In this document: positions 1 to 30,151 of the stretch, piece by piece
Numbering within the stretch: the first letter of the stretch is position 1
Layout: every line of letters begins with the position of its first letter
From: a virus
Virus record (IMG/VR): IMGVR_UViG_3300025030_000336
Span: 1 to 30,151 of that record
DNA length: 30,151 nucleotides
Direction: 5' to 3' (one strand)
Program-made: the position numbers and the translations under genes
Notes under the pieces: generated by a model
What the model saw: the letters and a program-made list of their open reading frames with translations, nothing else
What the model was told of the DNA's origin: nothing
Database searches by the model: none

Positions 1-273
1 AACGGCTCGGTGGCCTGGGCAGGCGGTGCGGGAGGTGGTTCTGGCAGCGATTATACCGCTGCTGCCACAGATACCGTTTTAATTACCGCTCCAGGGGTGT
101 TTACCTGGAACGTGGCTGCAGATGTGCAGGATTTTGTGGACGGCGCGGCCACCAATCACGGCTGGTGGCTGATCGGCGATCAGGTCAATGCCGATTCGGG
201 CAAGCGATTCACGGCTTCTGATGGGGCAACCCCGGCCAACCGGCCTATTTTGATGGTGAGCGTAAACCCTTAG
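1..273 (+). CDS. DNRLRE-like domain of a tail-tip/fibre protein (5' partial)
   Basis: The reading frame is open from the first base and ends at TAG 271-273, so only the C-terminal 90 residues are seen. After a Gly/Ser-rich linker comes a beta-rich stretch with the pattern TWNVAADVQDFVDG, then NHGWWLIGDQ, and a closing RPILMVSV strand. This order resembles the DNRLRE / CBM-like beta-sandwich found in secreted and tail-fibre proteins, where it acts as a structural or carbohydrate-binding module. The stop is immediately preceded by the heptamer AAACCCT in the phase X XXY YYZ, and the -1 frame continues into an M14 peptidase, so this may be the first half of a frameshift fusion. The GTG at 10 is probably an internal Val codon rather than the start. 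The domain call rests on pattern only. Confidence 0.6.
   Translation, partial: NGSVAWAGGAGGGSGSDYTAAATDTVLITAPGVFTWNVAADVQDFVDGAATNHGWWLIGDQVNADSGKRFTASDGATPANRPILMVSVNP
264..270 (+). promoter_or_regulatory. Candidate -1 ribosomal frameshift slippery site AAACCCT
   Basis: The heptamer is phased A AAC CCT in the upstream frame and followed directly by TAG (271-273). Slipping back one base gives AAA CCC TTA GAC and opens the M14 peptidase frame. The -1 frame is blocked by TGA at 219-221, so the switch must occur within 222..273. A weak GC-rich stem GGCG (276-279) / CGCC (289-292) lies five bases downstream. A natural frameshift mutation or a sequencing indel is the alternative. Confidence 0.5.
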
Positions 274-1430
274 ACGGCGGCGGCCCCACGCCACCGGACT
301 CAATCAATTTCGACCAGGGTAGTGCAGATGCGATTGTTGACGATGCTAGTACCAGGATTATCCCGGAGTTCCACTGGAACAATCAATGGCTGTGGTTCGC
401 GATCAAACGCGCTGACCTGGAAGGTACGGCGAGGCATTTCGTGATGTCAAAAGCCAGCCGTTTTGAACCTGCGGGTACGATCGAAAACTTGGCAACCTGG
501 GCGGCGGAAATGGACACGGATACCTGGCACAGCTTTGATAATCAGTCCGTGGGAGCCTATGACATCGAGTCATACCATAATGATGTTTTCCCGGCGGGTG
601 ACATTTATATATGCCCGCATCCTGCCTATCCATTCAGCCGCACGCAACGATTGATGACGGATTGGCTGGCTGACCCGCGCGCCAGCGATACGGCCAGCTC
701 GACCGCCGGCGTGATCGGAACTTCGACATCCAGGGACGCGGGCGACGGCAGTGGAAGGACAGTTTCAGCATTGGAGTTCTACGGCTTCAAACTGACCAAT
801 AACAGCGGCTTTACCAAAAACAAGGCCATTCTGGTCGGCGGCAATCATCCCAATGAAACGCTTGGTCGCTTCCAACTGGAAGGTGCGCTGGCCTGGCTGC
901 TTGCGGGGAGCGCCGAAGCGGAGAGCTTACTGGATTGGTTCGAGTTCTACGTTTACCCTTGCACCAACCCACAGGGCGTTTGGGCAGGCTACACCCGTAG
1001 CCAGCCGGAAGATCCGACCAAAGATCATAACCGGGAGTGGGACACGGGCGGGCTGGAATGTGTGGATGCGTTCAAGGCTGCATTTTTAGCCGATACGGGT
1101 GGAACGATTGAGCTGGGAATTGACTTCCATTCAGGTAATGCCGCCAGCGGCTATATGGTAGTCGAAGATCATACGGCAGCAATGTATGACGGATTTCTGA
1201 CCCGAATGCAGGCGTACAACGCGCAGTTCAGTTATGCAGATTTAGCCATTGACGGCTTTTTGAATTACCTGTGGAACCATTCGTATTCGTGCCGCCTGGG
1301 GCTGGTGGTCGAGCGCATGCCCGTCGCCGGAACCGACCTGGTTGTGACGGCCAAAACGCAGGGTCAGAACGCAATGAAGGTTCTCGCCGATATGCTGGCA
1401 GATGGATTGTTTACCAATGGGCCAGCCTAG
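270..1430 (+). CDS. M14-family zinc carboxypeptidase domain protein
   Basis: The frame carries the M14 metallopeptidase signature: HxxE zinc ligands in GGNHPNETLG (H at 846-848, E at 855-857), the NPQG and DHNREW substrate-binding segment (N-R at 1029-1034), the third zinc ligand in IDFHSG (H at 1128-1130) and the catalytic Glu in LVVERMP (1311-1313). The first usual start is GTG 441 or ATG 444. However, the sequence upstream to about 300 also reads as protein (EFHWNNQWLWFAIKRA) and resembles the N-terminal beta domain of cytosolic-carboxypeptidase-like M14 enzymes. No ATG, GTG or TTG exists between 222 and 441. Expression by -1 frameshift from the upstream gene, through a GGGPTPPDS linker, fits best. 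M14 enzymes cut C-terminal residues or peptidoglycan peptides. In a phage tail region a cell-envelope role is plausible but inferred. Confidence 0.8.
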   Translation, partial: LDGGGPTPPDSINFDQGSADAIVDDASTRIIPEFHWNNQWLWFAIKRADLEGTARHFVMSKASRFEPAGTIENLATWAAEMDTDTWHSFDNQSVGAYDIESYHNDVFPAGDIYICPHPAYPFSRTQRLMTDWLADPRASDTASSTAGVIGTSTSRDAGDGSGRTVSALEFYGFKLTNNSGFTKNKAILVGGNHPNETLGRFQLEGALAWLLAGSAEAESLLDWFEFYVYPCTNPQGVWAGYTRSQPEDPTKDHNREWDTGGLECVDAFKAAFLADTGGTIELGIDFHSGNAASGYMVVEDHTAAMYDGFLTRMQAYNAQFSYADLAIDGFLNYLWNHSYSCRLGLVVERMPVAGTDLVVTAKTQGQNAMKVLADMLADGLFTNGPA

Positions 1431-1546
1431 CGCGGCCACCACAGCAGCGCCACCGCTGCCACGCCGATGACCAGGCAGAAAGCAGCACCCAGCACGATCA
1501 CGGCGGCGGCGATGGACTGGCGGCTGGGCGGATGGAAGTTGGACAT
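1427..1546 (-). CDS. Putative 39-residue single-pass membrane peptide
   Basis: A short minus-strand frame starts at ATG 1546 and stops at TAG 1427-1429, overlapping the convergent stop of the M14 gene. After a polar N-terminus it has a long hydrophobic run (IAAAVIVLGAAFCLVIGVAA) and ends LLWWPR, as expected for one transmembrane helix with a basic end. There is no strong ribosome binding site, and a longer in-frame ATG lies upstream. It could be a lysis-related peptide on the opposite strand or a chance frame in a GC-rich spacer between two plus-strand genes. Confidence 0.3.
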   Translation of the reverse strand: MSNFHPPSRQSIAAAVIVLGAAFCLVIGVAAVALLWWPR

Positions 1547-1553
1547 AAATGAA

Positions 1554-1628
1554 TTATAGCAGGGCGAAGGCAGCCAGGAGCAGGCCGCACAGGAGCAAGG
1601 CGAATTGGAGTGTGGTGAGATCGGACAT
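1554..1628 (-). CDS. Putative 24-residue hydrophobic micropeptide
   Basis: This minus-strand frame encodes MSDLTTLQ followed by a leucine-rich helix (FALLLCGLLLAAFALL) and TAA. It lies just upstream of the 39-residue membrane peptide on the same strand, eight bases from its ATG. The two peptides share the start MS and a TM-only design. AAGGA occurs upstream but is too distant to be convincing. Reported because two such frames in tandem is unusual; it may be chance. Confidence 0.2.
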   Translation of the reverse strand: MSDLTTLQFALLLCGLLLAAFALL

Positions 1629-1642
1629 ACGGACATTTTAGC

Positions 1643-1837
1643 ATGATCCTTGAGCGTGAGCAGATCATCGCCGTGTTCCTGATCTTCTCCCTGGTCGCTA
1701 ACATCTTCCAGGTCTGCTTCGCGCTGTGGCTGTCCAAGACGCGGGGCGACGATACGCCTCCGCACGACGCGGAAGCGGAGCGATTGAAGCGGATCAAGGA
1801 GCGGCTGATGGAGCGGATACGGGAGAACAAGAACTAA
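1643..1837 (+). CDS. Small membrane protein with charged tail, holin/spanin-like
   Basis: The 64-residue product has one N-terminal transmembrane helix (IIAVFLIFSLVANIFQVCFALWL, about residues 8-30). A strongly charged, probably helical cytoplasmic tail rich in Glu, Arg and Lys follows. It overlaps the terminase small subunit start as TAATG (1835-1839), so it is translationally coupled to the packaging genes. Position next to a peptidase gene and terminase is common for lysis or accessory membrane proteins, but one helix plus coiled tail is not diagnostic. Function unassigned; a holin-like or i-spanin-like role is a guess. Confidence 0.6.
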   Translation: MILEREQIIAVFLIFSLVANIFQVCFALWLSKTRGDDTPPHDAEAERLKRIKERLMERIRENKN

Positions 1838-2334
1838 TGCGGGCGAAGTGGCGCGCCTTCGTGGACGAATACTTCCGGTTGAACATGAACGGGACGCGGG
1901 CATACAAAGCCGTCTATGGCGTGGAAGATGACAACGCGGCTGCTGCTCACGCAAGCCGTCTGGTAAGGAATGGTAAGGTTGCAGCCGAAATTGAAAATCG
2001 ATTGAAAGCAAAACAGATGGCCGCCGAAGAAGTCTTGGCACGCATAGCAGAGCAGGCCCGCGGCGAATACTCCCCTTACTTTGATGATGACGGGCGGGTG
2101 AACGTTGCCAACATCGTCAAGGACGGCAAGGCGCATCTAATCAAGAAGATCAAGACCCGCACAGTCGTAGACGGCGATGAATTGACCTACGTTGACAAAG
2201 TGGAGTTCTACGACTCCCAATCCGCCCTGAGAGACCTGGCCCGCGTTCACGGGCTGTTCAAGGATCAGGTTGAGCACTCAGGCGACATCCGCATTTTGGT
2301 GGAGTATGAAGACGCTGACCCTGAAGCTACCTAG
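1837..2334 (+). CDS. terS: Terminase small subunit
   Basis: This 165-residue protein directly precedes the terminase large subunit and shows the small-terminase pattern: an N-terminal DNA-binding region with FVDEYFRLNMNGTRAYKAVYG, then ASRLVRNGKVAAEIENRL, as in the Terminase_2 family. A C-terminal part probably mediates oligomerisation and contact with TerL. It recognises the phage genome for packaging. ATG 1837 is chosen because it overlaps the preceding stop (TAATG) and matches the family's N-terminus; longer in-frame extensions upstream read as shadow of the previous gene. It overlaps terL by 29 bases. Confidence 0.85.
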   Translation: MRAKWRAFVDEYFRLNMNGTRAYKAVYGVEDDNAAAAHASRLVRNGKVAAEIENRLKAKQMAAEEVLARIAEQARGEYSPYFDDDGRVNVANIVKDGKAHLIKKIKTRTVVDGDELTYVDKVEFYDSQSALRDLARVHGLFKDQVEHSGDIRILVEYEDADPEAT

Positions 2335-3589
2335 ACCGCACCCGGCACAGGCGCAGGTGCTCGACGAGCGCAAGCGGTTCAACGTGCTCAACTGCGGGCG
2401 GCGCTTTGGAAAGACCACGATGGGTATTGACTTGCTGGCCGCGCCGATGCTTCTAGCGGGCAAGCCGGTTGCCTTCTACTCACCGACCTATAAGATGCTG
2501 AGTGACGTGTGGCGGGATTTCAAACGAAGCTTCTCGCCCGTGATTGCAAATAAAAGCGAGCAGGAACACCGCATCGAACTTATTACGGGCGGTACCCTGG
2601 ATATGTGGAGCCTGGAAGACCCGGACAGCAGCCGCGGCCGCAAGTATGCCCGCATCTTTATTGACGAGGCTGCCAAGGTGAGAAAGTTGGAAGAGGCCTG
2701 GACGCAGGTCATCCGCCCAACCCTGGCAGACTACGCCGGGGATGCGTTCTTTGCAAGCACCCCAAAGGGGCTTAACTACTTCTTCATCCTGTGGCAGCGG
2801 GCAGATGATAGCGAAGACTGGGCGCGCTGGCAGTTCCCGACAGCCGCCAATCCTTACATCCGGCGGTCGGAGATTGTTGCTATGAAGGCTGAGTTGCCGG
2901 AGCGCGTTTACCTGCAAGAGATCCTGGCTGAGTTCATCGCAGACGGTACTTATTTCCAGGGTGTAGATAAGGCCGCGGTGATCGAGCAGCCAGGCCAGCC
3001 AGACCAACATTCTGGCCACCACATCGTTATGGGGATCGACTGGGCGCTGCATCAGGACTATACCGTTTTGACGGTCGTATGCCGGGAATGTAACCGTGTT
3101 GTGGATTGGGAACGGTTCAACCAGATTGACTTCACTTACCAACGGGAGCGGGTATGGGGTATGGCAAAACGGTGGCATGTGCGTGGTGTGCTTCCCGAGC
3201 GCAACTCGATTGGCGAGCCGAACATGGAATTATTACAGGAGCACATACCACTGCTGTCGGGTCCGGATGAAAAGCCGGGTTTCAATACCACATCCAGCAC
3301 GAAGCCGGGGCTTATCCAAGGATTGGCGGCGGCGCTTGAGCACGAAGGATTCAAGGTTCCGAAAGACTACGGAGACGAGCTGCGCGCTTACGAAGTCGAA
3401 ATGCTGATAAATGGACATCCGAAATTCGGCGCACCGGAAGGCCAGCACGACGACCGGGTGATCTCGCTGGCGCTGGCATGGTACGCGCTGGGGCGCTATT
3501 CTCCCTTACCATCACAGCCTATCCAGCGCAGCAAGTGGACACAGGGCAGCGTAGAAACCGGCGAAGAGAGCCGGTGGCATAAGTTTTAG
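2306..3589 (+). CDS. terL: Terminase large subunit (packaging ATPase/nuclease)
   Basis: 427 residues. The ATPase half has a Walker A motif CGRRFGKTT (about residues 30-38) and a Walker B motif RIFIDEAAK (D120, E121). A STPKG coupling segment follows. The nuclease half has GIDWALHQDYT (catalytic Asp), ERNSIGEPN and the C-terminal HDDRVISLALA acid motif, the order seen in terminase large subunits with an RNase H-fold nuclease. It pumps DNA into the prohead and cuts the concatemer. ATG 2306 with GGTGGAG upstream is preferred over an earlier in-frame codon at 2270. The portal gene follows after 8 bases. Confidence 0.95.
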   Translation: MKTLTLKLPRPHPAQAQVLDERKRFNVLNCGRRFGKTTMGIDLLAAPMLLAGKPVAFYSPTYKMLSDVWRDFKRSFSPVIANKSEQEHRIELITGGTLDMWSLEDPDSSRGRKYARIFIDEAAKVRKLEEAWTQVIRPTLADYAGDAFFASTPKGLNYFFILWQRADDSEDWARWQFPTAANPYIRRSEIVAMKAELPERVYLQEILAEFIADGTYFQGVDKAAVIEQPGQPDQHSGHHIVMGIDWALHQDYTVLTVVCRECNRVVDWERFNQIDFTYQRERVWGMAKRWHVRGVLPERNSIGEPNMELLQEHIPLLSGPDEKPGFNTTSSTKPGLIQGLAAALEHEGFKVPKDYGDELRAYEVEMLINGHPKFGAPEGQHDDRVISLALAWYALGRYSPLPSQPIQRSKWTQGSVETGEESRWHKF

Positions 3590-3597
3590 AGGGCATC

Positions 3598-5052
3598 ATG
3601 GCAATTACAGGCGAAATTGGAAGCAGCGGGCTTTTAGCGTGGTCGGGGATCATCCAGGAAGACTTCCTGACCGAACTCCAGGGCAAGCGCGGGTACAAGG
3701 CTTACCGCGAAATGGCCTTGAACGAGCCGGTCATCGGCGCGTTACTCCTGGCAATCGAGCACGCCATCCGGGGCGTTACATGGACGTTTGCGAGCGATAA
3801 AGGCGAAGAAGACCCGCGGCTGGAACTCTTGAAAGAAGCCAAGGAGAACCTGAGCCATTCGTGGAACGATCACATCGTAGAAGCCCTGTCCATGCTGCCG
3901 TTCGGTTACAGCTTCTTCGAGATCGTCTATGAGCGGATGGATAGCAAGATGTTGTGGCGCAAGTTCGCCGTCAGGGGCCAGGACACGCTCTACAAGTGGG
4001 AGATCGATGATACCGGCGGGCTGGCGGCCTTCGTCCAGCAGTCACCGCCCAAGTACCAGACCGTGACCATCCCCATCGAGAAATGCCTGCTCTACCGCAC
4101 GCGTCTTGAGCGCGGCAACCCGGAAGGGCGCTCGATACTCAGGACGGCGTATAAGGCTTATTACTATCTCAAGAACATCCAGGCCATCGAAGCCATCGGG
4201 ATCGAGCGGGACCTGGCCGGCCTGCCAATGATCCGCCTGCCGGAAGGGGCAACTACGGGTAGCGCGGCGGATACCGATAGCAGCGTTGCGGAGAAGGTGG
4301 TAAGGAACGTCCGCAACGACGAGCAGTCGGGCATTGTACTGAAGCCAGGCTGGGAGTTCGAGTTACTCTCGACCGGCGGCACCCGCCAGTTCGACACAGA
4401 CAAGATCATCAGCCGGTACGAGTCCCGAATCCTGATGAGTTCGCTCGCCCAATTCCTGATGCTGGGACAGGAAGGGGTTGGGAGCCTGGCCCTATCCCGT
4501 GACTCGACCGACTTCTTCACGATGTCGGTAAACGCCACGGCGGACATCATCGGCGAGACGTTCACCAAGTACGCCATCCCGCGCCTGTTGAAGCTGAACG
4601 GCCAGGACCCGGACGGGATCAGGCTGGAGCACTCGCCCGCCGGTGACGTGGACATCGAGAAGATCAGCGACTTCCTGCAGAAGGTGGGCGGTAACTTCCT
4701 GACCTGGACGGCGCAGGACGAGACCTGGCTGCGGGGTGCGGCTGGGCTGCCTGAACTGGACGAAGAAGAGATCGAAGCCGAGCGGGAGCGCAAGCAGGCA
4801 GTCGCATTAGAGATCGCACGGTCCGGGCCGCAGCAGCCAGGCGAAGCGCCGGGACGGGGGTCGCAAGACCAGCCTCCAACCCGTCCCGGCCAGCCTGGGA
4901 AACTGGGCGCTGAATTGTACTTCGCGCAGAACGCACCGGATGACGAAGAGCGGCGGCTGTGGGAACTGCGTTATGAGCGGTTGATGAAGGCGTATCTCGA
5001 CAAGGCAAAGAAGCGCGTGCTGAAAGAAGCCAGGAAACTCAAGAATGTCTGA
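3598..5052 (+). CDS. Portal protein, DUF935 / Mu gp29-like
   Basis: This 484-residue protein lies between terL and the Mu F-like gene, the standard place for the portal. The sequence has the DUF935 (Mu gp29) pattern: an N-terminal KRGYKAYREMALNEPVIGALL, a central EGRSILRTAYKAYYYLKN and AIGIERDLAGLPMI, then SRYESRILMSSLAQFLMLGQ. The portal is the dodecameric channel at the capsid vertex through which DNA enters and to which the neck attaches. The tail from about residue 395 is Pro/Gly/Gln-rich and then highly charged (LDKAKKRVLKEARKLKN), probably a flexible extension. It overlaps the next gene by 8 bases. Confidence 0.92.
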   Translation: MAITGEIGSSGLLAWSGIIQEDFLTELQGKRGYKAYREMALNEPVIGALLLAIEHAIRGVTWTFASDKGEEDPRLELLKEAKENLSHSWNDHIVEALSMLPFGYSFFEIVYERMDSKMLWRKFAVRGQDTLYKWEIDDTGGLAAFVQQSPPKYQTVTIPIEKCLLYRTRLERGNPEGRSILRTAYKAYYYLKNIQAIEAIGIERDLAGLPMIRLPEGATTGSAADTDSSVAEKVVRNVRNDEQSGIVLKPGWEFELLSTGGTRQFDTDKIISRYESRILMSSLAQFLMLGQEGVGSLALSRDSTDFFTMSVNATADIIGETFTKYAIPRLLKLNGQDPDGIRLEHSPAGDVDIEKISDFLQKVGGNFLTWTAQDETWLRGAAGLPELDEEEIEAERERKQAVALEIARSGPQQPGEAPGRGSQDQPPTRPGQPGKLGAELYFAQNAPDDEERRLWELRYERLMKAYLDKAKKRVLKEARKLKNV

Positions 5053-5647
5053 CCCGCGCCAGTACCAATTTTGGCTTGACGAAGACGGCGAGTTGTGGGA
5101 TGAAGTCGCTCCGCTGATCCTTGATATTTTCTACGACGGGGTGCGTGGTGGCGAGAAGTTGCTGCCACCCGCTGCGCGCGTGCTGATTGATTGGGACGTG
5201 GTAAACGAGCGGGCGATAGACTGGCTGAGGGGTTACCACTTCGACCTGATCCGAGGCATCAACGAGACCACCCGCACGCAGACACAGAAGGCGCTGGAAG
5301 AGTGGATTAGATCGGGAGAGAGTCTTGACGTTCTGGAAGCCAGGCTGGGGCCGGTATTCAGCCCACAACGAGCGCATAACATCGCCGTTACGGAGACGAC
5401 CAGGGCATACGCGAGCGCAAACGGGGAGGCCTGGGCCGCAAGTGGTGTGGTGGAAGAGTTCGACGTTATGACTGCAGAAGATATTAAGGTCTGCGAGATT
5501 TGCGAAGGTAAGGCAGACAACAATCCCTATCAACTCGGCGACGATGAAGGCGAGATGCCCTTCCATACCGGCTGCCGTTGCTGGAAGCACCCGCGGGTAT
5601 CTGAGAAGAAATTCCGCGAGCAGGTTCGGGGCATACTGGAAGAATAA
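5045..5647 (+). CDS. Mu F-like head morphogenesis protein
   Basis: 200 residues with the Phage_Mu_F / SPP1 gp7 pattern: INETTRTQTQKALEEWI, then an ITVTETTR-like segment (here NIAVTETTRAYASANGEAW), then VCEICEGKADNNPY and the C-terminal HTGCRCWKHPRV. The Cys/His pairs probably bind zinc. Family members are minor head proteins attached to the portal and needed for assembly or DNA ejection. It overlaps the portal at its start and the next gene at its end (TAATG), so it is translationally coupled on both sides. It lacks the ADP-ribosyltransferase or nuclease fusions seen in some relatives. Confidence 0.88.
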   Translation: MSDPRQYQFWLDEDGELWDEVAPLILDIFYDGVRGGEKLLPPAARVLIDWDVVNERAIDWLRGYHFDLIRGINETTRTQTQKALEEWIRSGESLDVLEARLGPVFSPQRAHNIAVTETTRAYASANGEAWAASGVVEEFDVMTAEDIKVCEICEGKADNNPYQLGDDEGEMPFHTGCRCWKHPRVSEKKFREQVRGILEE

Positions 5648-6081
5648 TGCCAATCATTATCGAAGGCTTAGACGAACTGCGCGACCGCATGGCCCAGTTC
5701 CCCGGCAAGTTCCAGCGGGTGATCGCAAAGACGCTGGAAGCATCCTTGCTCAAGCTGTGGGAGAACGTACCGCCCTACCCGCCAGCGCCCGCGTCTTCTG
5801 AGTACGTCCGTACTGGTACATTAGGGCGCACTCTTGGAGCAGGCGGCCAGCGACCGGACATCTACGAAGTCAAGCAGGAAGGCGGCTTCCAAGTGGCGAG
5901 TTTTGGGACGAAGCTGGGATATGCGCCTTACGTGATCGGCGACAACGAGCAGGCCTGGATGCACGAGGGACGCTGGTGGGTACTGGGCGACGTGCTGAAC
6001 AAGTCAGTGAACGCCATCGAAGGGCTGTTCAATGCGGCGGCTGACGAGATGGCAAAGTGGCTGGACGGGAAGGGAGCATGA
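5647..6081 (+). CDS. HK97 gp10-like / phage morphogenesis protein
   Basis: 144 residues, starting MPIIIEGLDELRDRMAQFP. The short N-terminal strand followed by a helix and a central TGTLGRTLGAGG segment is the arrangement of HK97 gp10-like and Mu G-like morphogenesis proteins, which occupy the neck or tail terminus. A later FGTKLGYAPYVIGDNEQ segment also matches (the usual YAPYVEFG box). Position after the Mu F-like gene agrees with a Mu-type order. The stop overlaps the next start as ATGA. Family-level call only. Confidence 0.7.
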   Translation: MPIIIEGLDELRDRMAQFPGKFQRVIAKTLEASLLKLWENVPPYPPAPASSEYVRTGTLGRTLGAGGQRPDIYEVKQEGGFQVASFGTKLGYAPYVIGDNEQAWMHEGRWWVLGDVLNKSVNAIEGLFNAAADEMAKWLDGKGA

Positions 6082-6281
6082 TGGATAACACAAATTTTCA
6101 GGTAATACCGATTGACCCTGACAAGAGATATGCAATTCGATTGACAGAGCAAATTTCGCTTGAGCATTTATTGCAACTAAAAATAATGCTCAATGAATGG
6201 CAGAAAAGCGACGATCAATTCTTGATCATTGGTCCTGGAGTTGAACTGGTAAAACTTGAAGATGACCGGAACCAACGGTAA
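6078..6281 (+). CDS. Small hypothetical protein
   Basis: 67 residues beginning MMDNTNFQVIPIDPDKRYAI. It has no motif I recognise. It looks like a small alpha/beta protein with a predicted helix LEHLLQLKIMLNEWQ and a final strand LIIGPGVELVKLE. The start overlaps the previous stop (ATGATG), with GGGAG a few bases upstream, so expression with the head operon is well supported. It is visibly more AT-rich than the genes before it, as is the gene at 6485, which suggests a recently added accessory segment between head genes. Confidence 0.6.
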   Translation: MMDNTNFQVIPIDPDKRYAIRLTEQISLEHLLQLKIMLNEWQKSDDQFLIIGPGVELVKLEDDRNQR

Positions 6282-6297
6282 GGTTAAACCTATCCTT

Positions 6298-6483
6298 ATG
6301 CACGACTATCGCTGCCGGGCTTGCGGGCGGCTGCTGTTCCGCGCCATCCTGCCAGCGGGAGCGGTGATCGAGATCCGCTGCACGAAATCGAGTTGTCATA
6401 CCATGACGATCCTTGATATGCAGCCGGGGCAGCCGGTCTTGCAGTTAGAGCCGGTTGAAGCTATAATTGAAGCGGGAGCATAA
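6298..6483 (+). CDS. Com-like zinc-ribbon protein
   Basis: 61 residues opening MHDYRCRACGRLLFRA and continuing AVIEIRCTKSSCHTMTI. This is the layout of Mu Com and its many phage relatives: CxxC, a LLxR/K segment, then a second cysteine pair directed by an EIRC strand. In Mu, Com binds mom mRNA and switches on its translation. No mom-like gene is visible here, so the RNA target is unknown. ATG 6298 puts the first CxxC at the family's usual distance from the N-terminus. In-frame starts at 6256 (TTG) and 6262 (ATG) would add about 12 residues and overlap the previous gene. Confidence 0.7.
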   Translation: MHDYRCRACGRLLFRAILPAGAVIEIRCTKSSCHTMTILDMQPGQPVLQLEPVEAIIEAGA

Positions 6484-6484
6484 T

Positions 6485-6898
6485 ATGAATACGATTTCCG
6501 AGGAGTGGGCACGCCAATTGATATTCAACCTAACTGGTAATCGAGAAGCAGAGCAAGTATATTTTCTACCGCGATACTATCCAGTTTACAGGGTTACTAT
6601 GCCAGATGCAAATGACTACCCTATCCGATGGTTCGAGCCGAGTGATTTCGAGTTGAAGATTGAAGACATCCAGATCAAAAAGGCTATTGATCCTTACGGG
6701 TATTTTGGATATGAATGTCATTATATCGGGTATGGTGAGAAATCTAAAATCATCGTTGTTTGTGGCGGGCCAGAAATGTTGAGCGAGCGAGATATATTGG
6801 CCCTAAAATTGGAGCAGCATGAGCGCGATGTGTTTCTTCGCGGCGGCAGAGTCGGTAGTAGTCCATTCGATATTGACGCTAGTGATATTATCGGATGA
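6485..6898 (+). CDS. Hypothetical protein
   Basis: 137 residues from ATG 6485, chosen because GGGAG lies a few bases upstream; an in-frame start at 6467 lies inside the previous gene. The product has a Tyr/Pro-rich N-terminal half (YFLPRYYPVYRVTMPDAN), a central strand SKIIVVCGGPEM and a charged C-terminus ending DASDIIG. No family recognised. Its base composition is more AT-rich than the flanking head genes, like the small gene at 6078. It is the last gene before a promoter-bearing gap, so it may end the packaging sub-operon. Confidence 0.6.
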   Translation: MNTISEEWARQLIFNLTGNREAEQVYFLPRYYPVYRVTMPDANDYPIRWFEPSDFELKIEDIQIKKAIDPYGYFGYECHYIGYGEKSKIIVVCGGPEMLSERDILALKLEQHERDVFLRGGRVGSSPFDIDASDIIG

Positions 6899-6905
6899 AT
6901 AGCCC

Positions 6906-6934
6906 TTGCAATTTAGCGGGAGTTATGCTAAACT
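6906..6934 (+). promoter_or_regulatory. Sigma-70-like promoter
   Basis: TTGCAA (6906-6911) and TAAACT (6929-6934) are separated by 17 bases in an AT-rich patch directly after the 6485 gene. Transcription would enter the protease, scaffold and capsid genes. The sequence match is good but the host's consensus is unknown. Confidence 0.45.
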
Positions 6935-6961
6935 AAAATTCAGAAGTTGAATTTAGAATAA

Positions 6962-7017
6962 GAGCGCCCCCTAGAGCGCCGGTTGCAGAACGCCTTGAGC
7001 GTCGAGTGATCGGCGCT
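6962..7017 (+). promoter_or_regulatory. Structured 5' leader of the capsid operon
   Basis: The direct repeat GAGCGCC occurs at 6962-6968 and 6974-6980. AGCGCCG (6975-6981) can pair with CGGCGCT (7011-7017), enclosing an inner stem ACGC (6990-6993) / GCGT (6999-7002). This lies between the promoter and the protease start at 7071. It may stabilise the mRNA or attenuate transcription; no U-rich terminator tract follows. Confidence 0.35.
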
Positions 7018-7070
7018 TTCGCGCTTTAAGCCAAGAGCTTGTCCTGAGAGAAACGAAGGAAGCCAAGATC

Positions 7071-8228
7071 ATGCCGTGGGAAATCAAGGAAGAAGACGGG
7101 CAACACTGCGTACACCGCGAGGATACGGGCGCAAAGGTCAAGTGCCACGCCACCCGCGCCGAAGCGGAAGCGCACATGAAAGCGCTGTACGCAAATGAAC
7201 CAATGCACAACGGGGCATCGCAAATGACGAGCGACGATACGCTTCACGGAGAACACCTGTACCTGCTGGAAGACTACGTAGCCACCCGACCGGGCGAACC
7301 TTACCGCCTGTTCCAGTTCGGTCGCATCATCAAGAACGGCAAGGTCAGGGAGATCACCAAGGAAGTTGCAGCAGCCTTCAAACTGCCGCACTTCAAGCCG
7401 CCCGTCAAATTAGGCTCACATGACGAAACTACCCCGGCTGGCGGTCATATCATCGGACTGGAAGTAAGGGAAGACGGCCTGTACGCCGTGCCTGAGTTCA
7501 CCGACAAAGGAGCGCAGGCATTGGAAGAAGGCGCTTACCGCTACCACAGCCCGGAAGTCATCTGGAGCGACGGCGGCCTGGAAGACCCGGTAACGGGCGA
7601 GATGATCCAAGGCCCGCTGATCGTTGGAGACGCGCTGCTGCACACCCCACACCTTGGGGAAGCGGCCGCGCTGTACTCTATAGAACCAATCAAGAAGGAG
7701 CAAACAATGGATAACGTGCAAATTCCTGTGACCCTTTGGGAGAAGTTTCTCGCCGCGCTGCACATCGGCGGACCTGAGCCGGTCGAACCTGCGCCAGCCC
7801 CCGTTCAACCACGTGCAGACGAACCGGCGATCCCGGAAGAGTTCAAGGCCCGGCTTGCCGAAGCGGAAGCTTACAAAGCCGAAATCGAAGCCATGAAAGC
7901 GGAGCAGGCGAAGAAGGCACGCCTGGAGGCTTTCGGGGCTGAGCTGCAATCCACCAAATACTCCGGTAATACCGAAGCTGCAGAACTGCTGGCCGGGATG
8001 ACCGAAGAGCAGTCCGGCAAGGTGCTGGAGTACATCAAGGCGCTTTCTGCACAGATCGACGAGAGCAAGCTGACCGGCGAAGTCGGATCGGCTGCCCCCG
8101 GCGAAGTCGTGGAAGGCGAAGAAGCCATCAACGCCGCGGTGAAGGCTGAAATGGAAGCGTCGAAGGTCGGGTACGTCCAGGCTTTTGAGTCCATCCGCGC
8201 CCGCAACCCCGAGCTGTTCAAGATATAA
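7071..8228 (+). CDS. Mu I-like prohead protease with scaffold domain
   Basis: 385 residues in three parts. Residues 1-45 (MPWEIKEEDGQHCVHRE to HMKALYANE) form a small module often fused to phage proteases. About 50-205 is the Mu I-like serine protease region, with KLGSHDE, GGHIIGLEVREDGLYA, GAYRYHSPEVIW and a final LHTPHLGEAAAL. From about 240 on is an Ala/Glu/Lys-rich coiled-coil typical of scaffolds. The enzyme cleaves scaffold and itself during capsid maturation. An internal ATG at 7707 with its own AAGGAG would release the scaffold alone. Gene order protease, decoration, capsid follows. Confidence 0.88.
   Translation: MPWEIKEEDGQHCVHREDTGAKVKCHATRAEAEAHMKALYANEPMHNGASQMTSDDTLHGEHLYLLEDYVATRPGEPYRLFQFGRIIKNGKVREITKEVAAAFKLPHFKPPVKLGSHDETTPAGGHIIGLEVREDGLYAVPEFTDKGAQALEEGAYRYHSPEVIWSDGGLEDPVTGEMIQGPLIVGDALLHTPHLGEAAALYSIEPIKKEQTMDNVQIPVTLWEKFLAALHIGGPEPVEPAPAPVQPRADEPAIPEEFKARLAEAEAYKAEIEAMKAEQAKKARLEAFGAELQSTKYSGNTEAAELLAGMTEEQSGKVLEYIKALSAQIDESKLTGEVGSAAPGEVVEGEEAINAAVKAEMEASKVGYVQAFESIRARNPELFKI
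7707..8228 (+). CDS. Nested scaffold protein from an internal start
   Basis: ATG 7707 lies in frame inside the protease gene, six bases after a perfect AAGGAG (7695-7700). The 173-residue product begins MDNVQIPVTLWEKFLAAL, then a Pro-rich linker and a long coiled-coil (KARLAEAEAYKAEIEAMKAE). This copies the arrangement of Mu I/Z and lambda C/Nu3, where the scaffold is made separately in excess of the protease. The position of the internal start exactly at the protease-scaffold boundary is strong evidence of use. Confidence 0.7.
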   Translation: MDNVQIPVTLWEKFLAALHIGGPEPVEPAPAPVQPRADEPAIPEEFKARLAEAEAYKAEIEAMKAEQAKKARLEAFGAELQSTKYSGNTEAAELLAGMTEEQSGKVLEYIKALSAQIDESKLTGEVGSAAPGEVVEGEEAINAAVKAEMEASKVGYVQAFESIRARNPELFKI

Positions 8229-8240
8229 GGAGAAATTGAA

Positions 8241-8624
8241 ATGGCAGGCTCAACAGAAGGATTCACCATCCCCGGCCTGACGGCTGCCGGTACGCTGGCA
8301 ACAGCGCAGTACAAGTTCGTCAAGACCGCCTCGACCGCCAACCAGGTCATCGTCGGGACGTCCGCCACCAGCAAGGTGCTGGGCGTTCTCCAGAACGACC
8401 CGGCTGATGGCGAAGAGGCGTCGGTGCAGTTCGCGGGCGTTGCGCGGGTGCTTTCCGAAGCGTCCGTGACCTACGGCTCGTTCGTCACCTGCTCGACCAC
8501 GGGCAGGGCAAAGTCCACCACAACGGTCGATAACCTGGTGCTCGGTAAGGCTCTGGAAGCCGGCAATGCTGGCGACATTATCAAAGTCCTGATCGGGTTC
8601 CAATTCTTGTACGCAACCACGTAA
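8241..8624 (+). CDS. DUF2190-like capsid decoration protein
   Basis: 127 residues, beginning MAGSTEGFTIPGLTAAGTLA. It has the DUF2190 pattern: an early FVKTASTANQVIVGTSA, then LGVLQNDPADGEEASVQFAG, VTYGSFVTCSTTGRA and a GKALEAGNAGDIIKVLIG end. Members are small beta-rich proteins encoded beside the capsid gene that trimerise on the capsid surface and stabilise it. AAGGAG lies nine bases before the ATG. It stands between the protease-scaffold gene and the major capsid gene, as usual. Confidence 0.75.
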   Translation: MAGSTEGFTIPGLTAAGTLATAQYKFVKTASTANQVIVGTSATSKVLGVLQNDPADGEEASVQFAGVARVLSEASVTYGSFVTCSTTGRAKSTTTVDNLVLGKALEAGNAGDIIKVLIGFQFLYATT

Positions 8625-8636
8625 CGAGGTGATGAC

Positions 8637-9581
8637 ATGACACTCCCAACCAAAAACGATGTGCAGGCGGTTAGTCCTGTTCTCACCAACATGCTTCTGG
8701 CGTACAAGAACGCGGACAGCCGCTTCGTGGCCGGGAAAGTATTCCCGTCCATCCCTGTCGAGAAAGACAGCGGGACCTACTACCTACTGACCAAGAAATA
8801 CTGGTTCCTTGACCTGCTGGAACGGCGCGCTCCCGGCGACGAGTTCGGGCGCGTGGGCTACGGGGTCGAGACAGCTACCTATGCCGCCGCTACCTGGGGC
8901 ATCGAGCACAAGATCGCCGACGAGATCCGGGCCAATAACCAGGTTCCGATGGCGCTCGAACAGGTCGGGCTTCAGTTCCTTTCCAACATGTCCCTGATCC
9001 GCAAGGAACGGGCATTCGCGGCAGACTTCATGGCTGCATCGGTCTGGACTACCCAGGACAACGACGCCACGACCGACTGGGACGATTATTCCGCGGGCGA
9101 TCCGCTGGCGGATCTTCGTACCGGCAAGCGCGGCATCTCCCAACTGACCGGGATGACGCCGAATACGCTCGTCGTGGGCGAGATCGTGGACGACGCCCTG
9201 GTGATCCATCCCGACATCATCGACCGGATCAAGTACACCCGTGCAGCCACGACCGGGGCAATGGAAGGCGCCCTGGCCGAAGTGCTGGGCACGAACTACC
9301 TGGTAGCAACGGCCATCTACAACAGCGCCGATGAAGGCCAGTCCGGTACCTATGCAGCCATCATCGACGACGACGCCCTGCTGCTGCACGTTGCACCGGG
9401 CGCGGACATGATGACCGCAAGCGCTGGCAAGACGTTTGTGTGGAATGGCGGCGGCGGAGACGGGCAGATCGTATCCTACCGCGACCAGTCGCACAAGTCC
9501 GATATTCTCCAATTGTCCGAGGCGTGGGACCAGAAAGTGACCGCTGCGGATTTAGGAGCGATCTGGCTTGGGGTAGTCTAA
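8637..9581 (+). CDS. Major capsid protein (HK97-fold)
   Basis: 314 residues directly after the decoration gene, the standard capsid position. It opens with MTLPTKNDVQAVSPVLTNML, has a KVFPSIPVEKDSGTYY segment (N-arm and first strands) and an IEHKIADEIRANNQ helix. A long spine-helix part, LEQVGLQFLSNMSLIRKERAFA, follows, and then TPNTLVVGEIVDDALVIHPDIIDRI, the A-domain region of this capsid group. Size and pattern fit HK97-fold capsids of Mu E-like or related type. A purine-rich ribosome site (GAGGTGATG) precedes the ATG. It builds the icosahedral shell together with scaffold and protease. Confidence 0.88.
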   Translation: MTLPTKNDVQAVSPVLTNMLLAYKNADSRFVAGKVFPSIPVEKDSGTYYLLTKKYWFLDLLERRAPGDEFGRVGYGVETATYAAATWGIEHKIADEIRANNQVPMALEQVGLQFLSNMSLIRKERAFAADFMAASVWTTQDNDATTDWDDYSAGDPLADLRTGKRGISQLTGMTPNTLVVGEIVDDALVIHPDIIDRIKYTRAATTGAMEGALAEVLGTNYLVATAIYNSADEGQSGTYAAIIDDDALLLHVAPGADMMTASAGKTFVWNGGGGDGQIVSYRDQSHKSDILQLSEAWDQKVTAADLGAIWLGVV

Positions 9582-9593
9582 GGAGGCTGAGTC

Positions 9594-10040
9594 ATGGCTA
9601 GACCACAGAACAGCTTCAAGGGACTGTTTGCCAAGAGCCGGGTTGACGTTGGATCGCAGCAAGTTACCTACAACTCGACCGCGCTGATCCTGTCGGGCGG
9701 CGTTCGCATCTCCGACAAAGCGGGCGGGCAGCTCACGGCTAACTCGACGGCTGTTATCCTGCCTGGTGGGGTGAAGATTTCCAACAAATCCACCGGGCAA
9801 TTGACAGCCAACTCGACCGGAGTCGTGTTCCCGGCGAAATTGCGCCTGGGAGCAACGAAGTACGTCGGGGCGAACTCGACCGGCTACACCTTCACCGCCG
9901 GGGCCGCTGTACCGTCTACACGGACAGCCGGCTACAACTGGACTTTCATCACGAACAGCACGGGCGTTTCCGGTATTGCCCTGCGCACGACCGGGACCAC
10001 CTGGAAGTTCGTCAACGTGACGACCGTCCTGCCTACGTAA
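9594..10040 (+). CDS. Repeat-containing virion-type protein, N-x-S/T-rich
   Basis: 148 residues with a very strong AAGGAGG ribosome site, so probably abundant. Five NST motifs (Asn 27, 50, 73, 94, 121) start successive repeats. The first two are near copies of 23 residues (NSTA-IL-GGV-IS-K--GQLTA). NKS (64), NWT (115) and NVT (141) bring the N-x-S/T total to eight. The predicted structure is all beta. The place straight after the capsid gene suggests a second decoration or head-fibre protein. I do not recognise the family. A glycosylation gene island starts about 400 bases downstream, which makes these sequons notable. Confidence 0.7.
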   Translation: MARPQNSFKGLFAKSRVDVGSQQVTYNSTALILSGGVRISDKAGGQLTANSTAVILPGGVKISNKSTGQLTANSTGVVFPAKLRLGATKYVGANSTGYTFTAGAAVPSTRTAGYNWTFITNSTGVSGIALRTTGTTWKFVNVTTVLPT

Positions 10041-10046
10041 ATAATA

Positions 10047-10156
10047 GCGCCTGGATAGGCTCCGGGGCCGAAAAGGGCCGCTCCCGCCCCTGCCAGGCGC
10101 ACTTCGGGAGCGGAATTGCCAAAGGCAATTCTTGAGCATTCGGCTTTGCCGAATGC
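10047..10156 (+). repeat. Cluster of inverted repeats after the capsid genes
   Basis: This gene-free stretch holds four perfect inverted repeats: GCGCCTGG (10047-10054) with CCAGGCGC (10093-10100); CCGCTCCCG (10078-10086) with CGGGAGCGG (10105-10113); GAATTGCC-AAA-GGCAATTC (10113-10131); and GCATTCGGC-TTT-GCCGAATGC (10136-10156). The 3' arm of the first lies in the loop of the second, so they form a pseudoknot or compete. No U-tract follows, so this may be an RNA stabiliser, processing site or Rho-type attenuator that sets capsid mRNA above downstream mRNA. Confidence 0.6.
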
Positions 10157-10177
10157 CAGTGTACTACGGGAGGGTAC

Positions 10178-10456
10178 ATGACTGCCAAATTCAATACTCA
10201 TGCGCTTCTGTGCCAGGGCTATTCGGTCAGCGTGCACCATGACGAATTGATTTCTATCAATGTCGATTTCGTCATGCAAGTTCCGGGTAGAGCTGATTCA
10301 GAGACCCTTATGGAAGCATTACACAATATTGGCATCTTCCTGAATAGCGGAAAAGTCAATCTTGTGAAGGCAACCGATAAGATGCGCTGTTTTCATTGCG
10401 GCGTTCTGGCAGGTGACGATGATCGAACCTGTACCCAATGCGGGGCACCGCTATGA
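10178..10456 (+). CDS. Hypothetical protein with C-terminal zinc ribbon
   Basis: 92 residues. Residues 1-68 are unrecognised, with alternating strands (GYSVSVHHDELISINVDFVM) and a helix (ETLMEALHNIGIFLN). The end is a clear zinc ribbon, CFHCGVLAGDDDRTCTQCG. GGGAGGGT lies just upstream of ATG 10178. Its stop overlaps the first glycosyltransferase start (ATGA), so it heads the glycan island. Its role there is unknown. Confidence 0.6.
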   Translation: MTAKFNTHALLCQGYSVSVHHDELISINVDFVMQVPGRADSETLMEALHNIGIFLNSGKVNLVKATDKMRCFHCGVLAGDDDRTCTQCGAPL

Positions 10457-11346
10457 AGCAGAAAGAGTACACCGGCACGGTTTACGTCGGCGTGGTGGGC
10501 GGTGATACGGAGAGCGGGGAGTGCCGGGACAGCATCGAGAAAATCTACCTGCGCCCCGGCGATGAAGGACCGATCTTCTACCGCGCCACCAAGGGCTATG
10601 AAGCCCGCCAACTGCACCTTAACAACTGGATAGAGAAGATCGTACACCCTTTTATGTTGTTGCTCGATCACGACATGGTGTTCCCGGTGGACGTGTTGGA
10701 GCGGCTGAGGGCGCATAAGCTGCCGTTTGTGTCAGGGTATTACCTGCGGCGGCGCTATGCGCCCCTGGCTCCGGTCTGGTTCAAACTGCCGCCGAAGCAC
10801 GCCTGGCCGATGGAGCCTTGGCTGGATGAACCGGAACGGGGCAAGTTGCACCCGCTGGGAGCGTCGGGCTGGGGCTGTATGCTCCTTCACCGGGATGTGG
10901 TCATGACGACAAAGCCCTTACTGAAAGGCGAGCAGGAAATACTCGAAGACGACCTGGACGTGTGGCCCTACGACTTGCCCGCAGTGCTGGAAGCCATGCG
11001 CGGCCTGCGCTGGCTGGCGGATACCGAAGCAGAAAGCCCCGCCACCTTGCAAAAGGCCGTCACCCCGTTCGTGGAAATACTGGAGCGGGAGATCCGGCCC
11101 CTGCGTGGGCGCAAAGACATCGTAGGCAGTGACATCCGTTACCCGTTCTACGCCAGGGAAGCGGGCTACGTCCTGATGGGCGACCCAGATTGTCGTTGCA
11201 AGCACATGCTGGACTATCCCCTATCACCTGACGATTTCAGCGATATGCCCCCGGATGCTCGGGAAAACATCTACAAAGAAATGCACCAGAAGATTGGAAT
11301 ACTCAGGCGTGAGCAGCGGCAGGTAGTAGAAAGGCTGGGAGCATGA
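10453..11346 (+). CDS. Glycosyltransferase family 2-like (GT-A fold)
   Basis: 297 residues from ATG 10453, which overlaps the previous stop (ATGA). It has a DxD-type metal/nucleotide-sugar site in LLLDHDMVFP (D72-H-D74), preceded by a helix ARQLHLNNWI. The segment FVSGYYLRRRYAPLAPVWFK and the later GASGWGCMLLHRDVV are typical of phage and bacterial GT2-like proteins. A charged insertion (about residues 155-215) is followed by YPFYAREAGYVLMGDPDCRCKH, the usual acceptor-side end. It should transfer a sugar from a nucleotide donor in the cytoplasm. Donor and acceptor cannot be told from sequence. It is the first enzyme of the coupled glycan island. Confidence 0.75.
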   Translation: MKQKEYTGTVYVGVVGGDTESGECRDSIEKIYLRPGDEGPIFYRATKGYEARQLHLNNWIEKIVHPFMLLLDHDMVFPVDVLERLRAHKLPFVSGYYLRRRYAPLAPVWFKLPPKHAWPMEPWLDEPERGKLHPLGASGWGCMLLHRDVVMTTKPLLKGEQEILEDDLDVWPYDLPAVLEAMRGLRWLADTEAESPATLQKAVTPFVEILEREIRPLRGRKDIVGSDIRYPFYAREAGYVLMGDPDCRCKHMLDYPLSPDDFSDMPPDARENIYKEMHQKIGILRREQRQVVERLGA

Positions 11347-11573
11347 GCAACAAAGATTATGCAACCGTTGTTTTTTGGGCACTTGATTTTTTACGTGCGG
11401 CCCACGAACATGGAAAATTTCGGCGCTGGCTTATCAGGCTGTCTTTAGGAAGATACGCATTTCGGGAGATGATGGGGATGCACGAAACCCTGGCAAAGAT
11501 GGGATATGACCCTGATTTGGAATACGGCATCGAAGGCTGCGAGTACCACAAAGAGAAAGTTGAGTGGAAATGA
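11343..11573 (+). CDS. Small hypothetical protein in the glycan island
   Basis: 76 residues, starting MSNKDYATVVFWALDFLRAA. It appears mostly helical and basic in its middle (HGKFRRWLIRLSLGRYAFREM). No motif or family recognised. Both ends overlap neighbours as ATGA junctions (11343-11346 and 11570-11573), so it is translated as part of the island. It may be a partner of one of the flanking glycosyltransferases, but nothing in the sequence shows this. Confidence 0.55.
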   Translation: MSNKDYATVVFWALDFLRAAHEHGKFRRWLIRLSLGRYAFREMMGMHETLAKMGYDPDLEYGIEGCEYHKEKVEWK

Positions 11574-12430
11574 CAGTCCTTTTCATTACCGTAGGCGGTG
11601 AAAGTTGGGCATCGGCCCGCATCCGCGGTTACTGGCCTGCTCGCTACATGGATGCGCGGGTAGTCACGACCGAAGAAGGGAGCAAGAATGGGCTAGACCT
11701 GGAAGGTGTGGATGTGGTGATCTGGCAGAAAACCGCCTCCATCGAACTAATCCGGTCTACACCCAACATCCGCCACTTCTGGGACGTGTGCGATCCGGTC
11801 TGGTGGTGGGCGCCGGAAGCGAGCAAGGAGATCGCTCAGGCTGTCGCGGGCATAGTTGCATCCAATACCGCCTTGGCTAAAGAGTTTGGCGAGTGGTCTG
11901 GGCTGCCCTGTAACGTAATCCCCGACAGACTAGAACTATCCCACTTTTCCGCACTGCGAGAACACCACGACTCTGCCCCGACTCGCCTAATCTGGTTTGG
12001 ACTGTACGGGAACCGACCGGCTCTGTTTGGCGCCCTGGCGAACCTGGAACGGCTGGCAGCAAACGGCCGCGACATTGAATTGACCATCTGTGACGAGCGC
12101 CCGGAATTACCGCTCAACATCACCAAGTTTTTTCCGGTTTACCACGTCCGCTGGGAACTGGAGCAGGAAAACGCCATCATTGCTGCGCATGACATTGCAA
12201 TCCTGCCGCCCTACCCCGGTTCATGGGGGCGGGTGAAGAGCAATAACCGGATATTGACCGCATGGGCCTGCGGCCTGCCCGCAACGGACTGCGAGAGCTA
12301 CAAAGAACTTGAACAGATGATGGACTCCAACACCCGCGCCAGGCTTGGCCGGGACGGGCGCAAGTTGGTTGAACAGGATTACAACGTCGAGCGATCGGCG
12401 CGGGAGTGGGAAGAGTTGCTGAGTGTTTGA
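11570..12430 (+). CDS. GT-B glycosyltransferase (GT4-like)
   Basis: 286 residues from ATG 11570 (ATGA overlap); a GTG two codons earlier is less likely. The layout is that of a compact GT-B enzyme. The N-terminal half has VLFITVGGESWASARIRG and IVASNTALAKEFGEW ending in a CNVIPDRLE hinge. The C-terminal half has LIWFGLYGNRPALFGALANLERLA, then HDIAILPPYPGSWGRVKSNN and RILTAWACGLPATDCESYKEL, the nucleotide-sugar site with a Glu at the usual EX7E-like place. Such proteins use UDP- or GDP-sugars. It differs in fold from its neighbours at 10453 and 12914, so the island makes more than one linkage type. Confidence 0.75.
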   Translation: MTVLFITVGGESWASARIRGYWPARYMDARVVTTEEGSKNGLDLEGVDVVIWQKTASIELIRSTPNIRHFWDVCDPVWWWAPEASKEIAQAVAGIVASNTALAKEFGEWSGLPCNVIPDRLELSHFSALREHHDSAPTRLIWFGLYGNRPALFGALANLERLAANGRDIELTICDERPELPLNITKFFPVYHVRWELEQENAIIAAHDIAILPPYPGSWGRVKSNNRILTAWACGLPATDCESYKELEQMMDSNTRARLGRDGRKLVEQDYNVERSAREWEELLSV

Positions 12431-12917
12431 GTATTTGAAGCCCTTCACCCGCGTGATCGTCACCGGTCCGCAAAGGTCAGGAACGCGCATCTGTGCAAAG
12501 ATGATCTCCGCGGATACAGGCCTGCGCTATGTAGACGAACAGGATATCGCCGTCGACAGCCTGTATGCCCTTGCGCACATGCTCACGGAAGGCGACGTGG
12601 TTATTCAATGCCCTGCCCTGTCTTATTGGGCCTGGGCGGTCGGGACGGTTGACGATGTGGCCGTGGTGCTTATGCGACGCCCGGTGGTAGACATCATTGC
12701 CAGCCAGGAGCGCGTCGGATGGAAGTACGAATGGTTGGAGTTGATGCGCTACGGGGCGGCAAGCGGTCCGATTGCGGAAGTCAAGTACAGGTTTTGGGAT
12801 GAAACGAAGGACAGGATCAAGCACCCCTTCGAAGTGGAGTACGAGAGCTTGAAGGCTCACCCGCTATGGATCAAAGAGCGGGCAGGCTTTAGCTACGACC
12901 AGACGGAGGCCGTATGA
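12423..12917 (+). CDS. Sulfotransferase-like P-loop protein
   Basis: 164 residues from GTG 12423. It opens with VIVTGPQRSGTRICAKMI. The PxRSGT loop is the 5'-phosphosulfate binding loop of PAPS-dependent sulfotransferases rather than a classical Walker A (no GKT/S). A central VVLMRRPVVDIIASQ resembles the 3'-phosphate box (RxPxxxxxS). The protein is shorter than typical sulfotransferases (about 250-300 residues) and may be a minimal form, or another P-loop transferase or kinase. Its position between two glycosyltransferases suggests that it modifies the same glycan. It overlaps both neighbours. Confidence 0.6.
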   Translation: MFEYLKPFTRVIVTGPQRSGTRICAKMISADTGLRYVDEQDIAVDSLYALAHMLTEGDVVIQCPALSYWAWAVGTVDDVAVVLMRRPVVDIIASQERVGWKYEWLELMRYGAASGPIAEVKYRFWDETKDRIKHPFEVEYESLKAHPLWIKERAGFSYDQTEAV

Positions 12918-13651
12918 CCGTCAAATGGGTGTGCGGGTCGAATGAGCGTTACCTTCCCAAGATGGGCGCCTTCCTGCGCTCACTTGACGAACATTGCCCC
13001 TTTGAGCTGTGGTACGTGCCAGTTGGATTTGATACCGAACCGTTCAAGCGAGTGCAGGCTACCGCGCTCACTAAAGATCAGAACGCGGGCGCGCCGCCTG
13101 AAACTGAGTGTATCCAGCACGGTTCATTCCTGCAGGTGATACCGGGAAATGATGACGATATTCTGATCTACTCGGATGGCGACATGATCATGCAGCGCTC
13201 GCCCAGCACGGGAGAGATCGACTGGCTAGAGAACTTCCCCGATGGCATGGTTAGCGCAGGCTGGAACAGCGGGCCGGGCGAGACGTTGATGGACGAGGCG
13301 ACCCGCCTACATCCGAAAATCACTCCCTGGGATACGCTGAAGATATGGAGCACGCACATCTTGCACCTGAACTGCTTCAACGTTGGGGTACTGGTGGCAA
13401 GGCGCTCGACCTGGCAGCGGATTTACGACGCCTACATAGAACGCTGGGAGAAGATAAGCGCCACATTCGAGCACCAGGGCCGCCAGCAGTGGTTGATCTG
13501 CTACTGCTTCCACCTGCTGCAGCTCCAGATCCACGTCATGCCCTACACCTTCCACACCCACGGTCATTACCAGATACCGGACGGGGTTGAAGAGATCGGT
13601 GGCCTGATCTGCTACAAGGGCGAGCCGGTTTTGCTGAGACATCGAATATGA
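12914..13651 (+). CDS. Glycosyltransferase, GT8-like
   Basis: 245 residues from ATG 12914 (ATGA overlap). It starts VKWVCGSNERYLPKMGAFLRSL, a GT-A type entry, and has a metal-binding DxD in YSDGDMIM (D88-G-D90). HLNCFNVGVLVARRSTW and EHQGRQQWLI (the conserved Asn/Gly and Gln positions) follow, and the end is FHTHGHYQ with a catalytic-side His. This order matches GT8-like retaining transferases that use UDP-sugars. The enzyme should act in the cytoplasm on the same acceptor or glycan as its neighbours. Family assignment is by pattern and could be another GT-A family. Confidence 0.7.
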   Translation: MTVKWVCGSNERYLPKMGAFLRSLDEHCPFELWYVPVGFDTEPFKRVQATALTKDQNAGAPPETECIQHGSFLQVIPGNDDDILIYSDGDMIMQRSPSTGEIDWLENFPDGMVSAGWNSGPGETLMDEATRLHPKITPWDTLKIWSTHILHLNCFNVGVLVARRSTWQRIYDAYIERWEKISATFEHQGRQQWLICYCFHLLQLQIHVMPYTFHTHGHYQIPDGVEEIGGLICYKGEPVLLRHRI

Positions 13652-14229
13652 TTGACTTCTTTTTCGATCCCGCCGCGCCGGTCCAGCCCGACCAATACCA
13701 GACGGAGTTCAATTGCCTGCTGAAATATTACGAGCAGCTTGCCCCCCGACGGGTACTGGAGATCGGGGTCAGGGAGGGTGGCAGCCTGTACCAGTGGATC
13801 AAGCGCAAACCTGAACTCGTGGTAGCAGTAGATGACGGCGGGATGTTACGTTGGGGCAATGATGGCAAGATCGACCCCGGCAAGTGGCAGGAGTGGGCGG
13901 ATTACTACGGCGTGAAACTGGTAGCGGTGATGGGCGATAGCCACGATCCACGCATCCGTCTGAAGGTCGCTGAACATAAGCCATTTGATTTTATCTTCAT
14001 CGATGGCGACCACTTAGCGGGCGGGGTAGAGCAGGACTTGAGCGATTATCTGCCGATGGTTCGACTCGGCGGCATCGCCGTGCTACACGACATCCTTCCT
14101 GATTACAGTGATCCTGGCATTGGCGTCTGGCAAGCCTGGGAGCGGTTACGGGAGAGCGGCGCGCTTTTGCGGGAGTTGTACCAGCATGAGAACCAGGGCA
14201 ACCGCGGGATCGGGATGATTTATGTATGA
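13648..14229 (+). CDS. SAM-dependent methyltransferase (class I)
   Basis: 193 residues with a Methyltransf_24 / cephalosporin-hydroxylase-like Rossmann pattern. It has VLEIGVREGGSLYQWI (motif I, SAM-binding), LVVAVDDGG (acid loop), FDFIFIDGDHLAGGVEQDL (motif with metal-binding Asp and His) and LGGIAVLHDILP. Relatives in glycan clusters O-methylate sugars. It begins at the ATGA overlap with the GT8-like gene and ends overlapping the mutase by 8 bases, so it belongs to the same unit. Methylation of the phage glycan is the likely but unproven role. Confidence 0.75.
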   Translation: MIDFFFDPAAPVQPDQYQTEFNCLLKYYEQLAPRRVLEIGVREGGSLYQWIKRKPELVVAVDDGGMLRWGNDGKIDPGKWQEWADYYGVKLVAVMGDSHDPRIRLKVAEHKPFDFIFIDGDHLAGGVEQDLSDYLPMVRLGGIAVLHDILPDYSDPGIGVWQAWERLRESGALLRELYQHENQGNRGIGMIYV

Positions 14230-15283
14230 CTTCCTGATCGTCGGGGCCGGGTTGTTCGGATCGGTGTGCGCCCGCGAGTTGTCAGACAATGGCAAGCGGG
14301 TATTAGTGATCGAGCGGCGCAAGCACATCGCCGGCAACTGCTATGACGAAACGGTGGAAGGGATACGCGCTAACCTGTACGGCGGGCACATCTTCCACAC
14401 CAAGAGCAAGCGGATTTGGGATTATGCCAGCCGATTCACTACCTGGCGGCAGTATGAGCACCGGGTGAAGTCCTTTACCAACCGCAGAGTGTATTCGTTC
14501 CCGGTCAATTTGATGACCTTGCACCAGATATACGGTATCACCACCGAAGAGCAGGCGCGTGCGCTGATGGAGCAGCCGAAGGTAAGACAGTACCTTTTCG
14601 AGACGTTCTTCGACGGTTACACCCGCAAGCAGTGGGGCAGGGCGCCGGAAGACGTTCCAGGCGGCGTCATTGACCGCATCCCTTACCGGCTTACGTGGGA
14701 TGATAGATACTTCGACGATCCTTACCAGGGCTTGCCAGAAGATGGATACACGGCCTGGATTGGGCGCATACTGGAAGGTGTGCCAGTACTGAAGGAAGCA
14801 GACTACCTGTTGGATCGGGATGCCTGGGATCGGGAAGCAAAGCAAATGATCTACTCCGGGGCGCTTGATGAACTGTATCACAATGAGTACGGACGTCTGG
14901 AGTATCGGAGCCTGAAATTCGAGATGTTGAAAGTTGATCGGGAAACCTACCAGGGCTGCGCGACGATGAATTACCCGGAGATCGAAGTACCCTGGACACG
15001 GATCATGGAGTGGAAATGCTTCAATCCTGCGCAAGTGGCGCATACGCTCATTACCAGGGAATATCCGCTCGCACATGAACCAGGTGATGCTAAGCGAAGC
15101 GGCACGATACCGTATTACCCGGTCAGGACCGACTTGAACGTCAAGAAGTACCAGCAGTACCGGGAGCGGGCAGAGAGCGAAGGGCTGATCGTAGGCGGCA
15201 GGTTGGGAAGTTACCAATACCTGAATATGGACCAGACAATCGGGCAAGCGCTGGCTTTAGCAAATCGAGAATTAAATGCCTGA
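14222..15283 (+). CDS. glf: UDP-galactopyranose mutase
   Basis: 353 residues with the full bacterial Glf layout and length. FLIVGAGLFGSVCARELS (FAD-binding GxGxxG at residues 8-13) is followed by VLVIERRKHIAGNCYD, GGHIFHTKSKRIWDY, FFDGYTRKQWG, PYRLTWDDRYFDDPYQGLPEDGYT (cut here for clarity) and the C-terminal GRLGSYQYLNMDQTI. The enzyme is a flavoprotein that interconverts UDP-galactopyranose and UDP-galactofuranose by a covalent flavin-sugar adduct. It needs reduced FAD. A phage gene of this kind in a late operon implies a galactofuranose-containing product, used by the neighbouring transferases. It overlaps both neighbours by 8 bases. The protein family is certain; its substrate route in this host is inferred. 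Confidence 0.95.
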   Translation: MYDFLIVGAGLFGSVCARELSDNGKRVLVIERRKHIAGNCYDETVEGIRANLYGGHIFHTKSKRIWDYASRFTTWRQYEHRVKSFTNRRVYSFPVNLMTLHQIYGITTEEQARALMEQPKVRQYLFETFFDGYTRKQWGRAPEDVPGGVIDRIPYRLTWDDRYFDDPYQGLPEDGYTAWIGRILEGVPVLKEADYLLDRDAWDREAKQMIYSGALDELYHNEYGRLEYRSLKFEMLKVDRETYQGCATMNYPEIEVPWTRIMEWKCFNPAQVAHTLITREYPLAHEPGDAKRSGTIPYYPVRTDLNVKKYQQYRERAESEGLIVGGRLGSYQYLNMDQTIGQALALANRELNA

Positions 15284-15542
15284 GTATACCTACACCGACG
15301 AAGAAGGCCATACCGTGACGGTCACGCACCCCATGATCTACTCGACCGGGATTGTCTGCGTGGCCTGCGGTAGCGAGATGTGGCGCAAGCCGCAGGCGTT
15401 CACGGTGACGTGGGGCGGGCTGGCGCCCAGCCAGGGAGAAATGAGCAACCCTATCCGTCGGCACCTGGCCAGCGTGCCGGAGAAGCGGGACAAGTTCGCA
15501 GAGAAGCACGAAGAGCACGAAAGGAGAACGGCAACCGAATGA
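15276..15542 (+). CDS. Small FmdB-like zinc-ribbon protein
   Basis: 88 residues beginning MPEYTYTDEEGHTVTVTH, then VCVACGSEMWRKPQ. The start (MPxYxY and GH) and single CxxCG resemble FmdB-type regulatory zinc ribbons, but the first cysteine pair of that family is replaced by DEEGH, so zinc would need other ligands. The C-terminal third is basic and charged (EKRDKFAEKHEEHERR). It overlaps the mutase by 8 bases and the next gene by ATGA, closing the glycan island. Function unknown. Confidence 0.6.
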   Translation: MPEYTYTDEEGHTVTVTHPMIYSTGIVCVACGSEMWRKPQAFTVTWGGLAPSQGEMSNPIRRHLASVPEKRDKFAEKHEEHERRTATE

Positions 15543-15799
15543 GAATAACTTACATCGTCAAGCAGCGGTTTCAATACGGCGGACGCACCTACGAGAAGGG
15601 TGAGACCTGGGAGCCTGCCGGTGGCAAGTTCGACAAGCAGATCATCGAGAGCGGCAAGCAAGTATTCGCCGTCAATGTGCCAGAAAACCTGCTGCCGGAA
15701 CCGGAGCCAGTACCGGAATTGGAACAGGAAGAAGTAGAGCCAGAAGAAGAAATGGAAGTGGAAAAGCCACATCCAAAAAGGAGAAAATCAAATGCCTAG
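15539..15799 (+). CDS. Hypothetical protein with acidic tail
   Basis: 86 residues from ATG 15539, chosen for its ATGA overlap with the previous stop. The first 50 residues form a small beta-rich module (ITYIVKQRFQYGGRTYEKGE) similar to short phage head-tail region proteins. From about residue 51 on, the chain is Pro/Glu-rich and highly acidic (PEPEPVPELEQEEVEPEEE) and then basic (PHPKRRKSNA). No enzyme motif. It overlaps the next gene by 8 bases. It probably belongs to the virion assembly genes that resume here. Confidence 0.55.
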   Translation: MRITYIVKQRFQYGGRTYEKGETWEPAGGKFDKQIIESGKQVFAVNVPENLLPEPEPVPELEQEEVEPEEEMEVEKPHPKRRKSNA

Positions 15800-16319
15800 A
15801 CAGCGGGTCATTATTTCGTCGGGGGAGGACGGACCCGACATCGGGATGAGCCTGCGGACTTCCGCGATCTTTACCCGTCCCAACAACACCACGCAATACA
15901 CGGCAGGGGATAACATCGGCAACTCGACCGGTAGCCTGCTCACTTTCTACAACGTCGTCAACGGCAACGGCGGCAACGGGATCGTGGTCGATGCGGTCTG
16001 TTCTGTTTCCGTTGCGCAGTCCACCAAACCCAACCTGCGCCTGTACCTGTTCGACGGTACTTCTACCGTTACTAATGCAGCAGATAACGCGGCCTGGGCG
16101 CCCACCGATGCGGATATGAAAAACTACATCGGCCACGCCGAATTTTCGTCATGGGAACTCGGGACGGGCAATATCGTCTGCCGTGACGACCAGATCAATG
16201 CCCCGTTCACCTGCCTGTCGTCTTCGAAGAACCTGCACGGCATACTGGTCGAGCGTAGCACTTATACCCCGGTCGCTTCCGAAGCGTGGAAAGTGCGTCT
16301 GGGCGTGCTGAAGGGATAA
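15792..16319 (+). CDS. Virion structural protein, beta-rich
   Basis: 175 residues with a good AAGGAG before ATG 15792. No catalytic motif is seen. The composition is Asn/Thr/Ser/Gly-rich with alternating strands (TPNLRLYLFDGTS-like KPNLRLYLFDGTSTV, and HGILVERSTYTPVASEAWKVRL), which is usual for head-tail interface or decoration proteins. It contains NTT and NST sequons near residues 30-46. It is placed between the glycan island and the connector gene. Exact role unknown. Confidence 0.6.
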   Translation: MPRQRVIISSGEDGPDIGMSLRTSAIFTRPNNTTQYTAGDNIGNSTGSLLTFYNVVNGNGGNGIVVDAVCSVSVAQSTKPNLRLYLFDGTSTVTNAADNAAWAPTDADMKNYIGHAEFSSWELGTGNIVCRDDQINAPFTCLSSSKNLHGILVERSTYTPVASEAWKVRLGVLKG

Positions 16320-16323
16320 TCTA

Positions 16324-16833
16324 ATGGCGATCCGGGCTGACAGCTATTCAAGCACGACCGAAGTCAAGGCATTCACCCGGCACCTGCTGGACGGGCAGAG
16401 CGCGTTCAACTCCACAACACGCCCAAACGCGACCGAACTTGAGAAGTTCATCGACCGGGCTTCCGGTGTACTGAACGCTGCACTAGCACAGTTCGGCCTT
16501 ACGACGCCCATCACCAACACCACGGCGAAACTCGCCTGTGATGATTTCGTGACTACCAAGGCGGCGCAGTACGTGGAGCTGACCCAGCGGGGCGCGGGCT
16601 TCAACGAAGGCGAGAACGAGCGGGGAAGTTCATTTCACGGGCTGTACGGCGCGGCGATCAAGTTCGTGGAAGATTACATGCTCGGCTTTCAAAACCTGGG
16701 CGTGGACGCTACCCATCCGGCCAGCCAGGGCGTTACGTTCACCGGCCTGACCATTCAAGAAGACCGCACCGACCAGGACGATACCAGCCTAGAGCAGCCC
16801 GTTTTCATCCGGCATAAATGGGATAACGTGTAA
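16324..16833 (+). CDS. Head-tail connector (adaptor) protein
   Basis: 169 residues. The helical start KAFTRHLLDGQSAFN, followed by LEKFIDRASGVLNAALAQFG and LACDDFVTTKAAQYVELTQRG, is the four-helix pattern of gp6/gp15-like adaptors that sit under the portal. The C-terminal part, with FTGLTIQEDRTDQDDT and FIRHKWDNV, is a beta-rich tail. It lies in the right place, after the head genes and before head-closure and tail genes. It overlaps the next start as TAATG. Family-level assignment by pattern. Confidence 0.65.
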   Translation: MAIRADSYSSTTEVKAFTRHLLDGQSAFNSTTRPNATELEKFIDRASGVLNAALAQFGLTTPITNTTAKLACDDFVTTKAAQYVELTQRGAGFNEGENERGSSFHGLYGAAIKFVEDYMLGFQNLGVDATHPASQGVTFTGLTIQEDRTDQDDTSLEQPVFIRHKWDNV

Positions 16834-17288
16834 TGAGTTATTCCGCGGGTGAAGCCCTGATCCTGACCTTGGTCCAGGCGGCGACGAACTTTTCGAGTGC
16901 CAGCACTTCCCGTGGCAAGTGGGGAATCTTGAACCGGGGGCAGTCCACATCGGCGGCCTATGCCATCGCGAAGCCAGGGCCGTCGGAGATCATCTGGCTA
17001 TCACCTACCACCTACCAGGCGCGGCATGTGACCATTATCCAGGTCTGGCAGCGGTACAAGGACGACGGCGACAGCCTGACGAACCTGGAAGCGCGGGTGG
17101 ACAACATCCTGACCAAGCTCATGCCATCCCGCACGCTCGGGGATACCACCAATAGCATATCTGGTGCAACCGTGACCAGTCTGGGGGAAGTCGAAGAGAT
17201 GTGGACAAAGAAAGGCGTCGGCCCGGCCTGGCTGAAGCAGAATGTGGTAATTCAGTGGGACGAAGAAGTAACCGTAACCAACGCATAA
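16833..17288 (+). CDS. Head closure / tail completion protein
   Basis: 151 residues between the adaptor and the tail tube gene, where head-closure or tail-terminator proteins are encoded. Features are EALILTLVQAATNF at the N-terminus, a QARHVTIIQVWQRYKDD strand-helix unit and a DNILTKLMPSRTLGD helix, ending in LKQNVVIQWDEEVTV. That alternation is like tail-terminator (lambda U-like) proteins. I cannot separate the two roles by sequence. It overlaps the adaptor by one base. Confidence 0.6.
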   Translation: MSYSAGEALILTLVQAATNFSSASTSRGKWGILNRGQSTSAAYAIAKPGPSEIIWLSPTTYQARHVTIIQVWQRYKDDGDSLTNLEARVDNILTKLMPSRTLGDTTNSISGATVTSLGEVEEMWTKKGVGPAWLKQNVVIQWDEEVTVTNA

Positions 17289-17298
17289 GGAGAAAGAA

Positions 17299-17703
17299 AT
17301 GGCACACAAGAAAAGTTCTGTAATGACCGTCAGTATCGATAATGCCTCGGCGGCCCTGACCTCGATCACCGCCAGCACGAACAGCGCCAGCCTGCGGGCG
17401 GCGATGGAACTGCTGGAAGACAGCGTACTTTCGGACACTGCCCATAACTATATCTCGGGCATGATGAACGGCACGCTGCCCTTGAATGGTTGGGTGAACA
17501 CCACCACAGACGGCATTTTCGGGCCGCTCACCGAGGGCACGTCGATCACCAAGACCGTCTCGTTCTACAACGGCATCTCGTACTATACCGGTGAAGTTTG
17601 GGCGGAAGTCGAGTTCTCGGGCGGTGCAGGCGAACTGCAAACGTGGTCGGCTAACTGCACCTTCGACGGCCTGATCAACCGCACATCCGTTGCGCCTGCC
17701 TAG
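17299..17703 (+). CDS. Major tail (tube) protein
   Basis: 134 residues with a perfect AAGGAG before the ATG, consistent with an abundant virion protein. It precedes the two-frame tail chaperone and the tape measure, the fixed place of the tube gene in siphoviruses. The sequence is beta-rich (KTVSFYNGISYYTGEVWAEV and GELQTWSANCTFDGLI), as expected for the tube fold. An N-terminal SVMTVSIDNASAALTSITA strand-helix is included. It polymerises into the hollow tube through which DNA passes. Confidence 0.75.
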   Translation: MAHKKSSVMTVSIDNASAALTSITASTNSASLRAAMELLEDSVLSDTAHNYISGMMNGTLPLNGWVNTTTDGIFGPLTEGTSITKTVSFYNGISYYTGEVWAEVEFSGGAGELQTWSANCTFDGLINRTSVAPA

Positions 17704-17705
17704 CC

Positions 17706-17999
17706 ATGGACTTCACAAACGAAGTTTTGGGAGCGAAGCTATCGTTACCCGACCGCCCGACTGTGCGGCAACAACTCCGCTACCAGGGCGAGATCGGGGC
17801 CAGGATGGGCGGCGAGCTATATATCCGCCTATGGGCCGGGGCAAAGACGATCATCACCGGCTGGGAGTGCGCGCACGTCACCCTGGACGCTGATCTGGAC
17901 GAGATCAGCGACCCGACCGCGGCGCGCTGTCTGATGTGGGCAGGCCTGCAGGTCTACTCGTTCATTGACGCGCTGGAAGACCTGCCAAAAAACTCATAG
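17706..17999 (+). CDS. Tail assembly chaperone, upstream frame (G-like)
   Basis: 97 residues between tube and tape measure genes. Seen pattern: a DFTNEVLGAKLSLPDRPTV start, RQQLRYQGEIGARMGG and the acidic helix-rich YSFIDALEDLPKNS end. The last codons CCA AAA AAC TCA TAG contain the slippery heptamer A AAA AAC in phase, and a second frame continues downstream. This is the lambda G / G-T arrangement, where a minor extended form recruits tape measure and tube subunits. Chaperones of this type do not enter the virion. Confidence 0.8.
   Translation: MDFTNEVLGAKLSLPDRPTVRQQLRYQGEIGARMGGELYIRLWAGAKTIITGWECAHVTLDADLDEISDPTAARCLMWAGLQVYSFIDALEDLPKNS
17987..17993 (+). promoter_or_regulatory. Programmed -1 frameshift site AAAAAAC
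   Basis: The heptamer reads A AAA AAC in the frame of the upstream chaperone, two codons before its TAG (17997-17999). Slipping back one base continues as CTC ATA GAG GCG GCG GTG into the second chaperone frame. The match to the classical X XXY YYZ rule and the gene position leave little doubt. Confidence 0.85.
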
Positions 18000-18268
18000 A
18001 GGCGGCGGTGATTGCGGCAGAAGGTGACGGCCCGCCGCCTCCTGAGTTGCGGCTCGCCTGGCAGTGTCAAAGGTGGGGCGGGCTGCCGGACGCGGGCGGG
18101 ATCTACGACCAGGACGCGGAGCTGCTATACAGGATGACGGCGCTCAATAATGTATACCGGGTAGTTTCACGGGTAGGATCGATGATCGGCAAGGAGATCC
18201 ACAAGCTAACGTCCGGGGAGCGCAAGTTGATCAAGTGGCTGCGCGACGAGGATCTGTTAGGGAGTTGA
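17993..18268 (+). CDS. Tail assembly chaperone, downstream frame (T-like)
   Basis: This frame is read after the -1 shift and adds 91 residues to the upstream protein, giving a fusion of about 187 residues. It starts LIEAAVIAAEGDGPPPPELR, then LAWQCQRWGGLPDAGGIYDQD, a bacterial Phage_TAC-type motif in which a short helix recognises tape measure, and ends with a helical KLTSGERKLIKWLRDED. The GTG at 18008 could start a separate product but has no good ribosome site. It ends 7 bases before the tape measure ATG. Confidence 0.75.
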   Translation, partial: LIEAAVIAAEGDGPPPPELRLAWQCQRWGGLPDAGGIYDQDAELLYRMTALNNVYRVVSRVGSMIGKEIHKLTSGERKLIKWLRDEDLLGS

Positions 18269-18275
18269 TGGAATA

Positions 18276-20528
18276 ATGGCTGACGTAAAGATCCGGGTAC
18301 TCACCGAAGACGAAGCGTCCCAAAAACTCAAGGCTATTGACAAGAGTCTGGAGAAACTGGGTGGCACCGCTAAAACTACGGGCGGTGGTCTCGGTGGTCT
18401 TGACAAAGCTTTCAGGTCCGTAACAGGGGTGTCTTTGGGCTGGGGGGCAGCAATCGCGGGTGTTACCGCGGGCCTGAAGTTCACCATTGATGCGGCCGCG
18501 GAAGCTGAGCGGGTGATGGCTCTTACCGAAGCGGTCATCAAGTCAACGGGAGGCGCGGCTGGATTTACCGCTGAAGAGATCGCCAAGCTATCCCTGGAAC
18601 ACTCCCGCCTAGCAGGAATCGAAGACGAAGTAGTCCAGTCGGGCAATAATATGTTGCTGACCTTTACTGCCATCGGTGAAGAAGTATTTCCGCGGGCAAG
18701 TAAGGCCATGCAAGACATGGCCGTGGCAATGAATAGCGGCAACCTGGAAGGCATTGATTTGAAAGGCACAGCTATTCAGCTCGGTAAGGCTCTAAACGTG
18801 GTCGCAGGTGATACGGCAGGCGCGAACCGGGCCATGACCGCGCTTCAACGAGTGGGCGTGCGCTTCACAGAAGATCAAAAGAAACTTGGCGCGGAACTTA
18901 TCGAGACCGGAAAAGTAATCGAATACCAGAACTTGATCTTGGGCGAACTGGAGACCGAATTTGGCGGGGCGGCAGAGGCAGCGGGTAATACCTTCACGGG
19001 AGCGGTCCAAAAACTAAAGAACGAACTTGGCAATCTTGGTGAAGTAGCTGGTGCGGTTGCGATCGACGATCTAACCACGCAGATCGAAGGGTTAACCAAG
19101 GCTTTGCAAGCCAAAGAGATGGAGCAGTTTATAAAGTTCCTGATCGAGGCTGATAAGTGGTCGCGCATCATAAAAGACCCGATTCGGCTGAATGCGGAGC
19201 TGTTTGGGGATGAAGAAGAAGCACTGAGAAAATTAAACGAAGGGCTGGACGAAGGCCGGGAAAGGTTCTTGCAGTACATCCAGGGAACCGAAGAGGCTAG
19301 CAAGAGTACCGATGAGTTAGCCGAAGAGATTGAGAAGAACTACGAAGCGGCTGTGAAATTAATTGGCAGCTTCGATTGGGCCGGGCGAGCCGCGCGGGAA
19401 TATGGCATCGACATAGATAAAGCGTGGGAGGCTACTGTACGTCTTGAGCGTGTTCAAAAAGGGCTGGCTACTCTCAATTTGTTGGTAAGCGGGCCGTTGG
19501 GGAATGAAACCGAACGCTTCCTGGAAGCAGAACGGAACCTGCAGGAGCGATCCGAAGACCTGAAAGAGCGCATCACAGAATTGGGCGGCATGGAATACTT
19601 GACTCCTGAGCAGATCGCTCAAATCGAGAACACACGCAAGCACCTGGGTGGTGTCACGGTAGAGATCAAGGCGTTACAAGAAGCACTCAAAGAAGGCGAG
19701 ATCAAGAAAAAGCACCGGGACGATGCCAAGGAGAGAATCGAAGACCTGAAAGAGCAGGCCGGGCGGCTCGAAGAAGTCATCGAGGGCCTGGGCAGCACCC
19801 CTTATATAACCACTGAGCAGAAAAAACAATTGGAAGAAGCCCGCGAAGATATGCTCGGGCTGACAGAAGCTATCCAAGAAAACGCGGACGAACACGAAAA
19901 AGCTACCAAGCGTATCTTGCTTGACTTGATTGAGCAACGGGCCGCCCAGATGGGGCTATTCGAAGGTCCGCAGGGCGACAAAGCCAGAAAACTTCTTGAT
20001 GACCTTGCTCTTAAATGGGGATTGATCGATCAAGAAACTTTTGATGCCCTGCAGACGATTGACGAGGCACTTAAGGTACTTGGTGAAAATAAAAGCGTTA
20101 CCGAAGCATCCAACATGATAAGCGAGATCGAAGGCGCGGCATTTGATGCAGGCGAGCAAGTCGATATACTGACACCGAAAATCCAGGCATTGATGGCGAC
20201 GATTGATGATGTGGTCGGCGAGCACGAAATCCACTTCACGATTACCCAAAGCGGGGACACACCCCGCTTGATGCCTGGCATGAACCAGCGCGACTTGCTC
20301 GACCAGTTTGAAGACATGGAAACAGGCAATAATTCAGACCTGTTCCTTCCCCCTGACGATAACTCAACCCCATCCAACGGCGGCCCGAATACTCCTACGA
20401 GTACAAACAGCCCGGTCATCAATAATAACAACTACAACATTTACAACCCGGCGGCGATGGCGATGGCGCTTGACGAATCCGAGCGCATATCAAATAAAAA
20501 CTTGAGAGCAAGCGCAGGAGTTGCATAA
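18276..20528 (+). CDS. Tape measure protein
   Basis: 750 residues, the longest gene here, placed after the tail chaperones. The N-terminal part has the TMP pattern: KAIDKSLEKLGGTAKTTGGG, a hydrophobic segment WGAAIAGVTAGLKFTIDAA (about 52-70) and an AAGFTAEEIAKLSLEHSRL helix. From residue 300 it is long charged coiled-coil. Two related units of about 70 residues start near 435 and 505 (LGG-EYLTPEQ-AQIENTR and LGSTPYITTEQKKQLEEAR). The end is Asn/Pro-rich (NNNYNIYNPAAMAMALDES). The length of this protein sets tail length. By the usual scaling of about 0.15 nm per residue the tail would be about 110 nm. Confidence 0.93.
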   Translation: MADVKIRVLTEDEASQKLKAIDKSLEKLGGTAKTTGGGLGGLDKAFRSVTGVSLGWGAAIAGVTAGLKFTIDAAAEAERVMALTEAVIKSTGGAAGFTAEEIAKLSLEHSRLAGIEDEVVQSGNNMLLTFTAIGEEVFPRASKAMQDMAVAMNSGNLEGIDLKGTAIQLGKALNVVAGDTAGANRAMTALQRVGVRFTEDQKKLGAELIETGKVIEYQNLILGELETEFGGAAEAAGNTFTGAVQKLKNELGNLGEVAGAVAIDDLTTQIEGLTKALQAKEMEQFIKFLIEADKWSRIIKDPIRLNAELFGDEEEALRKLNEGLDEGRERFLQYIQGTEEASKSTDELAEEIEKNYEAAVKLIGSFDWAGRAAREYGIDIDKAWEATVRLERVQKGLATLNLLVSGPLGNETERFLEAERNLQERSEDLKERITELGGMEYLTPEQIAQIENTRKHLGGVTVEIKALQEALKEGEIKKKHRDDAKERIEDLKEQAGRLEEVIEGLGSTPYITTEQKKQLEEAREDMLGLTEAIQENADEHEKATKRILLDLIEQRAAQMGLFEGPQGDKARKLLDDLALKWGLIDQETFDALQTIDEALKVLGENKSVTEASNMISEIEGAAFDAGEQVDILTPKIQALMATIDDVVGEHEIHFTITQSGDTPRLMPGMNQRDLLDQFEDMETGNNSDLFLPPDDNSTPSNGGPNTPTSTNSPVINNNNYNIYNPAAMAMALDESERISNKNLRASAGVA

Positions 20529-21887
20529 ATGGCCGCCATAATGCGTCTTGCCAACTACAACCAGACCACCACCTATGACCTGCTGGCCGGTACGCTCAGA
20601 GTACTCCAGAACAGCCACAACACCCGCCGGGCCGGGAATGGGACGGTGGTCGAGACAATGGTCATTGGCGGATCGGCTACCGACGCCAACATCAAGACGG
20701 CTCTCAATGCCATAGACGAGTTCGCGGAGATGGCCCGGCTGTTCCCCGAGAACAAGCAGACCTGGCGCAGCGCGTGGTACGAAGCGTCCTACGACGGGGA
20801 AGTGTCGAAGCGGTCGTTTATCCACGACATCCAACTGACCCCGCTCCACCCGAGCAAGTACCATGGGATGATATTGGGGAAAGGCGCGGCCAGGTACGAG
20901 TTAGCCATTACCCGCTCGGACAAGTGGGAGGCTTACGCCGCCAGTTCTGCCGTGACCGGTTCGAGTGTCTCTACCCTGGCGGGTCTGGTGACGTTGAACG
21001 CCATCGGTGGGGACGTGCCGGCCAGGATCGAACGCATCACCTTTACCGGGACGGCGGGCGGGGGCGGGCCGGTTGATCGGATTTGGGCGGGGATCAGCCC
21101 CTTAAGCACCGGCAAGGGGTCGTTTAGCGGCCTGTGGGAATGCGAAGACGGGACGCTCGGGGCGACGGCCTCGACCACCACGGTCTCGACCGCCACAGGC
21201 GGCAGCCCCAATGCGGTCTCGATTGCCCCAGACAGCACCGTAAGGGATGTGGTGCGGCAGTCGGTCGGGCAGATGTTGGGCTCGAATTACAACCACATGA
21301 TCGGGCGCTATCTGGTCCTGCTGCGCTACAAATTGTCTGCAGCCGAAAACGTGTTCCTTTACGGGCGCTACGGCTACGCCGATAACCTGGCGGATATGTC
21401 GAAGCCGAAGCTGGTCACGAACACGGCCTGGCGCTTTATCGAGCTGGGCGAGATCCGCGTACCGCCATTCCCGCTCAGGCAGGCAGCATTGGATTTATTC
21501 GGCGGCAATACGGCTTACCAGTTCATCTTGAACATCCTGGCGTATAAGGAAGCGGGCGCGGGGGCGGTCACGCTCTACGCTGATAGCCTGGTACTCATTC
21601 CTACGAACCACTGGACCTACTCGGAGAACAGTGCCATCCAATCTACCGCCGGGGCAGCCACCCGCACGACACACTTCACCTTTGAAGACGGCGAACACCT
21701 GGCGGTGTATCAGGATGCCAGCTCGATACCGCAGGCCGGTTTGACGCCCGGCTTCCGCAACTGGCATTTGCCGATCGAAGGTGGCGTGCTGGTGATCGCC
21801 GGGGAGCGCGACGCGGCCCAGGTCACGACCGATAAAGTCAATGTATCGGTGGTCTATAAGAAGCGGTTCAGGGACATCACCGAATAG
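20529..21887 (+). CDS. Tail protein, distal-tail region
   Basis: 452 residues, starting one base after the tape measure stop. It is beta-rich throughout with Gly/Thr-rich loops: YDLLAGTLRVLQNSH, KYHGMILGKGAARYELAIT, a long WAGISPLSTGKGSFSGLW segment and a final HLPIEGGVLVIAGERDA. This fits a distal tail / tail-tip adaptor carrying jelly-roll or carbohydrate-binding-like insertions. In siphoviruses this slot encodes Dit. No catalytic motif was found. The assignment depends mainly on gene order. Confidence 0.6.
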   Translation: MAAIMRLANYNQTTTYDLLAGTLRVLQNSHNTRRAGNGTVVETMVIGGSATDANIKTALNAIDEFAEMARLFPENKQTWRSAWYEASYDGEVSKRSFIHDIQLTPLHPSKYHGMILGKGAARYELAITRSDKWEAYAASSAVTGSSVSTLAGLVTLNAIGGDVPARIERITFTGTAGGGGPVDRIWAGISPLSTGKGSFSGLWECEDGTLGATASTTTVSTATGGSPNAVSIAPDSTVRDVVRQSVGQMLGSNYNHMIGRYLVLLRYKLSAAENVFLYGRYGYADNLADMSKPKLVTNTAWRFIELGEIRVPPFPLRQAALDLFGGNTAYQFILNILAYKEAGAGAVTLYADSLVLIPTNHWTYSENSAIQSTAGAATRTTHFTFEDGEHLAVYQDASSIPQAGLTPGFRNWHLPIEGGVLVIAGERDAAQVTTDKVNVSVVYKKRFRDITE

Positions 21888-21890
21888 ACG

Positions 21891-23129
21891 ATGGATAAAG
21901 ATTACACGCTCGCGCTGCATACATCCGTGCTGGCAAACAACGTACCGACCACCCACCCGATCACCGACATGGCCGGTGGATGGCATCGGAGTATAAGGTT
22001 CCAGGGCGGCTTCTGGATGGGCGGTTTCACCGTTCAGGACGAGCTGGACGTGCTGCATGATCTTTTCTATGTCCATTTGGGGAGCGAGATCATCGAGCGC
22101 AGCGGGGGCGACCGCACCTGGGAGGGGATGATCTATGATATGACTCTGAACGATGACCCGGATGCGCCGGAACTGATGGTAAAAGCCGCCGGGTATGCCC
22201 ACACCCTGAACTGGCGCCACGCCACGGCGGACGATACCACCGACGACGCGGACGATTGGATCGGCTCTATCCTGACAACCGATTGCCCCTTTGTGGTCAC
22301 GCAGACCCTATCCCCTAATACCTTGCAGGTCAGGCGTTCTAGCAAACTCCCCACCCGCTGCTTCGATGAGATCATGCGGGTGGTCTCGATGGGCGATGCG
22401 GCGAATAATATTTGGCGCTTCTACCTGACCCAGAACAGGCGGGCGGTCTACGAACAGGTCAACACCGGATCGCCGGAATACTTCGCCCGCGGGGGCGTGA
22501 TCCGTAAACGATCACTGGATACCTTCTGGAACCACATCGCCGGGAAGTACGTTGACGAAGCGGACGCGGTGCAGACCCTTGCCGCGGCGAGCCAGGCGGA
22601 CAGTATTGGGCGCTACGGCAGGCGGGAGTACCGACTTCTGGAGAACAACGTGCCGCAGACGGCGATGGAAGCTTTACGGGATTTGTATTTGAGTGAGAAC
22701 GCCTGGCCGTGGGGTAGGCCGGTCGGGATGGCGCCGGGAGCGCCGCTCTACAACCGGGCGGGTGACGACGTGACCGACAATCCCTGGCGGGTGACGCCGG
22801 GTATCTGCCGGGACATGGCCTACCCCGCGGGTGGGCAGGAAGCCGGGAGCGCGCTTGCCGACCAGCGCGATTTCGTGATCGACGAAGTAGAAGCAGGCTG
22901 GGACGAGAACGCCGGGCAGTCCTACTTACGGGTCAAGACGGACCTGTTTGAAGAAGCCGATGCACTCGGCAACTATTACCAGATGAAGTACTCGGGGATG
23001 GACGGTGCGTCGGGAGCTGGCGGACACGTGGACTCCTGGCGCGGCTTCAAGCCGGGATCGAAGGGCTGGGGCAAGCTGACGCCTGACGAGCGCAGACAAA
23101 CGAAGTGGGGGAGGGAACATTTGAAATGA
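21891..23129 (+). CDS. Tail-tip / baseplate hub protein (gp37-like)
   Basis: 412 residues after the distal-tail gene. It begins YTLALHTSVLANNVPTTHPI with WHRSIRFQGGFWMGGFTVQDE, then a VHLGSEIIERSGGDRTWEGMIYDMTL unit, the hub-type split-barrel pattern of tail proteins that close the tube end. The C-terminal third is rich in Gly and charged residues (GGHVDSWRGFKPGSKGWGKL). It most likely forms the Tal/hub. Its stop overlaps the next start (ATGATGA). Confidence 0.6.
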   Translation: MDKDYTLALHTSVLANNVPTTHPITDMAGGWHRSIRFQGGFWMGGFTVQDELDVLHDLFYVHLGSEIIERSGGDRTWEGMIYDMTLNDDPDAPELMVKAAGYAHTLNWRHATADDTTDDADDWIGSILTTDCPFVVTQTLSPNTLQVRRSSKLPTRCFDEIMRVVSMGDAANNIWRFYLTQNRRAVYEQVNTGSPEYFARGGVIRKRSLDTFWNHIAGKYVDEADAVQTLAAASQADSIGRYGRREYRLLENNVPQTAMEALRDLYLSENAWPWGRPVGMAPGAPLYNRAGDDVTDNPWRVTPGICRDMAYPAGGQEAGSALADQRDFVIDEVEAGWDENAGQSYLRVKTDLFEEADALGNYYQMKYSGMDGASGAGGHVDSWRGFKPGSKGWGKLTPDERRQTKWGREHLK

Positions 23130-23677
23130 TGAACCGGCGGCGGCTGGGGAGCAAGGACATCTACCTGGACGCGAACAGCCTGCGGGTGCTGTGGAAGGGA
23201 GATGTGGGCGGCGGGAACAATTACCCGAAGTTTATAACGCCGTTCTCGGGATACAGAGATGGAAGTCCTGTGGCCTTGTATTTTTGGGGAGCATTCCTGG
23301 CCGACAATGAATATGACGAGGCGTTTGGCGGGTTTATTTCACCGGTGGCTGCAACAATTACACTTACCCCGGTTGTACTTTTTACGTCCGACGGTTCGGC
23401 CCACGATATTTATTGTCAGACTGGATGGGACTTCGGTGGATGCGGAGATGCATTGCTTTCCAATACACCAGGGGCAGGATTGGGTGGCTTCGATGCAATT
23501 GAATTGCCAGCCGGGACAAACAATTACGAATATCTCATTTGCCTATCACAGACTGTATCGTTTGCGGTAGATGCCAATGATTTTGTCCAGGCATATTTTG
23601 CACGCGATGCCACAGATGTAGCCGATACACTTGGTGCCAGTTGTTATTTATTCGGCTGGAAAGTTGCCTATAGTTAG
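23126..23677 (+). CDS. Tail-tip or receptor-binding-type protein
   Basis: 183 residues from ATG 23126 (ATG 23129 is equally possible), overlapping the hub stop. The first 35 residues (RRRLGSKDIYLDANSLRVLWKG) look like a virion-anchoring segment. The rest is aromatic and Gly/Asn/Thr-rich with jelly-roll-like strands (PVALYFWGAFLADNE, ATITLTPVVLFTSDGSAHDIY). The 3' two-thirds, from about 23230, is clearly more AT-rich than the preceding tail genes, which suggests an exchanged host-range module. The unknown family is placed here by position. Confidence 0.55.
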   Translation: MMNRRRLGSKDIYLDANSLRVLWKGDVGGGNNYPKFITPFSGYRDGSPVALYFWGAFLADNEYDEAFGGFISPVAATITLTPVVLFTSDGSAHDIYCQTGWDFGGCGDALLSNTPGAGLGGFDAIELPAGTNNYEYLICLSQTVSFAVDANDFVQAYFARDATDVADTLGASCYLFGWKVAYS

Positions 23678-23876
23678 GTTCACTGCCCTGTTCTTGGCTG
23701 CCATGACCTTCTCTTTCCTACTCGGCTACTACTCGTCACAGCTACACCCGGATCTGTGGCGGGCACTCACGACGACCCTGATGTTTAGCTGCATGTGGTG
23801 GGGGACGCACTTTTCGACCGTGTGGCTAGGGCAGCTCATGGAAAGATACCGCGATAGAGTACCGCGGATTAGGTAG
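23664..23876 (+). CDS. Small two-helix membrane protein, holin-like
   Basis: From TTG 23664 the product has 70 residues; the frame is open from TTG 23631, and an ATG at 23703 would give a shorter form. It has two hydrophobic segments (TALFLAAMTFSFLLGYY and TTTLMFSCMWWGTHFSTVWLG) separated by a short polar loop, and a basic end (ERYRDRVPRIR). This is the shape of small class II holins, and the position at the end of the tail genes fits. A start overlapping the tail-tip gene is likely but the exact codon is uncertain. Confidence 0.55.
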   Translation: MPIVRFTALFLAAMTFSFLLGYYSSQLHPDLWRALTTTLMFSCMWWGTHFSTVWLGQLMERYRDRVPRIR

Positions 23877-23884
23877 ATAACACA

Positions 23885-23918
23885 ACTCCCGGCCTGCCTT
23901 CGACGCGTGACCGGGAGT
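23885..23918 (+). terminator. Hairpin at the end of the late operon
   Basis: ACTCCCGG (23885-23892) pairs with CCGGGAGT (23911-23918) over an 18-base loop, 8 bases after the last late gene. There is no T-tract, so it may be a 3'-end stabiliser or Rho-dependent site rather than a strong intrinsic terminator. Confidence 0.4.
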
Positions 23919-24041
23919 CGAGCAAATGGACATCGCAGCCACCGGGCGGGCGTTGCACCCATTGGCCGCGGGATCCTTCGCAAGCTCAGGACGAGCCGGC
24001 CCGGCCGCCCCGCGGCCTCGCCTTTCACGGGCGGCAGCCGC

Positions 24042-24083
24042 TTGCTTTGTGTGTATTATACACTATATCGTATTTTTGCGATA
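24042..24083 (+). promoter_or_regulatory. Promoter with overlapping operator palindromes
   Basis: TTGCTT (24042-24047) and TATATC (24064-24069) are 16 bases apart in an AT-rich patch between the convergent operons. GTGTA-TTA-TACAC (24051-24063) fills the spacer and TATCG-N8-CGATA (24066-24083) follows, both resembling dimeric repressor sites. A plus-strand transcript would run into the structured element at 24106..24180; no plus-strand gene follows, so an untranslated RNA is possible. Confidence 0.35.
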
Positions 24084-24105
24084 GGGGTTGTATAGACAAA
24101 TAGAC

Positions 24106-24180
24106 GCCGCCAGGGTGCGCCGCTGAGGGGGGCAGCGGGTGTCAGCCTGGCGGCTATAGGTGTGACGGTGAGTAACCGTC
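24106..24180 (+). ncRNA. Candidate structured RNA or bidirectional terminator
   Basis: GCCGCCAGG (24106-24114) pairs with CCTGGCGGC (24146-24154) and encloses CCGCT (24120-24124) / AGCGG (24134-24138). A second hairpin GACGGT-GAGTA-ACCGTC (24164-24180) follows. It lies in the gene-free gap 23877..24209 between convergent operons, just downstream of a plausible plus-strand promoter. No protein frame is credible. Strand and function are inferred; termination of either operon is the simpler reading. Confidence 0.35.
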
Positions 24181-24209
24181 AATCCATTATCGCGCCGAAT
24201 GGGGGAATG

Positions 24210-24647
24210 TCAAGCGGGTTCCAGTAAGGCAAGGAGACTTGCCTTACAAATCGCGAGCGGTGCGGTGTCAGCAGTTACCCCTTGCATTGGCATACCGGGC
24301 GATGAAAAAATAACTCGATACTGCATATCGCCTGCGGTTATGTATTCGCTGCCGCATTTGCCAACGTCGCGGTATATATTCCAGTTGTACTCAAATTTTT
24401 CCACCACCTGCCACGCTGCAGCAATGTCTGTGCTGTAAGGTTTAGTACATTTCATGGTATCGCCCTCGGAAGCGCCGCATCGCGGGCAGTTGAAACCGTC
24501 CCAGCCGTCTTTTCCATCTTCGGTTGTCCCTTCGTTCCAGAAGAAACCAGGATGATCAAAGTCAGTTTGTCCCATCACGTACTCAGCCACAAGTGCGTTC
24601 ATCTCTGGGCCGGCTTTCATGTTCAAGATTTCGTCTCTTGTCACCAT
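24210..24647 (-). CDS. Phage ABA-sandwich-like domain protein
   Basis: 145 residues from ATG 24647, eight bases after AAAGGAGAG; longer in-frame starts lack this site. The N-terminus MVTRDEILNMKAGPEMNALV is the usual opening of phage ABA-sandwich (BC1872-like) proteins. The C-terminal half has YSTDIAAAWQVVEKFEYNWN and TAPLAICKASLLAL, the family's two marks. Between them is a CPRCG-type cysteine pair (NCPRCGASEGDTMKC), so a zinc ribbon is inserted. Function of the family is unknown. It is the last gene of the minus-strand operon and is preceded by the 24774..24847 repeats. Confidence 0.65.
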   Translation of the reverse strand: MVTRDEILNMKAGPEMNALVAEYVMGQTDFDHPGFFWNEGTTEDGKDGWDGFNCPRCGASEGDTMKCTKPYSTDIAAAWQVVEKFEYNWNIYRDVGKCGSEYITAGDMQYRVIFSSPGMPMQGVTADTAPLAICKASLLALLEPA

Positions 24648-24773
24648 CTCTGCTCTCCTTTCTTCCGGCGCGGCTTGCACTCCGGGTCGTGGTTTTGTGC
24701 CTGAAATATCCGCAAGATAGCCGGATACGTTGAAAATGCCTTGCAATTAACCTGAGCCATCCTAGCGGCAGTA

Positions 24774-24847
24774 AAGGGTGTCCTTATAACGGTGTCCTTG
24801 AGCGATTTTACCATTTTTATCAAGGGTGTCCTTATAACGGTGTCCTT
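24774..24847. repeat. Two 26-bp iterons next to the par genes (candidate centromere)
   Basis: The same 26-base unit occurs at 24774-24799 and 24822-24847, 48 bases apart. Each unit contains two direct copies of GGTGTCCTT 14 bases apart (24777-24785, 24791-24799; 24825-24833, 24839-24847). They lie just after the stop of the ribbon-helix-helix gene. Regular direct half-sites beside parA and an RHH gene are typical of type Ib centromeres or operators. Replication iterons are an alternative, but no initiator gene is visible. Confidence 0.65.
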
Positions 24848-24854
24848 TGAATGA

Positions 24855-25175
24855 CTAACTTTCGTCTTTGCTCGAAATCCGCAGGTTAAATTTTTTCTTG
24901 GGGCTTTCAGAGTGAACCTTGTACTCATTGAGATCCATCTCTCCCGCCTCGACCAACTTCAGGCCCCGCCAGATAAGCAGGGCGGCGACCTGCGACTCCG
25001 GGCAGTCGTGCTCTTCCGAAAGTTGCTTGACGGCCTCTGAAATATCCAGGGGAATATCATACATCTTGCGGTTGCGCTCCTGATAGTTTTGGTCCGTCTT
25101 TCCCTTCGGGCGAAGACTTTGCATCAGGTTGGCGACGTTCTTGTCAACTCGAGTCGTTCTCTTATCATCGTCCAT
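24855..25175 (-). CDS. Ribbon-helix-helix protein, likely ParA partner
   Basis: 106 residues from ATG 25175, seven bases after GGAG and overlapping the ParA stop by 11 bases. The N-terminal half is basic and probably disordered (DDDKRTTRVDKNVANLMQ). The middle shows an RHH-like core: strand KMYDIPLDISEAVKQLSEEH, then helix PESQVAALLIWRGLKLVEAG. Small RHH proteins encoded directly after ParA bind the centromere repeats and stimulate the ATPase in type Ib systems. The paired repeats at 24774..24847 are the probable binding site. It could also act as the operon's repressor. Confidence 0.65.
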   Translation of the reverse strand: MDDDKRTTRVDKNVANLMQSLRPKGKTDQNYQERNRKMYDIPLDISEAVKQLSEEHDCPESQVAALLIWRGLKLVEAGEMDLNEYKVHSESPKKKFNLRISSKDES

Positions 25176-25941
25176 TGAGAACTCCAATCAATTGATCTAC
25201 CACCTGAGCATATCCACCAGCACGTGTCTTTTTGTCCAGAGCGTAGCCGATGATCGCAGGACAGTTAGGCGCATATTCCCAGAGAGTCTTACCAAATGCG
25301 GGCGCTTCCCTGGCTTTGACATCTGCGGGGATTGGCGGCCACACGTGACCTTTGAACGCTTTGACCAGCTCTTCCAATTGCACCAAGGTCTCCTTCGTCA
25401 CCCGGTCAAAGAAAGTTGGCAGGATAGCGTATCCCTTAGACCGGCCTTCTCCCGACATGGCAATCTCTGCATAGCTTCTTAGGACTTCGTTCACCCCATC
25501 AATGGCCAGCGCATCCAGCCGGGTCGGGATGAGCAGGTACTCGGCAGCGACCAGGGCGGCAACATGCAGGATGTCCATTGACGGCGCGCTGTCCAGAATG
25601 ATAACCGGATAGGATGCGGATGACAATTTACTCTTCAGGATACGCTCAGAGAAATACGCCTGGTGCAAATAGCGCTTTGCGGCTTCGGTGGATTTGTCAC
25701 TCGGGAGAATGTCAAGCATCGGGCGGGCTTCGATGACAACCTTTTGAAGCGGCCTATCTTCTGCAATGAGTGAGTACAAGCCAGGGCTTTTTTCGATGCC
25801 TAGCGCCTGGGATACGTGCCCTTGTGGATCAAGGTCTACAACCAGAGTTGAGTAACCCTGCCTTGCCAGACCATGCCCGATGTTAATAGCGGAAGTCGTT
25901 TTCCCGACTCCCCCTTTTTGATTCATGACGGCTGTGATCAT
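25165..25941 (-). CDS. parA: ParA-family partition ATPase
   Basis: 258 residues. The deviant Walker A KGGVGKTT is at residues 9-16, then VVDLDPQGHVSQALG (motif A'), VIILDSAPSMDILHVAALVAA (Walker B) and LLIPTRLDALAIDGV. There is no N-terminal helix-turn-helix domain, so it is of the short, type Ib class. It forms ATP-dependent dimers on the nucleoid and moves centromere-bound DNA. ATG 25941 overlaps the upstream gene's stop (ATGA), and the RHH gene follows. In a phage this points to a low-copy extrachromosomal prophage. Confidence 0.9.
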   Translation of the reverse strand: MITAVMNQKGGVGKTTSAINIGHGLARQGYSTLVVDLDPQGHVSQALGIEKSPGLYSLIAEDRPLQKVVIEARPMLDILPSDKSTEAAKRYLHQAYFSERILKSKLSSASYPVIILDSAPSMDILHVAALVAAEYLLIPTRLDALAIDGVNEVLRSYAEIAMSGEGRSKGYAILPTFFDRVTKETLVQLEELVKAFKGHVWPPIPADVKAREAPAFGKTLWEYAPNCPAIIGYALDKKTRAGGYAQVVDQLIGVLNGR

Positions 25942-26534
25942 ATCGCAAGACCTCCATCCCGCTTAATTCTAATTAATTTATCCAGGGTTTCTCCATCAAG
26001 AGTTGTTATCCAATCTATGTGCTCTTTGTCCAGATCAAACCAATCCCCCTGTAATCTATAATCGCTGAACAAATGATGAAGATAAGTCTCTGCCTTGACG
26101 CAATCCCTACTTGGGATGTAATGGATTACTTTGATTTCAAGCGGATAATCCCTGAGAATTGATTTAAGCCTTTTTTCAACGTCCCTGGCACGGCCTATCT
26201 TGTGGCAACCATTAGATGCCCTAAGTAAATACACATAACCAGTGGCAGGCCCTTGTATTCGGCTCTCGGCGGCCTGTCTCCTTTGCTCTTTGGTTTTCTT
26301 ATTCTCTTCGTCAATTTTCTCGTCTGTGGCGTAACGATAGAATTGCTCTACCTCGCGTCTGATCGCCCCCCATTCCTCCCTTGAGACGATAAGCCCATTT
26401 CGCACAGGTAGCAGATTCCTTCCGTCTCGCGCAAATGAAATCGGTCCGGGTGCTGACTGGCATTTCTTACAAACACCGCGCTCATCTCTCTCGAGTTGAA
26501 ATTTTGCACAGATAATACACGGCTTTGCAGGCAT
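25938..26534 (-). CDS. T5orf172/MUG113 GIY-YIG-like protein with zinc ribbon
   Basis: 198 residues from ATG 26534. An N-terminal zinc ribbon (CIICAKFQLERDERGVCKKC) comes first. A charged helical linker (EENKKTKEQRRQAAESR) follows, then a MUG113/T5orf172 domain: GYVYLLRASNGCHKIGRARD, VEKRLKSILRDYPLEIKVIH and AETYLHHLFSDYRLQGDWFDL. That domain is a GIY-YIG relative, here with YVY and KIG. Such proteins are common in phages and plasmids and may bind or cut DNA, but activity is rarely shown. TGGAGGGTG upstream is the ribosome site and lies in a strong inverted-repeat leader. It is coupled to parA by ATGA. Confidence 0.75.
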   Translation of the reverse strand: MPAKPCIICAKFQLERDERGVCKKCQSAPGPISFARDGRNLLPVRNGLIVSREEWGAIRREVEQFYRYATDEKIDEENKKTKEQRRQAAESRIQGPATGYVYLLRASNGCHKIGRARDVEKRLKSILRDYPLEIKVIHYIPSRDCVKAETYLHHLFSDYRLQGDWFDLDKEHIDWITTLDGETLDKLIRIKRDGGLAI

Positions 26535-26541
26535 GACAAAA

Positions 26542-26688
26542 CACCCTCCACAAATAGGACGTTGCGCTGTCGTTGCTAAGGCGAGCAGCGGGAGAACCCC
26601 ATTCATGGAGGGTGCTTTACCCACTAGTATTCTATTGGTTGAGCTGACAGCGCTTATAAAAAAAGCACCCGCCACACTCGCCTTAGCA
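26542..26688 (-). promoter_or_regulatory. Complex leader with four interlocking inverted repeats
   Basis: Four perfect pairings lie upstream of the 26534 start: CACCCTCCA (26542-26550) with TGGAGGGTG (26606-26614); GCGCTGTC (26564-26571) with GACAGCGC (26646-26653); TGCTAAGGCGAG (26574-26585) with CTCGCCTTAGCA (26677-26688); and GGGTGCTTT (26610-26618) with AAAGCACCC (26662-26670). In the minus-strand RNA the first pairing covers the gene's Shine-Dalgarno sequence. It shares five bases with the last pairing, so the two exclude each other. This looks like a translational switch. Pairing partners cross, so pseudoknots are possible. An unbroken minus frame runs through (ATG 26693) but has no ribosome site. 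Confidence 0.6.
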
Positions 26689-26736
26689 GTCATAAGTATA
26701 CCACATTTCCCGCATCAGCGGCCTTCCTGTGCTGTG

Positions 26737-26880
26737 TCACCCTCCCAGCGCCTGCCGGATCATCCAGATTGCCCCGGCCAGGCTGCCGCCGATCAGCAGG
26801 ATACCGGCCACCCAAGGGGTGATGCGCTTCGACCAATACCAGCCCCATTCGAGCAGGTCTAGTTCAGCAGGATCGTTCAT
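26737..26880 (-). CDS. 47-residue membrane protein
   Basis: This short frame starts at ATG 26880, with AGGTGG about ten bases before, and stops at TGA 26737-26739. The product begins MNDPAELDLLEWGWYWSKRI and continues with one transmembrane helix WVAGILLIGGSLAGAIWMI, ending RQALGG. The acidic N-terminus and basic turn before the helix are coherent with a real protein. It begins four bases after the stop of the gene at 26884, so it belongs to the same operon. Small phage inner-membrane protein of unknown function. Confidence 0.6.
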   Translation of the reverse strand: MNDPAELDLLEWGWYWSKRITPWVAGILLIGGSLAGAIWMIRQALGG

Positions 26881-26883
26881 CGC

Positions 26884-27261
26884 TCACCACCTACTTTCCC
26901 GGGTCACTCGGCGCCGGACATGCGCGGATACATGCCGTTCTTCTTCGACTTCTTCCCGGTAGTAACCGCCATGGTTCGTCCGCGTCAGGCTGGTTGACTG
27001 ATCGGCATTCAACCGCGACTCTTGCGTCGGGTCGTAATTTCCGGTCACGAACCGTGTGACGTCCGCTTGCAGCTCGCCATAATTATCCGAGCCACGCCGC
27101 CCCGACTCGTCCCAATGCCTGGTAAATTCACCCCACATCCGGGCCGCTTCTGGCTGCGAGTTCGTCTCCAGCGCATCACGCAGGCACTCGATCGCCTGAC
27201 GGTAATGCCCGTCCTGGATTTCGCCAATGGATGGACCAACACCAAATAATCTCTTGAACAT
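26884..27261 (-). CDS. Hypothetical protein
   Basis: 125 residues from ATG 27261, chosen because AAGGGAG lies upstream and because the sequence before it is a structured leader. It opens MFKRLFGVGPSIGEIQDGHY and has a helix-turn-helix-like repeat unit RQAIECLRDALETNSQPEAARMW that resembles a single TPR. The C-terminal third is Arg/Glu-rich (YYREEVEEERHVSAHVRRRV), probably nucleic-acid binding or disordered. No family recognised. It overlaps nothing, and the 47-residue membrane gene follows after 3 bases. Confidence 0.55.
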   Translation of the reverse strand: MFKRLFGVGPSIGEIQDGHYRQAIECLRDALETNSQPEAARMWGEFTRHWDESGRRGSDNYGELQADVTRFVTGNYDPTQESRLNADQSTSLTRTNHGGYYREEVEEERHVSAHVRRRVTRESRW

Positions 27262-27352
27262 CTTCGGTTGCTCCCTTCGGGATATAATCCCATTGCGCCG
27301 GATTTCTCCGGTTGCTCTCTGCCTGGCGGAGGCGTCTACCCTCCGCCAGGCA
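27262..27352 (-). promoter_or_regulatory. Structured leader; plus-strand terminator hairpin within
   Basis: Read on the minus strand, a 13-bp perfect hairpin (arms 27320-27332 and 27340-27352) is followed by CCGGA-GAAA-TCCGG (27298-27311), GGGAT-TAT-ATCCC (27279-27291) and the start region of the 27261 gene. The 12-mer GAGCAACCGRAG occurs twice (27262-27273 and 27306-27317). On the plus strand the big hairpin is followed by ACTTTTATT, a good intrinsic terminator, and TATAAT (27283-27288) lies upstream, so a short antisense RNA is conceivable. Confidence 0.5.
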
Positions 27353-27370
27353 CTTTTATTACCAGTACTT

Positions 27371-27574
27371 TTAGCCCTGGCTGCCAATACTTTTGTCGAA
27401 GAACTCACCGCCTTCCTGCCAGCCTTTGCAGTCGTGTTTCGGCTGGCAGCCATTGTGCACGGGCCAACCGCAGCCGGGGCAGGTCTCGATGCAGGTCTTC
27501 CCGCAGACGGCGCAGCGCGGTGGGTCGGGCAGCAGGGAGCGGGCTTTTTTGGCATTCTTGTTTTTGTTAGACAT
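27371..27574 (-). CDS. Small zinc-finger protein
   Basis: 67 residues from ATG 27574, five bases after AAGGAG. A basic N-terminus (NKNKNAKKARS) leads into a cysteine-rich core: CAVCGKTCIETCPGCGWPVH and then CQPKHDC, eight Cys plus His, spaced like a double zinc ribbon or RING-type cross-brace. It ends with a short acidic/aromatic tail. It may bind nucleic acid or protein; the target is unknown. It lies nine bases after the membrane protein gene at 27584 and is co-transcribed with it. Confidence 0.6.
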   Translation of the reverse strand: MSNKNKNAKKARSLLPDPPRCAVCGKTCIETCPGCGWPVHNGCQPKHDCKGWQEGGEFFDKSIGSQG

Positions 27575-27583
27575 CACATCTCC

Positions 27584-28183
27584 TTACGTTTCGTCGGCAA
27601 GAGCCAGTTTGCGATATACAAGTCCCAGCGGTACGAGCCATCTGGCCGGCTTATTGCCAGATGCCCGCTGAGCAAACATGTTGTGTACCATCAGGTCGGT
27701 AAACCGCTGTATGTAGTCCCGTTCCAGTACGTCCGCCATCCCGTGTTGCGGGATGAAGTCGGGATACTCTTGCTCGCATCGTTCCAGATAGTCAGACACC
27801 CACGCGTAAGGAATGTCACCGCCGGGGGTCCATAAGTAAAACTTGACTTCGTTCCCTTGCATGCGACCTGTAACTTTCGACGGCCCAACCATTTCCATGT
27901 AAGCCAAATGCTGCGGGGTCATGTGCTGGACGATTGAAGCAAGACTCAGGAGCGGGCGATACCAGGCCTCCCGCATCCGACCTACGTTATCAGACAGCCG
28001 CCACAGCAGATAATCCCCACCCGTGACGAAGGCAAACAGGGCCAGGATCGTACCGGCGATTGCGAACAGAGTTGACCAGGGTTCATTAGGCTTCACCTTG
28101 AATGCAATCACGAAACAGATTGAGCTTATCAACGACAAAATAAGCGGTGTTCCAACTCCCGGCTCTCTCATAATTGCGTCCAT
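27584..28183 (-). CDS. Two-helix membrane protein, hypothetical
   Basis: 199 residues from ATG 28183. Two transmembrane helices fill the first third (PLILSLISSICFVIAFKV and TLFAIAGTILALFAFVTGG). A soluble part of about 130 residues follows with an HMTPQHLAYMEMVGPSKVTG unit and YAWVSDYLERCEQEYPDFIP. The soluble part has a winged-helix-like feel but no recognised motif. A second start, MREPG, is possible at 28171. It is downstream of a 38-residue frame whose stop overlaps this start, suggesting coupling. Function unknown. Confidence 0.55.
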   Translation of the reverse strand: MDAIMREPGVGTPLILSLISSICFVIAFKVKPNEPWSTLFAIAGTILALFAFVTGGDYLLWRLSDNVGRMREAWYRPLLSLASIVQHMTPQHLAYMEMVGPSKVTGRMQGNEVKFYLWTPGGDIPYAWVSDYLERCEQEYPDFIPQHGMADVLERDYIQRFTDLMVHNMFAQRASGNKPARWLVPLGLVYRKLALADET

Positions 28184-28284
28184 TTCGGTTGCGTGCGTAG
28201 CGGGTCACGCACGACAATTGCGAGTCGGGAGAAATACCTTCGGTGGGGAGGTGGTTGGTTCCATGCGTTTCGATTATCTTTCAT
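28168..28284 (-). CDS. 38-residue basic peptide, leader-like
   Basis: ATG 28284 stands four bases after a strong AAGGAG, the best ribosome site in this operon. The product starts MKDNRNAWNQPPPHRR and is basic throughout, with no transmembrane segment. The TGA overlaps the start of the membrane protein at 28183, so translation of this peptide could control that gene. Arms ACGCTCC (28285-28291) and GGAGCGT (28307-28313) can pair across the ribosome site. A real short gene or a coupling leader are both possible. Confidence 0.4.
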   Translation of the reverse strand: MKDNRNAWNQPPPHRRYFSRLAIVVRDPLRTQPKWTQL

Positions 28285-28315
28285 ACGCTCCTTCCTTTCC
28301 CCCTGGGGAGCGTCA

Positions 28316-28338
28316 GTTATAATCGGTTGTTAGCCGAT
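28316..28338 (-). promoter_or_regulatory. Possible promoter with operator palindrome
   Basis: On the minus strand TATAAC (28321-28316) looks like a -10 box and stands just after ATCGG-N7-CCGAT (28338-28322), an inverted repeat where a repressor or activator could sit. No good -35 hexamer is present. The gap 28285..28415 otherwise contains only the hairpin before the 28284 start. Confidence 0.3.
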
Positions 28339-28415
28339 CTCTGGCGCATACCCAGGGTTTCGGTCAGGTCCGCGCCGCGGGTTTCAGCCGTTGCGCGGGC
28401 CGTCTTTGTCTCAAC

Positions 28416-28817
28416 TCACTTTATGACTTCCACGATCCACCCGCCGTGTTCCTGTCTCGCTTCGATCCAGGTGAACCACGGGTGCATCTCCGCGGCGGCC
28501 CGCAGTTTCGAGCGGGCATCACGATATGATTTCATGTATATTTTCTTCCCTTTTGCACCAATAAAAACGCCTTTCACTTCGACAAAAACGACGCGGCCAT
28601 CTTCCAAAAGGTGCATAAAGTCCGGCTTGTAAGTCTCGCCTAGCAACCTGAAACTCATCGGCTCGTACATTTGCACCGCCGTGTGGCTGTGCAGCTCACC
28701 GAGCAGCACGACATCCCCGTAGCCGGCCCAGGCTTCTTCCGCGTGCGACTTGTAGGTCGGGAACATCGCGGCAACGTCCGCAACGGCGGTCACGTACTCG
28801 GCTTGTCGCTCGGTCAC
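28416..28817 (-). CDS. PD-(D/E)XK nuclease-like protein
   Basis: 133 residues from GTG 28817, eight bases after GGAG and overlapping the previous stop (GTGA). The core YKPDFMHLLEDGRVVFVEVKG gives the catalytic Asp and the ExK pair of the PD-(D/E)XK fold, as in DUF1064-type and T7 endonuclease I-like phage enzymes. A helix RDARSKLRAAAEMHPWF follows, and the end WIVEVIK is a terminal strand. Probable role is cleavage of branched or otherwise structured DNA in replication or recombination. The motif is clear; the exact family is not. Confidence 0.65.
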   Translation of the reverse strand: MTERQAEYVTAVADVAAMFPTYKSHAEEAWAGYGDVVLLGELHSHTAVQMYEPMSFRLLGETYKPDFMHLLEDGRVVFVEVKGVFIGAKGKKIYMKSYRDARSKLRAAAEMHPWFTWIEARQEHGGWIVEVIK

Positions 28818-29098
28818 AGATTACATCTCCTAAATTTCAGTGTTCGTCTCAAGTAATCGAACCCGTCCCTGGTAATTGGGTAATCCTGGATAATGTCTCC
28901 GCCTTTGTCTAAAATATCGATCAGGCAATTTGATCCATCATCCTTCAGATACCCGAACGCATGGCAACGGCGAAGATACAACTCGCATCCCTGGTAGGGA
29001 TTGTCGGGAAACGTGACTGCTTCGTATTCTCGCAAACTATCCCCGATGATCCGCACAGGCCGCAATGCGTGCGCACCTGTATTCAGTGGCTCGCTCAC
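28814..29098 (-). CDS. Hypothetical protein
   Basis: 94 residues from GTG 29098, overlapping the methyltransferase stop as GTGA. It looks alpha/beta, with VRIIGDSLREYEAVTFPDN, ELYLRRCHAFGYLKDDG and a final GFDYLRRTLKFRRCN. No motif recognised. Its overlaps on both sides place it firmly in the unit with the methyltransferase and the nuclease-like gene. It could be an accessory subunit of either, but this is only position. Confidence 0.55.
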   Translation of the reverse strand: MSEPLNTGAHALRPVRIIGDSLREYEAVTFPDNPYQGCELYLRRCHAFGYLKDDGSNCLIDILDKGGDIIQDYPITRDGFDYLRRTLKFRRCNL

Positions 29099-29922
29099 GG
29101 CTGCGGCTCCTGGCTGAACAGCGGCAGGGGTGGTTGTGTGTGCAATAGACGCTTGCGCGCCAGATTCACGTACTCGTCTGAGATGTCAAAACCTAGATAA
29201 TGCCGGCCGGTCTGGAACGCCATCTTGCAGGTCGTGCCCGATCCGCACATGGGATCAAGAACGATGTCACCGGGATTTGACCAGCTCTCGATGTGGTCAC
29301 GGGCCAGTTTCTCGGGAAAAATAGCGGGATGGGAATAGGCTGTCTCGTCCTCGGTAGAAAATCCCTTGCCGCCGTTAAATCTCCAAATATTGAACCGGAC
29401 ACCATACTGGTTGCCTTTATAGTAGGTTTTGGAAGCTTTCAAGTCGTTATCTTTACCCCTACTAGTTTTTCGTCCCCAAGGTGCTCCCCATTGATTTTTT
29501 CTGTCAGCGATAAGATTTATGGTCTTTGGTTGGCCCTTGCTAAAGATGAACATATACTCAAAGACCTGGTAATACCTTACGCTGTCTGGATAAGTACAGC
29601 CATTCTTTTCGTAAATCATGGTATCGTGAAGCCTGAGGCCTTGGCTCATAAAGTAAAGCGCTTGCCTAAAGCTTGTGCCAGTCTCGCCCCCGTCTTCTGT
29701 TTCGTCACCAACAATCCACACAATCACCCCGCCGGGCTTTAGCACCCGCGCCAGTTGGCCGGCGATGCCTTCAAAGTCGAACTCATAACCGTTGTACTGG
29801 CGCAGGTTGTCATAGGGCGGGGACGTGACGATCAAGTCAATACTCCCGTCCGGTATCGCCTTTGCCAGCACCCGCGCATCACCGGTGTAGATCGCGTTCA
29901 AGTCATACGGCCCGAGTTTCAT
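29095..29922 (-). CDS. DNA methyltransferase (beta class, N4-cytosine or N6-adenine)
   Basis: 275 residues from ATG 29922. The catalytic motif IV TSPPYDNLRQY comes before the SAM-binding motif I LDPMCGSGTTCKMAF, which is the beta-class order. AIYTGDARVLAKAIPDGSIDLI precedes and YLGFDISDEYVNLARKRL follows. The TSPPY box with this order is seen in both N4-cytosine and N6-adenine enzymes, so the base cannot be settled. No restriction endonuclease with a recognisable motif adjoins it, so it is likely an orphan enzyme that protects phage DNA or regulates its genes. It overlaps both neighbours (ATGA and GTGA). Confidence 0.9.
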   Translation of the reverse strand: MKLGPYDLNAIYTGDARVLAKAIPDGSIDLIVTSPPYDNLRQYNGYEFDFEGIAGQLARVLKPGGVIVWIVGDETEDGGETGTSFRQALYFMSQGLRLHDTMIYEKNGCTYPDSVRYYQVFEYMFIFSKGQPKTINLIADRKNQWGAPWGRKTSRGKDNDLKASKTYYKGNQYGVRFNIWRFNGGKGFSTEDETAYSHPAIFPEKLARDHIESWSNPGDIVLDPMCGSGTTCKMAFQTGRHYLGFDISDEYVNLARKRLLHTQPPLPLFSQEPQP

Positions 29923-30151
29923 CTCGTCTCCCCTTCCGCTCCCAGCCACGCCCGCGGCACGCTGGCCGTGACGGGCGGCAGCGCACCGGCGACCGCGCGG
30001 CAGGCCGGGCACACGTGGATGTGCTCGGTCAGATCGTGAAACCGGTACAAGTTGCCCTGTCCATCCCGTTTATCTTGCTTATCCAGCCACGCATCCCGCA
30101 GATCGCCGTACTCCGCGCAGTGGCAGCAGTCACGGCCGGCCGCTGCGAACG
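29919..30151 (-). CDS. Zinc-binding protein (5' partial)
   Basis: A minus-strand frame enters from the right edge and ends at TGA 29921-29919, overlapping the methyltransferase start (ATGA). The 76 visible residues have two metal-binding pairs, DCCHCAEYGDLRDAW and HIHVCPACRAVAG, with a polar stretch (DKQDKRDGQGNLYRFHDLTE) between. This is a zinc-ribbon-like fold. The true start is beyond the window. Function unknown; position suggests that it is part of the same DNA-metabolism unit. Confidence 0.6.
   Translation of the reverse strand, partial: FAAAGRDCCHCAEYGDLRDAWLDKQDKRDGQGNLYRFHDLTEHIHVCPACRAVAGALPPVTASVPRAWLGAEGETR

Follow-up and report, generated by a model that had tools for sequence, protein, structure and literature searches.

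Frameshifts that add a domain to a phage virion protein have been described for SPP1 and for TpeX of the 936 phages, the added part in the latter being a CBM (PMC6669499). In both SPP1 gp17.1/gp17.1* and lactococcal 936-phage TpeX, the stop codon stands right after a complete virion-type domain, and the extra domain lies in the other frame and is reached by frameshifting. A related system is the lambda gpG/gpGT pair: its -1 slip takes place at an X XXY YYZ heptamer that lies close before the stop, and a hairpin follows. In the PRFect survey of phage frameshift genes, all four bases were found at every position of the X XXY YYZ motif, with no base restriction (PMC10885494). Separately, single-frame proteins are known in which a DNRLRE/CBM96 domain is followed by an enzyme module and the gene lies in a phage structural-gene neighbourhood. 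The cytosolic-carboxypeptidase-like M14 peptidases (PDB 3l2n, 3k2k and 4b6z) share an HPxE zinc motif, NPxG, an NREW stretch and a later His and Glu, and carry an N-domain before the catalytic domain. The locus considered here has features of each of these systems.

The window analysed is the virus record IMGVR_UViG_3300025030_000336 over its whole stretch of 30,151 bases. This contig is without terminal repeats, and the open reading frame at its left margin is therefore taken to be cut by the contig's end, about 271 bases from the junction. An earlier note on this DNA had described an upstream frame ending at TAG 271 and a peptidase frame that is open from 222 and holds no ATG, GTG or TTG before 441, and re-reading of the sequence confirms this layout (Table 1). 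Frame 3 is bounded by TGA 219-221 and TAG 1428-1430 (402 aa), its earliest such codon being GTG 441, and the frame 1 stop (271-273) falls inside the stretch that is open in frame 3 (222-1427). The -1 relation of the two overlapping frames is certain, and a programmed origin for it is a candidate explanation only. As in SPP1 and TpeX, the stop directly follows a complete virion-type domain and the extra domain lies in another frame. Unlike those systems, in which a binding domain is added to an abundant tail-tube (major tail) protein and which are conserved or experimentally supported, the module added here would be an enzyme, and the locus is known from one sequence.

Table 1. Coordinates in the window of features of the DNRLRE-peptidase locus and of the tail-chaperone pair
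Feature	Position	Strand	Remarks
DNRLRE (CBM96-type) domain, C-terminal half	1..273	+	Frame 1; cut by the contig end at left; stop TAG 271-273; NF033679 match; 36% identity to the DNRLRE part of L003
M14 zinc carboxypeptidase frame	222..1430	+	Frame 3; N-domain from about 309; PF00246 match, identity to L002/L004, PDB 3l2n
GGTGAG, Shine-Dalgarno-like	255..260	+	Read from sequence; 3 nt 5' of the heptamer
Candidate -1 slippery heptamer A AAC CCT	264..270	+	In phase X XXY YYZ; last base adjoins TAG
Linker LDGGGPTPPDSIN	270..308	+	Gly/Pro; frame 3; codon-usage score
Hairpin	275..296	+	Stem blocks of 3 + 4 pairs, 6-nt loop, -13.9 kcal/mol; begins 4 nt past the heptamer
GTG ATG, earliest peptidase-frame start codons	441..446	+	GAGG just upstream
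Tail-assembly-chaperone pair, G/GT type	17706..18268	+	Before the tape measure; internal positive control

Profile searches bear out both domain assignments of the earlier note, DNRLRE-like upstream and M14 peptidase downstream. The frame 1 protein matches NF033679 (NCBIfam) with an E value of 3.1e-7, its residues 11-86 aligning with profile positions 93-163 of 164, and is the C-terminal half of a DNRLRE domain. The score of 30.6 bits lies below the cut-off of 34 because the N-terminal half of the domain is beyond the contig end, and a Pfam search with this half domain gave no CBM96 match. At its C-terminus the domain is complete 12 bases 5' of the stop, so that any change of frame is pinned to about 259-270, the interval in which the heptamer lies.

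The frame 3 protein matches Peptidase_M14 (PF00246, E 2.2e-8) and PDB 3l2n (E 3e-8), the nearest structures being cytosolic-carboxypeptidase-like. It has the HxxE...H ligands, the catalytic Glu and the N-domain ahead of the catalytic domain that mark this group, and it has in common with them the HPxE, NPxG and NREW motifs and the later His and Glu, although 3l2n, 3k2k and 4b6z are cellular enzymes with a start of their own. Two relatives, one on a viral contig (L002) and one in the Chloroflexi MAG RBG_16_57_11 (L004), show 48-51% identity to the window peptidase over its whole length, and the zinc ligands (His 846, Glu 855, His 1128) and the catalytic Glu 1311 are invariant in all three. Some 376 aa of the frame (about) are undamaged and every zinc and catalytic residue is present, so this is not an old pseudogene. 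Thirteen residues within 309-440, 5' of the earliest start codon, are likewise invariant in the three peptidases; translation of the N-domain must therefore begin no later than about 309, in keeping with the earlier note, which had seen protein-like sequence begin near 300. No relatives of the window peptidase were found in the annotated phage collection, nor any further phage-type peptidase in about 800 genomes of the phylum/order of the Chloroflexi MAG. AlphaFold models built from alignments of 2-3 sequences reached a mean pLDDT of 31 and 39 and were set aside.

At the junction, the heptamer AAACCCT is phased X XXY YYZ with its last base immediately before the stop, and the joint reads in frame 3 as a Gly/Pro linker, both as the earlier note had reported. 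In-phase X XXY YYZ heptamers occupy 10 of the 6149 codon positions in the phage's genes, and one of these is the tail-chaperone site. When single bases were removed in silico from the phage's own genes, an in-phase heptamer was present in 28 of 2332 deletions with a switch window of at most 60 nt (1.2%), and stood within a codon of the new stop in 4 of 2332 (0.17%). If a lost base made the layout, the heptamer is a coincidence of 1% or rarer. Scored against the codon usage of the phage's genes, 270-308 reaches +1.9 bits in frame 3, a value reached by 3.3% of non-coding windows, against -12.6 and -6.0 in frames 1 and 2, which are not coding-like. The motif itself belongs to the weakly shifting class in E. 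coli (PMC4066793). In a systematic test in that host, shifting was lower with CCN or GGN in the A site than with AAN or UUN there, and A_AA.C_CC.A remained below threshold even with a strong pseudoknot; A_AA.C_CC.U is absent from its list of efficient motifs (PMC4066793).

The hairpin after 271 is strong, falling in the top 0.09% for 24-nt stretches, although at 40 nt it is only in the top 8%. Compared with dinucleotide shuffles its z is near 0, and 27-35% of random synonymous encodings of the linker fold as strongly; it was rejected as independent support for frameshifting, since Gly/Pro linker codons yield it anyway. Stimulated -1 sites have a Shine-Dalgarno spacing of 10-14 nt, a spacing of 3 nt being that of the RF2 +1 site, and GGTGAG was discarded as a -1 stimulator on account of its wrong spacing. 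A +1 shift at CCT TAG was dismissed, as frame 2 soon reaches a stop, and so was transcriptional slippage, there being no long A/T run.

The same phage carries a site with the layout of lambda gpG/gpGT. An open reading frame at 17706-17999 follows a major-tail-protein match (17299-17703) and precedes the tape measure (18276-20528). Its in-phase heptamer, A AAA AAC (17987-17993), stands one codon 5' of its TAG; the -1 frame is open to 18268, and a 10-bp GC hairpin follows 5 nt downstream of the heptamer. With this textbook layout, 17987-17993 is evidently a tail-chaperone -1 frameshift site. The junction shares with this type a heptamer just before a stop and a hairpin behind it. It differs in that the lambda-type product is a chaperone and not a virion protein, and in that the phage's own instance combines another motif, A AAA AAC, with a strong hairpin whose stem is much longer than that at 275. 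No relatives of the chaperone were found in 12 records with a query that was perhaps too short.

The earlier note had proposed a comparison of related genomes for conservation of the heptamer and the two-frame layout. No second record with a DNRLRE-M14 junction emerged from collections of viruses, phages, plasmids and species genomes, and relatives of each half are arranged otherwise. A search with a 19-mer near the joint, of a kind that very near records may escape, matched no near-identical record. The L002 peptidase has its own ATG at 3956, directly after an upstream stop (TAAATG, 3953-3958), and that of L004 its own ATG at 3932; a relative's peptidase with its own start is what the earlier note held to count against its reading, and these two supply it in part. 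The L004 peptidase and a LamG-like domain, named by eye from the sequence, form one continuous frame (3932-5719), and in L002 the two are overlapping open reading frames (3956-6995), the LamG-like ATG lying inside the last codons of the peptidase. Directly 5' of the L002 peptidase gene there is a run of glycosyltransferase-like and methyltransferase-like genes (62-3344).

For the upstream half, L003 is the only DNRLRE-enzyme relative found. Its DNRLRE/CBM96 domain, matched as a whole by NF033679 (E 3.3e-22), and a GH30-like enzyme form one uninterrupted frame of 667 aa (3671-5674) among head/connector genes. The order of modules is that of the window locus, from which L003 differs in being a single frame where recoding is not needed and in bearing another enzyme. 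A DNRLRE domain was absent from 12 terminase-related phage records. Over the terminase and a portion of the portal, L007 has about 91% DNA identity to the window, and beside its small terminase gene stands a GH43 glycosidase (3-740), in the place taken in the window by the M14 peptidase (1-1430). Given this GH43 and the fused and split arrangements in relatives, the site is a modular, exchangeable enzyme slot.

The independent ATG starts of the L002 and L004 peptidases are one reason to consider that the locus may be two genes, the DNRLRE gene ending at TAG 271 and the peptidase being made either by coupled re-initiation at ATC 303 or ACG 288, or in an N-truncated form from GTG 441 or ATG 444. 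The completeness of the DNRLRE domain before its stop is a further point in favour of separate genes, as is the GAGG that precedes GTG 441/ATG 444 by 5-8 nt. However, the codons of frame 3 between 222 and 309, read directly, include no CTG, ATT or ATA in addition to lacking ATG, GTG and TTG, and ATC 303 and ACG 288, the only conceivable weak starts in that interval, are both without a Shine-Dalgarno sequence. A start at 441 is itself unlikely, with conserved N-domain residues upstream: all 13 invariant residues would be lost. Moreover, the frame 3 codon-usage score of 270-308 is that of coding sequence, and the translation there looks like a linker. We regard separate genes as an improbable account of the locus.

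A weightier alternative is that one base is missing at about 259-273, whether because the reads or their assembly are wrong, because strain variants were joined into a chimera at a swapped module, or because a base was recently and genuinely deleted; the true or ancestral gene would then be a single DNRLRE-linker-M14 frame and the heptamer coincidental. Such a loss has a higher prior than a programmed frameshift; a survey covering prokaryotic genomes attributed most frame transitions that lack homologous clusters (singletons) to indels or errors (PMC3711429). It is also favoured by the uninterrupted frame of L003, by the nearness of the junction to the end of a contig without terminal repeats, and by the different content of the enzyme slot in the closely similar L007, since co-occurring variants could break or mis-join an assembly. 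On the other hand, the late block at 2.3-23.7 kb, which served as the coding reference, has no comparable break; the assembly is therefore not error-rich, and widespread sequencing error is unsupported. A heptamer within the pinned interval has a low probability by chance, and the peptidase is without decay. We consider a lost base a real possibility, somewhat below an even chance.

A programmed -1 frameshift is the likeliest single reading, to which we give just under an even chance, a lost base or chimera explaining the locus almost as well; these weights are judgements and not computed probabilities. The frameshift accounts for the linker and the intact enzyme as well as for the heptamer and where it lies, whereas a lost base explains all of these except the heptamer. 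The case for frameshifting is made by the layout, by the heptamer and its phase, by an intact peptidase that is conserved from before any start codon and by a -1 site elsewhere in the phage. Against it stand a junction seen in a single sequence, a weak motif class, a hairpin that follows from the linker codons, the lack of a Shine-Dalgarno sequence at -1 spacing and a contig end in an exchangeable module. With its -1 overlapping frames and in-phase motif, the locus is a candidate for, rather than an established member of, the programmed-frameshift genes. The -1 frameshift fusion proposed in the earlier note is partly supported: the layout, in-phase heptamer, linker and intact peptidase fit it, and it is weakened by the motif class, by a hairpin no better than the linker codons would give and by the absence of the junction from relatives.

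If frameshifting does occur, the locus would encode a two-module and probably virion-associated adhesin/enzyme, composed of a DNRLRE sugar-binding-like domain, a Gly/Pro linker and an M14 zinc peptidase. Termination at TAG 271 would be the usual outcome, giving a DNRLRE protein without the enzyme. A small minority of ribosomes would instead shift back by one base on A AAC CCT, the Asn tRNA re-pairing on AAA and the Pro tRNA on CCC, perhaps helped by the adjoining stop and the GC hairpin at 275. These ribosomes would read on as ...VNP-LDGGGPTPPDSI-NFDQGS... and produce a DNRLRE-peptidase fusion, with the predicted joint sequence VNPLDGGGPTPPDS. We infer the slippage, its efficiency, the presence of both products in virions and the action of the peptidase on host surface peptides. 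Our proposal, a tentative one to which we would assign rather less than an even chance, is that a weak -1 frameshift on A AAC CCT meters the copies of a virion sugar-binding protein that bear a zinc peptidase, in a slot where kin phages carry glycosidases. If this is true, the amount of an enzyme on the virion would be controlled by frameshifting, a role beyond the addition of binding domains or chaperone parts, and the GC-rich heptamer A AAC CCT would be at work in phages, perhaps those of Chloroflexota. If it is false, the locus would be an example of recoding mimicked, plausible heptamer and hairpin included, by an indel within a swapped module close to the end of a contig.

The further suggestion in the earlier note, that the phage makes two tail proteins at a fixed ratio, is supported by nothing that we found. 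The window gene has no PHROGs match, and neither a location in a tail cluster nor similarity to tail fibres or other tail proteins was detected for it. It precedes small genes and the terminase, far from the tape measure, and its relatives L002 and L003 lie near head/neck genes; a place beside the terminase or, in relatives, beside head/neck genes is no mark of a tail protein. Elsewhere in the late gene block, the stretch 13648-14229 weakly matches DNA methyltransferases of phages (PHROGs, E 1e-5).

Follow-up and report, generated by a model that had tools for sequence, protein, structure and literature searches.

The virus sequence studied here, a window of 30,151 nucleotides (IMG/VR record IMGVR_UViG_3300025030_000336, positions 1 to 30,151), encodes directly behind its capsid gene a small repeat protein with an anchor–repeat–end architecture. 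The four-residue motif carried by its repeats, N-[S/T]-T-[G/A], is enriched at the peptide level across the structural module of one phage clade, in which the capsid gene, the repeat protein gene and the gene of a glycosyltransferase (GT1) follow one another in nearly every contig. From these patterns we infer the virion location of the protein, its glycosylation, the role of GT1 and the linked residue; we lean, tentatively, towards a virion-anchored repeat protein whose clade-specific motif would be glycosylated directly by GT1, on Ser/Thr more likely than on Asn. We rate glycosylation about equal to the motif being a purely structural turn, and both are weighed below.

The repeat protein and its gene neighbourhood

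The repeat protein gene (9594..10040, plus strand, as are all features of the window below unless stated) has a strong ribosome-binding site, with the Shine-Dalgarno sequence AAGGAGG read directly at 9580..9586. It lies immediately downstream of the gene for the major capsid protein (MCP; 8637..9581; phrog_1005 E 2e-63, PF03864), upstream of which is a cement/decoration protein gene (8241..8624; PF09956 E 9e-6). The 148-residue product contains eight N-x-S/T sequons, as the initial annotation had described. Five of these are NST, at residues 27–29 (9672..9680), 50–52 (9741..9749), 73–75 (9810..9818), 94–96 (9873..9881) and 121–123 (9954..9962), spaced by 23, 23, 21 and 27 residues. The others are NKS at residues 64–66 (9783..9791), which comparison with homologues shows is not conserved, NWT at 115–117 (9936..9944) and NVT at residue 141. 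Sequons take up eight of the nine Asn of the protein; shuffled sequences give 2.16 sequons and reach eight in 1 of 20,000 shuffles, and for NST alone 5 are observed against 0.14 expected.

Used alone as query, the repeat protein retrieved no relative from viral contigs, bacterial genomes or annotated phages. The first relative (L082, 41% identity) was reached via the adjoining glycosyltransferase, and profile searches then led to about 40 distinct homologues of 66–209 residues, in the equivalent gene position and only in uncultivated viral contigs. No homologue was found in the bacterial genomes searched, and neither the repeat protein nor GT1 has one in 50,697 annotated phage records. Searches of Pfam, PHROGs and PDB sequences gave no significant match to the repeat protein, and single weak hits for some homologues.

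The homologues share an N-terminal anchor with the consensus MA[HR]PQ[NS]SPRGLFAKxRIDVG, corresponding to residues 1–20 in the window (MARPQNSFKGLFAKSRVDVG, 9594..9653), in which Q5 is found in 39, R9 in 40 and G10 in 40 of 41 homologues. A variable number of repeats of about 22 residues follows, and most homologues finish in one of two C-terminal ends, YISxN[ST]TGN[TA]TT or NTTGTTWKYLNVTSxxPT. The window protein has the type II end (RTTGTTWKFVNVTTVLPT, 9984..10037), where T133 and T143 are invariant and N141 occurs in 11 of 21. Among the NST sites, residue 27 is N in 24 and D in 8 of 34 ungapped homologues (T at residue 29 in 30), and residues 121–123 are conserved as N in 30/41, S in 38/41 and T in 37/41, followed by a Gly present in 41/41.

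One contig has a similar anchor joined to a body of 220 residues that is unrelated and has no NST repeats (L116:4748-5476); this fusion protein matches nothing in PHROGs or annotated phages. In another contig, L124, the repeat protein is present twice in tandem (4523-4903 and 4918-5316), both copies having the same anchor. Body swap and tandem copies would both fit a surface protein of modular build, anchored through its N terminus. The location of the gene beside the capsid gene, the conserved short anchor and the swappable body are the features expected of a head decoration or fibre protein. Such proteins of tailed phages are likewise small, with a capsid-adjoining gene, an N-terminal anchor and a variable body, and the repeat protein may also be beta-rich as they are; unlike the known ones, the present repeat family has no Pfam, PHROG or PDB sequence match and is only predicted to be part of the virion.

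Between the repeat protein gene and the next gene, the spacer at 10041-10177 contains several short inverted repeats (GCGCCTGG...CCAGGCGC, GAATTGCCAAAGGCAATTC, GCATTCGGCTTTGCCGAATGC) with no T run, possibly an mRNA processing or stability element. The genes that follow encode a zinc-ribbon protein shared with only two other contigs (10178..10456), GT1 (10453..11346), a second glycosyltransferase recognised by a weak match (11564..12430; phrog_7162 E 3e-4; present in 29 loci), a weakly matched sulfotransferase-like protein (12423..12917; PF13469 E 0.05), a protein with no family match in Pfam or PHROG searches (12914..13651), a methyltransferase (13648..14229; PF13578 E 4e-9) and a UDP-galactopyranose mutase, Glf (14222..15283; PF03275 E 2e-65). 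An adjoining island with glycosyltransferases and UDP-Galf synthesis, proposed from the sequence at the outset, is thereby borne out. The mutase is private to the window, being absent from all clade relatives compared for island content, which implies that the chemistry of the island changes quickly. The type of C-terminal end agrees with the presence or absence of the second glycosyltransferase in 33 of 38 contigs, an association that comprises only four independent pairs and is not significant.

Elsewhere in the window, a gene on the minus strand (25165-25941) is tentatively assigned to the ParA-like ATPases and suggests a plasmid-like or lysogenic state. In a relative, the minor head (MuF-like) protein L083:3151-4842 is interrupted after HVGC by an intein-like insertion that includes a TENHPILT-type block; the insertion is missing from the closely related L084:3769-4548.

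The N-[S/T]-T-[G/A] motif in virion proteins

Within the repeat proteins, Asn is the usual residue before [ST]T[GAS] (N 130, D 21, other 22), the position +2 of Asn is T rather than S (178 vs 5), and 152 of 182 NxT have S or T in the middle. These sequence counts define a motif, N-[S/T]-T-[G/A], that is more restricted than a glycosylation sequon. Aligned sites that have lost Asn retain T or S at +2 in 40 of 45 cases, but lose T more often than sites where Asn is present. A first impression that Asn is dispensable had to be moderated, since outside the repeat protein [^N][ST]T occurs at chance (1.00) and N[ST]T is enriched 4.35-fold.

Enrichment in other proteins was counted after removal of the repeat protein, so that most of the proteins left for GT1 contigs come from the structural region; gene calls followed a simple longest-ORF rule, on contigs that are fragments. 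NST then occurs 154 times, in 111 contexts, against 24 expected (z 17.7), and ranks first of 5,677 tripeptides (next best z 9.5), compared to 3,115th of 5,415 in relatives without GT1. The full motif N[ST]T[GA] is found 107 times vs 9.8 expected in GT1 contigs, and 13 times vs 14.9 in relatives without GT1. When each alignment column was counted once, NST filled 40 columns and its five permutations 10–24, the corresponding values for relatives without GT1 being 28 and 18–30. The excess is weak in the window's own subclade (5 vs 1.8 outside the repeat protein) and in the clade that has no repeat protein (6 vs 2.1).

Two causes were considered and discarded. First, a repeat at the DNA level is ruled out, since NST is encoded by 38 different 9-mers that use both serine codon families, which indicates selection on the peptide. 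Second, a genome-wide amino-acid bias is ruled out by the non-structural genes: across nine genomes the structural module contains 52 NST vs 10.1 expected, and the other partitions show no enrichment (4/4.0, 3/3.5 and 2/3.0 observed/expected). NST is located in capsid, cement, tail-tube and head-adaptor proteins and in one small beta protein, and not in GT1 or the second glycosyltransferase. Its presence in unrelated virion proteins of one clade calls for a common cause.

Such a cause might be structural: N-[S/T]-T-[G/A] would be only a preferred turn between short strands, the repeat protein would serve unmodified as a head fibre or decoration protein, and GT1 would act elsewhere. We take this to be a serious possibility. 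It accommodates the replacement of Asn by D or S while S/T-T-G stays, the retention of T or S at +2 and the occurrence of the motif in the neck adaptor and portal, where it may not be exposed. It is also consistent with a turn of the cement protein that reads NSTG in clade relatives and DASG or SADG in phages without GT1, implying that an ordinary turn became NSTG, SSTG or DSTG in the GT1 clade. Two observations point the other way. Structural-region proteins of relatives without GT1, the same capsid and cement families included, show no enrichment (NST observed/expected 33/36). N[ST]S and N[ST](not T)[GA] fall below expectation, so that four specific positions are needed. The predicted AlphaFold model of the repeat protein (pLDDT 66.5, pTM 0.33) is of low confidence, too uncertain to display turns or to locate the motif in a structure.

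A different cause would be Asn-linked glycosylation of the sequons, by the host or by an unrecognised N-glycosyltransferase, which we regard as very unlikely. Asn as the usual first residue, the preference for T over S at +2 and the share of Asn held by sequons in the window protein would all suit such sites. However, sequons with other middle residues are not enriched in GT1 contigs (observed/expected 226/51 for N[ST]T, 324/301 for N(other)T and 281/328 for NxS); enrichment is not independent of the middle residue, as it should be were N-x-S/T the acceptor. Individual sites agree poorly as well: the conserved site 131 reads RTT in the window protein, and in the C-terminal end T143 is invariant and N141 is not. 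The initial annotation had seen no oligosaccharyltransferase or HMW1C-like enzyme, and searches of 34 contigs, which are fragments, likewise detected neither STT3 nor GT41, with control genomes positive. Virions of tailed phages assemble in the cytoplasm, and oligosaccharyltransferases act outside it. Asn linkage, which the initial annotation had offered only as a hypothesis beside Ser/Thr, is not upheld, given the narrower motif, sequons of other classes at chance, replacement of Asn by D or S, and no oligosaccharyltransferase or GT41 in these contigs.

GT1 and its association with the repeat protein

The predicted model of GT1 (pLDDT 94.9) has a GT-A fold and the DxD (D72, D74) and ED (E165, D166) residues are invariant in 38 homologues, so we confidently predict a GT-A enzyme. 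Its best fold match is STIV A197 (PDB 2c0n; Z 18.9 over 170 residues), followed by LH3, mimivirus R699 and the collagen galactosyltransferase ColGalT1, several of which glycosylate proteins. STIV A197 is nevertheless only 16% identical to GT1, whose own acceptor is a prediction and cannot be read from its fold.

Repeat protein and GT1 travel together. In searches with repeat and capsid profiles, which do not depend on GT1, no repeat protein was found without GT1 among contigs that reach that far, and the case that the initial annotation had named as refuting its proposal, repeats without the island, did not arise: every homologue found with the repeat profile adjoins GT1 where its contig reaches it. 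The capsid profile likewise identified no clade member lacking GT1 among contigs extending far enough beyond the capsid gene. Of the enzymes found, GT1 alone occurs in all clade members. On the MCP tree the GT1 phages form one clade (support 99), so the link between GT1 and the motif amounts to a single evolutionary event that offers no independent contrasts.

The association does not hold in reverse. L001/L002, L083/L084, L149 and L151 keep the MCP and GT1 and have no repeat protein; on the capsid tree L001/L002, L083, L149 and L151 form one nested clade (support 98), and the repeat protein was probably lost once with GT1 kept. GT1 can thus do without the repeat protein, and some other acceptor is needed for the island. 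The earlier proposal of the repeat protein as the glycan acceptor accordingly survives in part, in that the two genes travel together, and falls short in this lineage. The persistence of GT1 here also suits the purely structural turn considered above.

It further suits glycosyltransferases that modify phage DNA, the host surface or other virion sites, with the repeat protein beside them merely as part of a conserved late gene block, and phage glycosyltransferases acting on DNA are known (Pyle 2024, as cited in PMC12619734). This seems to us improbable, as every contig has GT1 inside its block of head genes, no enzyme for DNA-modification precursors could be recognised in the island, and the NST enrichment would be left unexplained.

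Candidate glycosylation of the motif

We postulate that the repeat protein is a late structural protein whose 20 conserved N-terminal residues probably fix it to the phage head and whose outward body would consist of tandem short beta-rich repeats, freely variable in number and each with one N-[S/T]-T-[G/A] turn. GT1 would add the first sugar directly to the motif, in the cytoplasm, before or during assembly, and the variable enzymes encoded behind GT1 may extend or decorate the glycan. The acceptors would be Ser/Thr hydroxyls more probably than Asn, since the two hydroxyl-bearing positions are fixed and Asn can give way to D or S. The repeat protein would not be the sole acceptor, only the densest. 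Recognition by a shared enzyme could explain why so precise a four-residue motif is limited to the structural module, and assembly in the cytoplasm would call for a soluble enzyme that transfers the sugar directly, a role GT1 could fill. Counting against this reading are the single origin of the link between GT1 and the motif, the loss of the repeat protein with GT1 kept, the weak excess in the window's own subclade, the motif in the neck adaptor and portal, and the lack of significant co-change between the type of C-terminal end and the second glycosyltransferase.

Comparable systems agree in part. In mycobacteriophages, virion proteins including capsid and tail tube are glycosylated, with phage-encoded glycosyltransferases as the presumed enzymes (Freeman et al. 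2023, as cited in PMC12619734). According to that citing account the glycans are at the C-termini of capsid and tail tube, unlike the repeated internal four-residue motif and dedicated repeat protein of the GT1 clade, where glycosylation is a candidate only. The general O-glycosylation motif of Bacteroidota, D-(S/T)-(A/I/L/V/M/T) (PMC12871550, PMC8550257), is comparable in that it spans three residues, the one ahead of Ser/Thr being acidic or an amide, and is over-represented in the proteome; that system is, however, periplasmic and host-made, uses a lipid-linked glycan and has as first residue an Asp that is hardly replaceable.

A broader proposal, that the clade encodes its own cytoplasmic motif-directed glycosylation, in which GT1 reads N-[S/T]-T-[G/A], unrelated folds have evolved the tag and the repeat protein is the glycan carrier of the head, we consider doubtful on present evidence. 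To our knowledge, virion glycosylation in tailed phages is known in few cases and has no defined sequence signal. If the tag is a phage-encoded glycosylation signal, sequence could serve to predict glycosylated virion proteins, and GT1 would be an enzyme, compact and soluble, for modifying a tag of four residues. Were the motif purely structural, there would still have to be a cause for one whole lineage to prefer a single turn in virion proteins that are unrelated.

Follow-up and report, generated by a model that had tools for sequence, protein, structure and literature searches.

A putative virion glycosylation cassette with a UDP-galactopyranose mutase in the structural operon of an uncultured phage

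Background

Modules for virion glycosylation have been described in the mycobacteriophages Corndog (cluster O), Che8 and Myrna. Corndog carries an O-methyltransferase gene (gp35) and glycosyltransferase genes (gp36-38) between portal and protease, and a modified capsid was suspected from its proteomics (PMC4351075). The Corndog capsid was later reported to be glycosylated, and glycans have been reported on the capsid and tail tube of mycobacteriophages (Freeman 2023, via PMC12363180 and PMC12619734). The available excerpts of these accounts describe no UDP-galactopyranose mutase (UGM) and no RNA element for modules of this kind.

Several other systems bear on the locus presented here. UGMs of the same enzyme family are found in T4-like phages of Aeromonas and Stenotrophomonas, in the Pootjesviridae of Rhizobium and Agrobacterium, and in Rhodothermus phage RM378. 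Our search of the literature for a phage UGM within structural genes found nothing relevant. Serotype-converting morons of the gtrABC kind combine a membrane flippase with a lipid-linked glycosyltransferase. The int-alpA RNA (RF02996) takes its name from its place between integrase and alpA.

This work concerns a stretch of 30,151 nucleotides from an uncultured bacterial virus (IMG/VR record IMGVR_UViG_3300025030_000336), which we call the window. Like Corndog, it has glycosyltransferase genes and an O-methyltransferase gene inside its late structural operon, but at a different site. Such genes are therefore not as exceptional as a first-pass annotation of this DNA had supposed, since they are known from Corndog (PMC4351075) and recur in uncultured relatives of the window.

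Results and Discussion

Organization of the cassette

Eight co-oriented reading frames, A to H, lie midway among the particle-building genes (Table 1). Scaffold/protease, cement and major capsid genes precede them; a zinc-ribbon gene, connector-region genes, the major tail protein and the tape measure follow. The ORF map and the matches of neighboring genes bear out the coordinates, the gene order and the placement between capsid and connector given in the first-pass annotation. So it is with the coupling it described: using the likelier ATG for B and for D, all eight junctions from A/B through H and the next gene overlap, five by 4 bases (ATGA) and three by 8. None of the proteins A-H has a predicted membrane segment (maximum 19-residue hydropathy at most 1.26), as expected for cytoplasmic protein glycosylation, and a Pfam search found no flippase family among them. 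The window also encodes an N6/N4 DNA methyltransferase.

Table 1. Features of the cassette and its surroundings (L numbers are related contigs)
Feature	Position	Strand	Evidence or remark
Major capsid protein, phage_cap_E type, left neighbor of the cassette region	8637..9581	+	phrog_1005, E 2e-63
148-aa protein with NST repeats (orf9594)	9594..10040	+	candidate glycan acceptor or head decoration
int-alpA-type structured RNA (RF02996)	10048..10111	+	37.4 bits, gathering cut-off 35.8
Three further hairpins	10113-10131, 10136-10156, 10159-10180	+	within 10038-10180, fold z-score -4.0
Gene A, 92 aa, C-terminal zinc ribbon, ends CGAPL	10178..10456	+	Zn_Ribbon_1 E 2e-5, slightly under cut-off
Gene B, GT-A-like glycosyltransferase (predicted), DHD motif	10453..11346	+	AF2 model and Foldseek
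Gene C, 76-aa protein	11343..11573	+	no significant family match in profile searches
Gene D, GT-B/GT4-like glycosyltransferase (predicted)	11570..12430	+	phrog_7162 glycosyltransferase, E 3e-4, sole family match (PHROG)
Gene E, P-loop protein, possibly small sulfotransferase	12423..12917	+	motifs GPQRSGT, RRPxxxxxS
Gene F, GT6-like GT-A glycosyltransferase (predicted), DGD motif	12914..13651	+	AF2 pLDDT 83; Foldseek
Gene G, class I O-methyltransferase (Methyltransf_24)	13648..14229	+	PF13578 E 4e-9, above Pfam cut-off
Gene H, UDP-galactopyranose mutase	14222..15283	+	TIGR00031, 335 bits, cut-off 304
88-aa zinc-ribbon-like protein, closes cassette	15276..15542	+	same-place homologue in L020, L129, L130, L131
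Connector-region protein, conserved right-boundary gene	16324..16833	+	homologues 36-48% in L020, L129, L130, L131

Enzymes of the cassette

By sequence, the family identity of H as a UGM, which the first-pass annotation had named Glf, is certain. The match to PF03275 is full-length (E 2e-65, 220 bits against 26), and the E-value with PDB 1i8t is 2e-89. The active-site residues W138, R152, Y163, R229, R260, Y299, R327 and Y333 are conserved. If we take those of the E. coli enzyme to be W156, R170, Y181, R278, Y311, R340, Y346 and D348, then H keeps seven of the eight; D348 is replaced by N335, and an N stands in this column in the aligned phage relatives as well. Among all phage records no UGM is more than 41% identical to H. 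The four annotated contexts of UGMs from isolate phages have no annotated glycosyltransferase cassette or capsid gene adjoining, unlike the window.

The methyltransferase is also as annotated, and the reading of G as a sugar-type O-methyltransferase is well supported by its profile and its best PDB relatives, which include 6g7d, the demethylmacrocin O-methyltransferase 8ia9, and 3ssm, with macrolide-sugar O-methyltransferases among them. A sugar is probably its substrate.

Three types of glycosyltransferase had been claimed. Two of these, F as GT6-like and D as GT4-like, are fairly supported, the first by structure prediction and the second by its profile match; B is GT-A-like in a model of low confidence (pLDDT 61). 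Foldseek places the predicted F with GT6, the family of ABO and alpha-1,3-galactosyltransferases, which make up all of the top 50 matches (E from 2.7e-7, TM up to 0.58). The model has a GT-A fold with a DxD motif, and this DGD is invariant in the alignment of homologues. F resembles GT6 in predicted fold and motif at an identity of only about 10%, and membership does not appear at the sequence level, where Pfam gave nothing and a PDB profile search gave chance matches only. For B the best Foldseek matches are Mimivirus R699, STIV A197, LH3 and COLGALT1 (E 7e-5 to 1e-3, TM 0.31-0.44). Neither B nor F matches Pfam. In the profile searches that had been proposed as a check on each enzyme, G and H score above cut-off, D is matched in PHROG alone, and E is below.

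The sulfotransferase-like protein stands at the level of motifs. Sulfotransferases have a 5'-PSB motif, RSGT, and a 3'-PB motif, RxPxxxxxS. The translation of E has both, as GPQRSGT and RRPVVDIIAS, which suggests that it is possibly a sulfotransferase. Its Pfam score is under the cut-off (Sulfotransfer_3, E 0.047, 14.4 bits against 27), and comparison with PDB sequences gave no sulfotransferase, just adenylate-kinase-like chance matches. A and C match no glycan enzyme. The cassette of L003 opens with an ORF whose zinc ribbon matches that of A.

In our view there is good support for the idea that this stretch of the late operon encodes the making of a glycan, including its methylation and a supply of UDP-galactofuranose (UDP-Galf). 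The claim that it is a complete route is not borne out, since the window has no UDP-Gal epimerase (galE), sequence comparison identified no Galf transferase in the cassette, and E is only a possible sulfotransferase. F would be the best candidate for that activity.

Recurrence and swapping in related viruses

That the same site should be looked at in related phages had also been proposed, and recurrence is found there many times over. Homologues of the capsid protein (51-54%) occur in L019, L020, L129, L130 and L131, and in these five contigs the same junction is filled by other sets of glycosyltransferases and methyltransferases. B is the first cassette gene shared among phages with a related capsid, with homologues of 47-52% after the capsid gene in all five, and D is 48% identical to the gene directly after B in L019/L020. 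The same junction is occupied next to an unrelated, HK97-type capsid in at least six cases (L002, L003, L128, L142, L160/L168 and L164/L170/L174). Cassettes also lie at other sites, after the tail terminator in L049 and between terL and portal in L004, so the site does not indicate one acceptor; most of those found adjoin capsid or decoration genes. Glycosyltransferases are not a general trait of the capsid family, as a single match (L049) turned up within 5 kb among 46 distant relatives. Pattern scans with D and E gave no further loci, and a tblastn search of 50,697 phage records with the B, D, E and F proteins gave no match, so these genes have no relatives among isolates there.

Methyltransferases recur with the transferases: a homologue of G (45%) sits between F and UGM in L003, GT4-methyltransferase fusions occur in L129 and L128, and L142 and L049 each have a methyltransferase. 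Homologues of F (42-44%) adjoin UGM in L002 and L003, with another in the truncated L128. F and UGM travel together: the window has both, as do L002 and L003, and seven cassettes that lack UGM yielded no F; L004 has UGM without F. The UGMs of five phages with such cassettes form a separate clade (support 100/99). The window carries one variant among several of a modular cassette. Swapped versions at one spot suggest that these viruses coat their own particles with changeable sugars.

The RNA at the 5' boundary

The RNA element before A has the same three-helix fold as int-alpA RNA, and a 7-bp loop-tail pseudoknot pairs 10079-10085 with 10106-10112. The ribosome-binding site of A lies in the loop of the last hairpin (10159-10180). 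RNA of this type stands at the start of eight cassettes, those of the window, L002, L003, L128, L142, L160, L164 and L049. In an alignment fitted to the model, 91.8% of cells are paired and covariation is 0.66 against 0.15 when shuffled; the pseudoknot covaries. The RNA has moved together with one cassette. It is not tied to capsid genes, as L049 has the RNA with a GT4 and a methyltransferase before the tail tube. Nor is it exclusive to glycan cassettes, as other phage genes adjoin most of 30 distinct RNA loci. Unlike its namesake, it lies within late operons, where it precedes glycan cassettes or adjoins other phage genes, and not between integrase and alpA.

Proposed function and alternatives

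We think it probable that the cassette is expressed late and acts in the cytoplasm to glycosylate a structural protein of the phage. By analogy it would be of a known kind, the virion glycosylation reported for Corndog, and the new part would be a mobile Galf/methyl module. A short glycan would be the joint product of B, D and F, with B as the conserved transferase perhaps starting it on protein and D and F extending it. H would convert host UDP-galactopyranose to UDP-Galf for B, D or F, of which F is likeliest. G would methylate a sugar, perhaps capping the chain, and E may sulfate the glycan. The place behind the capsid genes would lead to co-production with capsid, and the RNA probably lowers or times expression of the cassette relative to capsid. 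Phages exchange the contents of the cassette, which would alter the chemistry of the coat at a constant site. Masking of the particle or help in receptor contact, as suggested in the first-pass annotation, would be possible roles.

One alternative is that the enzymes alter the polysaccharide of the host during infection or lysogeny and block superinfection, as serotype-converting morons do. A UGM with glycosyltransferases is typical of cell-surface polysaccharide loci, and the UGMs of T4-like and Rhizobium/Agrobacterium phages that we examined lie outside the head genes. However, the block encodes no membrane protein, flippase or lipid-linked glycosyltransferase, and it lies on the same strand as the late genes and is overlap-coupled with them. 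Cassettes are repeatedly fixed at structural operon sites of unrelated phages. No tyrosine or serine recombinase (integrase or resolvase) was found in the window record and 15 related ones with positive controls included, though any of these 16 may be a fragment; the window record in particular could lack early genes, among them genes for lysogeny or DNA modification. We consider this explanation improbable, and the lysogen-expressed moron that the first-pass annotation had named as its refutation is likewise disfavored.

It is likewise unlikely, and a little more so, that the acceptor is a lipid, a small molecule or a receptor-binding structure of the tail instead of the head, the site behind the capsid being a mere insertion hot-spot. 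The cassettes of L049 and L004 would fit this, and the major tail protein has 5 sequons against 2.2 expected; the closeness of most cassettes to capsid or decoration genes and the absence of a lipid-carrier enzyme from the cassette argue the other way. Least probable is that the transferases decorate a modified base of phage DNA against restriction, for although many phage glycosyltransferases target DNA (Pyle 2024, via PMC12619734), one T4-like phage carries its UGM close to motA and to a topoisomerase gene, and the window encodes the DNA methyltransferase mentioned above, the transferases lie among head genes and not replication genes, a sugar-type O-methyltransferase does not fit, and the 16 records have no thymidylate-synthase-type hydroxymethylase (controls were detected) and no TET/JBP in a search without a positive control.

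Returning to glycosylation of the virion, a larger proposal can be made, which we hold tentatively and regard as rather doubtful in its full form. Small environmental siphophages would carry a mobile coat-chemistry module, consisting of a 5' int-alpA-type regulatory RNA with pseudoknot and exchangeable glycosyltransferase and methyltransferase genes at defined late-operon sites, and the branch in the window would make a methylated Galf virion glycan with its dedicated UGM and a new GT6-like galactofuranosyltransferase. If phages do change the sugars on their particles by swapping cassettes at a fixed place, as in the probable reading above, this would be a viral parallel to the switching of capsule types in bacteria. 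Virion stability, adsorption and recognition would be affected, and the cassettes would be a source of new protein-glycosylating, possibly galactofuranosyl, enzymes. The orphan int-alpA family would gain a testable context, as a regulator interposed between abundant structural genes and those downstream.

Candidate acceptor

The protein encoded just before the RNA, orf9594, may be a glycan acceptor or a head decoration. A homologue is absent from L130, L131 and L019, which carry B, and this weakens the idea that it is an obligate acceptor. It has 8 N-x-S/T sites against 2.2 expected, a number reached in none of 2000 shuffles; an internal repeat carries the excess, and the NST repeats are retained in its 41% identical homologue in L129.

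A glycan block within the late operon

The + strand of the window, a record of 30,151 bases, carries a siphophage late operon of standard type: terminase, portal, MuF, protease/scaffold, cement, major capsid, the block (10178-15283), connector-region genes, major tail protein (MTP) and tape measure. The first-pass annotation placed overlap-joined glycan genes between capsid and connector, and the coordinates bear this out. The eight block ORFs, A to H in order, and the next gene overlap by exactly 4 bases at five junctions or 8 bases at three, provided that B begins with the ATG at 10453 and D with that at 11570. The composition of the block (GC 0.55-0.58) does not differ from that of the flanks on either side (0.56-0.61). 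Elsewhere, an M14 zinc carboxypeptidase-like gene (441-1430) precedes the small terminase gene at the left end. Near the ParA gene, two copies of a 26-base exact repeat, AAGGGTGTCCTTATAACGGTGTCCTT, stand 48 bases apart (24774-24847) and are a possible operator or partition site.

Features of the window and of the viral contigs compared with it (GT, glycosyltransferase; MT, methyltransferase; UGM, UDP-galactopyranose mutase)
Record	Feature	Position	Strand	Capsid
Window	Major capsid	8637-9581	+	
Window	MTP	at 17299	+	
Window	Tape measure	at 18276	+	
Window	ParA, T5orf172 protein, N6/N4 DNA methyltransferase		-	
L002	int-alpA-type RNA	1952-2013		
L003	int-alpA-type RNA	1500-1564		
L128	int-alpA-type RNA	3965-4028		
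L049	int-alpA-type RNA	13514-13596		
L129	orf9594 homologue, B, GT4-Methyltransf_24 fusion			related
L130, L131 (near-copies)	B, GT4			related
L019, L020 (copies)	B, D, GT2, radical SAM			related
L002	GT4, GT2, F, UGM			HK97-type
L003	zinc ribbon, GT4, GT2, F, MT, UGM			HK97-type
L128	GT4-FkbM fusion, GT2, F, then contig end			HK97-type
L142	GT4, GT2, MT24, GT2			HK97-type
L160/L168	GT4-FkbM, GIY-YIG-like ORF, radical SAM			HK97-type
L164/L170	GT4, nucleotide-sugar transferase			HK97-type

Enzymes and pathway

H is certainly the UGM that had been claimed, scoring above the NCBIfam equivalog cut-off. Its nearest solved structure is 1i8t, the E. coli enzyme, and seven of the eight active-site residues checked are conserved (E. 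coli D348 is N335 here). The window UGM (14222-15283) also matches phrog_9677 (E 5e-102), a family annotated as being of "unknown function". G belongs to Methyltransf_24. Among its PDB relatives are demethylmacrocin O-methyltransferase 8ia9, 3ssm (MycE) and 6g7d (a polysaccharide methyltransferase), which points to a sugar hydroxyl as its probable target.

The three GT types proposed earlier stand on different footings. F had no match in the family search; its model (pLDDT 83, built from four sequences) resembles ABO and alpha-1,3-galactosyltransferases of family GT6, with E from 2.7e-7 and TM values reaching 0.58. D matches a PHROG glycosyltransferase (E 3e-4). B has only a weak model (pLDDT 61), with Mimivirus R699, STIV A197, LH3 and COLGALT1 as top fold matches; the last two of these glycosylate hydroxylysine in proteins, no more than a hint at what B may do. 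E does have both sulfotransferase motifs, but it scores below the Pfam cut-off and lacks the Walker lysine, which leaves it a putative sulfotransferase at most. The products of A and C are small and have no assigned role.

A glycan block in the late operon survives this scrutiny, but the complete route to galactofuranose (Galf) decoration does not. UGM acts on UDP-galactose and the window showed no epimerase gene; the host must therefore supply this donor. For the transfer of Galf, F is the strongest candidate: it lies immediately upstream of UGM in L002, and of a methyltransferase followed by UGM in the window and L003, and was not found in seven UGM-less cassettes (L142, L160/L168, L164/L170/L174, L129, L130/L131, L019/L020, L049). 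L004 carries UGM but lacks F, whose place is taken by a DUF3431 protein and a methyltransferase; the locus (2060-4456) lies between terL and portal and adds a third position for glycan genes in late operons.

In a tree of 44 UGMs those of the window, L002, L003, L004 and L005 form one clade (support 100/99), separate from all bacterial sequences sampled. Across 50,697 phage records every UGM match is below 60% identity (best 41%) and B, D, E and F have none; in the annotated isolate contexts viewed, no UGM was seen within a head-gene cassette. In the Streptococcus phage records MK359990, FN997652, MN270276, MN270279 and OP662531, glf stands at the very right-hand end and may belong to flanking host DNA instead of the phage.

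Cassettes at the same junction

Five contigs with capsid proteins 51-54% identical to that of the window have GT genes between capsid and connector. All five share B, and the closing zinc-ribbon gene is present in every one extending that far. The same arrangement occurs in contigs with a non-homologous HK97-type capsid. The first-pass annotation suggested looking for the block at this place in related phages, and GT cassettes do recur there in two capsid lineages; the cassette is therefore modular, its parts passing between phages with different heads. For 46 more distantly related capsids, the ORFs of about 190-540 aa lying up to 5 kb behind the capsid gene were scanned with Pfam. This gave a single GT, the GT4 of L049, which stands with a methyltransferase between tail terminator and tail tube. 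Radical SAM proteins in two cassettes (L020 3302-4369; L168 5578-6321) could possibly perform sugar or peptide chemistry.

An RNA at the cassette front

The 137-base gap before gene A (10041-10177) holds an int-alpA RNA (RF02996) above the gathering score. The equivalent gap scores above cut-off in L002 and L003 and just under it in L128. A pattern scan of viral contigs for the RNA gave 45 contigs; RF02996 matches at E <= 1e-3 in 40 of 43 further records (28 above cut-off) and in none of 14 control genomes. In 26 matches aligned with a covariance model built from four loci, base pairs covary strongly, with a score of 0.66 compared with 0.15 after shuffling and no more than 0.13 after sliding; the alignment was itself fitted to the model. 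A pseudoknot joins the loop of hairpin three to the tail that directly follows; in the window it has 7 bp (CGCUCCC, 10079-10085, with GGGAGCG, 10106-10112). Over 25 distinct loci the longest loop-tail match averages 5.6 bp, a value reached in none of 2000 permutations of the tails (mean 4.5).

The RNA fronts eight distinct glycan cassettes (window, L002, L003, L128, L142, L160, L164, L049), accompanying that of L049 at its other site. Most remaining instances adjoin other phage genes (head, tail or primase), so the RNA is a general phage element that glycan cassettes use. In B-bearing L129, L130 and L019 the corresponding gap is occupied by a strong hairpin of another kind. We infer that the RNA acts in cis on expression. 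Downstream of it (10113-10180) come two perfect hairpins and a third enclosing the gene A Shine-Dalgarno, a possible translational control.

What the enzymes may decorate

Most likely, late transcription would yield capsid proteins and, behind the RNA, lesser amounts of soluble glycan enzymes. Working in the cytoplasm, these would furnish a structural protein with a short glycan that is methylated and probably contains Galf. The enzymes might instead modify the host surface, but no membrane segment is predicted in the block proteins, and searches of 16 records, which may be fragments, found neither integrase nor resolvase. Modification of phage DNA is likewise disfavoured, as no thymidylate-synthase-type hydroxymethylase was found in these possibly fragmentary records; no TET/JBP enzyme turned up either, in a search run without a positive control. 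Together these absences favour virion decoration.

Mycobacteriophage Corndog, with an O-methyltransferase and GTs between portal and protease (PMC4351075), offers a precedent for this mechanism. Virion glycans were reported later (Freeman 2023, as cited in PMC12363180 and PMC12619734). New here are the module of UGM, F and methyltransferase, an insertion site that recurs in two capsid lineages, and the RNA located at the cassette boundary.

A candidate acceptor is orf9594, the 148-aa protein encoded between the major capsid gene and the block. It has 8 repeated NST sites against 2.2 expected, a count inflated by an internal repeat, and the sites are retained in L129; the gene is absent from L130, L131 and L019. 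The MTP is another candidate.
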